Assembly (NCBI GenBank): GCA_017792345.1
Contig: CP051228.1
Coordinates: 3,192,148 to 3,256,147, forward strand
DNA: 64,000 bases
Origin: Mesoflavibacter sp.
Lineage (GTDB): Bacteria; Pseudomonadota; Alphaproteobacteria; UBA8366; Aestuariispiraceae
Direction: 5' to 3'
The notes below the pieces were generated by a model that saw only the letters and a list, made by a program, of their open reading frames with translations, searched no databases and was not told the origin of the DNA. Positions 1 to 64,000 of this stretch are shown here, in pieces. The position numbers and the translations under genes are program-made. Each line of letters starts with the position of its first letter. Position 1 is the first letter of the stretch.

Positions 1-13
1 GGTCCGACTAGCC

Positions 14-595
14 GTGAGTCGCTTTTTCAGCAGACGCGTCCGGGATCCCGACGCTCTGGATATTTCAGCGTTCAGGGACAGTCTGAGCGGCGCGGAAATG
101 CGCGACCTCTTCGACTATTGGAACGCGGCCCGGAACGCAGGTTCCGCGATGCCCCGGCGGGCCGATATCGACCCGCTGGAAATCCCGAAGACACTGCTGC
201 CCTACCTCTACATCGTCATCGTCGAAGCCGATGGCGGATACCGTTTTCGACTGGCCGGGACCCGGATGGCCGAAGTCTTCAAGCACGACGTTACCGGCAA
301 ACGGCTGGAACAGGTGCTGGAAGCGCACGATCTGAAGAACGCGGTGCGGTCCTATGGCCGTGTCGTTCAGTCTGCTGCCCCTTGGTACTCCCGCGTCACC
401 TATAAGGTCGACGGTGTAAGCGGCATTCTGTATCAGCGACTGACCCTGCCTTTGGGCGAAGACGGCGCGGTGACGCATCTGCTGGGCGGGCTGACCATCC
501 ATCGCGATCATCTGATTTACGAGGATTTCTACGAATCCCACGGCCGCCATGCGTTGGATGTGGAGGACCGGCTGGAAGCCGTGTTGACCCTCTAG
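14..595 (+). CDS. PAS_5-type PAS domain protein
   Basis: Small soluble protein of about 193 residues resembling the PAS_5 family of stand-alone alphaproteobacterial PAS proteins. The core region (about residues 45-165) has the pattern of a PAS fold, with a conserved IPKTLLPYLYIV stretch and a YRFRLAGTRM strand followed by the TGKRLEQVL helix. It has no output domain, no signal peptide and no membrane segment, so a sensory or adaptor role is only inferred. The GTG chosen as start is the first start codon available in the window; the frame stays open to base 2, so the true start may lie outside the window. Its stop overlaps the stop of the convergent MscS gene by 3 bases. A second protein of the same general type lies at 19239-19781. 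Confidence 0.75.
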   Translation: MSRFFSRRVRDPDALDISAFRDSLSGAEMRDLFDYWNAARNAGSAMPRRADIDPLEIPKTLLPYLYIVIVEADGGYRFRLAGTRMAEVFKHDVTGKRLEQVLEAHDLKNAVRSYGRVVQSAAPWYSRVTYKVDGVSGILYQRLTLPLGEDGAVTHLLGGLTIHRDHLIYEDFYESHGRHALDVEDRLEAVLTL

Positions 596-3093
596 CGCGG
601 CTCTTCGTTGTCCGGTTCGGCGGCCGGTCCGGTCTCCGCAGGGCGCTGTCGGTTGGGGTCGCCGTTTTCCAGCAAATGCACAACGCGCTGGGCGTAGGGG
701 ATGACGATTCCTTCCTTCGGGAAGCGGCGCAGGATTTCCTTGCGGATATCGCTGGCAATCCAGACCACCCAGAGGATATCGCTTGTGAACAGCCGTACTT
801 CCATCTCGATCCGGCTGTCGTCGATCCTCATGACCAGGGCGACAGGCTCAGGATAGCGGCGGCAACGCGGATGGGCCTTGGCGATTTCCAGCAGCAATTC
901 GGACACGCGGTCGACATCGGTGTCCAAGGCGACACCGATCGGGACATCGACCCGGCCGATCTTGTCCTTGTGGGTCCAGTTCTTCAGCGCCTGAGACAGT
1001 AGATCGGCGTTGGGCACGATGACGCTGGCCTTCTGCCATGTCTCGATCTCGGTCGCGCGCATGTTGATCTGTTTCACGAAGCCTTCGTTCGATCCGACCA
1101 CCACCCAGTCGCCGACCTTGATCGGCCGTTCGATCAGCAGGATCAGGCCGGAGACGAAATTGTTCACGATATTCTGAAGGCCGAAGCCGATCCCGACCGA
1201 CAGAGCGCCGGCGATCAGCGCGATATTGGTCAGATCGACGCCGGCCACCGCGACGGCCAAAGCGGCGGCAATGACGAAGCCGACATAGCCGATCCCGGCG
1301 GTGATCGAGTGGCGCAGACTTTCTTCGATCTCCGTTTCCGGCAGGATTTTTTCCGCCAGGCTGCGTTTCAGGGCGCGGATCAGCGCCAGGGCGACGATGA
1401 AGACGAAGACCGCCAGCAGGATGTCCGTCAGGGAGATCGTGACATTGCCGATCTGAAGACCGCTTAAGGCGACGCGCAGACCATGCAGCAGGTCGGTTTC
1501 CGACACGCCCCAATTCGGCGCGATGATACTGACGCCCAGTACGAAGATTGCGATATCCAGCAGGAAGCGCGTTGCGAATTTCAGGCGGGTGCGGGTCTTG
1601 TGGCGGACCGCAAGCCGGTCGCGGACCAAGGGACTGCCGGTCACGAACCCGATCGCCTCGCGGAACAGGCCGCGCAGGATATAGAGGATCGATACCAGGA
1701 TCGCCGATCCCAGCAGGTTGTTTAGAAGATAGTTGCCCAGATGGGTGTATCCCAAGGCCGGGGCCAGGGTACCGACCAGCGTGACCAGGACCAAAAGCGC
1801 GTGCAGCGCCTTCCAGAACGGCCGCCGGGCAGTCTTGATGACCTCCTCTTCATCGTCGTCCTCCGGGGCGTCGCTGTTGTCCCGCGCGATCTCGTCATTC
1901 GTCTTCCACAGCGACGGACGCAGTAGTGCCAGCGCAAGCAGCCCTTGGGCGAGGCTGAGCCCGAAAGTCCAGACTGATTGGAACTCGGGCGACAGCACGC
2001 CGGACAATTGCGGGACTGCGTCCCCGGCGCGCAGGACGAATTCGTCGACACAATACAACAGCGCCAGCGGGCGGATGAGGTTGAGGATCTGCTGGCCCTT
2101 TTCGGGTTCCAACCCGGTCAGCCGCCAGTTCGGATCTTCGGGCGAGAAGACCGAATGGGGCAGGGCGGTCACCAGCACGAAAATCATCAGGCATTGCGCG
2201 GCCAGCCCCAGGATCGTCCCGAAATCGCTGTAGAACGGCGATCCTTCGGTCTGGGTGCGCAGGATGATGACGCCCAGGATGGCCGCGGGCAAAATTCCCC
2301 GCGCGACCCCGTCCGCGACCGCCGCCAGCAGACGCCGGCTATAAGGGGGCTGTTCCTCGACCGGATAGGGGCCGAAGCGGCGCAGCACGAAGCGGCGCAG
2401 CCACCAGGCCGCGGCCAGGCCGATCAGAAAGAACGCCGCTGCACCCAGGAAGCCGCCGCTGCGCTCCTCTTCGGCCAGGCCTTGCCACCAACCGACGGCG
2501 GTCAGGGCGATATTGGCGACAAAGCTGCCCACCGTATCGGGCAGCGGCGCCAGGGTGCTGGGCAAATAGGGCAGAGGCCCCTGTTCGAGCAGATGCGCCG
2601 CCAGGCGGGTCCGTTGCTCCTGCCCGACGCGGGCGACCAGGTTCGTCGCCCGGGTGATTGCCAGTTCCGCCAGGGAAAACTGGGACTTTGCATCCGACAA
2701 TGACTGATTCAGCCGCGACCGTTCCGTCGCCACCGGATCGGGCTCGGGAGCCGCGTTTTCCCCCTCCGGCGGTGGGCCCAGGGCATCCAGGCGCGCGTTC
2801 AATTCGCTGACCGTCGCTCCGGCGCGGTCGCGTGCCTGGGTCGCCTCGTTGATCACCTTGGTCAGGGTCTTCTTGACCGCCTCGCCCGCTTCCGGGGACA
2901 GGTCGGAATCCTTCAGCAACTCCTCGATGACATCCATATCGCCGTTCCAATCGGCGGCAAGGACGCTGAACGGGGTCTCCGAATTCTGCGCGCGCGGCGA
3001 CTCGACCGGCAAAACCAGCACGGCCAGGGTCAGGACCAGCAGGGCAAGGAGGCGGCAAGCCATCAAGCTTCTCAAAGGGTTGGATTGCAACAT
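592..3093 (-). CDS. MscS-family mechanosensitive channel with long N-terminal extension (DUF3772 type)
   Basis: 833-residue inner-membrane channel of the large MscS type. Residues 1-36 form a signal peptide ending in a PRAQ-like cleavage region. A periplasmic helical/coiled-coil segment (about 45-190) follows, as in DUF3772-containing channels. Around ten hydrophobic segments run from residue 215 to 660. The conserved MscS pore helix and beta domain follow (about 625-740), with the signature GIGFGLQNIVNNFVSGL and then ERPIKVGDWV. The C-terminal alpha/beta part ends near residue 805. Such channels release solutes on hypo-osmotic shock. The length is about three times that of E. coli MscS but normal for the extended subfamily. 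It is divergent from pgi (35 bases apart) and probably monocistronic. Confidence 0.92.
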   Translation of the reverse strand: MLQSNPLRSLMACRLLALLVLTLAVLVLPVESPRAQNSETPFSVLAADWNGDMDVIEELLKDSDLSPEAGEAVKKTLTKVINEATQARDRAGATVSELNARLDALGPPPEGENAAPEPDPVATERSRLNQSLSDAKSQFSLAELAITRATNLVARVGQEQRTRLAAHLLEQGPLPYLPSTLAPLPDTVGSFVANIALTAVGWWQGLAEEERSGGFLGAAAFFLIGLAAAWWLRRFVLRRFGPYPVEEQPPYSRRLLAAVADGVARGILPAAILGVIILRTQTEGSPFYSDFGTILGLAAQCLMIFVLVTALPHSVFSPEDPNWRLTGLEPEKGQQILNLIRPLALLYCVDEFVLRAGDAVPQLSGVLSPEFQSVWTFGLSLAQGLLALALLRPSLWKTNDEIARDNSDAPEDDDEEEVIKTARRPFWKALHALLVLVTLVGTLAPALGYTHLGNYLLNNLLGSAILVSILYILRGLFREAIGFVTGSPLVRDRLAVRHKTRTRLKFATRFLLDIAIFVLGVSIIAPNWGVSETDLLHGLRVALSGLQIGNVTISLTDILLAVFVFIVALALIRALKRSLAEKILPETEIEESLRHSITAGIGYVGFVIAAALAVAVAGVDLTNIALIAGALSVGIGFGLQNIVNNFVSGLILLIERPIKVGDWVVVGSNEGFVKQINMRATEIETWQKASVIVPNADLLSQALKNWTHKDKIGRVDVPIGVALDTDVDRVSELLLEIAKAHPRCRRYPEPVALVMRIDDSRIEMEVRLFTSDILWVVWIASDIRKEILRRFPKEGIVIPYAQRVVHLLENGDPNRQRPAETGPAAEPDNEEPR

Positions 3094-3127
3094 GGCGACG
3101 GGATGGACTGTACCACAGCGCTTCGTT

Positions 3128-4510
3128 ATGAACAGGGCTATGCCGGAATCAGCTATGCTCCCCGATATGGATACCGATCCTGACCTGTGCGCCCATCTGG
3201 GCTATCGCCAAACCGTCGACGACTGCCGCGCCGACCGCATTGGCGCGGGCGGGCTGACGATCTCGACGCTGGAAACGCTGCTGCGTCGCCTATCGCCGGC
3301 GATCGAACGGCTGCAGGACGCCCATGCCAGCGGCCAGATACCGTTCCTGCGCCTGCCGTCGGCCCGCGCGGATCTGGAGGCGCTGGAACCCTATGCCGAG
3401 CATTATCAGCGCCGGTTCGACGATGTCCTGATCCTGGGGACGGGCGGCAGTTCGCTCGGCTCGCGGGCGCTGTATGAAATGGCCGACCGAGAGGCCGACC
3501 GCCTGCGCCGTGCACCGCAATTGCATATCATCACCAATGTGGACCCGTTCGTCTGGGACCGCCTGATCCGCCGACTCGATTATCGCAAGACCGGCATCGT
3601 CGTGATTTCGAAATCCGGCGGTACGACGGAAACGATGATGCAGTTCCTGTCGCTGCTGCCTGTCGTGATGGAGCAGTTGGACGCGGAGGATCTGCGCCGC
3701 CACGTCACCCTGATTACCGAGCCGGGGGACAACCCGTTGCGGCGCCTGGGCGCCCGCTACCGCATCCCGGTCCTGGACCACGATCCGAAGGTCGGCGGCC
3801 GTTACTCGGTGCTGAGTGTGGTCGGCATGCTGCCGACGATGATCGCCGGGCTGGATGCCGTCGAAACCCGCGAAGGGGCGCAGCGCGTTCTGGATCAGGC
3901 CTTCGCCGCCAAGGACAATCCGGCGGCCTGTCCCGCCGCGGTCGGGGCCGCGGTGAGTGTCGGCCTGCAGATGGAACGGTCCATCGCGGCGACGGTGATG
4001 CTGGCCTATTCCGACCGCCTCGGCTCCCTGGCGCGCTGGTATCGTCAGCTCTGGGCGGAAAGCCTGGGCAAGAACGGGTTGGGCACGACGCCGGTCTATG
4101 CCACCGGCCCGGTCGACCAGCACAGCCAGCTTCAGCTTTGGCTCGACGGGCCGGCCGACAAGATGTTCACCGTCATGGGCGGCCCGAACGATATGAGCGG
4201 CGCCGCGATCGATCCCGCCCTGGCGGAGGACCCGCGCCTGTCCTATCTGGTCGGCCGGTCCATGGGCGACCTGATGGACGCATCGCGCCGGGCGACGGCT
4301 GAGACGTTGGCGCGGCGCGGTCGTCCGGTGCGCCGCATCGAACTGGCGCGGATCGACGAGGGCGCGATGGGCGCACTTATGATGCATTTCATGCTGGAAA
4401 CCGTCCTGGCGGCGGATTTGATGGGTGTGGATCCCTTCGACCAGCCCGCGGTCGAGGACGGCAAGGTCCTGATTCGCCGTTACCTGGCGGAGCGCGGAGA
4501 CGCGTCGTGA
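3128..4510 (+). CDS. pgi: Glucose-6-phosphate isomerase
   Basis: Interconverts glucose 6-phosphate and fructose 6-phosphate in the cytosol. Recognised by the sugar-phosphate binding motif [12 protein letters not shown], the SIS-like phosphate loop [12 protein letters not shown] and the VGGRYSVLS segment, which is a PGI signature. From ATG 3128 the product is 460 residues, a normal size for the shorter alphaproteobacterial PGI form. The open frame extends upstream to 2849, but that part overlaps the divergent MscS gene and is not PGI-like. In-frame ATGs at 3140, 3155 and 3167 are also possible starts, and none has a strong ribosome binding site. The stop overlaps the mutL start (GTGA), so the two genes are translationally coupled. 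Confidence 0.93.
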
Positions 4511-6375
4511 ACGCCATCGCCCAGCCCGTCATCCGCCGCCTTCCGGAGACCCTGGTCAACCGGATCGCGGCCGGTGAGGTCGTCGAACGTCCCGCCTCGG
4601 CGGTCAAGGAGCTGGTCGAGAACGCGCTGGATGCCGGCGCGACGCGGATCGATGTCACCATCCGCGATGGCGGCCGGGCGCTGATCTCCATCGTCGATGA
4701 CGGGCGCGGCATGACGCCGGACGAGCTGAAGATCGCTGTCGAACGGCACGCCACGTCGAAACTGCCGGACGAGGATCTGTTCCACATCACGACATTGGGC
4801 TTCCGGGGCGAGGCGCTGCCGTCGATCGGATCGGTCAGCCGCATGGCGATCACCAGCCGACCGCAGGGCGCGGAGGAGGCTTGGCGCATCGAGATAGAGG
4901 GCGGCCGGGTTTTCGAACCGAAACCGGCGCCCGGCGGGCCGGGCACGACGGTCGAGGTCAGAGACCTGTTCTACAGCACCCCGGCGCGGCTGAAATTCCT
5001 GCGCAGCGCCCGGGCGGAAAGCGGCGCGGTGGCCGACGTCCTGAACCGGCTGGCCATGGCGCATCCCAATGTCGGCTTCTCCCTGACCGATGACGGGCGC
5101 GAGAAACTGCGCCTCAGCGCCGCCCAGGGCGAATTGCTGGACCTGCGCCTGAAGCGGCTGGGCGGGATCATGGGCCGCGAGTTTCAGGAAAACGCGCTGG
5201 CCATCGATGCCGAACGCGAAGGCTTCCGCCTAACCGGTTATGCCGGCGTGCCGACCTTGAACCGCGGCAACGCCATGATGCAGTTCCTGTTCGTCAACGG
5301 ACGCCCGGTCCGCGACAAGCAGTTGATAGGCGCCGTGCGTGGCGCCTATCAGGATTTTCTGGCGCGCGATCGTCATCCGTTGTTGGCGCTGTTTCTGGAA
5401 TGCGAGGCGCGGGCGGTCGACGTCAACGTCCACCCGGCGAAAAGCGAGGTCCGCTTCCGCGAGCCGGGGATCGTGCGCGGCCTGATCGTCAGCGCCCTCA
5501 AGCACGCACTGGCCGAGGCCGGACACCGCGCGTCTACCACCGTCTCGTCCGCCGCCCTGGGCGCGTTCCGGCCGTCGCAATTGCCGGATACGCGCCAGGC
5601 CAGCTTGTCCGGCGGCTATGCCTACCGTCCCCCGCCGCCACCCGCGCCGGGATTGGCGGAACGGTCCTATGATTGGCAGCGGCCGGACGGCTTCGCCCCG
5701 GCGGCCCGTCCCAGCTATGATCCCGGCCCGGCATCGGGCGATCATGTCGATCCGGAAACCGGGGAAGTCACGCGGGCGGAGCGGCCTTTGACCGAGTATC
5801 CGTTGGGCGCGGCGCGGGCGCAGTTGCACGCGACCTATGTCGTGGCCCAGACCGAGGACGGCATCGTCATCGTCGATCAGCATGCCGCCCATGAGCGCCT
5901 GGTCTATGAAACGATGAAGCGCGAGATGGAGAAAGGCGGCGTCCCGCGTCAGGGATTGCTGATCCCGGAAATCGTCGAACTGGACGAGCGGGATGCGGAG
6001 CGGCTGGTGGAACGCGCCGCCGATCTGGAAAAGCTGGGCCTTGTGGTCGAGGCCTTCGGGCCCGGCGCGGTCGCGGTGCGCGAGACGCCGGCGCTGCTGG
6101 GCGAGGTCGATGCGCGCGCGTTGATCCGCGATCTGGCGGACGAGCTGGAGGCGCTGGGCAACACCTTCTCGCTGCAGGAGAAGCTGGAGGAGGTTTGCGG
6201 CACCATGGCCTGTCATGGGTCGGTGCGGGCCGGCCGCCGTCTAAACACCGACGAAATGAATGCCCTGCTGCGCCAGATGGAGGCGACGCCCCACTCCGGC
6301 CAATGCAATCACGGCCGACCGACCTATGTCGAACTGAAGCTGGCCGATATCGAGAAACTGTTCGGCCGCCGGTGA
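4507..6375 (+). CDS. mutL: DNA mismatch repair protein MutL
   Basis: 622-residue mismatch-repair protein that links MutS recognition to strand excision. The N-terminal GHKL ATPase shows the expected motifs: ENALDAGAT (Mg-binding Asn), DDGRGM and [10 protein letters not shown]. The transducer domain ends near residue 335. A proline-rich linker follows (about 345-430). The C-terminal dimerisation/endonuclease domain contains the full metal-binding [12 protein letters not shown] motif plus [11 protein letters not shown] and the QCNHGRP motif. It is therefore an endonuclease-competent MutL, as expected in bacteria lacking MutH. The GTG start overlaps the pgi stop by 4 bases. Confidence 0.97.
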
Positions 6376-6470
6376 CCTTCCATCCCGCCCGACAGGGTAT
6401 TTTCTTTCCCCGGCCAGTGCGCTCGGTTAAACCGATGTCGAGCCAACCAGCCTAAGGTCGCCTTCTGACC

Positions 6471-7652
6471 ATGTCCGCCATCCGCCCGATCCTGCCGGTC
6501 ATCCTGGCCACGATCTTCAACATCGTCGGCATGGGCATGGTCGTGCCGGGGCTGCCCTTTCACGTCACCTCCCATGGCGGAGAGACGGGGGTGGCGCCGC
6601 TGATCTTTTCCGCCTTCTCGGCGGCGGCGGTGCTCGGCGCGCCGGTCTGGGGCTGGCTGTCCGACCGGATGGGGCGCAAACCGGTTCTGCTGGCCTCCGC
6701 CCTTCTGACCGCGCTGTCCTATCTGTGGCTCGCCAATGTCGACAGCCTGACCGAACTTTACGCCAGCCGGATCTTCGCTGGATTGATGGCCGGATGGTTC
6801 GCCGCCTCGATGGCCTATATCGCCGATGTCACCGCGCCGGCGGACCGGGCGAAGGGGATGGGCATGCTGGGCGCGTCTTTCGGCATCGGCTTCACCATCG
6901 GTCCGGCCCTGGGGGCCTGGGCCGTCGGCGGCGACAATCCGGCCTATGCGCTGCCGGCCTATGCGGCGGCGGTCTGCACCGCAATCTGTGCGCTGATCAC
7001 CCTGTTTTTCGTGCGCGAGCCGGAACGCCATTCGACGGACCGGACGGTGCGGTTCGCCACCGATGTGTTGCGCAACGCCGATATCTCGAAACTGCTGGTG
7101 CTGCATTTCACGGTCCATCTGGTCTTCACCGCGATGGAAGGGGTCTTCGCGATCTGGGCGGCGGTCAAATTCGGTCTGGGCGCGCGGGAAGTCGGCTTCT
7201 ATCTGGCCTATGCCGGTCTGGTGACTGTTATCGTTCAAGGCGGGGTCGTGCGCCGGATTGTCCCGGTTCTGGGCGAGGGGCGGGTGATCCTGATCGCGGT
7301 CGGGCTGCTGATGCTGACCATGGCGGCCGTGGTCGCCGTGTCCGATGTCTGGATGATCCTGATCCCTATGGGCCTTCTGGCAGTGGGCATCAGTCTGCAC
7401 AATCCGGCGATGCAGAGCCTGTTGAGCCAGGTCGCCCCGGAACAGATGAAGGGCGGGACGATGGGGAACGCGCAAAGCGCCCAATCCCTGGCCCGGGTCG
7501 CCGGCCCCGCCTGGGGCGCAGCGGCGTTCAGCGAGTTCGGGCCGGATTCGCCCTTCCTGATGGGGTTCGTCATTCTGGCCGGCGCCTTTGTCTTTGCGCT
7601 GTTCCTGTCCAGGCGCTTCACAAAGGCGGCGCTTGCGTCGAATGAAGCATAA
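6471..7652 (+). CDS. MFS transporter, drug-efflux-like
   Basis: 393-residue major facilitator with about twelve hydrophobic helices. Motif A between helices 2 and 3 is clear (GWLSDRMGRKPVLLAS), and a second weaker copy would sit between helices 8 and 9. Its overall style resembles the TetA/Bcr group of proton-driven drug exporters (DHA1), but the substrate cannot be told from sequence. It lies 95 bases downstream of mutL on the same strand and may have its own promoter. The following 120 bases are AT-richer and contain a palindrome that probably belongs to the next operon. Confidence 0.88.
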   Translation: MSAIRPILPVILATIFNIVGMGMVVPGLPFHVTSHGGETGVAPLIFSAFSAAAVLGAPVWGWLSDRMGRKPVLLASALLTALSYLWLANVDSLTELYASRIFAGLMAGWFAASMAYIADVTAPADRAKGMGMLGASFGIGFTIGPALGAWAVGGDNPAYALPAYAAAVCTAICALITLFFVREPERHSTDRTVRFATDVLRNADISKLLVLHFTVHLVFTAMEGVFAIWAAVKFGLGAREVGFYLAYAGLVTVIVQGGVVRRIVPVLGEGRVILIAVGLLMLTMAAVVAVSDVWMILIPMGLLAVGISLHNPAMQSLLSQVAPEQMKGGTMGNAQSAQSLARVAGPAWGAAAFSEFGPDSPFLMGFVILAGAFVFALFLSRRFTKAALASNEA

Positions 7653-7686
7653 ATGCGTGGTGCATTTGCCTGAAGAAATTCAGATA

Positions 7687-7700
7687 AATATACGTATATT
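7687..7700. promoter_or_regulatory. Perfect 14-bp palindrome upstream of the Tad-like genes
   Basis: AATATACGTATATT is a perfect palindrome inside an AT-rich stretch (about 7668-7730) in an otherwise GC-rich region, 77 bases before the first Tad-like gene. A 6-bp inverted repeat (AAATGC, 5-base loop, GCATTT) lies just before it at 7651-7667. A role as a regulator binding site for the 7777-10303 operon is inferred from position only. Confidence 0.35.
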
Positions 7701-7776
7701 GTTGATTTTAAAGCGGTTTTAATTCCCATTCCCGAATGCGCATGATTTCATTCCGGCTCCTGGAGGAGCGGAAGGA

Positions 7777-9210
7777 ATGGGCGTTTCGCGATGTTTGGCG
7801 GGGCTTTCGGGGCAGGCTGCCGCATTCTGGCTTTCGACGTCCGGCGGCACCTTGCCGCTGGCGGCGGGCATGATGTTGTCGCTCGTCGGGTTCGCCGGTG
7901 TGGCCCTGGACGGCGCGCGCCTGATCTATGCCAAGGACGTGCTGCAGCGCGCCGTCGACGCGGGCGGTTTGGCGGCGGGCCATGCGCTGGATGTCGACGA
8001 CATGGATGCGGACGGCCACGACTTCTTCAACGCCAATGTCGCGGCGGGCGGCGGCATCCTGCGAAATACCAATATGAACATCGTGATTTCCGACGACGAC
8101 CGGGTCCTGACCCTGACGGCGACGGCGCAGGTGGAATCGACCTTCATGTCGGTTTTCGGGTTCGAGGCGATCACCGTGTCGGCGTCGACCGAGGTCACGC
8201 GCGAGACGCGCGGTATGGAACTGGCGCTGGTGATGGACAATACCGGCTCCATGCGTTCCGGCGGCAAGATCACGGCGATGAAGGACGCCGCCCGTTCCCT
8301 GGTCAACAACATCTATGGCGACGAGGAGGTGAACCCGAATCTATGGGTCTCGCTGATCCCCTATACCGCGGCGGTGAATGTCGGTGCCGGACGCTCCGCC
8401 TGGCTGGACAGCGACGGGCAGGATGCGATCGATGACGGCGATTTCGGACCGACGGTCTGGAAAGGCTGCGTCGAGGCGCGGGACGGGACCGGGGACCGGA
8501 CCGACGACCCGCCCGCCGACGATCCGTTTTCGATCTATTTCTACGCCGATGCCAGCGATAATGACTGGATCCAGTCCGGCGGCAGCTACGATATCGACGA
8601 GGCGAACGGCGCCGAGAATGACGGGACGGGCCCCAATCTGGGCTGCGGCCCGGCAATCACGCCCCTGACGGCCGCGAAAGGCCCGGTGATCGCGGCGATC
8701 GACGAGATGCTGCCCTGGCATCGGGGCGGCACGACCTCCAATCTGGGGCTGGTCTGGGGCTGGAGGACCCTGTCGCCGCGCTGGCAGGGGCTGTGGGGCG
8801 GGGCGACGCCGTCGGAACTGCCGCTGTCCTATGACGAGCCTTTCATGGACAAGGTCATCGTCGTGCTGACCGACGGCCAGAACCAGTTCTACGATCATAA
8901 TGGCGGCGGGCCGCAAGGGTCGGATTACACCGCCTATGACCGGCTGAATGTCTTCGGCTATGCGACGCTGGATCAGGCGCGGGCGGAAATCGACAGCCGG
9001 TTCGCGGCATTGTGCACGACGATCAAGCAGACCGGCATCAAGATCTTCGCGATCACCTTCGGGTCGACCCCCAATGCGTCGACCCAGTCGCTGTACCGGA
9101 CCTGCGCGTCCAATACCGGCTTCTATTTTCATGCGCCGTCCAATGACGAGTTGCAGACGGTCTTCGATACGATCGGCCGCCAGCTCAGCAATTTGAGGCT
9201 GTCGCAATGA
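7777..9210 (+). CDS. TadG-like protein with von Willebrand A domain
   Basis: 477 residues. The N-terminus carries the Tad-like hydrophobic segment (about residues 25-48), preceded by a short cytoplasmic stretch. This matches the N-terminal domain of TadG pseudopilin-like proteins. After about residue 145 comes a VWA domain with a MIDAS motif DNTGSM and, later, VVLTDGQNQ. The middle contains an Asp-rich insertion (about 215-290). Proteins of this layout are exported to the periplasmic face and are usually encoded with Flp/Tad pilus genes. It is preceded by a good Shine-Dalgarno (GGAGG at 7762). Its stop overlaps the next start (ATGA), and the three genes to 10303 form one operon. Confidence 0.88.
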   Translation: MGVSRCLAGLSGQAAAFWLSTSGGTLPLAAGMMLSLVGFAGVALDGARLIYAKDVLQRAVDAGGLAAGHALDVDDMDADGHDFFNANVAAGGGILRNTNMNIVISDDDRVLTLTATAQVESTFMSVFGFEAITVSASTEVTRETRGMELALVMDNTGSMRSGGKITAMKDAARSLVNNIYGDEEVNPNLWVSLIPYTAAVNVGAGRSAWLDSDGQDAIDDGDFGPTVWKGCVEARDGTGDRTDDPPADDPFSIYFYADASDNDWIQSGGSYDIDEANGAENDGTGPNLGCGPAITPLTAAKGPVIAAIDEMLPWHRGGTTSNLGLVWGWRTLSPRWQGLWGGATPSELPLSYDEPFMDKVIVVLTDGQNQFYDHNGGGPQGSDYTAYDRLNVFGYATLDQARAEIDSRFAALCTTIKQTGIKIFAITFGSTPNASTQSLYRTCASNTGFYFHAPSNDELQTVFDTIGRQLSNLRLSQ

Positions 9211-9752
9211 TGCGGAGCTTCCTCAGATCGCGGGAGGGCACGACCTCCGTCGAACTGGCGCTGGGATTCCCGGTGCTGTTGTCCTTCGTCATCGGGGTGA
9301 TCGAGATCGCCAATCTGATCTTTCTCAGCGTCGCGCTGGAGAACGCGGTGCTGCATGCCTCGCGCTTCGGCATCACCGGCTCGACGGCTTCCGGCGTGAC
9401 GCGGCTGGAGCAGGTGCGCGGCATTATCGAAGACCAGACCTTCGGCCGGATCCCGCCGGAGCATCTGGTCATCGACACGCTGGTCTTCGATCAGTTCGCC
9501 GATATCGGCAAACCGGAGCCCTTCGCCGACGCCAATGGCAATGGCAGTTTCGACGAGGGCGAGACCTATTCCGACGTCAACGGGAACGGCAGCTGGGACG
9601 CCGATATGGGGACGGCCGGTCTCGGCGGGTCGGGCGATATCGTGCTCTACCGCGTGCGCTATACCGCGCCAAGCCTGACCGGCTTCATGGATTGGGCGAC
9701 GCAGGCCGTGCAATTGACCGCCGCCGTCGCCGTGCGAAACGAGCCCTATTGA
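9207..9752 (+). CDS. TadE-like pseudopilin with two EF-hand-like calcium loops
   Basis: 181 residues. The N-terminus has the TadE pattern: a short basic leader, then EGTTSVELALGFPVLLSF, in which the Glu before the hydrophobic helix is typical of pseudopilins. Between about residues 110 and 133 are two adjacent DxNGNGxxD loops (DANGNGSFDEGE and DVNGNGSWDAD), which look like calcium-binding EF-hand or dockerin loops and suggest Ca-dependent folding of the exported part. It overlaps its neighbours on both sides (ATGA with the TadG-like gene, TGATG with the next TadE). Confidence 0.85.
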   Translation: MMRSFLRSREGTTSVELALGFPVLLSFVIGVIEIANLIFLSVALENAVLHASRFGITGSTASGVTRLEQVRGIIEDQTFGRIPPEHLVIDTLVFDQFADIGKPEPFADANGNGSFDEGETYSDVNGNGSWDADMGTAGLGGSGDIVLYRVRYTAPSLTGFMDWATQAVQLTAAVAVRNEPY

Positions 9753-10303
9753 TGGAACGGCTCGCCCAATTCCTGCGCGACCGGCGCGGCTCTGCCCTGA
9801 TCGAAATCGCCTTCTCGATCCCGATCCTGATGATCCTGCTGACCGGCATCGTCGAGACCGGCATTTTCCTGATGTTGAACCAGAAACTGCAGCATACGGC
9901 GGTCGCGATCTCGGATTTGACCACACGCGACGAGGAGATCGATCAGGCGACGATGGACGATATCTTCAACGCCGCGCCGCTGATCATGGAACCGTTCGCC
10001 ATGGCCGCGAAGGCGCGCGTCTTCGTGACCGCCGCCGGCAATGATTCCGGCCGCAATCCGACCATCTTCTGGCAGCGGACCGGCGCGGGCAGCCTGTTGC
10101 AGGCATCCGGGATCGGCATAGAAGGCGGGGTCCCGACCTTGCCGCCGGACATCCCGCTGCGCGACAATGAGACCCTGGTCGTGACGGAGGTCTATTACGA
10201 ATACCAGCCGGTCTTTTTCTCCGTCATCGACCCCGTCCGCCTCCGCCGCACCGCCTTCTACCGCCCGCGCATCGGCGCGCTCCAGGCCATCGGCGGCGAT
10301 TGA
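9752..10303 (+). CDS. TadE-like pseudopilin
   Basis: 183 residues from the ATG that overlaps the stop of the upstream TadE gene. The N-terminus again has the TadE layout: DRRGSALIEIAFSIPILMILL, with Glu directly before the membrane helix, followed by a periplasmic domain without a recognised fold. Third and last gene of the TadG-TadE-TadE operon. No prepilin peptidase, CpaA-F or secretin gene is in the window, so these may serve a Tad machine encoded elsewhere or act as a separate surface complex. Confidence 0.85.
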   Translation: MERLAQFLRDRRGSALIEIAFSIPILMILLTGIVETGIFLMLNQKLQHTAVAISDLTTRDEEIDQATMDDIFNAAPLIMEPFAMAAKARVFVTAAGNDSGRNPTIFWQRTGAGSLLQASGIGIEGGVPTLPPDIPLRDNETLVVTEVYYEYQPVFFSVIDPVRLRRTAFYRPRIGALQAIGGD

Positions 10304-10329
10304 GGGGCCGCGGTGCGCCCATGCCCGTG

Positions 10330-10748
10330 TTCCTGCAAAAGCAGGAAGCTTCACAGGGTCGGCACCGAGGACAATCGTCGAAGGCTCCTGCTTCCGCAGG
10401 AGCACGGAGGTGGATGGTTAGTACCTCGTCATCCCCGCGCAGGCGGGGATCCAGGGGAATGGGCACCGGCCGTGCCGACAGCCCTGGATTCCCGCCTGCG
10501 CGGGAATGACGGATGAGGCGTGGCGCTTTCCCTCGGGGTTGAACGCGTGGCCGGGATGGCCAATGCCCGTGTTCCTGCGAAAGCAGGAACCTCCATGGGT
10601 TCGGCACCGAGGACAATCATCGAAGGCTCCTGCTTTCGCAGGAGCACGGAGGTGGGTGGTTTGTACCTCGTCATCCCCGCGCAGGCGGGGATCCGGGGGA
10701 ATGGGCACCGGCCGTGCCGACGGCCCTGGATTCCCGCCTGCGCGGGAA
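10330..10748. repeat. Palindromic repeat cluster A (two composite units)
   Basis: Contains two tandem copies of a composite unit of about 230 bases. Each copy has two short hairpins of the TTCCTGC-loop-GCAGGAA / GCTCCTGC-loop-GCAGGAGC type about 45 bases apart, then two hairpins of the ATCCCCGC-loop-GCGGGGAT / ATTCCCGC-loop-GCGGGAAT type. All loops are 4 bases. The elements are REP-like and non-coding. Their translations give the familiar false peptides LRKQEPS and RHSRAGGNPG on various frames. No transposase adjoins the cluster. Confidence 0.85.
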
Positions 10749-10797
10749 TGACGGAAACGGGCGGCCCCTCACCGCCTATGTATGGGAGGCGGCGGGG

Positions 10798-11586
10798 TTA
10801 GGCGGCGGCGCTTTTGGCCGGTTCGAAGCGCAAGGCTTCCAGATAGGACTTTACCGTCGCGTCGAAGCCCATCCACAGGGCGTCCGCCGTGAAGGCGTGG
10901 CCGATGGAGACCTCGTCCAGGCGGGGCAGGGCGTGGACCAGGGCAGGCAGGTTTTGGGTCGTCAGGTCGTGACCGGCATTGATCAGCAGGCCTGCCTTTA
11001 CGGCGGCCTCTGCGGTCCGGACGTAGCGGCGCAGTTCGGCGTCCCGGCCGTCCGTGTCATAGGCATCGGCATAGGGGCCGGTATAGAGTTCCACCCGGTC
11101 GGCGCCCAGGCTGGCGGCCTTGTGCATCGCGGGTTCGGGATCGTCGGTCGCGTTCATGAACAAGGACACCCGGCAGCCGATCCCCTTCAGGGTCGCGATC
11201 ACCTGGCGCAGGCGCGCTTCCTCGGCGAAGACATCCCAGCCATTGTCCGACGTCGCGGCGTCGGGCGAATCCGGCACCAGCGTCGCCTGCTCCGGACGCA
11301 CACGGTCGACGATGGCCAGATAGTCGTCGAAGGGATTGCCTTCGATGTTGAACTCGACACCCTGCTTGGCCCAGCCTTCCTCGCGGATCATTTCGGCCAG
11401 GTTGAACACGTCGCTGCGCCGGATATGGCGCTCATCCGGGCGCGGATGAACCGTCAGGCCATGCGCGCCGGCCTTCAGGATCGTCCGTCCGGCCTCGACC
11501 GGGTCGGGATAGCGGACATGCCGCTGATTGCGCAGCAGCGCGACCTTGTTCAGATTGACGGACAGTTTTGTCGCCTGTCGTTTCAT
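10798..11586 (-). CDS. pdxJ: Pyridoxine 5'-phosphate synthase
   Basis: Condenses 1-deoxy-xylulose 5-phosphate with 3-amino-2-oxopropyl phosphate to give pyridoxine 5'-phosphate, the last step of the DXP-dependent vitamin B6 route. The 262-residue TIM barrel begins with the PdxJ-typical VNLNKVALLRNQR and has TVHPRPDERHI. A later GHDLTTQNLP and VSIGHAFTADALWMG form the usual C-terminal phosphate-binding strand. Length is slightly above the common 240-250. It appears monocistronic, with repeat cluster A directly downstream. Confidence 0.95.
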   Translation of the reverse strand: MKRQATKLSVNLNKVALLRNQRHVRYPDPVEAGRTILKAGAHGLTVHPRPDERHIRRSDVFNLAEMIREEGWAKQGVEFNIEGNPFDDYLAIVDRVRPEQATLVPDSPDAATSDNGWDVFAEEARLRQVIATLKGIGCRVSLFMNATDDPEPAMHKAASLGADRVELYTGPYADAYDTDGRDAELRRYVRTAEAAVKAGLLINAGHDLTTQNLPALVHALPRLDEVSIGHAFTADALWMGFDATVKSYLEALRFEPAKSAAA

Positions 11587-11743
11587 GGCACCAGATTCCA
11601 GTTTGATCCGTTAGCGCGCGGAATGGCTCTAATGTAGTGTCCCGCATCCAAAGATCGACAGGGCCATTTATGAAGTTTCCGCGAAGGCCTTTCGCCGGCA
11701 ACTTCGCGCTGTCAAATCCGGTCCGGATGCCCGATAAGGGGGC

Positions 11744-12640
11744 ATGGTTCTATCCGACAACATTCGCGGTGCCGCCCTGATGGCGGCCAGCATGGCCGCT
11801 TTCGTCTCGAACGACGCGTTGATGAAACTCGCTTCGACGGATGTGTCGATGTTCCAGGCGCTGTTCATCCGGGGCGTCATCGCGACCGCGATCATCGCCT
11901 GTATCGCCGCCTGGCGCGGACAGATCTTCGCCCGGTTCCAGCGCGACGACTGGAAGGTCCTGATCCTGCGCATGATCGGCGAGATCGGGGCGACGCTGTG
12001 CTTCCTGACCGCGTTGTTCAATATGCAACTGGCCAATGTGACGGCGATCCTGCAGGCGCTGCCGTTGGCGGTGACTTTGGGGGCCGCGGTCTTCCTGCAC
12101 GAGCCCGTCGGCTGGCGGCGCTGGACCGCCATCGCCATCGGTTTCATCGGCGTGCTGGTAATCATCCGGCCGGGGTCGGAAGGGTTCAACAGCTATTCCA
12201 TGCTGGCCATCCTGTCCGTTGCCTTCGTGGTGCTGCGCGACCTGTCGACCCGGCGACTGAAGGCCCATGTGCCGTCGATCTTCGTGGCCATGACGACGTC
12301 CATTGCGATCACCACGATCGGTGGGGTGATGTGCCTGACGACAGAATGGCGCCCGATCGAGGTCGCGACCGTCTGGCCGGTGGCCGCCGCCGCCGGGTTC
12401 CTGGTCTTCGGCTATCTGTTCAGCGTCATGACCATGCGGGTGGGCGAAATCAGCTTCGTGGCGCCCTTCCGCTACACGATCCTGATCTGGGCAATTCTTT
12501 TGGGCATCTTCCTGTTCGGCGAGTATCCCGACGAATGGATGCTGGTCGGCAGCGCGATCATCGTTGGGACTGGCATGTATTCCTTCTATCGCGAACGCAT
12601 CCGCGGCCGTTCGATCCCGCATCGTAACCGGCGGCCCTAG
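11744..12640 (+). CDS. EamA/DMT-family membrane transporter
   Basis: 298-residue inner-membrane protein with about ten hydrophobic helices arranged as two EamA repeats (about residues 7-140 and 150-285). Typical landmarks are the first-repeat end GVLVIIRPGSEG and the second-repeat AILLGIFLFGEYPD. Drug/metabolite exporters of this family move amino acids or other small metabolites; the substrate cannot be assigned. It stands alone between divergent pdxJ and a repeat element. Confidence 0.88.
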   Translation: MVLSDNIRGAALMAASMAAFVSNDALMKLASTDVSMFQALFIRGVIATAIIACIAAWRGQIFARFQRDDWKVLILRMIGEIGATLCFLTALFNMQLANVTAILQALPLAVTLGAAVFLHEPVGWRRWTAIAIGFIGVLVIIRPGSEGFNSYSMLAILSVAFVVLRDLSTRRLKAHVPSIFVAMTTSIAITTIGGVMCLTTEWRPIEVATVWPVAAAAGFLVFGYLFSVMTMRVGEISFVAPFRYTILIWAILLGIFLFGEYPDEWMLVGSAIIVGTGMYSFYRERIRGRSIPHRNRRP

Positions 12641-12659
12641 GACCCGTTGGCTGTGCCGT

Positions 12660-12775
12660 GTTCCCCTCTCCCCTGGGGAGAGGGTGGCCCGAAGGGTCGG
12701 GTGAGGGGCCGCGATGGCGGATTGCGGCACGATTTCCCCCTCACCCGGCACTCTCCCTCGAGGGAGAGGGGGCGT
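12660..12775. repeat. GC-rich inverted-repeat element
   Basis: Contains CCCCTCTCCCCTGGGGAGAG, then GGTGAGGGG, and on the other side CCCCTCACCC with CTCCCTCGAGGGAGAGGG. The ends are complementary, so the whole element of about 110 bases can fold back, and it also holds two internal hairpins. This is a different family from the REP-like clusters. Such short non-coding elements are common in alphaproteobacterial intergenic regions. Confidence 0.7.
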
Positions 12776-12800
12776 CTGGGTAACGTGGGTGCCAGCAAGC

Positions 12801-12832
12801 AAAAAAAAGCCCCCTTCCGGTGGGAAGGGGGC
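12801..12832 (-). terminator. Rho-independent terminator of the sga-mtkAB operon
   Basis: Read on the minus strand this is a perfect 10-bp stem (GCCCCCTTCC paired with GGAAGGGGGC) with a 4-base loop, followed by eight T residues. It lies 43 bases downstream of the mtkB stop and is the strongest intrinsic terminator seen in the window. Confidence 0.9.
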
Positions 12833-12874
12833 AGGGCATCACCTGCATTGCCGGTAGAGGGAGGGACGTCTGAA

Positions 12875-13774
12875 CTACGCGGCGGTCCGGCAGGTGCTGA
12901 GGACTTCTGCGACGGTCTGGCCCAGGGCGGCCGGGTTCGGCGCGACGGTGACGCCGGCCTCTTTCAGGATTTCGACTTTCTCCTGGGCGCTTTCGCCAAA
13001 GGCGGAAATGATCGCCCCGGCATGGCCCATGCGGCGGCCTTTCGGGGCCGACAGGCCGGCGACATAGGCGACGACGGGCTTGGTCATATGGTCGCGCACG
13101 AAGGCGGCGGCCTCGGCTTCCTGCGGGCCGCCGATCTCGCCGATCATCATTACGGCGTCGGTGTCCGGGTCCGCCTCGAACAGTTCCAGGATGTCCTTGA
13201 AGGAGGACCCATTGATCGGGTCGCCGCCAATGCCGACGGAGGTCGAGACGCCGATGCCCAGTTCCTTCATCTGGCTGGCGGCCTCATAGCCCAGCGTGCC
13301 GGAGCGGCCGACAATGCCGACGCGGCCCGGCTGATAGATATGGCCGGGCATGATCCCCATCATCGCCTTGCCGGGCGAGATCGTCCCGGCGCAATTCGGA
13401 CCGGCCAGGATCATCCGGTTTTCGGCCCGGTACCGGCGCATATAGCGCTTCACCCGCATCATGTCCTGGGCCGGAATGCCGTCCGTGATGCAGACGCAAT
13501 AGCGGATCCCGGCATCGGCCGCTTCCATGATGGAATCCGCCGCGAAGGGCGGGGGGACGAAGACGATGGACGCCTCGGCGCCGGTCTCTTCCACCGCGCC
13601 GCGCACAGTGTTGAAGACGGGGCGGTCCAGATGCGTCTCGCCGCCCTTGCCGGGTGTCACGCCGCCGACGACCCGGGTGCCGTAATCGATCATCTCCTGG
13701 GCGTGGAACGTGCCGATGCGTCCGGTGAAGCCCTGGACCAGGACCTTGGTGGTTTCGGTCAGCAGGATGGCCAT
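12875..13774 (-). CDS. mtkB: Malate-CoA ligase (malate thiokinase) alpha subunit, SucD-like
   Basis: 299 residues, homologous to the succinyl-CoA synthetase alpha subunit. The N-terminal CoA-binding domain has VQGFTGRIGTFHA, and the later RRMGHAGAII holds the His that is phosphorylated during catalysis. Segments such as VVGGVTPGKGGETH, GPNCAGTISPGKAMMGIMPGH and TSVGIGGDPINGS match the MtkB form as known from serine-cycle methylotrophs more closely than housekeeping SucD. With MtkA it would make malyl-CoA from malate, CoA and ATP. It is the last gene of the operon, 11 bases after mtkA, and is followed by a clear terminator. A general succinyl-CoA ligase remains possible. Confidence 0.85.
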   Translation of the reverse strand: MAILLTETTKVLVQGFTGRIGTFHAQEMIDYGTRVVGGVTPGKGGETHLDRPVFNTVRGAVEETGAEASIVFVPPPFAADSIMEAADAGIRYCVCITDGIPAQDMMRVKRYMRRYRAENRMILAGPNCAGTISPGKAMMGIMPGHIYQPGRVGIVGRSGTLGYEAASQMKELGIGVSTSVGIGGDPINGSSFKDILELFEADPDTDAVMMIGEIGGPQEAEAAAFVRDHMTKPVVAYVAGLSAPKGRRMGHAGAIISAFGESAQEKVEILKEAGVTVAPNPAALGQTVAEVLSTCRTAA

Positions 13775-13785
13775 GATCTCTCTCC

Positions 13786-14964
13786 TCAGGCAGCGGCGCT
13801 GAGGCCGCGCCAGGCCCCGACCGCCTTGCGCGCGGCGTCGGCCAATGTGTCGGCGACCAGGATCTGCAGGCCGCTTTCGGCTAGGATTCGGCGGCCTTCC
13901 TCGACATGTGTGCCGGACAGGCGGACAACCAGCGGGATGGTGAGGTCCAGTTCCCGCACGGCCTGAACCACACCCTCCGCGACCCAGTCGCAGCGGTTGA
14001 TCCCCGCGAAGATGTTGACCAGCAGGGCCTCGACCTTGTCGTCGGCCAGCACGGCCTTGAAGGCTTTCACCACCCGTTCCGGCGACGCGCCGCCGCCGAT
14101 ATCCAGGAAGTTCGCAGGCTCTCCGCCTTCGATCTGAATCATGTCCATCGTGGCCATGGCGAGGCCCGCGCCGTTGATGATGCAGCCGATATGCCCGTCC
14201 AGCCCGACATAGCTGAGCCCCCGGTCGGCGGCATAGGTCTCGCGGACATCCTCCTGGGATTTGTCGCGCAATTCGGAAATGCGCGGCAGGCGGAACAGCG
14301 CGTTGTCGTCGAAGGTCATCTTGGCGTCCAGCGCGACCAGATGCCCGTCCAGGCCGACGACCAGCGGGTTGATCTCCACCATGGTCGCGTCCAGATCGCT
14401 GAAGGCCCGGAAGCAGCCGATCAGGATCTGGGTCATCTGACCCACTTGGGACGGTTCCAGCCCCAGGCCGAAGGCGATTTCGCGGGCCTGGAAATCGCGC
14501 AGGCCGACCGCCGGGTCGACGCTGACCCGCAGGATGGAATCCGGCTCGCTGGCCGAAATTTCCTCGATTTCCATCCCGCCGGCAGCCGAGGCGACGACCA
14601 TGACGCGTTCCGACTTCCGGTCCAGGACGAGGCCGAGATAGATTTCCTGTTCGAAGGCGGTCGCCTTCTCGACATAGAGGCGATAGACGATCTTGCCGCG
14701 CGGGCCGGTCTGATGGGTCACCAGTTTGCGGCCCAGCAGATCATCCGCCGCATCCCAGATCTCGCGGTCGGTGCCGCAAACCCGGATGCCGCCCGCCTTG
14801 CCGCGCGCGCCGGAATGGATCTGCGCCTTCACGACCCATTTCTCGCCGCCGATTTCCCGCGCGCGGTAGGTCGCCTGTTCCGGACTGTAGGCCAGGCCGC
14901 CGCGCGGCACCGGCACACCGAACTCGGACAGCAATTCCTTGGCCTGATACTCGTGGATATCCAT
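13786..14964 (-). CDS. mtkA: Malate-CoA ligase (malate thiokinase) beta subunit, SucC-like
   Basis: 392 residues with an ATP-grasp fold: [12 protein letters not shown] at the N-terminus, [17 protein letters not shown] in the nucleotide-binding region, [10 protein letters not shown] for Mg binding, and a C-terminal ligase CoA domain starting with [17 protein letters not shown] and including [13 protein letters not shown]. It pairs with the adjacent MtkB. Malate thiokinase feeds malyl-CoA to malyl-CoA lyase, giving glyoxylate plus acetyl-CoA. No lyase gene is in the window. It has a good Shine-Dalgarno (AAGGGAG) and lies 24 bases after the aminotransferase stop. Confidence 0.87.
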
Positions 14965-14988
14965 GACGCGTCTCCCTTGAGGGGTGGC

Positions 14989-16182
14989 CTATTCGGCGGC
15001 GGCGGCCAGGGCGGCGGGCGCGGTTTCGCGGTAATAGTCGATGGCCGAGCCGACGCCGGACCCGGCCTGCAGATCGATGCCGCAGTCGCGCATGGCGATT
15101 TCTGCCGCGGCGATTCCGGACAGGATTTTCACCTCGTCCAGCGCGCCCAGATGCCCAATGCGGAACACCCGGCCGGCAACCTTGGACAGGCCGACGCCGA
15201 AGGATGTGTTGTATTTGTGATAGGCGGTGCGGACGATATCGGCGCTGTCGATCCCTTCCGGAACGACGACCGCCGTCACCGTGTCAGATGCGATTTCCGG
15301 TCGGGCGGCGCAGATATCCAGACCCCAGGCACGGACGGCACGGCGGACGCCCTCCGCCAGACGGTTATGCCGGGTCCAGACGTTTTCGATGCCTTCCTCC
15401 GCCAGGATATCCAGCGACACCCGCAGGCCGCGCAGCAACTGCGTTGCGGGCGTGTAGGGGAAGTACCCGTCCTTGTTCGCCCCGGCGTGCCAGGCGAAGT
15501 CGAAATAGCTGCGGCGGCATTTCGCCGTTTCGCCGGCGGCGAGGGCTTTCCGGCTGGCGCAGACGACGGACAGGCCGGTCGGCAGCATCAGGCCTTTCTG
15601 AGACCCGGCGATGGCCAGGTCCACGCCCCATTCGTCCATGCGGAATTCGATGCAGGCGATGGAACTGATCCCGTCGACCATCAGCAGGGCCGGGTGGTCG
15701 GCAGCATCCAGGATGCGGCGGACGCCCGCGACGTCGGACGCGACGCCGGTCGCGGTCTCGTTCTGACAGACCAGGACGGCCTTGATCCCGGCCGCGTCCG
15801 GTTGGGCCAGGCGTTCTTCCAGGCGCTCCAGCGGGAAGGCCTCGCCCCATTGCGTCTCCCATTCCTCGGTCTCGAAACCCAGGTCGCGGCACATCTTGGC
15901 CCACAGCATGGAAAACTGACCGAAGCTGGCGACGATGACGCGGTCGCCGGGCGACAGCGTGTTGGTCAGCGCCGCTTCCCAGGCGCCCGTGCCCGACGAC
16001 GGGAAGAGGAAGATCTCACCCGTTTCCGACTTGAGCAGCGTCTTCAGGTCCCGAAACAGCGGTTTCGTCAACTCCGGGAAGTCCGGCGCCCGAATGTCCT
16101 CCATCGCCAGATTCATGGCGCGCCGCACCCGGTCGGGAATGTTTGTCGGGCCGGGAATGAAGAGGTGTTTCGGTTCGGTCAT
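14989..16182 (-). CDS. Serine-glyoxylate (or aspartate-glyoxylate) aminotransferase, class V
   Basis: PLP aminotransferase of about 397 residues that converts glyoxylate to glycine. The N-terminus FIPGPTNIPDRVRRAM, the loop LFPSSGTGAWEAALTNTLSPGD, the strand VDGISSIACIEFRMDEWGVD and the PLP-lysine motif GSQKGLMLP are typical of the Sga group. BhcA of the beta-hydroxyaspartate cycle is a close relative and cannot be excluded from sequence alone. Co-transcription with malate thiokinase favours the serine-cycle role, in which serine and glyoxylate give hydroxypyruvate and glycine. The open frame reaches 16275, but the ATG at 16182 opens the conserved sequence and was chosen. Confidence 0.85.
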   Translation of the reverse strand: MTEPKHLFIPGPTNIPDRVRRAMNLAMEDIRAPDFPELTKPLFRDLKTLLKSETGEIFLFPSSGTGAWEAALTNTLSPGDRVIVASFGQFSMLWAKMCRDLGFETEEWETQWGEAFPLERLEERLAQPDAAGIKAVLVCQNETATGVASDVAGVRRILDAADHPALLMVDGISSIACIEFRMDEWGVDLAIAGSQKGLMLPTGLSVVCASRKALAAGETAKCRRSYFDFAWHAGANKDGYFPYTPATQLLRGLRVSLDILAEEGIENVWTRHNRLAEGVRRAVRAWGLDICAARPEIASDTVTAVVVPEGIDSADIVRTAYHKYNTSFGVGLSKVAGRVFRIGHLGALDEVKILSGIAAAEIAMRDCGIDLQAGSGVGSAIDYYRETAPAALAAAAE

Positions 16183-16216
16183 GGTGCGGTTCCTCGGATA
16201 ACGGAGCGGTAGGGGG

Positions 16217-16384
16217 TCAGGACTTGTCCGATGACGGGCCGTAGCATTCGGCCTCGACGGCCCGGATGGCGTCATGGAAGGCGAAAGGATCGACCGGTTC
16301 GCGCCGTGCGGATTGGCGCTGCGTCAGATACAGGCGGAACGGATTGGGATGGTCCCTGTCGAATTCGACGACGGTATCGGGCAT
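16217..16384 (-). CDS. Small conserved-looking protein upstream of the glyoxylate aminotransferase
   Basis: 55 residues, hydrophilic, rich in charged residues and without Cys pairs or a membrane segment. The start at 16384 is preceded on the minus strand by a strong Shine-Dalgarno (GAAAGGA, about 9 bases away), and the stop is 34 bases before the aminotransferase start, so it is probably the first gene of the operon. A longer frame running to 17071 is only repeat cluster B read through. Function is unknown; no family is recognised. Confidence 0.55.
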   Translation of the reverse strand: MPDTVVEFDRDHPNPFRLYLTQRQSARREPVDPFAFHDAIRAVEAECYGPSSDKS

Positions 16385-16617
16385 CGGCTTCGTCCTTTCG
16401 GAAAGGAATGAAGCGGATGGGGCCCCGGCGACCCGTACGGTCTGGCGTCCAGCGAAACCGTACCGGATCTTCCCATCCGCTTCTGAGGGGTAAGATCGGG
16501 CAATTCCGCTTTCGCCGGAACATTCCGATGGATAGCCGGATGATCTCTTATGGGCAGGGCGGCAGGGCGCCGTATGGGTAGGGTGCGCCCTACCCGCAAC
16601 CTTGCATGTGGCCCTGG
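16385..16617. other. Leader region of the sga-mtkAB operon
   Basis: About 230 bases between the small ORF and repeat cluster B with no supported gene. It holds a perfect hairpin at 16576-16595 (GGGTAGGG, loop TGCG, CCCTACCC) without a T-tract, and it probably contains the operon promoter, although no convincing -35/-10 pair was found. Confidence 0.4.
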
Positions 16618-17031
16618 ATTCCCGCCTGCGCGGGAATGAAGAGAGAGGAGTGGCCTGAAAGACCCATGCCCGTGTTCCTGCGAAAGCAGGAACCTTCATG
16701 TGGCCGGCACCGAGTACGAACATCGAAGGCTCCTGCTTCCGCAGGAGCACGAAGGTTGGGATATTCGCGCGCGTCAGTACATCGTCATTCCCGCGAAGGC
16801 GGAAATCCAGGGGGCGGGCACTGGGCGTGGAGACGGCTCTGGATTGCGGCCTGAACGGGAATGACGGGAGAGGAGTGGCCTGAAAGACCCATGCCCGTGT
16901 TCCTGCGAAAGCAGGAACCTTCATGCGGCCGGCACCGAGTACGAACATCGAAGGCTCCTGCTTCCGCAGGAGCACGAAGGTCGGGATATCCGCGCGCGTC
17001 AGTACATCGTCATTCCCGCGAAGGCGGGAAT
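16618..17031. repeat. Palindromic repeat cluster B
   Basis: Two composite units of the same kind as cluster A: ATTCCCGC/GCGGGAAT hairpins and TTCCTGC/GCAGGAA plus GCTCCTGC/GCAGGAGC hairpins. The first unit ends in a partly decayed copy (ATTGCGGCCTGAACGGGAAT at 16843-16862). The two units are highly alike, which suggests recent tandem duplication or gene conversion. Non-coding. Confidence 0.85.
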
Positions 17032-17082
17032 CCAGGGGGACAGGCACGGGGGTAAACATAGGCCGGGCCAAAACCCGTCCTG

Positions 17083-17709
17083 TCAGTCGAAATCGCGGCG
17101 GCGTTCGACGAACAGGGCGACGGCCATGGCGCGGTTGCTGACGTCCAGCTTCTCATAGAGGTTCTTCAGATGGAATTTCACGGTATTGCCGGAAATTCCG
17201 AACCGCCGGGCGATCTGAAGGTTGGTCCAGCCCTGGGACAGCGACTTCAGCAATTCGCGTTCCCGTTGGGTCAGGTCGGCGAAAGGGTCGCTGTAAAGCG
17301 CGCGAACGTCGATATAGGGGAAGCTGATCCGGCCGTGGGAGACATCGATCAACGTATCTAGCAGAAATTCCGGAGGCTCGCTCTTGGAACAGAAGCCAAA
17401 GCCGCCCAGGGCCATGACCCGTTTCGGAATCCCGGGATGGGGGGAGCCGGTATAGACGACGATTTTCTTGCGCGCGCCGGAACCTCGCACGGCCTTCAGG
17501 ACCTCGTCGGCGCGCATGTCGGGCAGCAGCCAGCCGATCACGCCCAGTTCCACCGGGCCATTCAGTAAAGCGTCCAGAAACGCCTCGCCGGAATCGAAAC
17601 AGCCCCGGCAGACGAACCGCCCGTCATCGTCGCACAGGCCGCTCAGCCCGCGCCGGACCAGCGGGTTCTTATCCGCAATCAGAATGTCGATGCGCCGTTC
17701 CATCCCCAT
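17083..17709 (-). CDS. LuxR/NarL-type regulator with degenerate receiver domain
   Basis: 208 residues: a receiver-like domain (about 5-125) and a C-terminal LuxR-type helix-turn-helix (about 145-200, with LTQRERELLKSLSQGWTNLQIA and ISGNTVKFHLKNLYEKL). The receiver keeps the conserved Thr (VVYTGS) and Lys (CSKS). However, the position of the phosphoacceptor Asp is Gly59 (GVIGWLLPDM), and one of the acidic pocket residues is missing (IADKN). It therefore probably works without His-Asp phosphotransfer. The ATG at 17709 has a GGA at suitable distance; a longer frame to 17763 lacks one. No kinase gene adjoins it. Confidence 0.85.
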   Translation of the reverse strand: MGMERRIDILIADKNPLVRRGLSGLCDDDGRFVCRGCFDSGEAFLDALLNGPVELGVIGWLLPDMRADEVLKAVRGSGARKKIVVYTGSPHPGIPKRVMALGGFGFCSKSEPPEFLLDTLIDVSHGRISFPYIDVRALYSDPFADLTQRERELLKSLSQGWTNLQIARRFGISGNTVKFHLKNLYEKLDVSNRAMAVALFVERRRDFD

Positions 17710-17848
17710 GATTTCCGTTCGGTGAGCCCGAATCTGCCGGATTGCTCCGGACGAACCCGGCATTTTCCATGGAAATCACCAAACGAGTGCCGGATAAGCG
17801 ACGCGTTCTCGCACAAACGGCCCAAGTCGGCGGGGGGGGGCGGGCATT

Positions 17849-18964
17849 TTACCAGCCGTTGCAGCGGCTCCAGACCGCGTCCGGGGCGCCGTCTTCCAGC
17901 ACGGTGTATTCGGGATAGGCCGCCGCCGTCATGCAGGCGTGATTGGGCAGGACGCGGACCAGACTGCCGACCGGCAGCCGGTCGAACAGGGCCGGGTCCG
18001 GCAGGACGACATGGCCGTGTTCCTGACTGACGGAGGTCACGAAGACGCCGGGGATCGGGAATCCAGCCGCGTCGCAAACTTCGCCGTATCCGACTTCGGG
18101 GCGGAAGGCGTTGGCGCCCCGGTCCTTGGACAGGGCAAGTCCACCGGCGTCGATCAGGACCTTCCTGGCCTCGCGATTGTGGCCGATGACAGTGGCCAGT
18201 ACGCTCAACGCCAGTTCCTCGCGCCGGCAGATGCCGCGCGATTGCTGGTCCAGGTCGAAGAAGACGAAGACCCCTGCGCGGTATTCGGTCAGGCCGGTGG
18301 CGTCGCGGCTGAACAGGGCGGTCGGTGTCGACCCGGCGCTCACCGTCCGGATTTCATGCCCGGCGGCGCGCAGCCGGTCGGCGGCTTTCACCACCGCCGC
18401 GCGTTCTTCCTCCGCGATGCGCCGGATCTCGTCGGGATCGGCGACCCCATAGGAATGCCCGGCATGGGTCAGGACGCCCTCGAGCCGTGCCGTCTTCGAC
18501 GTGGCGAGTGCTTTCGCCATGGCCAGCAGGGTTTCGCCTTCCGGCGCGGTGCCGCCACGCCGGTCGCCGCAATCGACCTCGATCAGAAGCTTGAACGCGG
18601 CGCCATTGTCGGCGACAGCCCGGGCCGCGTCCACCGTATCGGCGATGATCTTAAGGTCCACGCCCCGGCCGATCAGCGCCGCCGCGCGGTCCAGCTTGCC
18701 GGGTGCGATCCCCACGGCATAGGTGATGTCGGTGAAGCCGTGATCCGCGAAATACTCGGCCTCCTGCAAGGTGGATACCGTGATGCCGCGCGTCCGGCCC
18801 GCCGTCGCCAATTCGCCCACCGCCGCGGATTTCGCGGTCTTGAGGTGCGGGCGCAGGGCAACGCCCAGCGCATCCACCGCCGCGGCCATGCGCGCGATGT
18901 TGGCTTCAAGGCGCGACCTGTCGAGGATCAGGCGCGGCGTTTCGAGACCGGCCAGTCGGCTCAT
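17849..18964 (-). CDS. DSD1-family PLP enzyme (D-threonine aldolase / D-serine dehydratase-like)
   Basis: 371 residues with an alanine-racemase-type N-terminal barrel. The PLP lysine is Lys42 in RPHLKTAKS. The C-terminal domain keeps the metal-binding LPNHACMTAA motif (His and Cys) of D-serine dehydratase and D-threonine aldolase. SQEHGHVVLP is also family-typical. Members act on D-3-hydroxy amino acids, but the exact substrate cannot be told. The start codon overlaps the stop of the upstream small membrane-protein gene (ATGA), so the two are co-transcribed. Confidence 0.87.
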   Translation of the reverse strand: MSRLAGLETPRLILDRSRLEANIARMAAAVDALGVALRPHLKTAKSAAVGELATAGRTRGITVSTLQEAEYFADHGFTDITYAVGIAPGKLDRAAALIGRGVDLKIIADTVDAARAVADNGAAFKLLIEVDCGDRRGGTAPEGETLLAMAKALATSKTARLEGVLTHAGHSYGVADPDEIRRIAEEERAAVVKAADRLRAAGHEIRTVSAGSTPTALFSRDATGLTEYRAGVFVFFDLDQQSRGICRREELALSVLATVIGHNREARKVLIDAGGLALSKDRGANAFRPEVGYGEVCDAAGFPIPGVFVTSVSQEHGHVVLPDPALFDRLPVGSLVRVLPNHACMTAAAYPEYTVLEDGAPDAVWSRCNGW

Positions 18965-19122
18965 CGCTCCTGAACCAGGCGCCAGACCGCGTGAATGCTG
19001 CCGGGCAGCCAGCCGAACAGGCAGAGGATGATGTTGAGGATGAAGTGAAGCCCCAGTCCGTCCGTCATCAGGACGGAGATCGGCGGCAGGAAGATGGCAA
19101 GAAGAACGCGCAGGATGCTCAT
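18961..19122 (-). CDS. Pmp3/YqaE-family small membrane protein (UPF0057)
   Basis: 53 residues with two hydrophobic helices: an N-terminal one containing VLLAIFLPPISVLMTDGLG and a second with FILNIILCLFGWLPGSIHA, the typical Pmp3/YqaE layout. These peptides sit in the inner membrane and are linked to membrane potential and stress tolerance. The ATG at 19122 has a good Shine-Dalgarno (AGGGGAAA). The stop overlaps the DSD1-family start. Confidence 0.9.
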   Translation of the reverse strand: MSILRVLLAIFLPPISVLMTDGLGLHFILNIILCLFGWLPGSIHAVWRLVQER

Positions 19123-19238
19123 ATCGTTTCCCCTATTTTGCATGTTGGGTGAGACTAGGCGGCTTCGGTGGGGGGCGCCAGTACCGATAAGGTTGAATTC
19201 CGCTTTGCCGCCCCAAGTTTCGAATTATACTCGTTTGC

Positions 19239-19781
19239 ATGTATTCCGTGGATTTCACAGCGCTTGTAGAATTGGCGTCCGGCCGGGAAGCGGTACCGGC
19301 GGACGCCATGAGTGCCAATCCGCCCCGGTCGCTTCCGTTCAATAACGCGTTGGATCTGGCGGAGTTCCAGTCGGTTCATGAAATCGTGACCGGCATGTCC
19401 GACGACGGCGTCGTGGTATGGGACAAGTTCGATATCGCGCCTTTCGCGGCCCTGATGCCTTCCATCGCAACGTTGGACCATATCAAGACGGACGCGGGCG
19501 AGGACGATTACGTCTATCGTTTTGTCGGTCAGAATCTCGAAACCATCGCCAAGCGCAGCCTGCGCAAGACCAGCCTGCGCGAGGTTCTGCACGGCAAGAA
19601 CCGCGACGCCATCCTGCGCGAATATGGCGCCACCTTGACCGGCCGTGTGCCACGCGCCAGCACCGGCAATGTCGATGTCTCGGAACTGGTCTGGGTGCGC
19701 TATCTGCGCTTCCTCTATCCGGTGCGGACAAAGACGGGGGTGGACCGGCTGTTGCTGTTCATGCTGTTCGCCGCCCCTTAG
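19239..19781 (+). CDS. PAS_5-type PAS domain protein
   Basis: 180 residues, soluble, with a PAS-like core at about residues 45-165 (VVVWDKFDIAPFAALMP, then DYVYRFVGQNLE and a WVRYLRFLYPV strand). No output domain is attached. It has the same architecture as the protein at 14-595 but low direct similarity. It converges on the ABC permease gene with no gap between the two stops. A signalling or ligand-sensing role is inferred from the fold only. Confidence 0.75.
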   Translation: MYSVDFTALVELASGREAVPADAMSANPPRSLPFNNALDLAEFQSVHEIVTGMSDDGVVVWDKFDIAPFAALMPSIATLDHIKTDAGEDDYVYRFVGQNLETIAKRSLRKTSLREVLHGKNRDAILREYGATLTGRVPRASTGNVDVSELVWVRYLRFLYPVRTKTGVDRLLLFMLFAAP

Positions 19782-20594
19782 CTATTTGATTCCGGCGCGC
19801 ATGAAGCTTTGTACGAATTGGCGCTGGAACAGCAGGAAGGCGATCAGCAACGGCCCGGAGGTCATCAGCGTCGCCGCCGTGATGATCGACCAGTCGATCC
19901 CCTGATCGACGGCGGAGAAGACCGACAGGCCGACGGTGACGGGCCGTGTTTCCACCGAATTCGTGACGATCAGTGGCCACAGGAAATTGTTCCAATGGTG
20001 GCTGACCGATACCAAGCCATAGGCCAGATAGGTCGGCTTCGCCAGCGGGACATAAACCTTCCACAGCACGGTCAGCGGCCCCGCACCCTCGACCCGCGCG
20101 GCCTCCTCCAATTCCTTGGGCACCGTCTTGAAGGTCTGGCGCAGCAGGAAGATGCCGAAGCCCGATGCGATATAGGGCAGGCCGATCGCCGCGATCGTAT
20201 CGACAAGATCCAGCCGCCGCATGGTGACGTAGTTTTCGACGATCAGAATGTCCGGCATCACCAGAAGCTGCAGCAGCACCAGCGTGAACAGGATCGATTT
20301 CCCCGGAAACGCGTAGCGCGCGAAGGCATAGGCCGCCAGCGTACACAACACGAACTGGCCGATCAGGATGAAGGTGACCAGCATGACGGTGTTGAGGAAA
20401 TACCGCGCGAAAGGCGCCGCGTTCCACGCATTCACGAAGTTCTCGACCGTCAGCGGCGCCAGCAGATCGAAGCGGGTCGCATAGGCGCCGGGATGGAACG
20501 CGGTCCAGATCGCATAGATCAACGGCAGAAACCAGACCAGGGCCAAGACCCAGGCGCCGACGGTGTTCAGGGCTCGGTCGAAGCTATGTGTCAT
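19782..20594 (-). CDS. ugpE: ABC importer permease, UgpE-like
   Basis: 270-residue inner-membrane permease with six hydrophobic helices and the cytoplasmic EAA loop (EEAARVEGAGPLTVLWKVYVPLAKP, here partly quoted) that contacts the ATPase. It belongs to the carbohydrate uptake-1 group that includes UgpE and MalG. It is the last gene of the regulator-ATPase-binding protein-permease-permease order and is separated from the first permease by 190 bases carrying repeat cluster C. The glycerol-3-phosphate specificity is suggested by the set as a whole, not by this protein. Confidence 0.8.
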   Translation of the reverse strand: MTHSFDRALNTVGAWVLALVWFLPLIYAIWTAFHPGAYATRFDLLAPLTVENFVNAWNAAPFARYFLNTVMLVTFILIGQFVLCTLAAYAFARYAFPGKSILFTLVLLQLLVMPDILIVENYVTMRRLDLVDTIAAIGLPYIASGFGIFLLRQTFKTVPKELEEAARVEGAGPLTVLWKVYVPLAKPTYLAYGLVSVSHHWNNFLWPLIVTNSVETRPVTVGLSVFSAVDQGIDWSIITAATLMTSGPLLIAFLLFQRQFVQSFMRAGIK

Positions 20595-20628
20595 GGGTTC
20601 TTTTCCGATGCCTTGGCCGCTTGGGCGT

Positions 20629-20709
20629 GCTCCTGCGAAAGCAGGAGCCTTCGTGCCGTCTGTCGGAATGCTGCCGAGCCATAGAAGACTCCTGCTTTCG
20701 CAGGAGCAC
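20629..20709. repeat. Palindromic repeat cluster C (single pair)
   Basis: Two GCTCCTGC-type hairpins (GCTCCTGCGAAAGCAGGAGC and an ACTCCTGCTTTCGCAGGAGC) 40 bases apart, placed between the two permease genes. The ATTCCCGC-type half of the composite unit is missing here. Confidence 0.8.
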
Positions 20710-20784
20710 CGTGATTGGGCGGCATCGGTGCCTGCGCGAATGGGCGGGGGCCTCGAGGGGGCTTGCTGAAGTCGAAACGCGTTG

Positions 20785-21660
20785 TCATCGGTAATGGACC
20801 CGCCTGTCGACCAGAAAGAACTGGCCGATGGCCAGGATGGATAAAAGGACCAGCAGAACCACGGTCAAGGTCGCGGCATAGGCCGTGTCCCAATATTGGA
20901 ACGCCGTCTCGTAGATGTAGAACAGCAGCAGCGAACTGGCGTTATCCGGGCCGCCTTCGGTCATGACGAAGATATGGTCGACCAGCCGGAAGGAGTTGAT
21001 TACCGCGTTGACCGAGACGAACAGCGTGGTCGGCATCAGCAGGGGGAAGGTCACGCGCCGGAAATAGGTCCAACGTCCGGCCCCTTCGATCGACGCGGCC
21101 TCGCGCAGGCTGGGAGAGATCGCCTGAAGCGCCGCCAGATAAAAGATCATGAAGAAACCGGCTTCCTTCCAGATCGCGACGACGATGACCGACCCCAGAA
21201 CCAGATCGGGATTGCCCAGCCAGTTCACCTCCGCCAAGCCGAACAATCCGCGCACCTGATCGATCAGGCCGAAGCCGGGCGTGTAGAAGAACAGCCAGAT
21301 ATTGGCGACCGCGATCAAGGGCAGGACGGTCGGCGCGAAATAGGCCATGCGCACGAAGCCGCGCCCGCGCAGTTTCCCGTCGACCCACAGCGCCATCATC
21401 AACGCCAGCGCGATGGAGACGGGGATGGTGACCAGCGCATACCAAAGGTTATTGGACAGAACCTGCCAGAAGGTCGAATCCGCCAGCAGGAAGTCGTAAT
21501 TGTCCAGACCGACGAATGTCGACGGCCGCTGCCCGCGCGGGGTCGAGAAGAAACTGTGCCAGACCGTCGTCACCGCCGGGTAGTGCGTGAAAGCGAACAG
21601 CAGAATCAGCGCCGGGGTCAGCAACAGCCAGCCGTGAATCCATTCCCGCCGGGCTAACAT
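20785..21660 (-). CDS. ugpA: ABC importer permease, UgpA-like
   Basis: 291-residue inner-membrane permease with six helices and the EAA loop REAASIEGAGRWTYFRRVTF. The N-terminus RREWIHGWLLLTPALILLF is typical of the MalF/UgpA group of sugar and glycerol-phosphate importers. Although preceded by nearly 600 bases of repeats, it keeps its own strong Shine-Dalgarno (GAGAGGAAG) directly outside the repeat array. Its partner permease follows downstream. Confidence 0.82.
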   Translation of the reverse strand: MLARREWIHGWLLLTPALILLFAFTHYPAVTTVWHSFFSTPRGQRPSTFVGLDNYDFLLADSTFWQVLSNNLWYALVTIPVSIALALMMALWVDGKLRGRGFVRMAYFAPTVLPLIAVANIWLFFYTPGFGLIDQVRGLFGLAEVNWLGNPDLVLGSVIVVAIWKEAGFFMIFYLAALQAISPSLREAASIEGAGRWTYFRRVTFPLLMPTTLFVSVNAVINSFRLVDHIFVMTEGGPDNASSLLLFYIYETAFQYWDTAYAATLTVVLLVLLSILAIGQFFLVDRRVHYR

Positions 21661-21680
21661 GGGTCGCTTCCTCTCCCGTC

Positions 21681-22261
21681 ATTCCCGCGCAGGCGGGAAT
21701 CCAGAGGGACTGGCACGGGCGGTGCCCGATGGCCCTGGACCCCGGCTTTCGCCGGGGTGACGGAGATGCGTGCTCCTGCGAAAGCAGGAGCCTTCGCGGT
21801 GTCCGGCGCGGTGCCGGTTCGTCGAAGACTCCTGCGTTCGTAGGAGTACGAATTATGGTGGCAGGCCGGACTACCCCAATCCCCGTCATTCCCGCGCAGG
21901 CGGGAATCCAGGGGGGCAGGCATGGGCGGTGCCCGAAGGCCCTGGACCCCCGCCTCCGCGGGGGTGACGGACGTGCGTGCTCCTGCGGAAGCAGGAGCCT
22001 TCGCGATGTCCGGCGCGGTGCCGGTTCGTCGAAGACTTCTTCTTTCGCAGGCGTACGGATTATGGTGGCGTGCCGGGCTGTCCCAATTCCCGTCATTCCC
22101 GCGCAGGCGAGAATCCAGGGGGGCAGGTACGGGCGGTGCCCGATGGCCCTGGACCCCGGCTTTCGTCGGGGTGACGGAGATGCGTGCTCCTGCGCAAGCA
22201 GGAGCCTTCGCGGCGCCGGGCTGGGTGCCGGTCCATCGAAGACTCCTGCTTGCGCAGGAGT
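21681..22261. repeat. Palindromic repeat cluster D (three composite units inside an ABC operon)
   Basis: About three tandem composite units combining ATTCCCGC/GCGGGAAT hairpins, degenerate CCCCGGCTTTCGCCGGGGTG-type hairpins and paired GCTCCTGC / ACTCCTGC hairpins. It is the largest repeat block in the window and fills most of the 696 bases between the binding-protein gene and the first permease. Units differ by point changes (for example TCCTGCGTTCGTAGGAG at 21829), so the array is not brand new. Non-coding in all frames. Confidence 0.85.
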
Positions 22262-22356
22262 ACGGATCATATCGAGGATGAAGCATTTCAGTCTCCCGGT
22301 GGAAACACCGGCGGCCGGGGGCTTGGACCCCGCGCCGCCGATGTCTTCCGAACAAC

Positions 22357-23637
22357 TCAGCGATAGGCTTTCAGGATCCGGTCAGCCTGCATCTGAGCCT
22401 CTTTCAGCGCCTGTTCCGGCGTCGACTTGCCGGTGATGGCGGCTTCCAGCGCATCGTTGAAGATCGTCGTGATCCGCTGGTTCTGATAGGTCGACAGTTC
22501 CGCCACCGCGTGTTCCAGCTGATCGCGGGCCACCAGGGCGGCCGGGAAGTCGGCGACGTATTTCTTCATCAGATCGGTTTCCCAGGCGTCCGGACGCGGC
22601 GCGACATAGCCGGTCGCGATGGTCCAGCGGGCGGCCTGTTCCGGGGCCGAGATCCATTTGATGAAGTCCAGCGACGCGGCCTTCTGCTCGTCGGTGGAGT
22701 CCTTGAAGATGTAGAAATTGCCGCCGCCGGTGGGGGCGCCGCGGCGCTGATGGGCCGGCAGCATGGCGACGCCGAAGTCGAACGGCGCGTTATCGCGGAC
22801 ATTGGTCAGGTTGCCCGTCGTGGTCCACATCATCGCGGTCTGGCCTTCGAAGAAGGCTTTCGGCGTGGCGCCCCATTCGATGATGCCCGGCTGCATGACG
22901 CCATGTTCCTTGGACAGGTCGATCATGAAGTCCAGGGCTTCGACGACTTTCGGATCGTCGAAATTGGTCATGTTGCCGTCGCTGTTGGCCAGGATCACGT
23001 CATTCTGGGTCGTGAAACCCTGGAACAGCCAATAGGGGAAGCCGGAGGACGGAATGCGCACGCCCCACTGGGTGACGTTGCCGTTGGCGTCTTTCTTGGT
23101 CAGCTTCTTGCCGAATTCGACCATTTCTTCCCAACTGGCCGGCGGCGTGTTCGGGTCCAGCCCGGCCTCGGCGAAGGCTTCCTTGTTCCAGTACAGGACC
23201 GGGGTCGAGCGCTGGAAGGGGATGCCGTAGGTCTTGCCGCCGGTCTGGCTGTTTTCCATGAAGGACGGATAGAAGGCCTTCAGCCATTCCGTGTCGCCCT
23301 TGCTGACCTCGTCGAAGGAGACGATGGCGTCTTCCTCGATCAGGGTGAACATGTCGACCGACAGGATCACGGCCAGTTGCGGCGGGGTGCCGCCGCGGAC
23401 GGCCGTCAGGGTCTTGGTGACCGTATCCTGATAGCTGCCGGCATAGACGGCATCGATGTTCACGCCCGGATTCGCAGCGGCGTATTCGTTGGTCAGCTCT
23501 TCGATGGTTTCCGCGGCCTTGCCGCCAACGGCGACCGGGAAGAAGAACTGAAGATCGACGGCGGACGCGCCGCCGGCGAGGAAACTGCTGAGCGCGGCGG
23601 CGCCCAGGGTTGCTCCGACTTTCCGTACCAAGGACAT
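22357..23637 (-). CDS. ugpB: ABC importer periplasmic binding protein, UgpB-like
   Basis: 426 residues with an N-terminal signal peptide (about 1-26, ending GGASA). The mature start, with LQFFFPVAVGGKAAETIEELTN, and YAGSYQDTVTK fit the extracellular solute-binding family 1 group around UgpB. It would capture glycerol 3-phosphate, its diesters or a sugar in the periplasm and deliver it to the two permeases. A good Shine-Dalgarno (AAGGGAG) precedes the ATG. It lies 88 bases after the ATPase gene and is followed by repeat cluster D. Confidence 0.82.
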   Translation of the reverse strand: MSLVRKVGATLGAAALSSFLAGGASAVDLQFFFPVAVGGKAAETIEELTNEYAAANPGVNIDAVYAGSYQDTVTKTLTAVRGGTPPQLAVILSVDMFTLIEEDAIVSFDEVSKGDTEWLKAFYPSFMENSQTGGKTYGIPFQRSTPVLYWNKEAFAEAGLDPNTPPASWEEMVEFGKKLTKKDANGNVTQWGVRIPSSGFPYWLFQGFTTQNDVILANSDGNMTNFDDPKVVEALDFMIDLSKEHGVMQPGIIEWGATPKAFFEGQTAMMWTTTGNLTNVRDNAPFDFGVAMLPAHQRRGAPTGGGNFYIFKDSTDEQKAASLDFIKWISAPEQAARWTIATGYVAPRPDAWETDLMKKYVADFPAALVARDQLEHAVAELSTYQNQRITTIFNDALEAAITGKSTPEQALKEAQMQADRILKAYR

Positions 23638-23725
23638 GGCTTTATGCTCCCTTCGTCTTCGGTTACTCGAGGATGTAAGGGGCCGTCCGGGATCGGTGTC
23701 GCAACGTATCCCGGGCGGCCTCGCT

Positions 23726-24859
23726 CTATGACGGACCGTCGACCACGGCCGCGTTCATTCTGTTGATACTCTCCGTCGCCGGTTCGACCGCGCGCCAGGA
23801 CGCCTTGTCCAGACGCGCGCCGCTCAACCCGTCGAACAGATGCACCGCCTCCGTGCTCCAGCGCAGCCGGATCGTCCGCCCTTCGGCGACCTCCTGCCGG
23901 TGCTGTAGGCGGGCGGTCAGGCGCTGGGAACCCAACCGGCAATCGACCAGATTGTCCGCGCCCAGATATTCGATGGCCTCGACCTGGACCGGAACGCCCT
24001 GGTCGGACAGGTGCAGATCCTCCGGCCGGATTCCCAACAGCAAATTGTCCGGCAGAGCGCCCCGCGCCTCGGCCAGGACCGGATCTGCGCCGGGGACACG
24101 CAGCGACTGCCCTGCACGGGACAGGGCGATCAGGTTCATCGGCGGGGTGCCAATAAAGCGGGCGGTGAAGGCCGTCGCGGGCTGATCGTAGATCGCGCCC
24201 GGGGTTCCGGCCTGTTCGATGCGGCCGCCATTCATCACGATGATCCGGTCGGCCATGCTGATCGCTTCGGCCTGATCATGGGTGACATAGACCATGGTCA
24301 GGCCCAGCTTGCGCTGCAGCGCGCGCAGCTCGACCCGCATCTCATGGCGCAGCTTGGCGTCCAGGTTGGACAGCGGCTCGTCCATCAGACAGATCGGCTT
24401 TTCGGCGATGACGGCGCGGCCCAGGGCGACACGCTGTTGCTGTCCGCCGGACAATTGCGCCGGGCGGCGCTCCAGAAGATTGCTCAACCCCAGCAGCGCG
24501 GCGACCCGGTCCAGGCGTTCCTTGCGTTGCGCCGCCGGGACCCGCCGGACCTTCAATCCGAACAGGATATTCTCCGCGACATTCAGATGCGGGAAAAGGG
24601 CATAGGACTGGAACACCATCGCGATCTGGCGTTCGTTGGGCGGGCGCTGGGTCACATCCTGGCCGTCGATCCGGATCGACCCGTCCGTCGCCTGTTCCAG
24701 ACCGGCGATCAGGCGCAGCGTCGTAGATTTGCCGCAGCCGGACGGGCCCAAAAGCACGGTGAATTTTCCGGCTTCGGCCGTGAAGGAAATCCCATCCACC
24801 GCCTGGGTGTCGCCCCAGGACTTGCGCAGCGCGCGGGCTTCGATCTCGACGCCGGTCAT
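23726..24859 (-). CDS. ugpC: ABC importer ATP-binding protein, UgpC/MalK-like
   Basis: About 377 residues from the ATG that overlaps the DeoR stop. The nucleotide-binding domain has Walker A GPSGCGKST, the Q-loop FQSYALFPHLNV, signature LSGGQQQRVALGRA, Walker B MDEPLSNLDAKLR and the switch VTHDQAEA. A C-terminal TOBE/OB regulatory region (about 240-350) is of the MalK/UgpC type. It powers the importer encoded downstream. A longer frame to 24880 would overlap the regulator gene and adds nothing family-like. Confidence 0.9.
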   Translation of the reverse strand: MTGVEIEARALRKSWGDTQAVDGISFTAEAGKFTVLLGPSGCGKSTTLRLIAGLEQATDGSIRIDGQDVTQRPPNERQIAMVFQSYALFPHLNVAENILFGLKVRRVPAAQRKERLDRVAALLGLSNLLERRPAQLSGGQQQRVALGRAVIAEKPICLMDEPLSNLDAKLRHEMRVELRALQRKLGLTMVYVTHDQAEAISMADRIIVMNGGRIEQAGTPGAIYDQPATAFTARFIGTPPMNLIALSRAGQSLRVPGADPVLAEARGALPDNLLLGIRPEDLHLSDQGVPVQVEAIEYLGADNLVDCRLGSQRLTARLQHRQEVAEGRTIRLRWSTEAVHLFDGLSGARLDKASWRAVEPATESINRMNAAVVDGPS

Positions 24860-25638
24860 ACCAGCGCCTCCTCTTCGCACAGGATCAACTGCCCGCCGGC
24901 GGCGGCGATCTTGGCGCGGATCGGCGCGGGCGGCGCGCGGTCGCAGAAGATGACATCGGCATCGGTCAGCCTGCCGCCGCGCACATGGGCCGGGCGGCCG
25001 AACTTGCTGGCGTCCAGAACCAGGAATACCGTGCGGGAATTGCGGCGGATGGCCTCGCGGACCCGGATTTCCTCCTCATGGAAATCCAGCAATTGGCCGT
25101 CCGCGTCGACGCCCCCGACGCCATAGAGCCCGATATCGACCTTGTAGCGGTCGAAAAACTCCTCGACCTCGCGGCCGACCACATCGCGGGCGCCGGTGCG
25201 GACCGGCCCGCCGGGCACATGAATCTCGGCCCCCGGCGCGGCGCAGGCGCCCATCGCGGCCATCAGACTGTTCGTGAAGACCTTGAGATCGCGATGCCGT
25301 TTCAGATGGCGAACCGCGATTTCCGGGGTCGTGCCGATGCTGACGGCCAGGCTGGCCCCGTTCGGAATATAGCGCGCGACCGTCCGGCCGATGCTTTCCT
25401 TGGCGGATTGGTTCAGGATGCGGCGTTCGCCGAAGCCCAGATTGTCCAACGGGACCGGGATTTCGGCCCCGCCATGGCGGCGCTTCAGGATGCCGAACTC
25501 GCTCAACTCGTTGATGTCGCGCCGGATGGTCTGGGTCGTGACGTCGAAATGATCCGCCAGTTCGGTGACGGTCTGGAATCCGCGCTGACGCACCCGTTCG
25601 GCGATTTGCGCCTGCCGCTCCGTAATGGCGTCGAACAT
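24856..25638 (-). CDS. DeoR/GlpR-family transcriptional regulator
   Basis: 260 residues. The N-terminal DeoR helix-turn-helix (about 1-58) contains TVTELADHFDVTTQTIRRDINELSEFGILKRRHGGA. A C-terminal sugar-phosphate sensor domain (about 75-235) follows, with SIGTTPE and GVGGVDADG. It most likely represses the ABC importer it heads, with a phosphorylated compound such as glycerol 3-phosphate as inducer. The start at 25638 begins the conserved domain; the frame extends upstream to 25821 without support. Confidence 0.9.
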   Translation of the reverse strand: MFDAITERQAQIAERVRQRGFQTVTELADHFDVTTQTIRRDINELSEFGILKRRHGGAEIPVPLDNLGFGERRILNQSAKESIGRTVARYIPNGASLAVSIGTTPEIAVRHLKRHRDLKVFTNSLMAAMGACAAPGAEIHVPGGPVRTGARDVVGREVEEFFDRYKVDIGLYGVGGVDADGQLLDFHEEEIRVREAIRRNSRTVFLVLDASKFGRPAHVRGGRLTDADVIFCDRAPPAPIRAKIAAAGGQLILCEEEALV

Positions 25639-25751
25639 CCCCGTCCCCGATCGCGTGAAACCCGATGGCGCCACCTTGCGGTTCGGCCAGTCGATGGGCC
25701 GGATGTACACGCGCCCGGTTTCATCCGCGCAACGATCCCGTGACGGTTTCG

Positions 25752-25775
25752 TTTCAAATGAACATTCGAATGAAA
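25752..25775. promoter_or_regulatory. Candidate DeoR-family operator
   Basis: TTTCA and TGAAA arms (25752-25756 and 25771-25775) flank a perfect palindrome CATTCGAATG (25763-25772), in an AT-rich patch about 115 bases upstream of the DeoR gene. Position and symmetry suggest autoregulation and control of the importer operon; no direct evidence. Confidence 0.4.
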
Positions 25776-25853
25776 ATTTCCCGGAGAGGCATGACGATAC
25801 CTCGCGGCACGCTGATGCCACCTCGGGGTAAGCTCAAAAGGGATGATCTGGTA

Positions 25854-26636
25854 TCAGGCCAGAACGGCTTCGATCCGGCCGATGCCGTCGAATTCCCCGA
25901 CGATCTGGGCGCCCAGGCGGCCTTCGAAGACCGTCGCCACGACGCCGGTGGAAACCCAGTCGCCGGCGCGCAGTCCCTTGCCGCGGCTGTTCAAGGCATT
26001 GGCCAGCCAGTGCAGGACGTTCAGCGGCCCGCCCATGGCGGCGGCCCCGCTGCCGGTGCCCATTTCCTTACCGTCCATGGAAATACGGACCTGGGTCGCG
26101 GCGAGATCGAAATCCCGCCAATCGGCGCGGCCGCGCCCGAAGGTGAAAGCATGATTCGCGCCGCCATCGGCGATCAGCCAATTGGCGTTGACGTCAAAGC
26201 CGCCGGTCATGCGCCGGTCGACAATCTCGATGGCGGGAAACACGGCCGCGACGGCATCGGCGATTTCGGCCGCGTCATAGGCCTGACCGCGTGGCGGCAG
26301 ATCCGCGGCCATGCGGAAGGCGAATTCGACCTCGACAATGTTCATCGACCCGTCCGGCGTCGGAATCCGGTTCGGCGCGGGATAGATCCAGCGGTCGAAC
26401 AGCGGGCCGTAGAAAGGCTCGTCGACCTTCAGCATCGCCTGAACTTCGCGGTTGGTTGCACCGACCTTCCATCCGGCGACCGGCAGGCCCAAGGCCGCGA
26501 TCATCTCGTCCTGCACCTGATAAGCCCGGTCCTGTGTGGAGGGCGCCGGACCGGCCGTGGCGGCCAGTTTCGTGCCGCTGCGGCGGGCTTCGGCCAAGGC
26601 GGCGCCGGTAGAGGCGGGGTCGATCGAAGGCGTCAT
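25854..26636 (-). CDS. 2-keto-4-pentenoate hydratase-like protein (FAH family)
   Basis: 260 residues of the MhpD/hydratase branch of the fumarylacetoacetate hydrolase family. Landmarks are VAGWKVGATNREVQAML, the metal-binding acidic stretch VEVEFAFRMA, and a later WLIADGGANHAF and WLANALNSRGKGL. Members hydrate 2-oxo-pent-4-enoates in aromatic meta-cleavage pathways or decarboxylate related acids. No ring-cleavage genes are nearby, so the real substrate may differ. It lies 6 bases after the cupin gene and ends the three-gene operon starting with the aminotransferase. Confidence 0.8.
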   Translation of the reverse strand: MTPSIDPASTGAALAEARRSGTKLAATAGPAPSTQDRAYQVQDEMIAALGLPVAGWKVGATNREVQAMLKVDEPFYGPLFDRWIYPAPNRIPTPDGSMNIVEVEFAFRMAADLPPRGQAYDAAEIADAVAAVFPAIEIVDRRMTGGFDVNANWLIADGGANHAFTFGRGRADWRDFDLAATQVRISMDGKEMGTGSGAAAMGGPLNVLHWLANALNSRGKGLRAGDWVSTGVVATVFEGRLGAQIVGEFDGIGRIEAVLA

Positions 26637-26642
26637 GGCGCG

Positions 26643-27380
26643 CTAGTCCCGGTTCAAGGTTTGGGCGGCGATCAGGTCTTCGGCGACCGGCTCGCGCGTG
26701 CCGCGTTCCCAGATCCCGGTCGCACCGCGCAGCCATTGCGCCCGGTACCAGGATCCTGCTTCATCCTTCTCCCACCAGAAGATCGGTGCGGTGAAATCGC
26801 CGACCCAGGCGAAATACAGCAGGACCGGCGCGTCCCCGGTGGTCAGCGAATGGGTGCGCTCGCGCGGCGTGATCGAATAACCCCCGGCTGTCAGGTCGAA
26901 CGGGTCGCCGTCGACGCCGTGGCGCAGGGTCAATGTGCCGGACAGACAGAAATACAGCTCCGCCGCGACATGGGTGTGCAGCGGATAGTGGATGTTGGGC
27001 GCCAGGGTGAAGAACCCGCCGCGCAGGCGCTCGCAGCCCATGATGCCCAGCGCGCCATAGACATGGGCCGCGTACATGCCTTTCTGCAGGGCTGGATCGA
27101 CGTCGGGATGTTCGCTGAGGACCGTCTTCCAACTCGTCAGGCGGGCCATATCGGGCAGGCATTCCGCCAGCGGCGCGGACACCGCGACCTGCGGCAGCGT
27201 CTCGGCAAAGGCCGGCGGCGGTGGGGTGGGGGTGTCGGCGGGGGTGTCGTCGAACCCGTCCCGCATACCCTGAATCAGCGGGGCCAGGAACGGGAGGAGC
27301 GCAATGTCCTCCCGCGCCCGGCCGCGCAATTCCTCGACCAGCGCGGTGGTGAAGCGGATGCGCGGGTCGTCGAGGGTCAT
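26643..27380 (-). CDS. DMSP-lyase-family cupin (DddL/DddQ-like)
   Basis: 245 residues with a C-terminal cupin. Motif 1 fits exactly: His135-x-His137, then Glu141 and Tyr143 (YPLHTHVAAELYFCLSG); motif 2 supplies His177 (PRERTHSL). The His, Glu and Tyr set, and the flanking style (NIHYPLHTH), match the DddQ/DddL group of dimethylsulfoniopropionate lyases, which split DMSP into dimethyl sulfide and acrylate. The N-terminal half (about 1-110) is helical, with a proline-rich stretch at 48-56. DMSP activity is inferred from family only. It sits 10 bases after the aminotransferase stop and 6 bases before the hydratase. Confidence 0.65.
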   Translation of the reverse strand: MTLDDPRIRFTTALVEELRGRAREDIALLPFLAPLIQGMRDGFDDTPADTPTPPPPAFAETLPQVAVSAPLAECLPDMARLTSWKTVLSEHPDVDPALQKGMYAAHVYGALGIMGCERLRGGFFTLAPNIHYPLHTHVAAELYFCLSGTLTLRHGVDGDPFDLTAGGYSITPRERTHSLTTGDAPVLLYFAWVGDFTAPIFWWEKDEAGSWYRAQWLRGATGIWERGTREPVAEDLIAAQTLNRD

Positions 27381-27390
27381 AGGATGCCGA

Positions 27391-28620
<1,230 letters not shown>

Positions 28621-28823
28621 CTAGGGATTTGGATGCGCGAACGGGGCAAACCTACGCCTATGAACGCCGCACTGCAACACAGTCTCGGATACCAAAAGCC
28701 GGGGCCGTATTGCCCCATCTATACGAATGATGTTCGACTGACGGAAATCGAACGCGTTCGGGCCGCGCACCCCATATTGGTCCAAGACCGCATTCCGAAA
28801 CACCGCAAAATGAGGCTCTGATT

Positions 28824-29600
28824 ATGAAGGCGCATGTCGTTCTCGCCCATCCCGAACCGAAATCGTTCAATGCACATCTTGCCGCGCTGGCCAGGGAAAC
28901 GCTGGTCGAATGCGGCTGGCAGGTGACCCTGACAGATCTCTATGCCGACGGATTCGATCCGTGCGAACAGGCGTCGCATTACCGGACCCCATTGAATGCC
29001 GATCGATTCGATACGCAATCCGAACAGCGGCACGCCTCGGCGGAAGGAGCCTTGCCGCCGGAAGTGACTTCGGAGATCGACCGCCTTTCAGAAGCGGATC
29101 TGGTCATCCTTCAATATCCGATGTGGTGGCACTTGCCGCCCGCAATCCTCAAAGGGTGGATGGATCGCGTCTTCGTCTATGGAGAGGTCTACAAGAGCAA
29201 TTTTCGGTTCGAGAACGGCCGCTTTGTCGGCAAGAAGGCGATGATTTCGGTGACGGTCGGGACCAGCCCGGAAACCTATGCCTTCAATGGCCGGAGTGGC
29301 GATATCGATCTGCTTCTCTGGCCGGTCAATTTCTCGTTGGCCTATGTCGGGTTCGATGTCCTGCCGCCCTATGTCGCCTATGGGGTCGAGGCCGGCCTTC
29401 GCTATTCCGACGCTTCCGTGGTGGAACAGAGGCTGCAGGATATTCAGGAAAACTACCGCGCACGTTTGCGGCATGTGGAATCCGATCCCGTGGTGCCTTT
29501 CAATCGAATGGCCGATTGGGGAGATAACGGGCGGATCAAACCGGACGCCCCTGCATACAGCCCCTTCATTCGGCATCGGGAAGAATTGAAGATCGATTGA
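28824..29600 (+). CDS. NAD(P)H quinone reductase-like flavoprotein (MdaB/KefF type)
   Basis: 258 residues with a flavodoxin-like fold. VVLAHPEPKSFN forms the FMN/FAD phosphate-binding start, and QYPMWWHLPPAILKGWMDRVF is the hallmark of NQO1/MdaB-type two-electron quinone reductases. The C-terminal 50 residues extend beyond the usual 190-210-residue core. A protective role against quinones is likely. Monocistronic; 224 bases upstream of it and 144 bases downstream hold no supported gene. Confidence 0.87.
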   Translation: MKAHVVLAHPEPKSFNAHLAALARETLVECGWQVTLTDLYADGFDPCEQASHYRTPLNADRFDTQSEQRHASAEGALPPEVTSEIDRLSEADLVILQYPMWWHLPPAILKGWMDRVFVYGEVYKSNFRFENGRFVGKKAMISVTVGTSPETYAFNGRSGDIDLLLWPVNFSLAYVGFDVLPPYVAYGVEAGLRYSDASVVEQRLQDIQENYRARLRHVESDPVVPFNRMADWGDNGRIKPDAPAYSPFIRHREELKID

Positions 29601-29744
29601 ACCGGGTAGGGGGCTGTTGGGGGACAAGGCGGCTGCCTTAATCCCGCCGCAAAAGGACCGCGCCCGCGCCTTCGCCCGCCCCCGTCCGCGCCCCGATCCG
29701 GGCGCAGCCTGCACCGTGACCTCAAGCTACGGAGGAACGGTCAG

Positions 29745-31910
29745 ATGCAGGTTCAGACTTTCAGCTATCCGACACAGGCGTATCGCCTGGCGATGCGGGA
29801 CCGGATCCTAGTCCGGGCGGTGTCGGTCTTGTGCTTCGCGGTCGTGCTGGCGGCCGCCTATCTGGCGTTGGCGGCGCCGGTTCGCGCCGACACGGCGGTT
29901 CAGGACGACGGGTTGTTCCTGCGGCCGATGGCGGGACCGGCGGCCGACGGCCCCGCAGCCGCGGATCCGGCTGTGGGCGAGGCGGTGCAGCGTCCCTATC
30001 GTGCCGCACCGCGCCTGGCCCAGACCATCCGGTTGGACATTGCCGGGGTCGTGGCGCGCGGATCGGTGACGCAATTGTTCCGCAACGACAGTTCGAGTTG
30101 GGTCGAGGGCCGCTATAAATTCCCGCTGCCCAGCGACGCGGCGGTCGACCGGTTGCGCATCCGGGTGGACGACCGCGTTGTCGAAGGCGTCATCCAGGAA
30201 CGCGAACAGGCGCAGCGGACCTATGACCAGGCGCGCGAGGCCGGACAGACGGCCGCGCTGCTGACGGAGGAACGGCCCAACCTGTTCACGATCTCGCTCG
30301 CCAATATCGGTCCGGGTGAGGTGATCGCGGTCGATCTGGAGTTTCAGGCCAAGGTGAACCGTGAGGGTGATGCGTTCGAATTCCGCATGCCGCTGGTCTC
30401 CGCGCCGCGCTATCTGCCGGATATGGAACTGTCATCCATCGATCATCCCGCCCTGCGCGCGACCATCGCCAAGCAATTGGAAGACGCCGCGCGGCTGGGA
30501 TTCCCGATCGACCTGTCGCGGCAATCCAACCGAACGGCCCTGGAGGTCGCCTTGGACGCCGGTGCCGAGATCGCGTCCCTGGAAAGCCCGACCCATGATC
30601 TGGTCGTATCGCGCGACGAACAGAAATACCGGATCGGCCTGCGCCTCGGCGAGGAACCGGCGGACCGCGACATCGTTCTGCGCTGGGCGACGGAGCGGGC
30701 GGAAATGCCGGGCGCGGCGCTGTTTCACGAAAGCCGAGACGGGACGGATTATCTGCTCGCCATGATCAGCCCGCCCGATGCCCGGATTTCCGAGAAGCTG
30801 GACCGGCGGCGCGACATTACCTTCCTGATCGACACTTCGGGATCGATGGACGGGGAATCGATGCGCGCGGCGAAGTCGGCCCTGGTCGAGGCGATCCTGG
30901 GCCTGCGGCCGGACGACCGGTTCGACATCATCGAATTCGACAACGACTACAGCCGCCTGTTCGGAAGCACCCGCCCGGCGAATCTTACGGCCGTCGACGA
31001 CGCGATGCGCTTCGTGGCCGCACTGGCCGCCGATGGCGGGACCGAGATGGCAGGCCCGCTGCGCGCCGCGATGAACGACCGGGCCGAGCCGGGTTATCTG
31101 CGCCAGGTCGTCTTTCTTACCGATGGGCAAGTCGGGAATGAAGACGCCCTGTTCCGCATGATCGAGGCCAATCTGGGCAAGGCGCGCCTGTTCACCGTCG
31201 GTCTGGGCAGCGCGCCCAACGACTGGTTCATGCGCAAGGCGGCCGAACTCGGGCGCGGACAGACGGTCTCCATCCCGAATGACGACGATGCGGCGGAACG
31301 GATGGCCGATTTCTATCGCGGCATCGAACAGCCGGTCGTGGTCGACCTGACCCTTGCAACGGGTGCGGGGACGGCGGAGGTCTACCCGAACCGGATGCCC
31401 GACCTGTATGGCGCGAAATCCCTGATGATCCCGGTGGCGCTCACCGATTGGGACGGCACCCTGACTTTCGAGGGCGACACGTCGGACGGGTCCTGGCAGA
31501 TCCAACTGGACCGTTCCGACCTGCGTCCGGCCGCCGGGGTCGCCAAATTGTGGGCCGAAAGCAAGGTCGAGGCGATCCAGGACACGATGCGCGCCGGGGA
31601 TCTGGACGTGGAGGCGGGCCGTCTGGCGGTTCTGGACGTCGCGATCCCGCACCGGCTGGCCACTCGTTACACAAGTTTCGTCGCCGTTGACGCGACGCCG
31701 CGTCGGCCGGAGGGCGAGGCCCTGCGCGAAGGCGTGGTCCCCAACAATCTTCCCGACGGCATGGCGATGGGCAGCTTGGCCGGACCGGCCGGCGCAACCG
31801 GCTGGGAGGCGGATTTCCGGATCGGCGCCGCCCTGATCGCCGGGTCCCTGTTCCTGTTGCTTCTGTCCCGCCGGCTGAACGGCGGGCGAAACCGGAGGAT
31901 GGTGCGATGA
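29745..31910 (+). CDS. Marine proteobacterial sortase target protein (VIT + VWA)
   Basis: 721 residues. After an N-terminal membrane/signal segment (about 24-50, ending PVRAD), there is a VIT domain (about 80-210, with SSSWVEGRYKFPLP) and a VWA domain with a complete MIDAS motif starting at Asp363 (DTSGSM). The C-terminus has a hydrophobic helix (about 690-708) followed by Arg-rich residues, as in sortase substrates. Directly downstream, and overlapping by 4 bases, is its class GN sortase. The pairing is a known gene pair in marine proteobacteria. No canonical LPxTG precedes the helix; LPDGM is the nearest match. Strong Shine-Dalgarno GGAGGAAC. Confidence 0.92.
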   Translation: MQVQTFSYPTQAYRLAMRDRILVRAVSVLCFAVVLAAAYLALAAPVRADTAVQDDGLFLRPMAGPAADGPAAADPAVGEAVQRPYRAAPRLAQTIRLDIAGVVARGSVTQLFRNDSSSWVEGRYKFPLPSDAAVDRLRIRVDDRVVEGVIQEREQAQRTYDQAREAGQTAALLTEERPNLFTISLANIGPGEVIAVDLEFQAKVNREGDAFEFRMPLVSAPRYLPDMELSSIDHPALRATIAKQLEDAARLGFPIDLSRQSNRTALEVALDAGAEIASLESPTHDLVVSRDEQKYRIGLRLGEEPADRDIVLRWATERAEMPGAALFHESRDGTDYLLAMISPPDARISEKLDRRRDITFLIDTSGSMDGESMRAAKSALVEAILGLRPDDRFDIIEFDNDYSRLFGSTRPANLTAVDDAMRFVAALAADGGTEMAGPLRAAMNDRAEPGYLRQVVFLTDGQVGNEDALFRMIEANLGKARLFTVGLGSAPNDWFMRKAAELGRGQTVSIPNDDDAAERMADFYRGIEQPVVVDLTLATGAGTAEVYPNRMPDLYGAKSLMIPVALTDWDGTLTFEGDTSDGSWQIQLDRSDLRPAAGVAKLWAESKVEAIQDTMRAGDLDVEAGRLAVLDVAIPHRLATRYTSFVAVDATPRRPEGEALREGVVPNNLPDGMAMGSLAGPAGATGWEADFRIGAALIAGSLFLLLLSRRLNGGRNRRMVR

Positions 31911-32515
31911 TGCGGATACGATGCGCGATTTTCCTGGCGGGTGTTCTGGCGGCGTTGGGGATGTGGCAGGTCGGCCAGTCCGCCGTCGTCCTCGCCAAGG
32001 CCTGGCTGGCCCCGGTTCTGATCGAACATTCCTGGGCCAAGGCGCAGGACGGGGCGCAGGGGGACGATCTCCACCCCTGGCCTTGGGCGGATATGGTGCC
32101 GGTGGCGAAGCTGCGCTTCCCCGCCACGGGGCAGGAGCGGATTGCCCTGTCCGGCGGCAGCGGCAGCGCGATGGCCTTCGGCCCAACTCAAATCCCCCAC
32201 GCGCCCCTGCCGGCCTTCTTCGGTCACCGCGACACGCATTTCACGCTGCTGCGGGATGTGGCGATCGGTGACGAGATCGAATGGCAGACCGCCGGCGCGC
32301 CCGCGCGCCGCTATCGCATTCAGGAAACCGCCGTGATGCATAAGGACCGCATCCAGGTGCCGCGTTCGGAGGATGGGCGCCTGATCGCACTGGTCACCTG
32401 CTGGCCCTTCGACGCCGTCAGCGCGGGCGGTCCCATGCGCTATGTTGTCCTTGCGGCGGCGGTCGAGGAGGAGACCGGGGACATCCTCGCCGACGCGTCA
32501 CCAGGGGAACTATAG
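31907..32515 (+). CDS. Class GN sortase
   Basis: 202 residues. An N-terminal hydrophobic helix (about 7-30) anchors it in the inner membrane, and the sortase barrel faces the periplasm. The catalytic set is complete: His107 (FFGHRDTHF), Cys165 (LVTCWPFD) and Arg178 (PMRYVV). It cleaves and transpeptidates a single dedicated substrate, presumably the VIT/VWA protein immediately upstream, with which it overlaps (ATGA). Sortases are unusual in Gram-negative bacteria; this class is the main exception. Confidence 0.93.
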   Translation: MMRIRCAIFLAGVLAALGMWQVGQSAVVLAKAWLAPVLIEHSWAKAQDGAQGDDLHPWPWADMVPVAKLRFPATGQERIALSGGSGSAMAFGPTQIPHAPLPAFFGHRDTHFTLLRDVAIGDEIEWQTAGAPARRYRIQETAVMHKDRIQVPRSEDGRLIALVTCWPFDAVSAGGPMRYVVLAAAVEEETGDILADASPGEL

Positions 32516-32597
32516 CGAAAACGGTATCGATATTCGGAAAAAATGTATTTCCGGTATGAGTTTCGGTTTCCTATCGTCGCGCCGAAAGGAGACCGGA

Positions 32598-33017
32598 ATG
32601 ACCTGCGAACTGCAACCGGGACTGACCCATCGCCTGACCCTGACGGTGGAGGAGGCGCTGACGGTACCGGCGGTTTTCCCGGCCGCCGAGTCTTTTGCCG
32701 CCATGCCGCCGGTCTTTGCCACCGCCTTCCTGGTCGGCCTGATCGAGCGGGCCTGTATCGAGGCGCTGACGCCGCTGCTTTCGGACGGGGAGCGCACGGT
32801 CGGGACCCATGTCGATATCAGCCATTGCGCTGCGACGCCGGTCGGCATGGAGGTGACGGCGGAGGTGATTTTGGAGGCCGTATCCGGCCGCCATCTGGCC
32901 TTCCGCGTCACCGCCTGGGACGCCGCCGGCACGATCGGCGCAGGCCGCCACGAAAGACACCGCATCGACCTGCCAAGGTTCCTGGAGTCCGTCGAGAGGA
33001 AACGCGCGGCGGTTTGA
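32598..33017 (+). CDS. Thioesterase, fluoroacetyl-CoA thioesterase (FlK)-like hotdog protein
   Basis: 139 residues with a single hotdog fold. The pattern GLTHRLTLTVEEALTVPAV, the helix FLVGLIERACIEAL and the GTHVDISHCAATPVGMEV strand are typical of the FlK-like thioesterase family. Such enzymes hydrolyse short acyl-CoAs; fluoroacetyl-CoA specificity is not implied. The ATG at 32598 has a strong AAAGGAGA site; the longer open frame to 32442 overlaps the sortase gene. Confidence 0.82.
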   Translation: MTCELQPGLTHRLTLTVEEALTVPAVFPAAESFAAMPPVFATAFLVGLIERACIEALTPLLSDGERTVGTHVDISHCAATPVGMEVTAEVILEAVSGRHLAFRVTAWDAAGTIGAGRHERHRIDLPRFLESVERKRAAV

Positions 33018-33063
33018 GGTTGGGCCGATTGGATCGGCAGATTAAGCGTCGGCTGGTTGCCCG

Positions 33064-33465
33064 CTACTTCTTTCGACCAACCGCCGTGAGAATGCGATTT
33101 TCCAATGTCGTCCGGGAGATCGGCTTCAGCATATAGCTGGTGACGCCAAGCTCCTTCGCCTGAAGGACACCGTCGCTGTCCGATCGACCGGTCAGGATGA
33201 TGACGGGGGTATCGGCCGGGGCGCCGGCGGTGCCGGCATGAAGCATCTTTATGAAATCGAACCCGGTCTTCCCGGGCATCTCAAGATCGACGAACAGAAC
33301 GTCCGGCGGGGATTGTTCGCCCTTCAGAAGGGTAATTGCCTCGTCGACCCCCTTTGCCTGCAGGATCGAGGTGATGCCGATGGTTCCCAGCGTCTGGGCG
33401 ATCAGGCGGTTCATGAACGGTTCGTCATCCAGAACCAGGACCTTCAGATGCTTCAGGTCTTCCAT
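33064..33465 (-). CDS. Single-domain CheY-like response regulator
   Basis: 133 residues forming one receiver domain with all key residues: the acidic pair in VLDDEP, the phosphoacceptor Asp in FVDLEMPGKTG, Thr in ILTGRSD and Lys in MLKPIS. It has no output domain and is probably a phosphate shuttle or sink for the large kinase encoded upstream in the same operon. It is the last gene, 41 bases after the unknown 505-residue gene. ATG 33465 was chosen because the conserved domain starts there. Confidence 0.9.
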   Translation of the reverse strand: MEDLKHLKVLVLDDEPFMNRLIAQTLGTIGITSILQAKGVDEAITLLKGEQSPPDVLFVDLEMPGKTGFDFIKMLHAGTAGAPADTPVIILTGRSDSDGVLQAKELGVTSYMLKPISRTTLENRILTAVGRKK

Positions 33466-33506
33466 CGAAAATCTCCTTTCGTCACGAAACCGGCCGGGAG
33501 AGCGGT

Positions 33507-35024
33507 TCAAGAATCACGGACCGGCAAGGCGCGCATGCCCTCTCGGCCCCTTTGAAGGCAGGCCTCCAGGCCGGTCGCCTGCGGCACGGACAGGGTTTCG
33601 ATGCCGAATGCCGGCAGCGACTGCAACAAAGCCTTGTCCAGCGTCGTACGAGCCCAGGGCAGCGCCGCATGGGCCCTGACCGCTTCTGCGAATTCAACAA
33701 ATGCCGATGGATCCAAGACTTCATTCCGAAGCAGATCGCTGTCAAACCCGATCCCGGCGAACAGGTTTCGCGGCAATTCCGTCAGGCGAACAGACGGCGA
33801 GTCAAACAGAAGCCAGGGCTTACTGGAACCGGATTTCAACATGCCCGCCAGATCGGCCAGCCGGCGGGCGGAGAAATCGCGCGGCAGAGAAACAATTGCC
33901 GCGATCAGCGAAACCCGGCCGGTCAGCCGTTCGCCGAGGGCCCGAAAACTTTGGACCACCGGGTCCCTGAAATGCGGAGCCGCGAGCACCCCATAATGGA
34001 TCGGAACGAGAATCCGGCAGGCCTGTTCCGTCGGCAGAGCGTTAGCGGCGGCTTCGACTTCTGCCAACAGTTTCAGGTCCAGGTCGGCCAGGATTTCCGG
34101 CGGGATGCCGCGCCCGAACAAATCGAAACCCGATGAAGCCCTGCTTTCAGGCTCGCGCTTCATCGGAACGGCCAAAACACCGGACAGCGTCTTATGGGAC
34201 AGATCCCAGATCCCGTCGAAGCCCGCTTCCACACGCTTGAGGTCGTGACGGATCGCCGTTTCCACCGCCGCCACCTTGTCGGCGGCAGTGACCGGGGGCG
34301 GTGATTTGGGCCGGGTCCGCGGGACGGTCGCAGTGGGCGCCTTCTCGACGGCCGGCGGTTGGGAGTCCGTCAGCGTCTGCCCGTCCTGCCATTCTCCGAA
34401 CGCCGCGATTTCCCGCCAGGCAGCCGGCAAGGCCGTTTCGCCCTCGGTCCCCGCATCATCGTCCCGGTGTTTTGGTCCCCCGTCGGATGTCGCTCTGGCC
34501 AGGAGCGGGGCCAGAACCGAGCGCAACGCCTCCATATCCTGCAGCAGCACGAACCGGGCGGATTTGCCGCTGCCAGGCAAGGCCGCGGAGAGATGGAGGG
34601 ACCAGTCCTCACATCCCAACGAGTCCAGCGCGACCCTCAGATCCTGCAAGGCAACCTCGCAGGCCAATCGGCCGTCTTGCGCGAACAGGGTTCCGAACCG
34701 CATGAAGAAGTCCGTCCAGCCGACCCGGCGGACGAATCCGGCGCTGCCGCATTGCCGGATCAGGATATCCTTGGCGGCCAGGGAAACCGCATCGATCCGT
34801 CCGGATTCCAGGCCCTCCTCCAAGGGCGGCACGATTTCGAACAGCACCACCCGACCAATGACGTCGAGCGGTTCCCGGTTCAGGATCAACGCAATCTTCG
34901 GCTTCAAATCTTCCAGCCGTTCCTGCTTCACCCGTTTCGAACGCGCAAAGGCCGCCATCGCGGGATCCGGCTTTACCGGTTCCGGCTTCTTGCGGCCCAG
35001 GAGTTTTCCGACAATATCGAACAC
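33507..35024 (-). CDS. Unknown 505-residue protein of the signalling operon
   Basis: Not recognised. It is a soluble protein with a basic N-terminus (LLGRKKPEPVKPDPAM), a helical first part (about 25-180) and a Pro/Thr-rich linker (about 210-245). The C-terminal part (about 250-500) repeats several alpha/beta-looking elements, such as RILVPIHYGVLAAPHFRDPVV and RLADLAGMLKSGSSKPWLLFDSP. No catalytic motif is evident. The GTG start lies 6 bases after the REC-EAL stop, so translation is tightly linked to the kinase/EAL genes. An adaptor or effector role in that pathway is inferred only from context. Confidence 0.75.
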   Translation of the reverse strand: MFDIVGKLLGRKKPEPVKPDPAMAAFARSKRVKQERLEDLKPKIALILNREPLDVIGRVVLFEIVPPLEEGLESGRIDAVSLAAKDILIRQCGSAGFVRRVGWTDFFMRFGTLFAQDGRLACEVALQDLRVALDSLGCEDWSLHLSAALPGSGKSARFVLLQDMEALRSVLAPLLARATSDGGPKHRDDDAGTEGETALPAAWREIAAFGEWQDGQTLTDSQPPAVEKAPTATVPRTRPKSPPPVTAADKVAAVETAIRHDLKRVEAGFDGIWDLSHKTLSGVLAVPMKREPESRASSGFDLFGRGIPPEILADLDLKLLAEVEAAANALPTEQACRILVPIHYGVLAAPHFRDPVVQSFRALGERLTGRVSLIAAIVSLPRDFSARRLADLAGMLKSGSSKPWLLFDSPSVRLTELPRNLFAGIGFDSDLLRNEVLDPSAFVEFAEAVRAHAALPWARTTLDKALLQSLPAFGIETLSVPQATGLEACLQRGREGMRALPVRDS

Positions 35025-35030
35025 CGCCCG

Positions 35031-36221
35031 TTACTCTCCGGGCGGCAGGTCGCCCCGTGCGCGTGCCCAATCCAGCAATTCGTCGGCGGGCATGGGGCGG
35101 GCGATGAAATAACCCTGAACGACATCGACGCCGAGTTCCGCGACGATATCCCATTCGGCCTGGGTCTCGACCCCTTCCGCGACCGTGCTGAGCCCGAGTC
35201 GCCGTGCGAGATCGACACTGGATTCCAGCATCGCGCGGGCTTCTTCGTCATGGTTCGCCCCCGCGACGAAGGCGCGGTCGATCTTCAGTTCGGTGAAGGG
35301 CGCGCGCTTGAGCTGCTGCATGGAGGAGGCCCCTGTTCCGAAGTCGTCGATCGACAGGCCGATCCCTTTCATGCGCAACCGGGTCAGCACCTCCAGGGGC
35401 GCGGCGATGTCTTCCATGATGCGGGATTCCGTGACCTCGAACACAATGCGGCTCAGGTCGACTCCGGCGTCTTCCGACGCCTCGATCACGAATTGAACCA
35501 GGTCGAAGCGGGTCAGGGATTCGACCGAGAAATTCACCGCGACCTTGATATCCAACCCCTGCAGCATCCAGTCGCTGGCGCAGGACACGGCCTTCAGAAA
35601 GACCTTCTCGGTAAGGGCATCGATCAGGCCGTTATTCTCGGCGACGGAGATGAACGCCACCGGCGGGACCAGCTTTCCGTCCGCGCCGCGCCAGCGCACA
35701 AGGGTTTCAACCCCAACCAGCTTCTTGTCCGTGACGCTGACCTTGGGCTGAAAATGGGCCTCGACCGAGCCGGAATGAATTCCCGCTTCCAGTTCCTCGA
35801 CCGGAACCAGGGGGATCGGGCCCCGCTTGCGGCGTTCCTGCTCCGCATTCACCTTTTCCAGCAGGGCCTTGAGTGGGTCCGGTTTGACCGGCTTCTGCAA
35901 CGCCCCGAGGACCGTCAACTGATGCGCCTGCGCCAGCTGATAGGCGGTCTGCAGGACCCGCTTGTCTTCGCCGCTGACGAGAATGACCGATGCGGCAACC
36001 TCTCGCTCGGACAGGTGGCGCAGAAACTCCAACCCGTCCATGCCGGGCATGTTCAGATCCAGCAGAATGACGTTCGGCGCCGCATCCGCCAGCGCATCCA
36101 ATCCAGACTGCCCATCCAGTGCCGATGAAACGGTCGTTATGCCGATCTTGTTCAGCATCCGCGTCGTCAGGTTGATCATGAATTTGTCGTCGTCGACGAT
36201 CAGGGCTCTCAGCTGATCCAT
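35031..36221 (-). CDS. Response regulator with EAL domain (c-di-GMP phosphodiesterase)
   Basis: 396 residues. The receiver domain (about 1-125) has VDDDKF, the phosphoacceptor in LLDLNMPGMDG, SGED and QKPVKP. The EAL domain (about 145-390) has a slightly altered signature, GVETLVRW (ETL instead of EAL), but keeps the catalytic Glu. The remaining active-site elements are present: NFSVESL, FEVTESRIMED, DDFGTGASSM, LKIDRAFV, EGVETQAEW and QGYFIARPM. It is probably an active phosphodiesterase controlled by phosphorylation. It follows the giant kinase by 23 bases and is its most likely output. Confidence 0.93.
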   Translation of the reverse strand: MDQLRALIVDDDKFMINLTTRMLNKIGITTVSSALDGQSGLDALADAAPNVILLDLNMPGMDGLEFLRHLSEREVAASVILVSGEDKRVLQTAYQLAQAHQLTVLGALQKPVKPDPLKALLEKVNAEQERRKRGPIPLVPVEELEAGIHSGSVEAHFQPKVSVTDKKLVGVETLVRWRGADGKLVPPVAFISVAENNGLIDALTEKVFLKAVSCASDWMLQGLDIKVAVNFSVESLTRFDLVQFVIEASEDAGVDLSRIVFEVTESRIMEDIAAPLEVLTRLRMKGIGLSIDDFGTGASSMQQLKRAPFTELKIDRAFVAGANHDEEARAMLESSVDLARRLGLSTVAEGVETQAEWDIVAELGVDVVQGYFIARPMPADELLDWARARGDLPPGE

Positions 36222-36244
36222 CTATCTCCACCCTCAGATTTCAC

Positions 36245-39200
36245 CTAGACCGCGTCTATAAAGGACGCGACCGCCATCATCATCGGCCGAAGCTTCGGTG
36301 CCTCGGTTTCGATGGTTTCCATGTCACCACTCTTGCCCGCCTTCTCCAGCGCGAAGCACAAATCCGCCAAGTCGTTGGCCCCCACGGCCCGTGAGGAGGA
36401 TTTAAGCTTGTGCCCGGCGGCACCGACACCCGCCGCGTCTCCCGCCTGGATTGCGGCCTCGATCTCCCCGACAATGTCCCATGCCGGTTCGACAAAGTCC
36501 TTAAGGATTTCCGTTATCGTTTCCATATCGTCGCCGAACATGTCCGCCAGCGCGGTCAGGTCGACCGGATCGCCGCCGCCATCCTCCTTGGATTCCGGCG
36601 GGGCCGGGGCCTCGTCCGATGGCGCCACCGCATCCGTTGGCGCCGTCACATGGGGCAGCCAGCGGCGCAGCATCTCCTGCAGCTTCTTCATTTCAAGCGG
36701 CTTCGACAGGTAATCGTCCATGCCGTTCGCCAGGCAGCGGTCCGCCTCGCCCTGCAACGCGTTCGCGGTGATCGCGACGATCGGCAGGCGTGTACCGTCA
36801 TCGATCTCGGATTTGCGGACACGGGCTGTCATTTCAAACCCGTCCATATTCGGCATGTGCACATCCGAGAGCACGAGGGAGTAGCGTCCGGTCTCGATGG
36901 CGGCGAGGCCCAGTTTGCCGTCCTCCGCGATTTCGCATTGATACCCAAGGCGATGCAATTGACGCCGAATGACGTCCTGATTGGTCTTGTTGTCTTCGAC
37001 GACCAGAATGAGCTCCCGGTTCGCCACGGCCGCTTCCACGGACGGAACATCACGCACAGCCAGGATCGGCGCTTCGGATCCATAGCGGATGTTCGGGCTC
37101 GCGCGTCCGACCGCGACGGCAACCGCGTTCACCAGGTTCCGCTGTGTCAGCGGGGTGGCGGGCACGATGGTCGTATCCGGCAGTTCGATGGACGCACCGA
37201 TGCCGTAGGTCGGGCGCCCGACAACGAACCGCATGGCCTTCAGTTCTTCATCATCCCGGAATGTCTGACGAAGCTCGAACTTGCTGTCATCGGCGATATC
37301 GAAGCCGAGAGTCACGACGTCATAAGGCCGGCCGGCCTGGGCTGCCTTGCGGGCGGTATCGGCCAAATCCTGCGGATCGAAAATCAGATCGACCTCGGCG
37401 CCATGGCTCTCCAAATAATCCTTCACAATCAGCTGCTGGACTTCGTCTTGTCCGGTCAGGCTCAACACGCGAATGCCGTCCAGGTCGCGAATGATTTCCT
37501 GGGCACCGTCCGTGACGATCTGGTGGGTCAGCGTGACATCGAAACGGCTGCCCGCACCGGGTCGGCTTTCGACAGTGACCTGGCCTTTCATCATGGTGAC
37601 AAGGCGGTGGACGATGGACAGGCCAAGTCCCGTGCCGCCGAAACGGCGGGTCGTCGACGCCTCGGCCTGCTGGAACGGTTTGAACAATTCCCGCACCTGG
37701 GCACCGGTCATGCCGATACCCTGGTCCTGTACCGAATAGCGCACGGTGGCCCTGTCACCATCCCTGGATACGAGGTCGGCGCGCATGGTGACCGTCCCGT
37801 CCTCGGTGAATTTGATGGCGTTCCCCAGCAGGTTGAACAGGATCTGACGCAAGCGCACCTGATCGCCGAGAACTCGGGGCGGTATGGCCGGGTCGGTATA
37901 GGAATGGAAGCGAACGTTCTTCTTACTGACATTCGGCCCCATGGTTTCCGCAACGCCGTCGACGATATTGCTGATCGAGACGGGGATATTCTCCATCTCC
38001 AGCTTGCCGGCTTCGATCTTCGAAAAGTCGAGAATGTCGTTGATAATGGTCAGAAGCGCGAAGGCGGAATCCCGGATGGTCGACGCCATTTGGCGCTGAT
38101 CCCCGTCCAACTGCGTCTGGCTCAACAGATCCACCATGCCGACGACACCGTTCATCGGCGTACGAATCTCATGGCTCATCGTGGCCAGGAAGGAATCCTT
38201 GGCTTTGGTGGCCGCCTCCGCCTGTTCCTTGGCGATCAGCAGATCGCCCTCCATCGCCTTGCGCTCGGTAATGTCATAGAGCCAAACGAGCGCGGATTTG
38301 CGGTCGTTGAAATGGATTGGGCTGACCGACATCAGGGTCCAGACATCCTGGCCGTCGCTGCGCGTCCACAATGCCTCGCGGTCGTAGACGGCCTCACCGG
38401 CTTCCAGCAGGCGCTCGTATTCCAACCGTTGTGCCTCATCCGAAAAGAAGTCGGCGGTTCTGGCGATACCATGCTGCTCACCATCGAATGCCAACATGGA
38501 CCGGAAGCGGGCGTTGGTGAACTCGATCAGGCCATTATCGTCGCTGTTATCGTCGGTCGAGACGGCGACCGCGATCGGGCTCGCTTCGAGGATACGGTTC
38601 AGTTGCTGTTCGCTGTCCTGCAGGGCCTGCAGAATCTCCTTTCTTTTCGTGACGTCGGACGCAATCCAGACACCACCGCCGTCGGACATCGGTGAGAAGC
38701 GCATCTCCAATGTCGTTCCATTCGCGATGTCGCGTTCGTACTCGAACACATCGCGCGACTCGAAGATTTCGCACATCTTCCTGATCTGCTTTTCGACATC
38801 GACGTCGCCATAGTCGCCGCGCTGATGCTGATATCGCCAGATACCGGTTACGGAACGACCTGCATCGACCAACTCCTTAGGGAGGTCCAGCAATTCGCCG
38901 AACAGATCGTTGTAGAGGCGGATATTCATCTCGCCATCGCACATGATGATGCCGGCCGGGATGTTGTCGATGGTGGTGCGAAGCTGTTCTTCGATCCGTT
39001 TGCGCTCGGTGATGTCGCTCTGCATCAGGATCAAACCGCCCTCGGTCGTCCGTCCGTAGCGGAAGAAATAGGTACGGCCGTTGGCGTGTTGGGTTTCCCC
39101 GAATCCGCCTTCCTCGCGCCGGCGGTCTGCCAGAGTTTTGGTAATCCAGGCGTCCGGATCCGATAGGGCGAGGGGGGCCTGAATTTGCCCTGCCTCCAAC

Positions 39201-42200
39201 GACACCCGAAGCAAGGATTCCATGGTGTGGTTCTTGATATCGTCCTTGGACGGGCTCAGCGGATAGATTTCGTGATAGCGATCGTTCGTGAAAATGACCC
39301 TCTCGTCACGATCGTAGAGAATGACCATATCGGTGAAGGTATCCATCGCTTCCTTGAGAAGCTTGGAATCGCGCTGTGCTTCCAGAATGGGCGTGATGTC
39401 GGTGTATGTCGTGACAAATCCGCCCGCCGCAACCGGATTGCCCTTGATCTCCACCGTTCGGCCATCCGGCATGACACGCTGCGCGGCATGAGCCTCGAAC
39501 TCCGCGGCTTGGGCGACCCGCTCTGCCACGACGCGCTCGATATCGACATCACCGTAATCGCCTCGTTCCGCATTGTGGCGGTAGAATTCCGAAATATGGG
39601 TTCCGATCTTCCCTAACGCCCGAGGGACATCCATGACCTCGAACAGCCGCTCGTTGAACAGCGACAGGCGCAAGTCCGCATCGAACATGGTGATCGCCTG
39701 ATCCATATTGGCGACCGCGCTGTCCAGAATGCTCTTCTGGATCGAGACCTCCTCGCGCAACGCCTCGGCACGCTCCCGCGCCTCGGCCAGTTCCTTCATC
39801 TGAAGTTTAAGCCTGTTCTGCGCTTCGACACGATCCGTCACGTCGCGAATGGCGGCCACGATGACGGTGTCCTCGCCTTCGACCGATACGGGGCTCAGTG
39901 CGACTTCTATCGGGAAGACGCTGCCATCCGCTCGAAGTCCGAACAGTTCCCGGTCGCCCCCCATCTGACGTACCGACGCCGATTGGACAAAGTGCTTTAC
40001 GAATCCACGGTGACCGTCGCGGACCGATTCCGGCACGAGGATCTCGATTTCCTGACCGATCAAGTCCGCCGGGCTGTGGCCAAAGACGGTTTGGACCTGC
40101 CTGTTGGCCAGGACGATGCGTCCCTGCTGATCCACGGCCAGCATCGCGTCCGGGGCGGATTCCAACAGGGCTTGGGTGCGCTCCTGAACCAAGCGGCGCT
40201 CGGTGATGTCGATGAAAACGGACACCGTATAGCCGCCCGGCGCCGGAGTCCTTGTCACCTGCATGATGCGACCGTCGACGGATCGGTTTTCGAATACCGA
40301 CGTCTCCTGGGCCCGGTAGGATGCAAGCCGTTCCTGGATTTCTTCCTCTTGGTCCCGTCCGTCCTGTGGCGGGATCAGACCGCGGGCGGATTCGTCCCGA
40401 AGCAAGGCTTCGATCGAGGCGCCAGGGGTCAGGTTGCCGCTGCCGTGACCGTAGAGCGCCCCATATCGCGCATTTGCCAGCACGATCCGCAAATCCGAAT
40501 CCGCCAGGAGGATGGCGCCCGGCATATTGTCCAAGGTCAGGCGCAATTGGGCCTCGGTTTCCACCAATTCCCGCGTGCGATGGGCAACCCGTTCCTCCAG
40601 TTCGTCGCGGGCGGCCGTCAGTTCGGCCTGCGTCTGCTTCAACGACGAGATGTCCTTGGCGGAACTGGCGATCGCCACCGGCCGGCCGGTCTCGTCGGTC
40701 AGCCGGAACATGGTCACCAGCACATCGACGGGCTGGCCTTCCTCGTTGACGTGAACGCCCTCCACATTGCGCACTTCTTCTCCGGCCAGGCATCGTTGCC
40801 GTACGCGTTCGGCCTCCTCCCGCCATGCGTCGGGGACAATTGTCGTGAATGACAGGCCAGGCATGTCGGACCGGTTCAAGCCATAGGCCTGTTCTGCCTC
40901 GCGGTTGAAGTCGATGATCCGTCCATACAGATCCTGAATGATGATCGGGTCCGTGGCCTCCATGAAGACCTTGGACATGCGACGGATTTTTGCATTCTGA
41001 CCGAGCAGGTAGGCTAGGAATATGCACACCGCCGCCGTAGCGACGACGCCGGCCATCAGGATTCCATCCGCCAGATCCGACCCCGGGCCGGACAGATAGC
41101 GCGCGGACGCCTTCCAATGAAACTCGAGAGACGCCCCGCCGAGCTCGGATCGAACCGTGTTTGTACGCAGGGGCGGTTTATGCGGGTCGGTTGCCCCGTA
41201 AGAGATGCCGGCCGCGGGAACGGAAGGGTCAGATGCCGCCCCCCGAATGCGCAGGTCGAGCGCGATCCCTTCCGGCACCTGAAATGCAAACAGTCCATCG
41301 ATCATGCGATCGATGCTGATCAGTCCCAAAATCACGGTGAAGCTGTCGCCACGCGCGGCGGCATGTGCAAACAGGCTGTAACCGGCCCCATCCGGTCCGA
41401 CCTGGAACGTGGCAATGACCGACCGCCCGGGTTCCGACAAGGCGGCCCTCAGTATGGCGGCCCGGTCAGCTTCGTCACCGCCGGTGAAATTGGCGCCTGT
41501 CGCGAATGTCGCTTCATCCGTGGAGAATTGGATCGGCCATTGCGCGTTGCCGCGATCCAGGCTGGCGATAAGCGCTGCCCTGTCACCGTCAACAGACGGC
41601 ATGGCCACCGCAATCGAATATGGCAGGAAGTCCTGCTGCATCTGTTCGAGATCATCGACTGCCCGGAAGAAATCTTCCTTGCGCATTTCGACCGATCTTC
41701 CGGCGACGAGGCCCAATGCGTTAATCGGACCTTGCGACAGTTCCAGCCAATGCAGGAAAGTTGAGGTCAGCCGACCGGCCTCTCGCGAGAAGCTGTCATC
41801 CCAACTCTGTTTCGTGTCATCCCGAATCTGTACCGCCGTTGCATAGGAACCACCGATGCCCAGCAGGATAACGGCCACAAGGCCAAATGCGGTCGTCCGG
41901 GCCTTCGATTGAATCGCAAAGACAAGCGGCGTAAAGACCGCGATCCCGAGGAGGTCGCCGAGCCACCAGACCTTCCAGGCGCTGGGCAATTCATCTGCGG
42001 ACAAAAAGCCGGCGGCATATAAGGTCGCGTTGCCGAGCGTACTGCCGATGACACAGATGAACGGGGGTACGAGCAGCAAAGCCGCCACAACGTGCCGCCT
42101 GTTCAGTCCCGGATCCCGCTGCCCGAACCTTCGAACCAGATAGGCGCCTACCAGTGGCTGGATCGTCGCCCCGAGGATCAGCCCCCCAACCACCAGCGCC

Positions 42201-42505
42201 GTTTCGGCAAACCCCTGCAGCTTGGGAGATAGCGCCGTTGTCGCGAGATAGAGAATTAGGGCGCCAAGGGTGATCCCCGGTATAGCCCGTATGCCAAACC
42301 AGCATGCCGTTCCAAAGGCGATCCCGGCCGGGGCCCAAAGGAAGGACGCGTTTTGACCCGGTATGGTCAATCCTTGGCCGATATAGCCCGCACCGAAATA
42401 CGCCAGTGCAATAATCAAAGTCCGTGCCCACGCATTCTCGTGCCATGGCGAACGGGACACGGATGTCTTCGGGGCTGGTTTATCGGTCAGGCCACCTGAT
42501 TTCAT
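36245..42505 (-). CDS. Giant hybrid sensor histidine kinase (MASE1-CHASE-7xPAS-HisKA-HATPase-REC-HPt)
   Basis: 2086 residues, one of the largest kinase layouts known. Domains in order: MASE1 membrane sensor (about 25-215, eight helices); an external CHASE-like region (about 230-470) closed by a further membrane helix near 490; seven PAS domains (about 505-635, 640-765, 768-890, 925-1050, 1050-1170, 1172-1290 and 1292-1415); HisKA with SHEIRTPMN (near 1443); HATPase (about 1530-1645); a degenerate receiver-like segment (about 1690-1800, lacking a clear phosphoacceptor); a true receiver with LSDVHMPNMDG (near 1880); and an HPt with His in GHKLKSSSRA (near 2033). Phosphate would pass His-Asp-His to the REC-EAL and CheY-like partners downstream. 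It starts 12 bases after the TorT-like gene. Confidence 0.95.
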   Translation of the reverse strand: MKSGGLTDKPAPKTSVSRSPWHENAWARTLIIALAYFGAGYIGQGLTIPGQNASFLWAPAGIAFGTACWFGIRAIPGITLGALILYLATTALSPKLQGFAETALVVGGLILGATIQPLVGAYLVRRFGQRDPGLNRRHVVAALLLVPPFICVIGSTLGNATLYAAGFLSADELPSAWKVWWLGDLLGIAVFTPLVFAIQSKARTTAFGLVAVILLGIGGSYATAVQIRDDTKQSWDDSFSREAGRLTSTFLHWLELSQGPINALGLVAGRSVEMRKEDFFRAVDDLEQMQQDFLPYSIAVAMPSVDGDRAALIASLDRGNAQWPIQFSTDEATFATGANFTGGDEADRAAILRAALSEPGRSVIATFQVGPDGAGYSLFAHAAARGDSFTVILGLISIDRMIDGLFAFQVPEGIALDLRIRGAASDPSVPAAGISYGATDPHKPPLRTNTVRSELGGASLEFHWKASARYLSGPGSDLADGILMAGVVATAAVCIFLAYLLGQNAKIRRMSKVFMEATDPIIIQDLYGRIIDFNREAEQAYGLNRSDMPGLSFTTIVPDAWREEAERVRQRCLAGEEVRNVEGVHVNEEGQPVDVLVTMFRLTDETGRPVAIASSAKDISSLKQTQAELTAARDELEERVAHRTRELVETEAQLRLTLDNMPGAILLADSDLRIVLANARYGALYGHGSGNLTPGASIEALLRDESARGLIPPQDGRDQEEEIQERLASYRAQETSVFENRSVDGRIMQVTRTPAPGGYTVSVFIDITERRLVQERTQALLESAPDAMLAVDQQGRIVLANRQVQTVFGHSPADLIGQEIEILVPESVRDGHRGFVKHFVQSASVRQMGGDRELFGLRADGSVFPIEVALSPVSVEGEDTVIVAAIRDVTDRVEAQNRLKLQMKELAEARERAEALREEVSIQKSILDSAVANMDQAITMFDADLRLSLFNERLFEVMDVPRALGKIGTHISEFYRHNAERGDYGDVDIERVVAERVAQAAEFEAHAAQRVMPDGRTVEIKGNPVAAGGFVTTYTDITPILEAQRDSKLLKEAMDTFTDMVILYDRDERVIFTNDRYHEIYPLSPSKDDIKNHTMESLLRVSLEAGQIQAPLALSDPDAWITKTLADRRREEGGFGETQHANGRTYFFRYGRTTEGGLILMQSDITERKRIEEQLRTTIDNIPAGIIMCDGEMNIRLYNDLFGELLDLPKELVDAGRSVTGIWRYQHQRGDYGDVDVEKQIRKMCEIFESRDVFEYERDIANGTTLEMRFSPMSDGGGVWIASDVTKRKEILQALQDSEQQLNRILEASPIAVAVSTDDNSDDNGLIEFTNARFRSMLAFDGEQHGIARTADFFSDEAQRLEYERLLEAGEAVYDREALWTRSDGQDVWTLMSVSPIHFNDRKSALVWLYDITERKAMEGDLLIAKEQAEAATKAKDSFLATMSHEIRTPMNGVVGMVDLLSQTQLDGDQRQMASTIRDSAFALLTIINDILDFSKIEAGKLEMENIPVSISNIVDGVAETMGPNVSKKNVRFHSYTDPAIPPRVLGDQVRLRQILFNLLGNAIKFTEDGTVTMRADLVSRDGDRATVRYSVQDQGIGMTGAQVRELFKPFQQAEASTTRRFGGTGLGLSIVHRLVTMMKGQVTVESRPGAGSRFDVTLTHQIVTDGAQEIIRDLDGIRVLSLTGQDEVQQLIVKDYLESHGAEVDLIFDPQDLADTARKAAQAGRPYDVVTLGFDIADDSKFELRQTFRDDEELKAMRFVVGRPTYGIGASIELPDTTIVPATPLTQRNLVNAVAVAVGRASPNIRYGSEAPILAVRDVPSVEAAVANRELILVVEDNKTNQDVIRRQLHRLGYQCEIAEDGKLGLAAIETGRYSLVLSDVHMPNMDGFEMTARVRKSEIDDGTRLPIVAITANALQGEADRCLANGMDDYLSKPLEMKKLQEMLRRWLPHVTAPTDAVAPSDEAPAPPESKEDGGGDPVDLTALADMFGDDMETITEILKDFVEPAWDIVGEIEAAIQAGDAAGVGAAGHKLKSSSRAVGANDLADLCFALEKAGKSGDMETIETEAPKLRPMMMAVASFIDAV

Positions 42506-42517
42506 AACCTGGCCCCC

Positions 42518-43621
42518 TCAATTCACATCGAAAGTCGGCCTGAAGCCGATCGGAGCCATGGTGGAGGACAGGTCGAAATCCTGTAGCGAGTCCTGGTCGA
42601 GCATTCGGACTTTCGGGCCGACGAAACGCTGAAGCGGGGCGCCCTGCAAAAGACGAACGGCCTGATCGACGGCGATACGCCCTTGTATTGCCTGTTGATC
42701 GCTGGGGGCGGCCAGGATCGTGCCCCGCCGAATGCCCCGATACACGCCGGGGCCGAAATAGTAAGCGAGGATGTCGGTCACATCCGCGAGGTTCTTTTGT
42801 CGAAGAATACTGGCGGCCGCTTCTGCCGAGACCGTGGTGCCGACGATGTAATCGACACTGCCATAGCGGTCCAAGACCCGTTCGATCAGGTCTCCCTGAA
42901 CCTGTCTGCCGGTATCGCCATACTCGGTTGCGACGATCATCACATTCGATTCTTCGACCCCTGCCGCAAAACCCTGATTGCCCCGTTGGGCCCAGGCTGA
43001 AAGCTTGGGCCCAGGGAACCATGCCACGAGAATGTCGCGGTCTTCGCCTGCGTGACGGTCGACCAGATAGCGGGCAGCCAGATAGGCACTGTCGTAATAA
43101 TCCCCGGCGGACCGTGCGGAAATGCCCTGAAAGGTAAGGCCGTTGATTAGGTCGATGATGGGGATACCCTTGCTGACCGCGGCTTCCAGGACACCATTCA
43201 GGCCGGACTCCTCGACGGCGCTGACGATCATTGCGTCCGGGTCGCGGGACACACAATCCTGCGCCTGCGCGATCTGTCGATCCAGGTGGTCATACCCGCC
43301 GGCAGAGTGGATCGACAAAGACACACCTAGCCGCTCCGCCTCCTGCACCAGTCCGAAGTTCACGGCCAACCAATAAGCGTCCTTCAGATGGGGGATCAGA
43401 GCGCATATCTCCCAGGATTCCGATGCGCTATCGAGCGGCGTATAGGTGCTTTCCTTTCGCGGCCCGTCAAAGTCGGCTGTCTCCCATTCGTAGATCGGAA
43501 AGGGGCCCCACTTGGCGGATTCAGCGATGGCATGGCCGGGAAGCCAAACGAATGCAGACACGAAGGCAGCCAGCAACGACCTGCATGCAGAGGGCAGGCG
43601 GCAAGCCGTGCCTGTTTTCAT
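42518..43621 (-). CDS. TorT-like periplasmic binding protein
   Basis: 367 residues with a signal peptide (about 1-33, ending GHAIA) and a periplasmic-binding fold of the LacI/TorT type. The N-terminal WGPFPIYEWETADFDGPRKE, then WEICALIPHLKDAYWLAVNFGL, resembles TorT, which binds trimethylamine N-oxide and presents it to the TorS sensor in enteric bacteria. Here the protein heads an operon with a MASE1-CHASE hybrid kinase rather than a TorS type, so the ligand is uncertain. It is probably the detector for that kinase. Confidence 0.8.
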   Translation of the reverse strand: MKTGTACRLPSACRSLLAAFVSAFVWLPGHAIAESAKWGPFPIYEWETADFDGPRKESTYTPLDSASESWEICALIPHLKDAYWLAVNFGLVQEAERLGVSLSIHSAGGYDHLDRQIAQAQDCVSRDPDAMIVSAVEESGLNGVLEAAVSKGIPIIDLINGLTFQGISARSAGDYYDSAYLAARYLVDRHAGEDRDILVAWFPGPKLSAWAQRGNQGFAAGVEESNVMIVATEYGDTGRQVQGDLIERVLDRYGSVDYIVGTTVSAEAAASILRQKNLADVTDILAYYFGPGVYRGIRRGTILAAPSDQQAIQGRIAVDQAVRLLQGAPLQRFVGPKVRMLDQDSLQDFDLSSTMAPIGFRPTFDVN

Positions 43622-43775
43622 CGTTTCGTCTCCCCCAAGCTTCGATCAAAGCTTCTGACGAATTGGAGCCCCTATGGTAGAGCGCATGGCACCCTGTTTG
43701 GAAGGTTTGAATCGGCAACCGAATGCTCTTCGGGCGCGCAATTCGTAAACTGTCTGGTCCGGAGCCGCATTGAGT

Positions 43776-44222
43776 TCAAGGACAGGATCCGGCTGACAAA
43801 TCTAACTTGAGGTCCCCGCGACCTAGCCATGCCAGGGCACCTGTCACCGTGGAGAAAGTTTGGATCTGCGGCCGATGCAACTGATCGGCCTGCCAGGTAG
43901 CCGCATAAAGCCTAGCTATGATCTCCTGCATTTCGGCTGCCACGACATAGGCGGACCGGAACTTGAGCGCACGGTTGCCATTGGTTTTGCCGGATCCTTC
44001 GAGCCGAAGAATGGCCGTCTTGATCGACGCAAGTGCTACCGGGCTCAAATCCGACATATCGGTGTGCTGATCGAAGACAAGCAGCCGATCCATCTCGGGG
44101 ACAAATCGAGGATCCGCTTCAAGAAGCCCCGTCAGCGCTTCGAGATCACCAAAGGCAATGGTTTCGGCGAAATGTGCGACAAGCAGCGAGTTCCCATCAA
44201 CGAACTGATATCTGTACGACAT
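43776..44222 (-). CDS. Hypothetical protein, possibly STAS-like
   Basis: 148 residues, soluble, no Cys motif or membrane helix. Segments like LLVFDQHTDMSDLSPVALASIK and KFRSAYVVAAEMQEIIARLYAATW suggest an alpha/beta fold similar to SpoIIAA/STAS-like small proteins of alphaproteobacteria, but no family is firmly recognised. It lies 154 bases upstream of the TorT-like gene on the same strand and may or may not be co-transcribed. Codon use is somewhat less GC-rich than its neighbours. Confidence 0.65.
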   Translation of the reverse strand: MSYRYQFVDGNSLLVAHFAETIAFGDLEALTGLLEADPRFVPEMDRLLVFDQHTDMSDLSPVALASIKTAILRLEGSGKTNGNRALKFRSAYVVAAEMQEIIARLYAATWQADQLHRPQIQTFSTVTGALAWLGRGDLKLDLSAGSCP

Positions 44223-44426
44223 TCCGGCCCTCGTTCACGACCCGCATCGAAACATTATCAACGAGGAACATCGCCATAAAGGCATTCATGTATAGCTTTT
44301 AAGATGAAGCCGATGAGTACTCACGCATGCCTGTCGACTGTCGCGTTTATGGTTCTAAAGTCGGCTGCTTCGCATCCTAAGGCTTTCACAAACCGATCCC
44401 TCGCCGGTTTGAAAATCGTGCAGGAC

Positions 44427-45338
44427 CTAAACCGCCCGCATCCTTGCTGTAATCTCCATCAGCCAAGCTTTTAGCGTCTTCGCCGCCGGTGAAAGGTCAC
44501 GGTTGTCGTTCCAAGTAAGGTAGTAGGCCCCCGGAGCAGGGAGCGCGAGGTCGGTGAGGCGGCGGAGAGTGCCGGCGCTCTCCAGCGGCTCGACCAGGCG
44601 GTGCCAGCCCAGCGCGACGCCCTGGTCGTCCTGGGCGGCCTGCAGCAGGACGGTGAAACTGTTGAACCGGCGGCCTAGGACCGGGCCGTGGGGGATGTCG
44701 GCGCGGCGCAGGAATTCCTCCCAATTGGTCCAGATCGGATCGACGCCCTCGACATGCAGCAGCGGCAGATTGGGCAGGTCCGCCGGCGCGGCATCGCGAT
44801 GGGCGGCGTGGAAGCCCGCGCCGCAGACCGGATAGATCATCTCCCCGAAAAGAAGATGCGCCGTCTCGTCGGGCCAGACGCCATAGCCGTAGCGGATGCG
44901 CAGATCGACCTCCGCCCGGCGGTAGTCGCGGGCATTGTCCGAGATCAGATGGTTCACCTCGATCTCCGGATGGGCACGCCAGAAAGCGCCCATCTGGCGC
45001 ATCAGCCATTGGCTGGCCATCGCGCCGGTACAGGCCAGGGTGACGGCGTTCTGGCTGACGCCGTTGCGGATGCGCTCGAAGGTCTCCGATGCCTGGCCGA
45101 AGCCGCGCGCCAGGACGGTGTAAAGCTCGCTGCCCTCCGCCGTCAGTTGCACGGCATTCATCTCGCGCAGGAACAGGGGACAGCCCGCCTCTTCCTCCAG
45201 CGCCTTGATTTGGCGGCTGACGGCGCTCGGCGTCACGTTCAACTCCGCCGCCGCCAGCTTGAAACTCATATGCCGCGCCGCCGCCTCGAAAACCGCGAGC
45301 TGCGTTAGGGAAGGGAGATTGTAGTAACGCCTGACCAT
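44427..45338 (-). CDS. LysR-family regulator, GcvA-like
   Basis: 303 residues. The N-terminal helix-turn-helix (about 8-65) reads LPSLTQLAVFEAAARHMSFK, then LNVTPSAVSRQIKALEEEAG. The type-2 periplasmic-binding effector domain (about 90-298) is of the GcvA branch. It is divergent from the MttB-family methyltransferase gene, with 186 bases between the starts, and probably controls it. The ATG at 45338 begins the conserved sequence; the frame extends to 45392. Confidence 0.88.
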   Translation of the reverse strand: MVRRYYNLPSLTQLAVFEAAARHMSFKLAAAELNVTPSAVSRQIKALEEEAGCPLFLREMNAVQLTAEGSELYTVLARGFGQASETFERIRNGVSQNAVTLACTGAMASQWLMRQMGAFWRAHPEIEVNHLISDNARDYRRAEVDLRIRYGYGVWPDETAHLLFGEMIYPVCGAGFHAAHRDAAPADLPNLPLLHVEGVDPIWTNWEEFLRRADIPHGPVLGRRFNSFTVLLQAAQDDQGVALGWHRLVEPLESAGTLRRLTDLALPAPGAYYLTWNDNRDLSPAAKTLKAWLMEITARMRAV

Positions 45339-45524
45339 GCCCGGACCCCATTCGCGCCGGGAATACCCCGGCACCGGGCATGGTGGCCGCACTTGCCGCC
45401 GGAAGGCAAGATTTCAGCGGCGGCGCAAAACTCACGTCGCGGATTACCCTTTTTCGTTCAGGGGTTTTGACGTCCCTCTGCCACAGTCTTCGCCTCGGAA
45501 GCCCTGTTCGATGCGGAGAGCGCG

Positions 45525-47063
45525 ATGTCTAAGATTTCCAAGGTGGTGCGGCGCGGTGGCCGCGATTCCCGGCGCGCCCTGCGCAAACAGGAGAGTCTGG
45601 CCGGGATGCTGCCTCATCTGACGCGCGGTCTGTCCTATACCGAGCCGATGTCGCCGGACCAGATCCAGCGCATCCACGACGCCTCCATGACGATCCTGGA
45701 AGAAATCGGCGTCGATTTCCGCGATCCGGTCGCGCTGGCGGATTGGAAGGCGGCGGGCGCCGATGTCTCGGGCGAGAGGGTACGCCTGGACCGCAATCTG
45801 GTGATGGAGTTGATCGCCAGCATCCCATCTGAAATCACACTGCATGCCCGCGACCCGCAGAAAACGGTCACGCTGGGCGAGGGCAAGTCGATCTTCGTGC
45901 CGATGACCGGCGCGCCCTTCATCCGCGACCTGGAGGATAAGCGGCGCTGGGGCAAGCTGGCGGATCTGAACGATTTCCACAAACTGGCCCATATGGCCCC
46001 GGCACTGCATTCGACGGCGCATGTCATCTGCGAGCCGATGGATGTCGCCGTCGGGCACCGGCATTTGTGGATTACCTATTCGTCCATGGCGCATTCGGAC
46101 AAGACCTTCATGGGCATGTCCACCGGTGGGCCGAACGGCGAGGATGTGATGGAGATGGTGAAGATCCTGTTCGGTGCGGATTTCGTCGACAGCCATCCCG
46201 TCGTCACCGCCAATATCAACGGCAACTCGCCGCTGGTCTGGGACGAAACCATGCTGGGCGCGATGCGTGCCTTCACCCGCCACAATCAGCCGGTCCTATG
46301 CTCCCCCTTCGTGCTGGGCGGCGCCAATACCCCGGCCAGCGTGGCGCCGGCGGTGGCGCAGTTGAATGCCGAGGCGCTGTCCGCCCTGGCCTATACCCAG
46401 GTGGTGCGCAAGGGCGCGCCGGCGATCTATGGGCATTACCTGTCCACCGTCTCCATGGCGTCGGGTGCGCCGATGGCGGGGACGCCGGAAATCAGCCTGA
46501 TGAACTTCATGATCGGTCAGATGGCGCGCTTCTATGACGTGCCCTGGCGGACGTCGAACACGCTGGGCGGGGCCAAGACATTCGACGCCCAGGCCGGTTA
46601 TGAATCCGCCTCCACGATGATGGCCGTCATGATGGCGGGGGCGAACTATATCTGGCATTCGGCGGGCTGGAACGAGGCGGGGCTGCATTGTTCCATGGCG
46701 AAATTCGTCGTCGATGCCGAACAATGTGCCATGGCCTACCGCATGACGGAGGGCGTGCGCTGGGACGATTTCGACGAGGCGATCGCCGCCGTGTCGGATA
46801 TCGGGCCGGGCGGCCATTATCTCGGCCATCCGCATACCCAGGACAATTTCAAGCGCGCCTTCTTCATGCCGCAGCTTCTGGACAACAATTCCTTCGAACA
46901 ATGGGAGGCGAGCGGCGGTCAGGAAATCACCGGCAGGGCGCTGGACTATGCAAAAGCGCAGTTGGACGCCTATGAACGGCCGGCGCTGGACGAGGGTGTC
47001 GACGAGGCACTACGCGATTTCATTGCCCGTCGCGAACGCGACATCCCGCCGAACTGCCATTAG
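45525..47063 (+). CDS. Trimethylamine methyltransferase (MttB)-family protein without pyrrolysine
   Basis: 512 residues of the MttB superfamily: GLSYTEPMSPDQIQRIHDAS, MSTGGPNGEDVMEMVKIL, SPFVLGGANTPASVAPAVAQ and the C-terminal ITGRALDYAKAQLDAYERP. The frame has no internal amber codon, so it is a non-pyrrolysine member. Such proteins demethylate glycine betaine, proline betaine, carnitine or similar quaternary amines and pass the methyl group to a corrinoid protein. No corrinoid protein or activating enzyme is in the window. Flanked by a divergent LysR and a downstream GlxA-type regulator. Confidence 0.87.
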   Translation: MSKISKVVRRGGRDSRRALRKQESLAGMLPHLTRGLSYTEPMSPDQIQRIHDASMTILEEIGVDFRDPVALADWKAAGADVSGERVRLDRNLVMELIASIPSEITLHARDPQKTVTLGEGKSIFVPMTGAPFIRDLEDKRRWGKLADLNDFHKLAHMAPALHSTAHVICEPMDVAVGHRHLWITYSSMAHSDKTFMGMSTGGPNGEDVMEMVKILFGADFVDSHPVVTANINGNSPLVWDETMLGAMRAFTRHNQPVLCSPFVLGGANTPASVAPAVAQLNAEALSALAYTQVVRKGAPAIYGHYLSTVSMASGAPMAGTPEISLMNFMIGQMARFYDVPWRTSNTLGGAKTFDAQAGYESASTMMAVMMAGANYIWHSAGWNEAGLHCSMAKFVVDAEQCAMAYRMTEGVRWDDFDEAIAAVSDIGPGGHYLGHPHTQDNFKRAFFMPQLLDNNSFEQWEASGGQEITGRALDYAKAQLDAYERPALDEGVDEALRDFIARRERDIPPNCH

Positions 47064-47096
47064 GCCGTTTAGGACGGGATAGAAGGGGGGGCGGCT

Positions 47097-48107
47097 GTGG
47101 ATCTGAACTATGTAGACAATTCGGACCTTTATGAGAAGCTGCTGAGCCTGGATTTCGACCGGCGACTGGCATTGGAAGATGAGCCTGTCCGCGAGGTGCC
47201 GGTGGCAAGTCGGATCGAGGCGAAAGGCATCGGGCTGTTGCTGCTGCCGGGGTATTCGCCGTTCGAGGTCCGCGCCGTTGCCGAGTGTCTGGAGGCCGCG
47301 AACGCCCAGGCCCCGAAGCCGCGTTACCGCGTCCGGCACCATGCCTGGGACGGCACGGAACGGAATGATCTCCCCGATCCAGACGGCTGCGATTGCCTGA
47401 TCCTGTTCGGCGGGACGGAGCGCGGGGCTGGCCACCCGGCCATTTCCCTGCTGCGCCGCCATTACCGTCATGGCGGGCGGATCGCGGCAGTCTCCTCCGG
47501 CGTACTGGCCCTTGTTCGCGCCGGGCTGCTGGACGGGCGGCGTTGCGCCGTGCATTGGCGCCAGATGGATGCGGCTCGCGAACTGTCCGACACGATCGCA
47601 CTGTCGATGCGGATGGTGGAGGTGGATGGGCGCTGTCTGACGGCGGCGGGCGGCGTCGCGGCGTTGGATCTGGCCCTGACCCTCATCGCCCAGGATTTCG
47701 GCACGGGCGCGGCGCAAAGCGTGGCGGAAGTCTTCTGCCGCCAGTTCGCCGAACCCGCCGGCCATCAACCCGTTTCGATCCGCAACCGCATCGGCACGCT
47801 GAACCGGCATCTGATTGCCGCGACCAAGGTCATGGCCGAAAACATGGAAACCAAACTGTCCCGTCATGACATCGCCGATGCGGCAGGCGTGTCCGTGAGG
47901 CAATTGGAACGATTGTTTCAGAAATATCTGGGAACCAGCCCGCTGCAGTTCTACAAGGACATGCGCTTACGCAAAGCACGGCAGTTGCTGCGCGAATCCG
48001 GCCTCAGCATCACCGAAATCGCGATCCGAACCGGCCATATCAGCCCCTCCCATTTCGCCCATTCCTACCGCAAGCATTATGGCGTGAAGCCATCGCGGGA
48101 GCGCTGA
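47097..48107 (+). CDS. GlxA/GbdR-type AraC-family regulator (DJ-1/PfpI + HTH)
   Basis: 336 residues. An N-terminal DJ-1/PfpI-like domain (about 42-210: GIGLLLLPGYSPFEVRAVAE, then AAVSSGVLALVRAGLLDGRR) is fused to a C-terminal AraC double helix-turn-helix (about 235-335: LSRHDIADAAGVSVRQLERLF, then ITEIAIRTGHISPSHFAHSY). This design is shared by GbdR and related regulators of betaine and carnitine catabolism, which suits its place 33 bases after an MttB-family gene. The GTG start follows a G-run Shine-Dalgarno (AAGGGGGGG). Confidence 0.9.
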   Translation: MDLNYVDNSDLYEKLLSLDFDRRLALEDEPVREVPVASRIEAKGIGLLLLPGYSPFEVRAVAECLEAANAQAPKPRYRVRHHAWDGTERNDLPDPDGCDCLILFGGTERGAGHPAISLLRRHYRHGGRIAAVSSGVLALVRAGLLDGRRCAVHWRQMDAARELSDTIALSMRMVEVDGRCLTAAGGVAALDLALTLIAQDFGTGAAQSVAEVFCRQFAEPAGHQPVSIRNRIGTLNRHLIAATKVMAENMETKLSRHDIADAAGVSVRQLERLFQKYLGTSPLQFYKDMRLRKARQLLRESGLSITEIAIRTGHISPSHFAHSYRKHYGVKPSRER

Positions 48108-48126
48108 CTCCATTGCCTGCCGGATG

Positions 48127-49005
48127 CTAGTTTCCCGTGAAGGCGGCCGTCAGATGATCGCGCAGCGCCGTTGCCGCATGGCTCAGCGCGCCGCCGCTGC
48201 GGCAGCACAGGCCCAACGGTACGGTCGCGTCGGCGGGTAGGGCGAGTGCGTGGACGCCGTCGAAGCTGTGTGCCGCATCGGCCAGCATGGTCGCGGCGCC
48301 ATGGCCGTCGCGCACCAGTTTCGCGATCAGCGGCAGGGCCTCCGCCTCCGCCGCGACAGTGGGGATAACGCCCAACCGCCGCGCGGCCTCATCCACTTGA
48401 CTGCGTTGATAGAAACCGCGCGGGAACAGGATCAACGGCTGCTGCACGAATTCCCGCCAGGTGATCGCGGATTTCCCCGCCAATGGGGAATCCTGCGCGA
48501 CGCAGGCAACGACCGGATAGGTGCCCAGACGCGTCGTCGTCACCCCTTCGAAGGAGCGCCAATCGGCGATCAGCCCAAGCTCCAGCCGGCCTTCCGTCAC
48601 CGCATTGCGGATCGCTTCCGACCCGTCCTGGGCCACGGTGAGCGACAGGCCCGGATGGGCGCGCAGGAACCCGCCGATCAGGTCGGGCAACAGATGCGAC
48701 GCAACCATGGGCGGGGCACCCAGGGTGACATGGCCGCTGCGGATGTCCTTCAGCGCCGCGATCTCGTCCTGCGCCGCGCGGGTCTGTGCCAGGATTGCGC
48801 GGGCATGGCGCGCAAAGCGTTCGCCCTCGGCCGTCAGGCGCACATTCCCTTTCTGGCGGTCCAGAAGGGTGATGCCCAACTCTTCCTCCAGCAGGCGGAT
48901 CGACCGGCTGATCGCGGGCTGCGCGACATGCAGCGCCTCGGCCGCCGCCGTGAAGCCACGGCAATCCACAACGGCCAGGAACTGGGTCAGATAGCGGAAA
49001 TTCAT
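48127..49005 (-). CDS. LysR-family transcriptional regulator
   Basis: 292 residues: helix-turn-helix at about 1-60 (MNFRYLTQFLAVVDCRGFTA, LHVAQPAISRSIRLLEEELG) and an effector-binding domain at about 88-288. It is of the CynR/Cbl-like branch with no clear ligand. It is divergent from the ArsR/SRPBCC gene pair, separated by 144 bases. It converges on the GlxA-type regulator, only 19 bases away, so the two are transcribed tail to tail. Confidence 0.88.
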   Translation of the reverse strand: MNFRYLTQFLAVVDCRGFTAAAEALHVAQPAISRSIRLLEEELGITLLDRQKGNVRLTAEGERFARHARAILAQTRAAQDEIAALKDIRSGHVTLGAPPMVASHLLPDLIGGFLRAHPGLSLTVAQDGSEAIRNAVTEGRLELGLIADWRSFEGVTTTRLGTYPVVACVAQDSPLAGKSAITWREFVQQPLILFPRGFYQRSQVDEAARRLGVIPTVAAEAEALPLIAKLVRDGHGAATMLADAAHSFDGVHALALPADATVPLGLCCRSGGALSHAATALRDHLTAAFTGN

Positions 49006-49109
49006 GAGATACCGTTTCGGTTATCGATTTCCTCGATTATTCCGTTTTGCTTATGGATCGGCAATTTCCCATTTCCCACCGGCCCGGAAGATCGAACATG
49101 GAATATGAT

Positions 49110-49143
49110 TAGTGTTGACTAATGTATTAGCACACACTATTTA
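49110..49143 (+). promoter_or_regulatory. Promoter and operator-like palindrome of the ArsR gene
   Basis: TTGACT (49115-49120), 17-base spacer and TATTTA (49138-49143) form a good sigma-70-type promoter. Between the elements lies a perfect palindrome CTAATGTATTAG (49119-49130), and TAGTGT/ACACTA arms (49110-49115, 49134-49139) surround it. The expected transcription start is at or beside the ATG at 49150, so the mRNA is probably leaderless. The palindrome is a likely autorepression site. Confidence 0.6.
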
Positions 49144-49149
49144 ATCGTC

Positions 49150-49479
49150 ATGTCCGAAGCTCATCGCATAGACCGCGTCCTGCACGCGCTTTCCGTACCG
49201 ACAAGGCGGGCTGTCTTCGAACGGATCGTCCGGGCCAGGGAAATCACCGTTGCTGACTTGACCGAAGGCAGCGGGGTCACCCAGGGCGCGATATCGCAAC
49301 ATCTGAAACTACTCAAACAGGCCGGCCTGGTCGCCGAACGCCCCGATGGGCGCAAGGTCTATTACCGGGCCGCGCCGGAGGGGCTGGAACCGCTATTCGA
49401 CTGGATGAGCCATTACGGCCTGTTCTGGCGCGACCGGTTCGCCGACCTGCGTGATTTGATGAAGGAGATCGATCCGTGA
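49150..49479 (+). CDS. ArsR-family transcriptional regulator
   Basis: 109 residues forming one winged helix-turn-helix (HALSVPTRRAVFERIVRARE, VADLTEGSGVTQGAISQHLK, then AERPDGRKVYYRA). No Cys metal-site motif (ELCVCDL type) is present, so it is a non-metal ArsR of the kind usually paired with an SRPBCC protein, as here. The stop overlaps the next start (ATGA or GTGA style, 4 bases). No Shine-Dalgarno is visible, in line with a leaderless start. Confidence 0.9.
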   Translation: MSEAHRIDRVLHALSVPTRRAVFERIVRAREITVADLTEGSGVTQGAISQHLKLLKQAGLVAERPDGRKVYYRAAPEGLEPLFDWMSHYGLFWRDRFADLRDLMKEIDP

Positions 49480-49934
49480 CCCTAGCCGCCCTGCATAACG
49501 ATACCGGCGAGATCGTCGTCGAGGAGGAATTCCCACACGCGCCGGAGGCGATCTGGAAGACGCTGACCAACGGCGCCTTGATGGGGCGTTGGTTCATGAC
49601 GCCGACCGGGTTCGAGGCGGTGGAGGGCTGCCGCTTCACCTTCTCGACCAAACCCGCCGGCGAATGGGATGGCACGATCCGATGCGAGGTGTTGGAAGTC
49701 GTGCCTTGCGAACGCTTCATCTATAGCTGGAAGGGCGGCCATGAGGGCAATGTTGGCTATGGGTCGCTGTTGGACACGGTTGTGACCTGGACCCTGACGA
49801 AAGTCGCGGGCGGAACACGGTTGCGGCTGGTCCATTCCGGTTTCGTGTCGCCACGGAACGATTCCGCGCTGAAGACGATGGGGAACGGCTGGAAGACCGT
49901 CGTGCCCAGGGTCGGGGAAGAATCCGGCGGCTGA
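49476..49934 (+). CDS. SRPBCC (AHSA1/START-like) domain protein
   Basis: 152 residues forming one SRPBCC ligand-binding fold: VEEEFPHAPEAIWKTLTNGALMGRW at the start of the barrel (partly quoted), YSWKGGHEGN in the middle, and a C-terminal helix with NGWKTVVPRVGEESGG. These proteins bind hydrophobic ligands; when paired with an ArsR gene they form a widespread regulatory/response unit. The start overlaps the ArsR stop by 4 bases. Confidence 0.87.
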   Translation: MTLAALHNDTGEIVVEEEFPHAPEAIWKTLTNGALMGRWFMTPTGFEAVEGCRFTFSTKPAGEWDGTIRCEVLEVVPCERFIYSWKGGHEGNVGYGSLLDTVVTWTLTKVAGGTRLRLVHSGFVSPRNDSALKTMGNGWKTVVPRVGEESGG

Positions 49935-50027
49935 TCCGGCCTTCGGATCATCACAACATTCGAACGGTCGCGACGCCCGAAGGCTTTCGGGCGAGGGGGC
50001 CGCCTTATCCCAAATCAGGAGATTGCC

Positions 50028-50456
50028 ATGACCGAACCCTATACCGGCGGCTGCGCCTGCGGCGCCCTGCGCTATGAAATCGACGGCGAGCCTGTCTTTT
50101 CCAACCATTGCCATTGCGACGATTGCCGCCATACCAGCGGAACCGGTCATGCCTCCTATATGACCTTCCCGTCTCGGGACAAGGTCCGGGTGGCCGGCGT
50201 GGCGTCGACCTTTGCGATGACCGGCGATAGCGGCAACCGGAAGACCAAGGCATTCTGTTCGGCATGCGGGTCGCCGGTCTATCTGACCTTCGCGGCGATG
50301 CCGGATCTGTTCACCGTGAATGCGGGCAGTCTGGACGACCCGACCCGTTTCGCGCCCCAGGCGGTGACCTACGGCAAGCGCGCCCGGGAATGGGACAGGG
50401 ATTGGGGCCGTGCGGATGAAGGCCTGCCGGTATTCGACACCATGCCGACCCCGTAG
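50028..50456 (+). CDS. GFA-family zinc protein
   Basis: 142 residues of the GFA (glutathione-dependent formaldehyde-activating enzyme-like) family. It has the zinc ligands GGCACGALRYE, NHCHCDDCRHTSG and KAFCSACGSPVY. The fold is a Zn beta-sandwich. Most family members are uncharacterised and the formaldehyde link is doubtful. It lies 94 bases after the SRPBCC gene and may share its transcript. Confidence 0.88.
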   Translation: MTEPYTGGCACGALRYEIDGEPVFSNHCHCDDCRHTSGTGHASYMTFPSRDKVRVAGVASTFAMTGDSGNRKTKAFCSACGSPVYLTFAAMPDLFTVNAGSLDDPTRFAPQAVTYGKRAREWDRDWGRADEGLPVFDTMPTP

Positions 50457-50658
50457 GGGGCCTGATCCTGTCCTTCCGGTCGACGGCATAAAATGCTGCC
50501 AAATACCGACAATTCGGCATTAAATGTCGAAAGGGCGAGAAAATCGCATGGACGCTGCGGACGGTTCCTTGGAAGATTCCCCTTGGAAACGGCGCGCCCT
50601 TTGCCGCCGTGGGACGTCCGGCCAGGGGGCCGGGTCCGCCAAGACAGGGAAATCGGTC

Positions 50659-51645
50659 ATGCCGGCGCAAGCGCAGACGTTGAACGGGGATTTCGGTGCA
50701 TTGATCGACGGGGTAAGCCCGGCCGATCTGAAGGATTCCCGGTTCCGGGACGAGGCCTATCGTCTGTGGGGCGCCCATGGCGGGTTGCTGGTCGTGCGCG
50801 GCGACGCTCTGGCGGATATCCAGCCCGAAGCCTTGCTGGATTGGGCAGACACCTTCGGCGCGGTCGAGCGCAAGACCTCTGTCGGGCGCGAGCGGATGAT
50901 GGTCGAGGGCACGCCCATCCTCAGGATCGGCAATGCCCGCGACGCCCAGAACCGTGCGACCGCCCAGCAATCGGACGTGCCGCAACTGCGCAGCGATGCC
51001 GACATGCGTTACGACACCAAGACCCACCGGCCGGTCTGGCATACCGATTTCACCAGCGAGACCCCGTCCATCGGCTCGGTCATGCATTGCCGCCACGCCC
51101 CGCCCAGCGGGGGCGAGACCCTGTTCGCCGACACCCGCACGGCCTATGCGCGGATGGATGCCGAAACCCGCGAAAAGCTGGCGGGGCTGGAGGCGGTCTG
51201 CTCCCAGGCGCATCATGACAAGAAGATCAGCCTCTATACCCCCGGATACCCGGTGCTGACGCCGGAGCAGCGCGCGGCCAACCCGACCTATCGTCTGCCC
51301 GTCGTGCTGACCCACCCGGAAACCGGCATTCCCGCGCTCTATGCCCTGAACAGTTCGACCAGCGCGCTGGTTCCCAAGGGGGCGCCGATCACCCAGGAAC
51401 AGATGGACCTTTGGGACCTGGAAGGGGTGGAGGATGCCAGCATGGCGCTCTATCGCAATCTGCTGCCCTTTGTGACCGGGCCGGAATTCACCGTCAAATG
51501 GGCTTGGCGGCCGGGCGATATCGTGACCTGGGACAACCGCTGCACCATGCACGCGGCGACCGGCTTCGACGACCGCAAGCACTATCGCGAAATGTGGCGG
51601 ATCAGCCTGCAGCAGCGCCAGGCGGCGGCTTCCGTCGCGGCCTAA
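50659..51645 (+). CDS. TauD/TfdA-family Fe(II)/2-oxoglutarate dioxygenase
   Basis: 328 residues. The iron ligands are visible: His128 and Asp130 (VWHTDFTSE) and His298 (CTMHAATGFDD), followed by the 2-oxoglutarate-binding Arg in EMWRISL. Members hydroxylate taurine, alkylsulfonates, 2,4-D or betaine-type substrates; the substrate here is not known. The ATG at 50659 has AGGGA at 8 bases. An upstream extension of the frame to 50524 is not family-like. Convergent with an Lrp-type regulator gene. Confidence 0.9.
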   Translation: MPAQAQTLNGDFGALIDGVSPADLKDSRFRDEAYRLWGAHGGLLVVRGDALADIQPEALLDWADTFGAVERKTSVGRERMMVEGTPILRIGNARDAQNRATAQQSDVPQLRSDADMRYDTKTHRPVWHTDFTSETPSIGSVMHCRHAPPSGGETLFADTRTAYARMDAETREKLAGLEAVCSQAHHDKKISLYTPGYPVLTPEQRAANPTYRLPVVLTHPETGIPALYALNSSTSALVPKGAPITQEQMDLWDLEGVEDASMALYRNLLPFVTGPEFTVKWAWRPGDIVTWDNRCTMHAATGFDDRKHYREMWRISLQQRQAAASVAA

Positions 51646-51657
51646 GGCCTCGCGGGA

Positions 51658-52155
51658 TCAGGGCTCGGGCCGGTTCACCAGATCGTGGAGCGGCACCGCG
51701 TTGCGGGTCATCACCGGCTTGATGACGACATAGCTGAAATATTTGTCGATCCCCAGATTCCGGTCCAGCAGATCCTCCATGATCTCCTGGTACTGGGTCA
51801 GGTTCCGAGCGACGAATTTCAGAAGGTAATCGTATCCGCCGCTCAGCAGATGCGCCTCCATGACATTGTCGTGCTTGCGGATCGCCGCCTCGAATTTCTG
51901 GAAATCCTGGCTGCGGTGATCGGCAAGGGTGATCTCGGTGAAGATCACGACGTGATCGGCCAGTTTCTTCAGATTCAGGACCGCGTGATAGCGCTCGATA
52001 TATCCGGCCTTCTCCAGCCGTTTGAGCCGCTGCAGGCAGGGGCTGGGCGACAGGCCGACCGCCTCCGCCAGCTTGATATTGGTGATGTTCCCCTGGGATT
52101 GCAGCGTGGCGAGAATGTTGATGTCGATCCGGTCCAGTTTCGGGACGCCGTTCAT
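51658..52155 (-). CDS. Lrp/AsnC-family transcriptional regulator
   Basis: 165 residues: an N-terminal helix-turn-helix (about 5-60: LDRIDINILATLQSQGNITN, LAEAVGLSPSPCLQRLKRLEKAGYI) and a C-terminal RAM/AsnC ligand domain (about 70-150, with AHLLSGGYDYLLKFVA). Feast/famine regulators of this kind sense amino acids. It converges on the TauD-type gene (12 bases between stops) and is divergent from the AhpD-like gene. ATG 52155 begins the conserved domain; the frame extends to 52260. Confidence 0.92.
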   Translation of the reverse strand: MNGVPKLDRIDINILATLQSQGNITNIKLAEAVGLSPSPCLQRLKRLEKAGYIERYHAVLNLKKLADHVVIFTEITLADHRSQDFQKFEAAIRKHDNVMEAHLLSGGYDYLLKFVARNLTQYQEIMEDLLDRNLGIDKYFSYVVIKPVMTRNAVPLHDLVNRPEP

Positions 52156-52271
52156 CCCCGCTCCTCTCTGACGCGGCCGCCCGGCCGTTCCTGAAAGCGA
52201 AAGCCTAGGAACATTCGAACCTGCTTGGCAAGGCGCCCGCCGTCCTGGAACGGGGCCCAATTCGAAGGGGC

Positions 52272-52323
52272 TTTACAAACGCCATATTAAGGATATTTAT
52301 TATCCTTATAGATATTAAATATC
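52272..52323 (+). promoter_or_regulatory. Promoter with two operator palindromes before the AhpD-like gene
   Basis: A TTTACA box (52272-52277) is followed after 17 bases by ATTTAT. Overlapping this -10 is a perfect inverted repeat with 8-bp arms, TAAGGATA (52288-52295) and TATCCTTA (52301-52308), 5 bases apart. A second perfect palindrome GATATT-A-AATATC (52311-52323) follows. The Rrf2-type regulator encoded at 53445-53942 is the natural candidate to bind here; its own upstream region has a related TATCT/AGATA repeat. Confidence 0.6.
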
Positions 52324-52334
52324 CGCAATAGAGG

Positions 52335-52823
52335 ATGACGAACGTGACCGAGAGACTGAACTACATGGTCAATTCCCCTGAGATGTTTGAGCAGATGATG
52401 GAATTCAGCGACATGTCGCGGGCGACCGACCTCGACCCGAAGCTGCGCCATCTGATCGACATCCGCGCGTCGCAGATCAACGGCTGTGCCTTCTGCGTCG
52501 ACATGCATGTGAAGGAAGGCAAGATCGACGGCGAGCGGGAACTGCGCCTGCATCACGTCGCGATCTGGTGGGAATCGCCGCTGTTCAACGAGCGGGAACG
52601 CGCCGCCCTGGCCTGGACGGAAGTGGTGACGCGCCTGCCGCAGGACGGCATTCCCGATGCGGCCTACGAGCGGGTACGCGCGCATTTCTCCGAAAGGGAA
52701 GTGTCGGACCTGACCTTCGCGATCCTGACGATCAATTCCTGGAACCGCCTGTCGGTCGCCTTCAAGCGGGTGCCGGGCAGCGCCGACAAGTTCCTGGGCC
52801 TCGACAAGGCGGGCCTGAGCTGA
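52335..52823 (+). CDS. Carboxymuconolactone decarboxylase/AhpD-like protein
   Basis: 162 residues of the CMD family. It has the redox-type motif CAFCVDMH (CxxCxxxH), as in AhpD alkylhydroperoxidase, and the typical ERERAALAWTEVVTRL helix. Such proteins act in peroxide or reactive-species defence or as disulfide/peroxide switches. It is followed 29 bases later by an exported cupin gene, and the pair is probably under the nearby Rrf2 regulator. Confidence 0.88.
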   Translation: MTNVTERLNYMVNSPEMFEQMMEFSDMSRATDLDPKLRHLIDIRASQINGCAFCVDMHVKEGKIDGERELRLHHVAIWWESPLFNERERAALAWTEVVTRLPQDGIPDAAYERVRAHFSEREVSDLTFAILTINSWNRLSVAFKRVPGSADKFLGLDKAGLS

Positions 52824-52852
52824 CCTCCGGTCCTTGGCGAAAGGAAGAAACG

Positions 52853-53317
52853 ATGATCCGAATGGCTCTGGCCGGAATGCTGGCCCTGACCTTGCTGGTC
52901 GGGGTTCTGATGGCGGAAACACTGGGGGTGGAAACCCTGGGGGCGGGGACTCTGGGGACGGCCTGGGCCGGGGATAAGCCCGCCAAGGTAACCCCGGTCT
53001 ATGAACACCCCCTGCCCAATGTGCCGGGCAAGACGGTGCGCGGCGTGCTGGTCGAATACGAACCGGGCGGCAAGTCGGCCGGGCACACCCATGCCGCCTC
53101 CGCCTTCATCTATGTCACCGTGCTGGAAGGGGCGGTGCGCAGCGCGGTCAATGACGGCCCGGTCCACACCCACCGGGCCGGGGAGAATTTCACCGAACTG
53201 CCCGGCGATATCCACCGTGTCAGCGAGAATGCCAGCGACACCGAACCGGCCAAATTGCTGGCGGTCTTTGTCCTCGACACGAAGGAGACCCGCCTGACCA
53301 CCCCGTTGGGTCAGTAA
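52853..53317 (+). CDS. Exported cupin-domain protein
   Basis: 154 residues. The first 40 form a signal peptide with an odd, repetitive ETLG/GTLG pattern (AETLGVETLGAGTLGTAWAG). The rest is a single cupin (EYEPGGKSAGHTHAASAFIYV with the HxH metal motif, then NFTELPGDIHRVSENAS giving the second His). It presumably binds a metal in the periplasm; enzymatic function unknown. The start at 52853 has a GGAAGAAA ribosome site. The AhpD-like gene lies 29 bases upstream. Confidence 0.82.
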   Translation: MIRMALAGMLALTLLVGVLMAETLGVETLGAGTLGTAWAGDKPAKVTPVYEHPLPNVPGKTVRGVLVEYEPGGKSAGHTHAASAFIYVTVLEGAVRSAVNDGPVHTHRAGENFTELPGDIHRVSENASDTEPAKLLAVFVLDTKETRLTTPLGQ

Positions 53318-53444
53318 GGGGCAGCCGCGCCGTCCGGTCCCGCCGCATTACCCACCCTGTTCCAGGCATTTCTTCCTGGCAGGCCTCCCATGAGGGATGC
53401 ATTTGGGGGATGCGTTGGGGGATATGGCCTGCGCGGCCCCGTCT

Positions 53445-53942
53445 TCAATCCCCGCCGCCCGTTCGCGCCATCAGCCATGCGGCCGTGGCTTTGAAGATTT
53501 CGGGGTCCAACTCCCGGCCCAGCAGGTCGAACAGATCGGCCAGGCTGGTTTCCCGCAGGGATTGGCGCCAGGCCTGATCGGCCTGCCACATGATCCGCGC
53601 GATGGCGCATTTGTCCGGGCTGCAATAACCCTTGGGCAGGCAGGGATTGTTGCCCCGGATCTCCGAACAGCGGAAGGTCGGTTCCTTCCCCTCCACCGCC
53701 TCGACGATATCCAGAAAGGTGATCTCCCCCGCCGGCCGGGCCAGCCGATACCCGCCGCGCGGCCCCAAGGTCGTCTCTACCAGCCCCGCCTGGGACAGGC
53801 TCTGCAGCGCCTTGGACAAGTATTCTTTCGGCACCCCATGAAATTCCGCCAAAACTTTTGTAGAAATGAACCGCCCCTTCGGAAGTCCCGCAAGGATCGA
53901 GCAGCAATGAAGCGCCCATTCTACTTGGTTTCGTAAAATCAT
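53445..53942 (-). CDS. Rrf2-family regulator with Fe-S-type cysteines
   Basis: 165 residues: an N-terminal winged helix-turn-helix (about 1-75, with HGVPKEYLSKALQSLSQAGLV and TLGPRGGYRLARP) and a loop with four cysteines (FRCSEIRGNNPC, then GYCSPDKC). Three of these could ligate a [2Fe-2S] or [4Fe-4S] cluster as in IscR, NsrR or RirA. It most likely senses NO, peroxide or iron status and represses the AhpD-like/cupin operon, on which it converges. Confidence 0.9.
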   Translation of the reverse strand: MILRNQVEWALHCCSILAGLPKGRFISTKVLAEFHGVPKEYLSKALQSLSQAGLVETTLGPRGGYRLARPAGEITFLDIVEAVEGKEPTFRCSEIRGNNPCLPKGYCSPDKCAIARIMWQADQAWRQSLRETSLADLFDLLGRELDPEIFKATAAWLMARTGGGD

Positions 53943-54490
53943 AACCAGCCAAAGTTCCGGAAGTTTTATCTACGAAAGATAGGGGATGCGCGGGGGACGG
54001 TCCATAGGGGCGATGGTGGACCCTTCAACAAACTTGAGTGATAACCTCATTTTTTCCGCCGTTGTAGCGGATCATGCGCATGGTGGGGGATATATTCCGC
54101 CTAGATTTAACCAGTTTTTGCCTTATGAGCGCGAAACGCAGATACGGAGCTTTTCTCGGGAGGCAGGCGTTGAAATTTGAAGGCTGGATGAATGATTCAA
54201 AATGATGAAGTTGAGTTAGCTAAATTCGCCCGCGCCCACACTCACATGTACATTTGGATGTGTTTCCGTCTCAGCATGCACAAGAGACAATAGGCGGAGA
54301 TTTGCAAGAAAACTCCTTTGTGGACTTGGACTAGGATGAGCGAGCAACGAGGTCCACAGAACTGTATGTCGGTGGGTGTATGGTTTCAGCTAGTGCATCA
54401 CTGTCGAGAGAAATTGAATGGTGTTGACTGGAAATACGGCTACGTCTTTTTTTTGGTTGCCGAATTTTTGAATCTATCGATGATTGAATC
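53943..54490. other. AT-rich intergenic region before the patatin gene
   Basis: 548 bases with clearly lower GC than the surrounding genes. Near the Rrf2 start is a perfect TATCT-5 bases-AGATA repeat (53967-53981), a possible autoregulatory site. No convincing gene: a 64-residue frame at 53986-54180 and a 33-residue one at 54191 have no recognisable features. A TTGACT at 54424 without a good -10 is the only promoter-like element ahead of the patatin gene. Probably part of an acquired segment. Confidence 0.5.
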
Positions 54491-55486
54491 ATGAGCTATA
54501 AAATTCTTGCCCTAAGCGGTGGTGGTTTTTTGGGGCTATATACCGCTACAGTCCTTTCCGAATTAGAGAAGCAATTCGGTGGACCTATTGCATCTAAGTT
54601 TGATTTAATTGCTGGCACATCGGTCGGGGGGATTATAGCGCTAGGCCTAGCTGCAGAAAAACCTGCAGCGGAAATTAAGATGGCCTTCGAAGATCACGCG
54701 ACGTCCATTTTTTCAAGCAGAGCACGTTCAAAGGGAACGTTTGATGCGGTACGCTCCGCCTATCTGGCAATCCAAGGTGCTAAGTACGACGGTATAGGAT
54801 TGCGTAAGGCGGTTGAAGCAGTTGTCGGAAAGCATATGCTGGTGGGCGAACTTCGACACCCAGTTATCGTGCCGACCGTAAATCTGACCCGCGGAATGCC
54901 ACAAGTATTTAGAACGCCGCATCATCTAGATTTTCGTCATGATTATGAATTGAAAGTTGCTGATGTTGCTATTGCGACGTCCGCAGCACCAACTTATTTC
55001 CCAATTGCGGAGATAGGCGATGAATTGTTCGCAGATGGTGGATTGTATGCCAATGCTCCGGACTTTCTAGCGGTGCACGAAGCTGAACATTTTCTGGGGA
55101 AAGGAATTGAAGATATTCATGTTCTGAGTGTTGGTACAACGACGACCCAATACTCTCTGTCTCATGAAATAGATAGAAATATGGGTGTTTTTGGATGGTT
55201 GGGATATTTACCATCTACAATAATATCGTCCCAACAAATTTTATCAGATCAGATCTTAAGGAACCGACTTGGAAATCGATATTTTAGGATTGATACGGTA
55301 CAATCGTCATTTCAAGAGCAACACCTTGGTCTTGACGTAGCTACCGACAATGCCCAAAAGACAATTCGTGGGTTGGCACTTGGAGAGGTCCAGAGAATAA
55401 TATCTAATAAGGGTATTCATGAATTTATGAATAATGTTGCGCCTAAACCTGTCTTTTATCATGGGCGTTATGCTCAGAAATCTTAA
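54491..55486 (+). CDS. Patatin-like phospholipase, CapV-like
   Basis: 331 residues forming one patatin domain. The oxyanion loop is SGGGFLG (residues 9-15). The nucleophile Ser44 lies in GTSVGG and the catalytic Asp182 in ADGGLYANAP, so the Ser-Asp dyad is complete. Overall layout (short N-terminus, no membrane helix, TTTTQYSLSHEID after the dyad) resembles CapV phospholipases, which destroy membranes when switched on by cGAMP in CBASS defence. No CD-NTase or accessory gene is nearby. GC content is far below the neighbours and codon use is AT-biased, indicating acquisition from outside. Confidence 0.87.
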   Translation: MSYKILALSGGGFLGLYTATVLSELEKQFGGPIASKFDLIAGTSVGGIIALGLAAEKPAAEIKMAFEDHATSIFSSRARSKGTFDAVRSAYLAIQGAKYDGIGLRKAVEAVVGKHMLVGELRHPVIVPTVNLTRGMPQVFRTPHHLDFRHDYELKVADVAIATSAAPTYFPIAEIGDELFADGGLYANAPDFLAVHEAEHFLGKGIEDIHVLSVGTTTTQYSLSHEIDRNMGVFGWLGYLPSTIISSQQILSDQILRNRLGNRYFRIDTVQSSFQEQHLGLDVATDNAQKTIRGLALGEVQRIISNKGIHEFMNNVAPKPVFYHGRYAQKS

Positions 55487-55728
55487 CTAATAATTTATTC
55501 ATCAGTTGTTTCGCAAAAAATGAACTGTTTTATTGTGCGCTATTGTATGTGATTTTGTGTTTCGTGGGCAGGCTATATTTTATTCAATTTGGAGCGCAGT
55601 TGAACTGATTAGATTTAAAGGCCCGGCGCCAAAATGCAGAGGTGGCACACTTTGTGTTGCGAATGGAACGCGACAGGTGACCCGCGATCTAGCAAAGAAA
55701 ATCGAACAACTCTCTGAATCTGAACTCT

Positions 55729-56409
55729 CTAAGCCACATCCTCCGCATAGATCCGTGCAATCGCGGTCTGGACCTGGAGCCGGACCTCGTCGGCGGAGCG
55801 GTTGAGGTGTTTTTCCAGGAGGGCGCGGGCGGCCGCGGTGTCGCGGGCGGCGATGTGGTCCAGCAGGCGGGCGTGTTCGTCGAGCGTGCTGCCGCGCCGC
55901 TGATCGGTTTCCAGGTTGAGGCGGCGGACGAAGCGGATGCGGGCGTTGATGTTGCGCAGGAAATCCAGGCGGGCCGGATTGCCGGCCAGAGCGGCCAGCG
56001 CGAGGTGGAAATCCTCGTCCTGGGTGACCAGGAGGTCGAGATCCGAGGGGCGTTCTGCGGCAAGCAGGGCACGCCATGTGGTGACGAAATCGTCCAGCGC
56101 GTCCTGGGGCGCCGTTTCCAGCGTCGCCGTCAGCGCGCCCAGTTCCAGATCGCGGCGTACGGCATAGAGGTCGGTCATCTCGCTGATGCTTAGGCGGCGG
56201 CAGAAGAAGCCGCGCTTGGCCTCGAAATGGACCAGCCCGTCGGCGATCAGGCGGTTCAGCGCCTCGCGGATCGGCGCGCGGCTCATGGCCAGGGCGGCGG
56301 CCAGCTCGCTTTCGTTCAGGCGCTCGCCCGGCTTCGTCCGGAAACTGATGACCCGGTCGCGGATCTGCTCATAGGCCAGTTCGACCGCATTTGCCTTCTC
56401 TCCCGCCAT
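55729..56409 (-). CDS. GntR-family regulator, FCD subfamily
   Basis: 226 residues: winged helix-turn-helix (about 5-75: VELAYEQIRDRVISFRTKPG, LAAALAMSRAPIREALNRLIAD) and an all-helical FCD ligand domain (about 85-215) with the usual metal-binding His residues (EDFHLALAALAGN, and two later His). FCD regulators respond to small organic acids. It is divergent from the PhyH/B12-mutase/imine reductase operon (112 bases apart), which it probably represses. Confidence 0.9.
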   Translation of the reverse strand: MAGEKANAVELAYEQIRDRVISFRTKPGERLNESELAAALAMSRAPIREALNRLIADGLVHFEAKRGFFCRRLSISEMTDLYAVRRDLELGALTATLETAPQDALDDFVTTWRALLAAERPSDLDLLVTQDEDFHLALAALAGNPARLDFLRNINARIRFVRRLNLETDQRRGSTLDEHARLLDHIAARDTAAARALLEKHLNRSADEVRLQVQTAIARIYAEDVA

Positions 56410-56521
56410 GGGTCTGCCTCCGGTCCGTGTCCGCCGTCCCGGATATCCTTGACAGGGTTATTCCTTGCCGTCAACGTTGCCGACGGAGCTGTCGACAATT
56501 GTAAATGCTGGGAGCAGGCCA

Positions 56522-57346
56522 ATGACCGCCGCGCAGACGAAAGCCACCGCATCGCCCCATCTGTCGGAGGCGGAGCGGGCGCAGTACCGGGAAAAGGGCT
56601 GGATCGTCCCGCGCTGGGAATTGCCGGCGGCGCTGATCGCCGAGATGCGCCGCGAATATGCCGACCTGCTGGCCCGGAACAGCCATGTGGAATCCGACAT
56701 CATCCTGGCCCCGCATCAGACCAATGGCGGGTCGATGGGGATCAAGGGGTCGGAAAAATGGCTGGAATTCGCGACCCATCCGAAGATCGTCGAGACGGCG
56801 CAGGAACTGATCGGCGACGACATCATCCTGTGGGGCACGACCCTGTTCGGCAAACCGGCGCGCAAGGGCAAGGAGACGCCCTGGCACCAGGACGGGGAGT
56901 ATTATCCGATCCGCCCGCTGGAGACGCTGACCGTCTGGATCCCGCTGGAGGATGTGACGCCGGAAAACGGACCGATGCGCTTCATCCCCGGCTCCCACAA
57001 GAAGCATGAACTCTATAGCCATTCCTGGGTCGAGGGCGGCGACAAGACGATCAACCTCGTCTGCGATACCGAGCATTATGACGAGGCGACGGCGGAATCG
57101 CTGATCATCCGGGCGGGGCAGGTGTCCTTCCACGACGTATACATGATCCACGGGTCGAAGCCGAACCGCACCGACCATCCGCGCCCGGCCTTCATCATCC
57201 GCCTGATGCCCGCGACCTGCTTCTACGACCACGCGCTGGGGGCCGAGACGGGCAAGAAACACCCGGCCCAGGGCTATGGCATCCGCCCGCTTTATCTGAT
57301 CAGCGGCCAGGACCGGGCGAGCAACAACTTTACCATTGGTCACTAA
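56522..57346 (+). CDS. Phytanoyl-CoA dioxygenase (PhyH)-family Fe(II)/2-oxoglutarate enzyme
   Basis: 274 residues. The Fe ligands are His122 and Asp124 (TPWHQDGEYY) and His210 (MIHGSKPNRT), with an Arg in FIIRLM for 2-oxoglutarate. The ENGPMRFIPGSHKKHELYSH segment is family-typical. It probably hydroxylates a small molecule at an unactivated carbon as the first step of the pathway encoded here. The ATG has GGGAG about 6 bases upstream. Downstream, after a 4-base gap, comes the B12-dependent enzyme. Confidence 0.87.
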   Translation: MTAAQTKATASPHLSEAERAQYREKGWIVPRWELPAALIAEMRREYADLLARNSHVESDIILAPHQTNGGSMGIKGSEKWLEFATHPKIVETAQELIGDDIILWGTTLFGKPARKGKETPWHQDGEYYPIRPLETLTVWIPLEDVTPENGPMRFIPGSHKKHELYSHSWVEGGDKTINLVCDTEHYDEATAESLIIRAGQVSFHDVYMIHGSKPNRTDHPRPAFIIRLMPATCFYDHALGAETGKKHPAQGYGIRPLYLISGQDRASNNFTIGH

Positions 57347-57350
57347 GCGC

Positions 57351-59135
57351 ATGACGGACGCGCTGAGCCGCGCGGCGATCCTGCCGGAGGAGACCCTGCC
57401 GTCCGGAACCGAGGTGCTGGCCGAGGGTCGGGCCCTGGCGCAAGAGGTGACCGTCGGCCCCTCCGCCTTCCTGACCGCGCAGGGTGTCGAAAGCGAAACC
57501 GCCTTCAAGCAGCGCGAGGCCGAGGCCGGGCGGATCATGCAGCATGCCCAGATCGGCTTTCGCAGCCTGGACCGCAGCATCGAGGCCGCCGCCGAAATCC
57601 ATGCCCGCGTGGCCGAGGCCGGGTACCGCACCGACCGCTACGGCATCTGCCTGGACTGGTCCATGGGCTATCCAAGGGCGCAGCGCGATGGCCGGCCCAA
57701 GGGCACCGGGCTGATCCTTCAGGGCGAGGAGGATTTTGCGCGCCTCGCCAATGCCGCCCCGGTCGCCGCGCATTTCGGGGATTTCGTCATCGGCATGCCG
57801 GCCGCGCTGGAGAACACCGCCGCGGCCCTGCGCGCCGGATCGACGGCCATCGGCAATCTGGGCCAGTATTTCACCTTCGAACTGCCGGGCTGGCGCGACG
57901 ATGTCGCGACGACCCGCGCGACCGTCGCCGCCATCGCCCTGGCCGCGGCACAGCCGGTCCCGGTCCTGATCCATTCCAATCTGGATGACGGTTTCGCGGC
58001 CCGTTTCACCGATCTCGCCTCGGCGCTCGGCGCCGTGCTGCTGGAGGCCTATATCGTCGACGAGCTGATCGGCGGGCGGGTCAGCCATTGCTATGGCCAC
58101 ACTTTCTCACGCCCGCTCGGCCGTTTCGCCTTTCAGCGCGCGCTGGCCCGGGTCTCGAAATCGCCCGGCACCATGGTCTATGGCAACACGACCTCCTATG
58201 GCGAGAACGAGGCGGCGAGCTATGCCGCGCTGGGCGCCTATCTGGGTGTCGATATCCAGGCGCAGCGCCTGATGCCGTCCGGCCATGCCGTGAACCCGGT
58301 CCCGGTGACGGAGGCGATCCGCATCCCCGATATCGACGAGATCGTCGCCGCCCAGATCTTCTGCGGCGAGAGCGTGCGGCGGACCGAGGGCGTGGAACAG
58401 TTCACCGGAACGGACGCGGTGGACGCGCTGGCCGACCGGCTGGTCGACGGGGCGCGGCGGTTCAAGGCCTCGGTGCTGGCCGGACTGACGGAGGCCGGGA
58501 TCGACATCGCCGACCCGTTCGAGATGTTCCTGTCCCTGCGCCGCATCGGGGCCAAGCGGCTGGAGGAACTCTTCGGGCCGGGCCGGGAAGAGGCGGGCGC
58601 GCCGAACGGCCGCCGCCCGGTCGAGCCGTCGCCGGTCCTGGACGAGATATCGGAACGCGCGGCCCAGGCCCTGACCCACCTGCCCGAGGCACAGCGCAGC
58701 GCCATCGCCGCGTCGAACCTGCGCATCGTCACCGCGACGACCGACGTGCACGAATACGGCAAGCGCCTGCTGGACGACATGCTGGCGCAGCTCGGCGTCA
58801 CCGCCCTGGACGGGCAGGTCAGCACCGATCCCGACCGCCTGGCGGAGGTCGCGCGCGGGGCCGATGCGATCTTCCTCAGTACCTATAACGGTGTCGCGCT
58901 CAGCTTCCTGAAGTCGCTGAAATCCGAACTGGCGGCACGCGGACTGGACGTGCCGGTCTTCATCGGCGGCAAGCTGAACCAGGTGCCCGACACATCGAAT
59001 ACCAGCCTGCCCGTCGATGTCGGCGCGGAACTGGGGGCGGAGGGCGCGATCGTCTGCCGCTCGGTCGAGGATTTCTACGCGCCCCTGGCGGCGCTGATCG
59101 AGGCGAAGGAACCGAAGGAGAGGACGGCACCATGA
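57351..59135 (+). CDS. Glutamate mutase-like B12-dependent enzyme with fused cobalamin-binding domain
   Basis: 594 residues. The N-terminal part (about 35-420) resembles the barrel subunit of methylaspartate (glutamate) mutase, E type, with stretches such as VSHCYGHTFSRPLGRFAFQRAL and YGNTTSYGENEAASYAALGAYLG (partly quoted). The C-terminal domain (about 455-590) carries the base-off B12 motif DxHxxG at Asp465, His467, Gly470 (TTDVHEYGKRLLDD), then IFLSTYNGVALSFL and PVFIGGKLNQ. In classical glutamate mutase these two parts are separate subunits; here they are fused. The substrate is unknown. Its stop overlaps the next start (ATGA). A TTG at 57336 is in frame but less likely as the start. Confidence 0.7.
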   Translation: MTDALSRAAILPEETLPSGTEVLAEGRALAQEVTVGPSAFLTAQGVESETAFKQREAEAGRIMQHAQIGFRSLDRSIEAAAEIHARVAEAGYRTDRYGICLDWSMGYPRAQRDGRPKGTGLILQGEEDFARLANAAPVAAHFGDFVIGMPAALENTAAALRAGSTAIGNLGQYFTFELPGWRDDVATTRATVAAIALAAAQPVPVLIHSNLDDGFAARFTDLASALGAVLLEAYIVDELIGGRVSHCYGHTFSRPLGRFAFQRALARVSKSPGTMVYGNTTSYGENEAASYAALGAYLGVDIQAQRLMPSGHAVNPVPVTEAIRIPDIDEIVAAQIFCGESVRRTEGVEQFTGTDAVDALADRLVDGARRFKASVLAGLTEAGIDIADPFEMFLSLRRIGAKRLEELFGPGREEAGAPNGRRPVEPSPVLDEISERAAQALTHLPEAQRSAIAASNLRIVTATTDVHEYGKRLLDDMLAQLGVTALDGQVSTDPDRLAEVARGADAIFLSTYNGVALSFLKSLKSELAARGLDVPVFIGGKLNQVPDTSNTSLPVDVGAELGAEGAIVCRSVEDFYAPLAALIEAKEPKERTAP

Positions 59136-59917
59136 CGACAATCGGCATACTCGGCGTCGGCTATCTGGGCGAATGTCTGGCGGAGGGGCTGGCGGGGGCA
59201 ATCGGGGAGGGGGCCGACTTCACCGTTCTGCTGTCCCCGCGCAGCGCCGCCCGCGCCGCCCGTCTTTCGGAAAAGCACGGCTATGAGATCGCCCGGGACA
59301 ATGCCGATCTGGTGACGCGGTCCGATTTCGTCTTCCTGGCGACCAAGCCAGAACAGATCGTCGACACCGCCAGCGGCCTGCCCTGGCGCGAAAGCCAGCG
59401 GGCGGTTTCCATCGCGGCCGGGATCACGCTGCCCGCGATCCGCGCGGCGGTCGCGCCCGCCACGGCGCTCCGCTCCATGCCCATCGCCGCCAGCCGCATC
59501 CGCCAGAGCCCGACCGCCTATTGCCCGCCCGACGAAATGGCCGAGGAAGTCTTCGCCGCGCTCGGCTCCGCCCATGCCGTGGACGGCGACGAGCAGTTCG
59601 AAACCGCCAGCATCTTCGGCGCCTATTACGGCCATCTGCATGTGCTCTACGACACGGTCGCCGGCTGGGCACAGAACAACGGCCTGCCCGCCGAAACCGC
59701 CCGCGCGCTCACCGCCCGCATGGCCCAGGCCGCCGCCGCGTCGATCCTCACCCAAACCGACCGCCGCCCCCGCGCCCCGCTGGACGATCTGATGACCGAA
59801 GGCGGCATCACCAAGGCCGGCCTCAACATCCTAGACGCCGCCGACGCCTTCACCCCCTGGTCCGACGCCCTAACCACCGCCCGCAGGCGGTCGGGGGAGA
59901 TTGCGGGGGAGGGATAG
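59132..59917 (+). CDS. Pyrroline-5-carboxylate reductase-like imine/oxo reductase
   Basis: 261 residues with an N-terminal Rossmann fold (IGILGVGYLGECLAEGL) and the ProC-type dimerisation domain (about 165-250: TARALTARMAQAAAAS, DDLMTEGGITKAGLNIL). The residues MPIAASRIRQSPTAYCPP replace the ProC motif around MPN, so it is probably not a housekeeping proline enzyme. It is the third gene of the operon, overlapping the B12 enzyme, and may reduce or oxidise an intermediate of that pathway. Confidence 0.8.
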   Translation: MTTIGILGVGYLGECLAEGLAGAIGEGADFTVLLSPRSAARAARLSEKHGYEIARDNADLVTRSDFVFLATKPEQIVDTASGLPWRESQRAVSIAAGITLPAIRAAVAPATALRSMPIAASRIRQSPTAYCPPDEMAEEVFAALGSAHAVDGDEQFETASIFGAYYGHLHVLYDTVAGWAQNNGLPAETARALTARMAQAAAASILTQTDRRPRAPLDDLMTEGGITKAGLNILDAADAFTPWSDALTTARRRSGEIAGEG

Positions 59918-60113
59918 GTCCGTCCGCTCCCGAGGAGCAGAGGACCTTTATGGGGCAGAGGAGAAGAAGCGGTCGAGTGCTGGTAGGGTAAACTCTACGC
60001 AAATCGGAAGGAAACTTGAGCGCGTAGGTTAGACGGTGCGAATTCGGCCTGGGGCGGTTGCTGTTACGATGGCAGAATAATCACCTTCAGGTAGACGACG
60101 GCAAAGCGACGAA

Positions 60114-61070
60114 ATGAGCAAATACGATTCCCTTCGGACACACCTAACTAGCCGCAAAAACAAACGATGGCGTGCGACGTTCTCGGAAATTGAAAGGGTG
60201 TTGGGTTTTGAATTGCCGCCAAGCGCCAGAAAATATCAGGCTTGGTGGGCCAACGAATCGGGGACGCAATATTCTCAGAAACTCGCTTGGAGTAACGCCG
60301 GATGGAGAACAACTAATCTGAACCTTACGGCGGAAACTGTCGAATTCGAAGTGGATGACGCAGCCGATCTCACCCGAAATGCTGTGAGAACAAGAACTAG
60401 TGAGCCTAGTTTCGCGGATCGGCAATCGGAACGTCCGGATTTTTGGCTGGATAAGGTTTTGGAACGATTGGCCATGGTGCGTCCCATCTTTCATTCCGAA
60501 GCAGACTTCCAGCACGCCCTCGCTTGGTCCATCCGAGAACTCAATCATCACGACCCCGTACGCCTTGAATTCAAGCCAGTTCCGGAAGAGCGCATCCACA
60601 TCGATATTTGGATAGGACGACAGCCACCTGTCGCCATCGAGCTCAAGTACCCGACACGAGCCACCTTGGCGAACGTGAATGGCGAACATTTCGCCCTGAC
60701 TAACCAGTCAGCACAGGACCTGACGCGCTATGATTTTCTGAAAGACGTTGCGCGTATTGAGCGCATTTCCCAAACCTTTCCCGGTGCGAGCGGTTTTGCA
60801 GCCTTACTGACGAACGACCGTTCTTACTGGCTACCTAGCCGTCGCGAAACGCCGGTAGACGATGCATTTCGCCTTTTTGATGGGCGCTCTATATCCGGCG
60901 AACTGGCTTGGCTTGAACATGCAGGAGCAGGAACAGTAAAACGACGCGAACAACCAGTATCAATCAGGGGAACTTATGACCTTAGTTGGCGACCTTACTC
61001 AAGGGTTGGAAAAGGAACCTATGGAGAATTCAGGTATCTGCTCATTGCGGTGAACCCATCGCCTCAGTAG
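60114..61070 (+). CDS. DUF7662-like plus PD-(D/E)XK nuclease-like protein
   Basis: 318 residues. The N-terminus (about 1-80: YDSLRTHLTS, FSEIERVLGFELPPSARKYQAWWANE, AWSNAGWRT) is the DUF7662 type of small domain often fused to nucleases. The C-terminal part (about 120-240) has a PD-(D/E)XK core: Glu129 in a helix (FHSEADFQHAL), Asp164 (HIDIWIG), then Glu176-x-Lys178 (VAIELKYPTR). It is thus a candidate single-gene nuclease for defence or DNA processing. GC is lower than the neighbours. The 196 bases upstream show no clear promoter. No methylase gene is present. Confidence 0.72.
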   Translation: MSKYDSLRTHLTSRKNKRWRATFSEIERVLGFELPPSARKYQAWWANESGTQYSQKLAWSNAGWRTTNLNLTAETVEFEVDDAADLTRNAVRTRTSEPSFADRQSERPDFWLDKVLERLAMVRPIFHSEADFQHALAWSIRELNHHDPVRLEFKPVPEERIHIDIWIGRQPPVAIELKYPTRATLANVNGEHFALTNQSAQDLTRYDFLKDVARIERISQTFPGASGFAALLTNDRSYWLPSRRETPVDDAFRLFDGRSISGELAWLEHAGAGTVKRREQPVSIRGTYDLSWRPYSRVGKGTYGEFRYLLIAVNPSPQ

Positions 61071-61441
61071 ACAACGAGTCACCGACTCCCAAGTTATCTC
61101 CGATATCGCCGTACTTTGAAACTCCGTGCCTTCTGTGCGTGGATTGACCGGTACGCTTGTACGAATATTACGTCCCGTTTCAGCGTCTCCACGATTTCAA
61201 CCGGCGCCATGAGTGGACGGCTTGTCTCACTATACTAGCACTGAACATGATTCCGGATTAGCGACTGCCGGTCTATCGGTCGCCCGTTGCGACCGAAGCT
61301 GACGGTAAGGTTGCCGCACATGTTCGCCTGCGCCTCCCGAAATGTTCGGCAATTCAAACTCTTCGGCAGTTCGGGTTTGAAAATTCCTGCCTGTCGGGGT
61401 TTCTAGTTGGGGCCTCAGACACAGCACAGGACCCCCCGCCC
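61071..61441. other. Intergenic region after the nuclease gene
   Basis: 371 bases without a supported gene on either strand. Composition is intermediate between the AT-richer nuclease gene and the GC-rich acyl-CoA dehydrogenase. Several short CCGAA/TTCGG pairs occur near 61335-61375, but no terminator with a T-tract and no RNA gene is visible. It may mark the edge of an acquired segment. Confidence 0.4.
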
Positions 61442-62602
61442 ATGACCCCCGATCAGGACGAATATCAGGATATCCGCGACGCCGTGCGGGCGCTGTGTGC
61501 CGAGTTTCCGGCGGAGTATCACCGCAGGATCGATGCGGAGCGGGGCTATCCGGAGGAATTCGTGCAGGCGCTGACCGAGGGTGGTTGGATGGCGGCGCTG
61601 ATTCCGGAGGAGTATGGCGGATCGGGGCTGGGGCTGACCGAGGCGTCGGTCATCATGGAGGAGATCAACCGCGCGGGCGGCAATTCCGGGGCCTGCCACG
61701 GCCAGATGTACAATATGAACACCCTGGTCCGGCACGGGTCGGAGGCGCAGCGCCGGGCCTATCTGCCGAAGATCGCGGCGGGCGAATTGCGCCTGCAATC
61801 CATGGGGGTGACGGAGCCGACGACCGGCACGGACACGACCAAGATCAAGACCAATGCGGTGCGCAAGGGCGACCGCTGGGTCATCAACGGCCAGAAGGTC
61901 TGGATCAGCCGGGTGCAGCATTCGGACCTAATGATCCTGTTGGCCCGCACGACGCCGTTGGCCGAGGTGAAGAAGAAATCCGAGGGCCTGTCGATCTTCC
62001 TGGTCGACATTGCCGAGGCGATGAAGGGCGGCATGGATGTGCGCCCGATCCCCAATATGGTGAACCACGAGACCAACGAGCTGTTCTTCGACAATCTGGA
62101 ACTGCCGGAGGACAGCCTAATCGGCCAGGAGGGGCAGGGGTTCAAATACATCCTGACCGGCCTGAATGCCGAACGCACCCTGATCGCCGCGGAATGCATC
62201 GGCGACGGCTACTGGTTCACCGACAAGGTCTGCGATTATGTCGGGGAACGTCAGGTCTTCGGCCGCCCGATCGGTCAGAACCAGGGCGTCCAGTTCCCGA
62301 TTGCCGAGGCCTATATCGAGGTGCGCGCCGCCGATCTGATGCGCTTCCAGGCCTGCCGCCTCTACGATGCCGGACAGCCCTGCGGGGCGGAGGCGAACAT
62401 GGCGAAATACCTGGCCGCCAAGGCGTCCTGGGAGGCCGCCAATGCCTGCATCCAGTTCCACGGCGGCTTCGGCTTCGCCTGCGAATACGATGTCGAACGC
62501 AAATTCCGCGAAACCCGCCTCTACCAGGTCGCCCCGATCTCGACCAACCTGATCCTCAGCTACATCGCCGAACACGTCCTGGGCCTGCCCCGGTCGTTCT
62601 GA
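61442..62602 (+). CDS. Acyl-CoA dehydrogenase-family protein
   Basis: 386 residues with the full fold: N-terminal helices, the middle beta domain (QSMGVTEPTTGTDTTKIKT, then WVINGQKVWISRVQHSD) and C-terminal helices (KASWEAANACIQFHGGFGFA). FAD-linked dehydrogenation of an acyl-CoA is the expected reaction. The usual catalytic Glu of the IYEGT motif is not present: the matching stretch reads LYQVAPISTN. This marks a subgroup with the base elsewhere or a changed reaction. Monocistronic. Confidence 0.88.
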   Translation: MTPDQDEYQDIRDAVRALCAEFPAEYHRRIDAERGYPEEFVQALTEGGWMAALIPEEYGGSGLGLTEASVIMEEINRAGGNSGACHGQMYNMNTLVRHGSEAQRRAYLPKIAAGELRLQSMGVTEPTTGTDTTKIKTNAVRKGDRWVINGQKVWISRVQHSDLMILLARTTPLAEVKKKSEGLSIFLVDIAEAMKGGMDVRPIPNMVNHETNELFFDNLELPEDSLIGQEGQGFKYILTGLNAERTLIAAECIGDGYWFTDKVCDYVGERQVFGRPIGQNQGVQFPIAEAYIEVRAADLMRFQACRLYDAGQPCGAEANMAKYLAAKASWEAANACIQFHGGFGFACEYDVERKFRETRLYQVAPISTNLILSYIAEHVLGLPRSF

Positions 62603-62666
62603 GGAGGCTATCCTGAACGCGGAGGTCGCGGAGGCCTCCGCTGCCCGGGCCGCAGCATCGCTCCGT

Positions 62667-62686
62667 GTTCCTGCAAAAGCAGGAAC
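62667..62686. repeat. Single palindromic repeat remnant
   Basis: One perfect hairpin GTTCCTGC-AAAA-GCAGGAAC of the same family as clusters A-D, followed by a degraded partner. It lies between the acyl-CoA dehydrogenase and SDR genes. Confidence 0.7.
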
Positions 62687-62819
62687 CTTCCTGGAGCCGG
62701 CTCGATACGCTGCCCGTGAAGGTTCCCGCCGCCGCCGGCGAACGGAGGGGACGTCCGCCGTCCCGGGCCGTGGACGGTACCGGCCCGGACCTCGTGAACT
62801 GCAGGCAGCCTGATTGGCG

Positions 62820-63530
62820 TCAGACCAGACGGGCGCCGCCGTCGATATGGATGGTTTCGCCGGTGATGGCCTCGTTTTGCATCAGAAGCAGGACGGCCTG
62901 CGCCACCTCGTCTGGGCTCACCAGACGTGGAACCGGTTGCCTGGCGGTGACGGCATCCAATGCCCGTGCGCCTTCGCGCGGGAAGATCGAGTCCCACATC
63001 GGGGTTTCGGTATAACCGGGTGCGACGGCGTTGAACCGGATTGGGGCCAGATCGAGTGCCAGGACCCGGGCCAGTTGTTCGGCCGCCATTGTCGCGATGC
63101 CGGAAACCCAGGCGCCCGGAACCGGCCGGTCGGACGACAAGCCGCCCGTGAAAACGAAGGAACCGCCCGCACGCATCCGGCCGTGCGCGGCGCGGACGAC
63201 GTCGATCGACCCCCAGACCCGTTCGTCGAATCGATGTTTGAAATCCTGGATCGGGTGGTCGAGCGGGCTCCCTACTTTCGTGCTGCCCGCCGCGATATAG
63301 ACGTGATCCACCGCGGTGACGCCGGAAAATATTCCCCGGATCGACTCTGGATCGTTGATATCCCCGACCTGGATTTCCAGACCGCTTACCGCCTTGCGTG
63401 CGACTTCCAGTTTTTCCCGGGTTCTGGATACAGCGAGGACCCGCGCCCCCTGTGCCCGCGCCGCCTTTGCCACGGCGAGGCCGATCCCCTCGGACCCACC
63501 TATGACGACGACTTGCTGGTCATGCAACAT
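62820..63530 (-). CDS. SDR-family protein lacking the YxxxK dyad
   Basis: 236 residues with a Rossmann fold: the cofactor loop GGSEGIG (residues 11-17), VYIAAGS in place of NNAG, GSFVFTGGLSS where the catalytic Ser strand lies, and NAVAPGYTETPMW. The position that normally reads YxxxK holds SGIAT (in AWVSGIATMAAEQLARVL), so neither Tyr nor Lys is present. It may be a catalytically altered or regulatory SDR. The ATG at 63530 has AAAGG at 9 bases. Divergent from the TetR gene, which probably represses it. Confidence 0.85.
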   Translation of the reverse strand: MLHDQQVVVIGGSEGIGLAVAKAARAQGARVLAVSRTREKLEVARKAVSGLEIQVGDINDPESIRGIFSGVTAVDHVYIAAGSTKVGSPLDHPIQDFKHRFDERVWGSIDVVRAAHGRMRAGGSFVFTGGLSSDRPVPGAWVSGIATMAAEQLARVLALDLAPIRFNAVAPGYTETPMWDSIFPREGARALDAVTARQPVPRLVSPDEVAQAVLLLMQNEAITGETIHIDGGARLV

Positions 63531-63602
63531 GAAACAAGGCCTTTCGTTCGTGCCGGTCCGGTGTGAGCGACCCATGCCGCCCGCCTTGCCCAAGCATATT
63601 AT

Positions 63603-63663
63603 TTAGCGGTCGCTAATCAACATGCTTGACTTTTGGCGTCAAGGGTAATTTAGTGATCGCTAT
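63603..63663. promoter_or_regulatory. Divergent promoters and two TetR-type operators
   Basis: Two near-identical palindromes, TTAGCGGTCGCTAA (63603-63616, perfect with 2-base centre) and TTAGTGATCGCTAT (63650-63663), flank a central inverted repeat TTGAC/GTCAA (63626-63642). The latter supplies a -35 for each direction. On the plus strand TTGACT (63626) and TTTAGT (63649) are 17 bases apart, and the start codon follows at 63662, so the TetR mRNA would be leaderless. On the minus strand TTGACG and TGATTA (63619-63614) serve the SDR gene. Each operator covers one -10 region. Confidence 0.65.
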
Positions 63664-64000
63664 GAAACGGGCAGGCAAATCGCGCGGCGGCAGGCCGTGG
63701 AGCTTCGACCGAGAGGCAGCAATCGAAACGGCGATGACGCTGTTTTGGCGGCATGGCTATGAGGGTGTGTCGGTTGGGGACCTCACAAAGGCGATCGGCA
63801 TCGCACCGCCCAGCCTCTACGCCGCTTTCGGCAGTAAGGCCGGGCTCTACGCCCTGGCGATGGATCGATATACCAATACCTTCGGATGCCTGACCGATCT
63901 GGATATCGAGTCTGAGGAAACGCTGTCCGCCGCAGTTCGTCTGTTGCTGGAAAGCGCCGTTCGGACCGTAACCCATCGCGAGCGGGAACGGGGGTGCATG
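63662..64000 (+). CDS. TetR-family transcriptional regulator (partial, cut by window end)
   Basis: The first 113 residues are present. The N-terminal DNA-binding domain is clear (SFDREAAIETAMTLFWRHGYEGVSV, partly quoted; TKAIGIAPPSLYAAFGSKAGLYALAMDRY), followed by the start of the ligand domain. The reading frame is open to the last base. It is divergent from the SDR gene, and both share a control region with two matching palindromes, consistent with autoregulation plus repression of the SDR. Confidence 0.9.
   Translation, partial: MKRAGKSRGGRPWSFDREAAIETAMTLFWRHGYEGVSVGDLTKAIGIAPPSLYAAFGSKAGLYALAMDRYTNTFGCLTDLDIESEETLSAAVRLLLESAVRTVTHRERERGCM

What the first reader, a model, noticed from the sequence alone, without database searches (positions are those of the whole stretch)
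55729..59917. Possible new catabolic pathway: PhyH dioxygenase, fused B12 mutase-like enzyme and ProC-like reductase
A GntR-FCD regulator is divergent from three genes that overlap or nearly touch. The middle enzyme fuses a glutamate-mutase-type barrel to a base-off cobalamin domain (DxHxxG at 465-470), whereas classical enzymes use two subunits. A hydroxylation, a B12 carbon-skeleton or amino-group rearrangement, and an imine/oxo reduction could form a short route for an amino-acid-like substrate that is not in the pathways I know.
Basis: partly seen in the sequence, partly recalled or inferred. Interest (0 to 1): 0.72.

Follow-up and report, generated by a model that had tools for sequence, protein, structure and literature searches.

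The report
Unassigned one-chain B12 mutase family
A four-gene bacterial cluster holds a widespread, unassigned vitamin-B12 radical enzyme that usually travels with its own proline-type reductase, so it probably marks an undescribed way of rearranging an amino acid, although its substrate is still unknown.

Summary
A GntR-FCD regulator diverges from three packed genes: a PhyH oxygenase, a fused mutase-like protein with DVHEYG at 465-470, and a ProC-like reductase. Pfam and NCBIfam recognise only the fused protein's B12 domain. Its predicted structure (pLDDT 91.5) matches glutamate mutase GlmE best by VIA-align (Z 28.8, 12% identity), then lysine 5,6-aminomutase. Invariant Glu321 aligns, weakly, with GlmE Glu330, reported to hold the adenosyl ribose. 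The lysine that holds PLP in B12 aminomutases is absent. A deep branch lies beside MutL in 2 of 2 genomes. So it is most likely a one-chain, PLP-free, adenosylcobalamin-dependent mutase of glutamate-mutase type.

The reductase partnership is real: within 1.5 kb in 43 of 71 testable loci, in several arrangements. PhyH is an add-on (12 of 80 loci). In three separate lineages the mutase sits in or beside hydroxyproline-type genes; elsewhere, beside N-demethylation-type genes. This points to a cyclic or N-substituted amino acid but does not prove one. The paper searches run here found no description of the family. New variant of a known kind.

The parts
55729..56409 (-). GntR family regulator with FCD ligand domain (226 aa), divergent from the operon
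   Evidence: Pfam FCD 79.5 bits, GntR 61.9 bits; relatives beside the mutase operon in L032 (67%) and beside the reductase in L101 and L110 (36-37%)
56489..56498 (.). Candidate regulator operator CTGTCGACAA in the GntR/PhyH gap
   Evidence: Of 14 gaps scanned: also in the matching gap of L032 and in the reductase/GntR gap of a Neorhizobium plasmid (L129); as CTGTAGACAC in L130-L132; absent from 8. Resembles the FadR-subfamily motif TKGT/ACMA quoted in PMC6608401. In the window alone the pattern is not above chance: 3 matches with one mismatch, 1.25 expected
56522..57346 (+). PhyH-family Fe(II)/2-oxoglutarate oxygenase (274 aa); H122, D124, H210 read as iron ligands
   Evidence: Pfam PhyH 119.6 bits; solved relatives include phytanoyl-CoA and ectoine hydroxylases; the ligand reading is by eye from family knowledge
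57351..59135 (+). Single-chain B12 mutase-like enzyme (594 aa): GlmE-like barrel followed by a cobalamin-binding domain
   Evidence: Model pLDDT 91.5, pTM 0.91; 1cb7_B GlmE Z 28.8, rmsd 3.4, 365 aligned; GlmS 1i9c_A Z 14.4, rmsd 2.6, 126 aligned, residues 454-586
58743..58760 (+). DxHxxG base-off cobalamin motif, DVHEYG, residues 465-470
   Evidence: Read; D465 and H467 invariant in 88 of 88 rows, G470 in 83 of 88
58311..58313 (+). Codon of Glu321, aligned with Glu330 of glutamate mutase
   Evidence: Local profile alignment of P0001 V319-T320-E321 to L114 V272-A273-E274 (weak: probability 3.6%, E 0.012 for one comparison); L114 274 lies opposite GlmE chain residue 330; E321 invariant in 88 of 88 rows
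59132..59917 (+). Dedicated ProC-like (P5CR-family) NAD(P)-dependent reductase (261 aa), overlapping the mutase stop by 4 bp
   Evidence: P5CR_dimer and F420_oxidored; best NCBIfam PRK06476 at 112 bits, below its cut-off of 254; the genome has a separate canonical ProC at 233.9 bits

Best explanation
The cluster is a GntR-controlled amino-acid operon built around a one-chain, PLP-free, adenosylcobalamin-dependent radical mutase of glutamate-mutase type and a dedicated P5CR-family dehydrogenase/reductase. Inferred mechanism: cobalamin binds base-off with His467 below cobalt; Glu321 holds the adenosyl ribose; substrate closure breaks the Co-C bond; the deoxyadenosyl radical takes a hydrogen from a small amino (or imino) acid held by conserved barrel residues (R96, D144, D213, E232, R324 are invariant in the 88 rows); a 1,2-shift follows as in glutamate mutase. 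The ProC-like partner then interconverts the amino acid and its (probably cyclic) imine. In the window's clade the PhyH enzyme hydroxylates the substrate or a neighbour of it. The likeliest substrate class is a cyclic or N-substituted amino acid related to (hydroxy)proline. Shown here: gene order, predicted fold, conserved motifs, recurrent partnership. Inferred: cofactor, chemistry, order of steps, substrate class.
For: Fold: model pLDDT 91.5; VIA-align matches GlmE Z 28.8, lysine 5,6-aminomutase Z 27.0, ornithine aminomutase Z 23.1, methylmalonyl-CoA mutases about 17-21; B12 domain to GlmS Z 14.4. Cofactor motif D465/H467 in 88 of 88 rows and E321 in 88 of 88, aligned with GlmE E330; E330's ribose role is quoted in PMC3958899 (passages). 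Deep branch beside MutL (452.8 and 397.5 bits); MutL exceeds its cut-off in 2 of 385 class genomes (25 more have only weak matches below it), exactly the two with the deep branch. The genome encodes a cobalamin adenosyltransferase (223.4 bits). Reductase: within 1.5 kb in 43 of 71 testable loci (38 downstream, 4 upstream, 1 divergent), with 17 changes of arrangement or presence on the tree; genome co-occurrence of its subfamily with the mutase 11 of 17 against 1.1 expected, P 1.3e-10 without correction for relatedness. Hydroxyproline context: 4-hydroxyproline epimerase above the curated cut-off (574 vs 376) in the Ancylobacter-type operon; Pro_racemase in 10 of 80 loci, 4 changes on the tree; Phyllobacterium plasmid with GntR, reductase and mutase near racemase, FAD dehydrogenase, dapA-like, ALDH and amino-acid ABC genes.
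Against: No sequence-level match of the barrel to glutamate mutase; the E321 alignment is weak and the Arg 'claw' of glutamate mutase (recalled) could not be mapped. Plain Foldseek ranks methylmalonyl-CoA mutases above GlmE. 28 of 71 testable loci lack the reductase within 1.5 kb (11 of these have an AspDH-like dehydrogenase within 3.6 kb). 15 of the 26 genomes with the reductase subfamily have no mutase. Main-branch genomes other than G297, which has both branches, have no MutL over cut-off, so their reactivation partner is unknown. Hydroxyproline genes are present in a minority of loci; the Phyllobacterium hydroxyproline set looks complete without a mutase; and the window genome's only Pro_racemase hit lies about 2.6 Mb away. 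No transporter is among the 8 flanking window ORFs scanned; an acyl-CoA dehydrogenase 1.5 kb downstream and other flanking genes are not explained by the model.
Confidence: 0.58

Rival explanations
1. A radical eliminase rather than a mutase: the B12 counterpart of the glycyl-radical hydroxyproline dehydratase HypD, dehydrating a hydroxylated cyclic amino acid to an imine that the ProC-like partner reduces.
For: HypD feeds P5C to a P5C reductase (recalled; one search lists papers that hold these terms). Here a ProC-like gene is the commonest partner and hydroxyproline genes recur. Other dehydratases exist in both glycyl-radical and B12 forms (recalled).
Against: The fold and the base-off motif are those of mutases; known B12 eliminases keep the lower base on (recalled). 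With a PhyH beside it, a net hydroxylation-dehydration-reduction would be circular unless the sites differ.
Confidence: 0.12
2. A PLP-dependent 1,2-aminomutase related to lysine 5,6- and ornithine 4,5-aminomutase; the partner dehydrogenase oxidises the moved amine.
For: Next-best structural matches are the aminomutases (Z 27.0 and 23.1). In G066 a weakly P5CR-like gene directly precedes the lysine aminomutase genes.
Against: The lysine 8 residues after the DxHxxG glycine, present in the G066 lysine aminomutase (DTHSVG then LDAILNLK), is L, F, M or C in all 88 rows; Lys144/Lys629 of the Rossmann domain hold PLP (PMC3958899, passages).
Confidence: 0.12
3. A biosynthetic module that makes an unusual amino acid (for example a methylated or ring-changed proline) rather than a catabolic one.
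For: A 2-oxoglutarate oxygenase plus a ProC homologue make methylproline in some peptide antibiotics (recalled). Tandem mutase arrays, five genes in L047 (one interrupted) and three in L050, are odd for a simple catabolic step.
Against: FCD regulator, transporters and oxidative genes at many loci. No peptide-assembly gene was noticed by eye near the loci read, but none was searched for.
Confidence: 0.13
4. A corrinoid methyltransferase or other methyl-B12 protein for N-methyl amino acids, not a radical mutase.
For: N-demethylation-type genes neighbour several loci: DMGDH-type (L039, L122), trimethylamine-methyltransferase-like and OYE genes (L092, both below curated cut-offs), Rieske and OYE clusters (L091).
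Against: The barrel best matches mutases; E321 is conserved; MutL lies beside the deep branch.
Confidence: 0.05

Closest known systems
Glutamate (methylaspartate) mutase GlmES / MutES
   Same: Predicted barrel fold (1cb7_B Z 28.8) and B12 domain fold (1i9c_A Z 14.4); DxHxxG; Glu aligned (weakly) with Glu330; deep branch beside MutL
   Different: One chain, barrel first; no Met_asp_mut_E profile match; 12% identity in the barrel alignment; different partners; no MutL over cut-off with the main branch except in G297
Ornithine 4,5- and lysine 5,6-aminomutases
   Same: Similar fold (Z 23.1 and 27.0); the ornithine aminomutase chain also joins barrel and B12 domain
   Different: PLP-binding lysine absent in 88 of 88 rows
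Methylmalonyl-CoA mutase family
   Same: Barrel followed by B12 domain in one chain; Z up to about 21; top of the Foldseek list
   Different: No profile match of the barrel; no CoA-linked enzyme is a constant partner
ProC / P5C reductase, PRK06476 subfamily
   Same: Both Pfam domains; the Phyllobacterium partner passes the PRK06476 cut-off (308 vs 254)
   Different: The window's copy scores 112 of 254, and 104 of 197 for proC; a canonical ProC is elsewhere in the genome
Glycyl-radical trans-4-hydroxyproline dehydratase HypD with P5C reductase
   Same: Would work like it in outline: radical enzyme paired with a P5CR-type enzyme (HypD recalled)
   Different: B12 in place of a glycyl radical; no sequence relation tested

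Membership tests
Glutamate mutase (GlmES) | Met_asp_mut_E (PF06368) barrel profile | tested here: not met
   No hit at E up to 0.1 for P0001; no match for G000 in the genome search
Glutamate mutase (GlmES) | GlmE barrel fold | tested here: met
   Predicted model against 1cb7_B: Z 28.8, rmsd 3.4 over 365 residues
Glutamate mutase (GlmES) | Arginine claw that binds the two carboxylates of glutamate | tested here: inconclusive
   Claw recalled; no reliable alignment of that part of the barrel; R96 and R324 are in 88 of 88 rows, R71, R112 and R258 in 85, 87 and 86
Base-off adenosylcobalamin mutases | DxHxxG cobalamin motif | tested here: met
   D465 and H467 in 88 of 88 rows, G470 in 83
Base-off adenosylcobalamin mutases | Conserved Glu that holds the adenosyl ribose (GlmE 330, OAM 338) | tested here: inconclusive
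   E321 invariant and aligned with 330, but the profile alignment is weak; role from PMC3958899, passages
Base-off adenosylcobalamin mutases | Binding of and activity with adenosylcobalamin | not testable with these tools
   Needs protein
PLP-dependent B12 aminomutases | PLP-binding lysine in the Rossmann domain | tested here: not met
   Column 478 is L 65, F 15, M 4, C 4 of 88 rows; yardstick is the lysine in the G066 lysine aminomutase, matched to Lys144/Lys629 by position only
P5C reductase (ProC) | F420_oxidored plus P5CR_dimer domains | tested here: met
   45.6 and 40.9 bits, over their cut-offs
P5C reductase (ProC) | Curated proC or PRK06476 cut-off | tested here: not met
   104.3 of 196.75 and 112 of 254
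PhyH oxygenases | PhyH profile | tested here: met
   119.6 bits, cut-off 22
GntR, FCD subfamily | GntR and FCD domains | tested here: met
   61.9 and 79.5 bits

The most novel reading that the evidence does not exclude
The family catalyses an undescribed adenosylcobalamin reaction on a cyclic or N-substituted amino or imino acid (for example a skeletal shift or ring opening of a hydroxyproline-type compound) with neither PLP nor CoA, in aerobic bacteria, and the ProC-like partner takes up the imine product: a new B12-dependent amino-acid pathway spread over many proteobacterial lineages.
Probability: 0.3. Interest if true: 0.85.

Novelty: new variant of a known kind. Interest (0 to 1): 0.6.

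Why it matters
Few kinds of adenosylcobalamin mutase are known (recalled), and neither Pfam nor NCBIfam recognises this barrel. The family is not rare (17 of 385 class genomes) and comes with a frequent partner enzyme, a recurring type of regulator and cultivable hosts, so its substrate can be sought directly. If the reading is right, it adds a B12-dependent route for amino-acid use in marine and soil bacteria and a new demand for vitamin B12.

Tried and rejected
Sequence routes to the barrel's family: Pfam and NCBIfam gave only the B12 domain; a profile search of solved structures gave only B12-domain matches at E under 0.02 and chance-like ones above; profile-profile comparison with four glutamate mutase sequences gave a probability of about 4%, and a global run was meaningless. 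A direct profile test against the G066 lysine aminomutase chains gave nothing. PHROGs and PADLOC were not scanned.

Housekeeping ProC: rejected, because a canonical ProC lies elsewhere. Chance ORF or lone fusion: rejected. Neighbours that looked shared but are plainly unrelated (gyrB, S11 peptidase, TPR cyclase, sulfatase) were not used. The dehydrogenase next to the mutase in L076, L081, L086 and L104 looked like crotonyl-CoA reductase by eye; Pfam on the L076 copy gives only a zinc-binding dehydrogenase, so no CoA pathway is claimed. Six mutase ORFs in L047 were first read as six genes; two of them (6069-6590 and 6600-7847) are pieces of one gene with a stop inside (the same stretch is L031 of the same contig), so the count is five.

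Paper searches with terms for glutamate mutase with proline racemase, with hydroxyproline, fused methylaspartate mutase, the full gene set, AdoCbl with hydroxyproline, and fused mutases with neighbourhoods returned nothing on this family as far as titles and abstracts show; some searches were background. The neighbourhood study of the proline racemase superfamily (PMC4113996, term search of its main text only) does not hold the words mutase, cobalamin or B12. Passages of PMC12899673 on ProC substrates were seen and not used. Absence from print beyond these open-licence searches is not claimed.

Operator in other gaps: not found in L101 (60 bases only), L106, L110, L111, L128, L090, L096, L103. 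No sigma-70-like promoter was found and the one terminator-like site is not above chance.

Rows dropped: of loci L001-L031, alignment A2 used the window protein (= L001) and 21 loci; left out were L006 and L021 (the stop counted there turned out to be the gene's end), L031 (stop inside), L024 and L030 (partial), and L007-L010 (matched over the B12 domain and part of what precedes it, in frames of 1167-1237 aa). Nine of 80 loci were set aside in the reductase count because the contig ends within 1.5 kb. Of 189 relatives found by the genome-contig scan only the 80 retained were read, many on short contigs, so counts of distant neighbours are lower bounds.
Full report
OBSERVATION. The cluster is as described: GntR-FCD 55729-56409 (-), PhyH 56522-57346, fused protein 57351-59135, ProC-like 59132-59917. 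Spacing is 4 bp and then a 4-bp overlap. DVHEYG sits at 465-470. Pfam confirms the regulator, PhyH and ProC-like calls. For the fused protein Pfam sees only the B12 domain, just over its cut-off (32.2 against 32.1 bits); NCBIfam gives only sub-threshold matches there, to methylaspartate mutase S, methionine synthase and the methylmalonyl-CoA mutase C-terminal domain.

FOLD. A model built on 22 sequences reached pLDDT 91.5 and pTM 0.91. The closest solved structures by VIA-align are glutamate mutase GlmE (1cb7_B, Z 28.8, rmsd 3.4, 365 aligned, 12% identity), lysine 5,6-aminomutase (8t0v_A, Z 27.0), ornithine aminomutase (3kow_A, Z 23.1, rmsd 25 over both domains, so the domains sit differently) and methylmalonyl-CoA mutases (about 17-21). 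GlmS matches residues 454-586 (1i9c_A, Z 14.4). Plain Foldseek ranks methylmalonyl-CoA mutases first and GlmE at 19 and 20; the two programs agree on the class but not on the order. No sequence method placed the barrel in a family.

COFACTOR RESIDUES. In 88 aligned rows (86 main-branch, 2 deep) D465, H467 and E468 are invariant and G470 holds in 83. The only stretch that local profile alignment pairs with glutamate mutase is 319-386, at a probability of 3.6% and an E-value of 0.012 for one comparison. In it E321 pairs with residue 274 of L114, which lies opposite residue 330 of the GlmE chain. E321 is invariant in 88 of 88 rows. A review says that Glu330 of glutamate mutase was suggested to interact with the adenosyl ribose, and that Glu338 of ornithine aminomutase controls Co-C homolysis (PMC3958899, passages). 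The same review places the PLP lysine of lysine aminomutase in the Rossmann domain and names Lys629 as that of ornithine aminomutase. In the lysine aminomutase of G066 a lysine stands eight residues after the DxHxxG glycine; the corresponding column here is L, F, M or C in all 88 rows. That this lysine is the PLP lysine follows from the review plus position, not from a structure read here. The genome has a cobalamin adenosyltransferase (223.4 bits).

FAMILY. Relatives at E up to 1e-20 occur in 17 of 385 genomes of the class, the window's own included, and strong full-length ones in 5 of 6 genomes of its genus, itself included. A scan of GTDB genome contigs confirmed 189 relatives and kept 80, mostly Alphaproteobacteria, with some Gammaproteobacteria and single MAGs named Anaerolineae, Thermoanaerobaculia and Heimdallarchaeota, which may be binning errors. 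Plasmids hold 9 matches, 8 of them over at least 80% of the query; the PLSDB table names them 'cobalamin-dependent protein', hypothetical or nothing, and the one fragment a DUF1349 protein. A deep branch at 33-35% identity (L122 in G297, L125 in G373) lies directly beside MutL (452.8 and 397.5 bits). Over 385 genomes MutL passes its cut-off only in these two; 25 others show weak matches below it (chance of both coinciding 1.4e-5). MutL as the accessory protein of glutamate mutase is recalled. The link supports a radical mutase. G297 also has a main-branch copy; the other main-branch genomes have no MutL over cut-off, an open question.

PARTNER. A ProC-like gene lies within 1.5 kb in 43 of 71 testable loci of the 80: 38 downstream, 4 upstream, 1 divergent; 28 lack it, and 9 were undecided at contig ends. 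On a tree of 96 rows arrangement or presence changes 17 times. Of the 28, 11 have an AspDH-like dehydrogenase within 3.6 kb. Bosea and Neorhizobium carry both types in one neighbourhood, the ProC-like gene 7-9 kb from the mutase beside a GntR gene. Other single loci have a lactate/malate-type (L085) or 2-hydroxyacid-type (L099) dehydrogenase next to the mutase. By genome, the reductase subfamily PRK06476 (loose threshold) is in 26 of 385 and coincides with the mutase in 11, against 1.1 expected (P 1.3e-10, uncorrected for relatedness). But 15 of those 26 have no mutase, including the three genomes over the curated cut-off, so the reductase family has other uses. The genome's housekeeping ProC is a different gene.

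PHYH AND REGULATOR. PhyH is within 1.5 kb in 12 of 80 loci, with 8 changes on the tree: eight are close to the window's copy (68-79% identity), one is 43% and three are 28-29%. A relative of the regulator recurs at 14 of 80 loci at E up to 1e-15 and at plasmid loci L128-L132. CTGTCGACAA occurs in the gap in the window, in L032 (reverse form) and in the Neorhizobium reductase/regulator gap; three Shinella/Sinorhizobium gaps have CTGTAGACAC; eight other gaps lack both. It resembles TKGT/ACMA, quoted for the FadR subfamily in a paper on HypR, an FCD regulator of hydroxyproline genes (PMC6608401, passages).

CONTEXT AND SUBSTRATE. In Ancylobacter, Ochrobactrum and Brucella records (seven loci) the operon is cupin, SDR, AspDH-like, DadA-like, 4-hydroxyproline epimerase (574 bits, cut-off 376), mutase, DapA-like, trans-3-hydroxyproline dehydratase-like (439 of 550) and an alpha/beta hydrolase (family scans on the L106 copies). 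A second lineage (L069, L073, L074) has Pro_racemase genes beside the mutase. A third, on a Phyllobacterium plasmid, has GntR, reductase and mutase divergent from an amino-acid ABC transporter, dapA-like, FAD dehydrogenase, aldehyde dehydrogenase and proline racemase genes. Pro_racemase is present in 10 of 80 loci; in the window's own genome its one hit lies about 2.6 Mb away. Other loci carry N-demethylation-type genes: DMGDH-type in L039 and L122, sarcosine-oxidase-like in L082 (read by eye), trimethylamine-methyltransferase-like, GcvT/DAO and OYE genes in L092 (all below curated cut-offs), and members of the Rieske and OYE clusters in L091. M20-family hydrolases precede the mutase in four loci. 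The common thread is amino acids with a secondary or tertiary nitrogen; this is an inference from neighbours and a minority signal. In the window itself the nearest other ORFs are patatin-like, Rrf2, cupin and CMD upstream, and DUF7662, acyl-CoA dehydrogenase and SDR downstream; none is tied to the cluster here.

MECHANISM. Most likely: base-off AdoCbl, Glu321-assisted homolysis, hydrogen abstraction, and a 1,2-shift without PLP or CoA as in glutamate mutase, followed by the ProC-like enzyme acting on the amino/imine pair. What is shown is the predicted fold, the conserved residues and the partnership; cofactor, chemistry and substrate are inferred.

VERDICT. New variant of a known kind, interest 0.6.

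Noticed in passing
L122:6998-10156 and L125:1178-4366: A deep branch of the mutase family (33-35% identity) sits beside MutL, and these are the only two MutL-positive genomes over cut-off among 385; main-branch genomes other than G297 lack it, so their reactivation partner is unknown.
   Followed up: partly
L047:641-9637 and L050:878-6761: Tandem mutase genes: five in L047, one of them interrupted by a stop, followed by two ProC-like genes; three in L050; paired orthologues on the tree.
   Followed up: partly
L146:693-3821 (genome G066): A weakly P5CR-like gene directly precedes lysine 5,6-aminomutase genes; the same genome also has a GlmS-GlmE fusion and a member of the new family.
   Followed up: partly
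L112:1477-4080: A natural one-chain GlmS-GlmE fusion (867-aa frame, B12 domain first), the reverse order of the window's enzyme; the B12 part was read by eye.
   Followed up: no
L133:6689-7654: A Rhizobium lentis plasmid carries only about the last third of the mutase, near IS66 transposase genes and annotated as a DUF1349 protein: probably a remnant.
   Followed up: no
L129:5181-19442: Neorhizobium plasmid neighbourhood with FAD_binding_2 protein, cupin, AspDH-like, hydrolase, mutase, SDR, PDH-type E1/E2, 3HCDH-like, SDR, ProC and GntR: perhaps the most complete version of the pathway.
   Followed up: partly
window 54491-55486: Patatin-like phospholipase gene (102.1 bits), apparently AT-richer than its surroundings by eye, just outside the cluster.
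   Followed up: partly
window 60114-61070: ORF with an N-terminal DUF7662 domain (50.6 bits) and no other recognised domain, just downstream of the cluster.
   Followed up: no
G136, G244, G333, G410 (1.2-1.3 Mb genomes): Small genomes carry the PRK06476-type reductase without any mutase hit, so this reductase subfamily has another role there.
   Followed up: no
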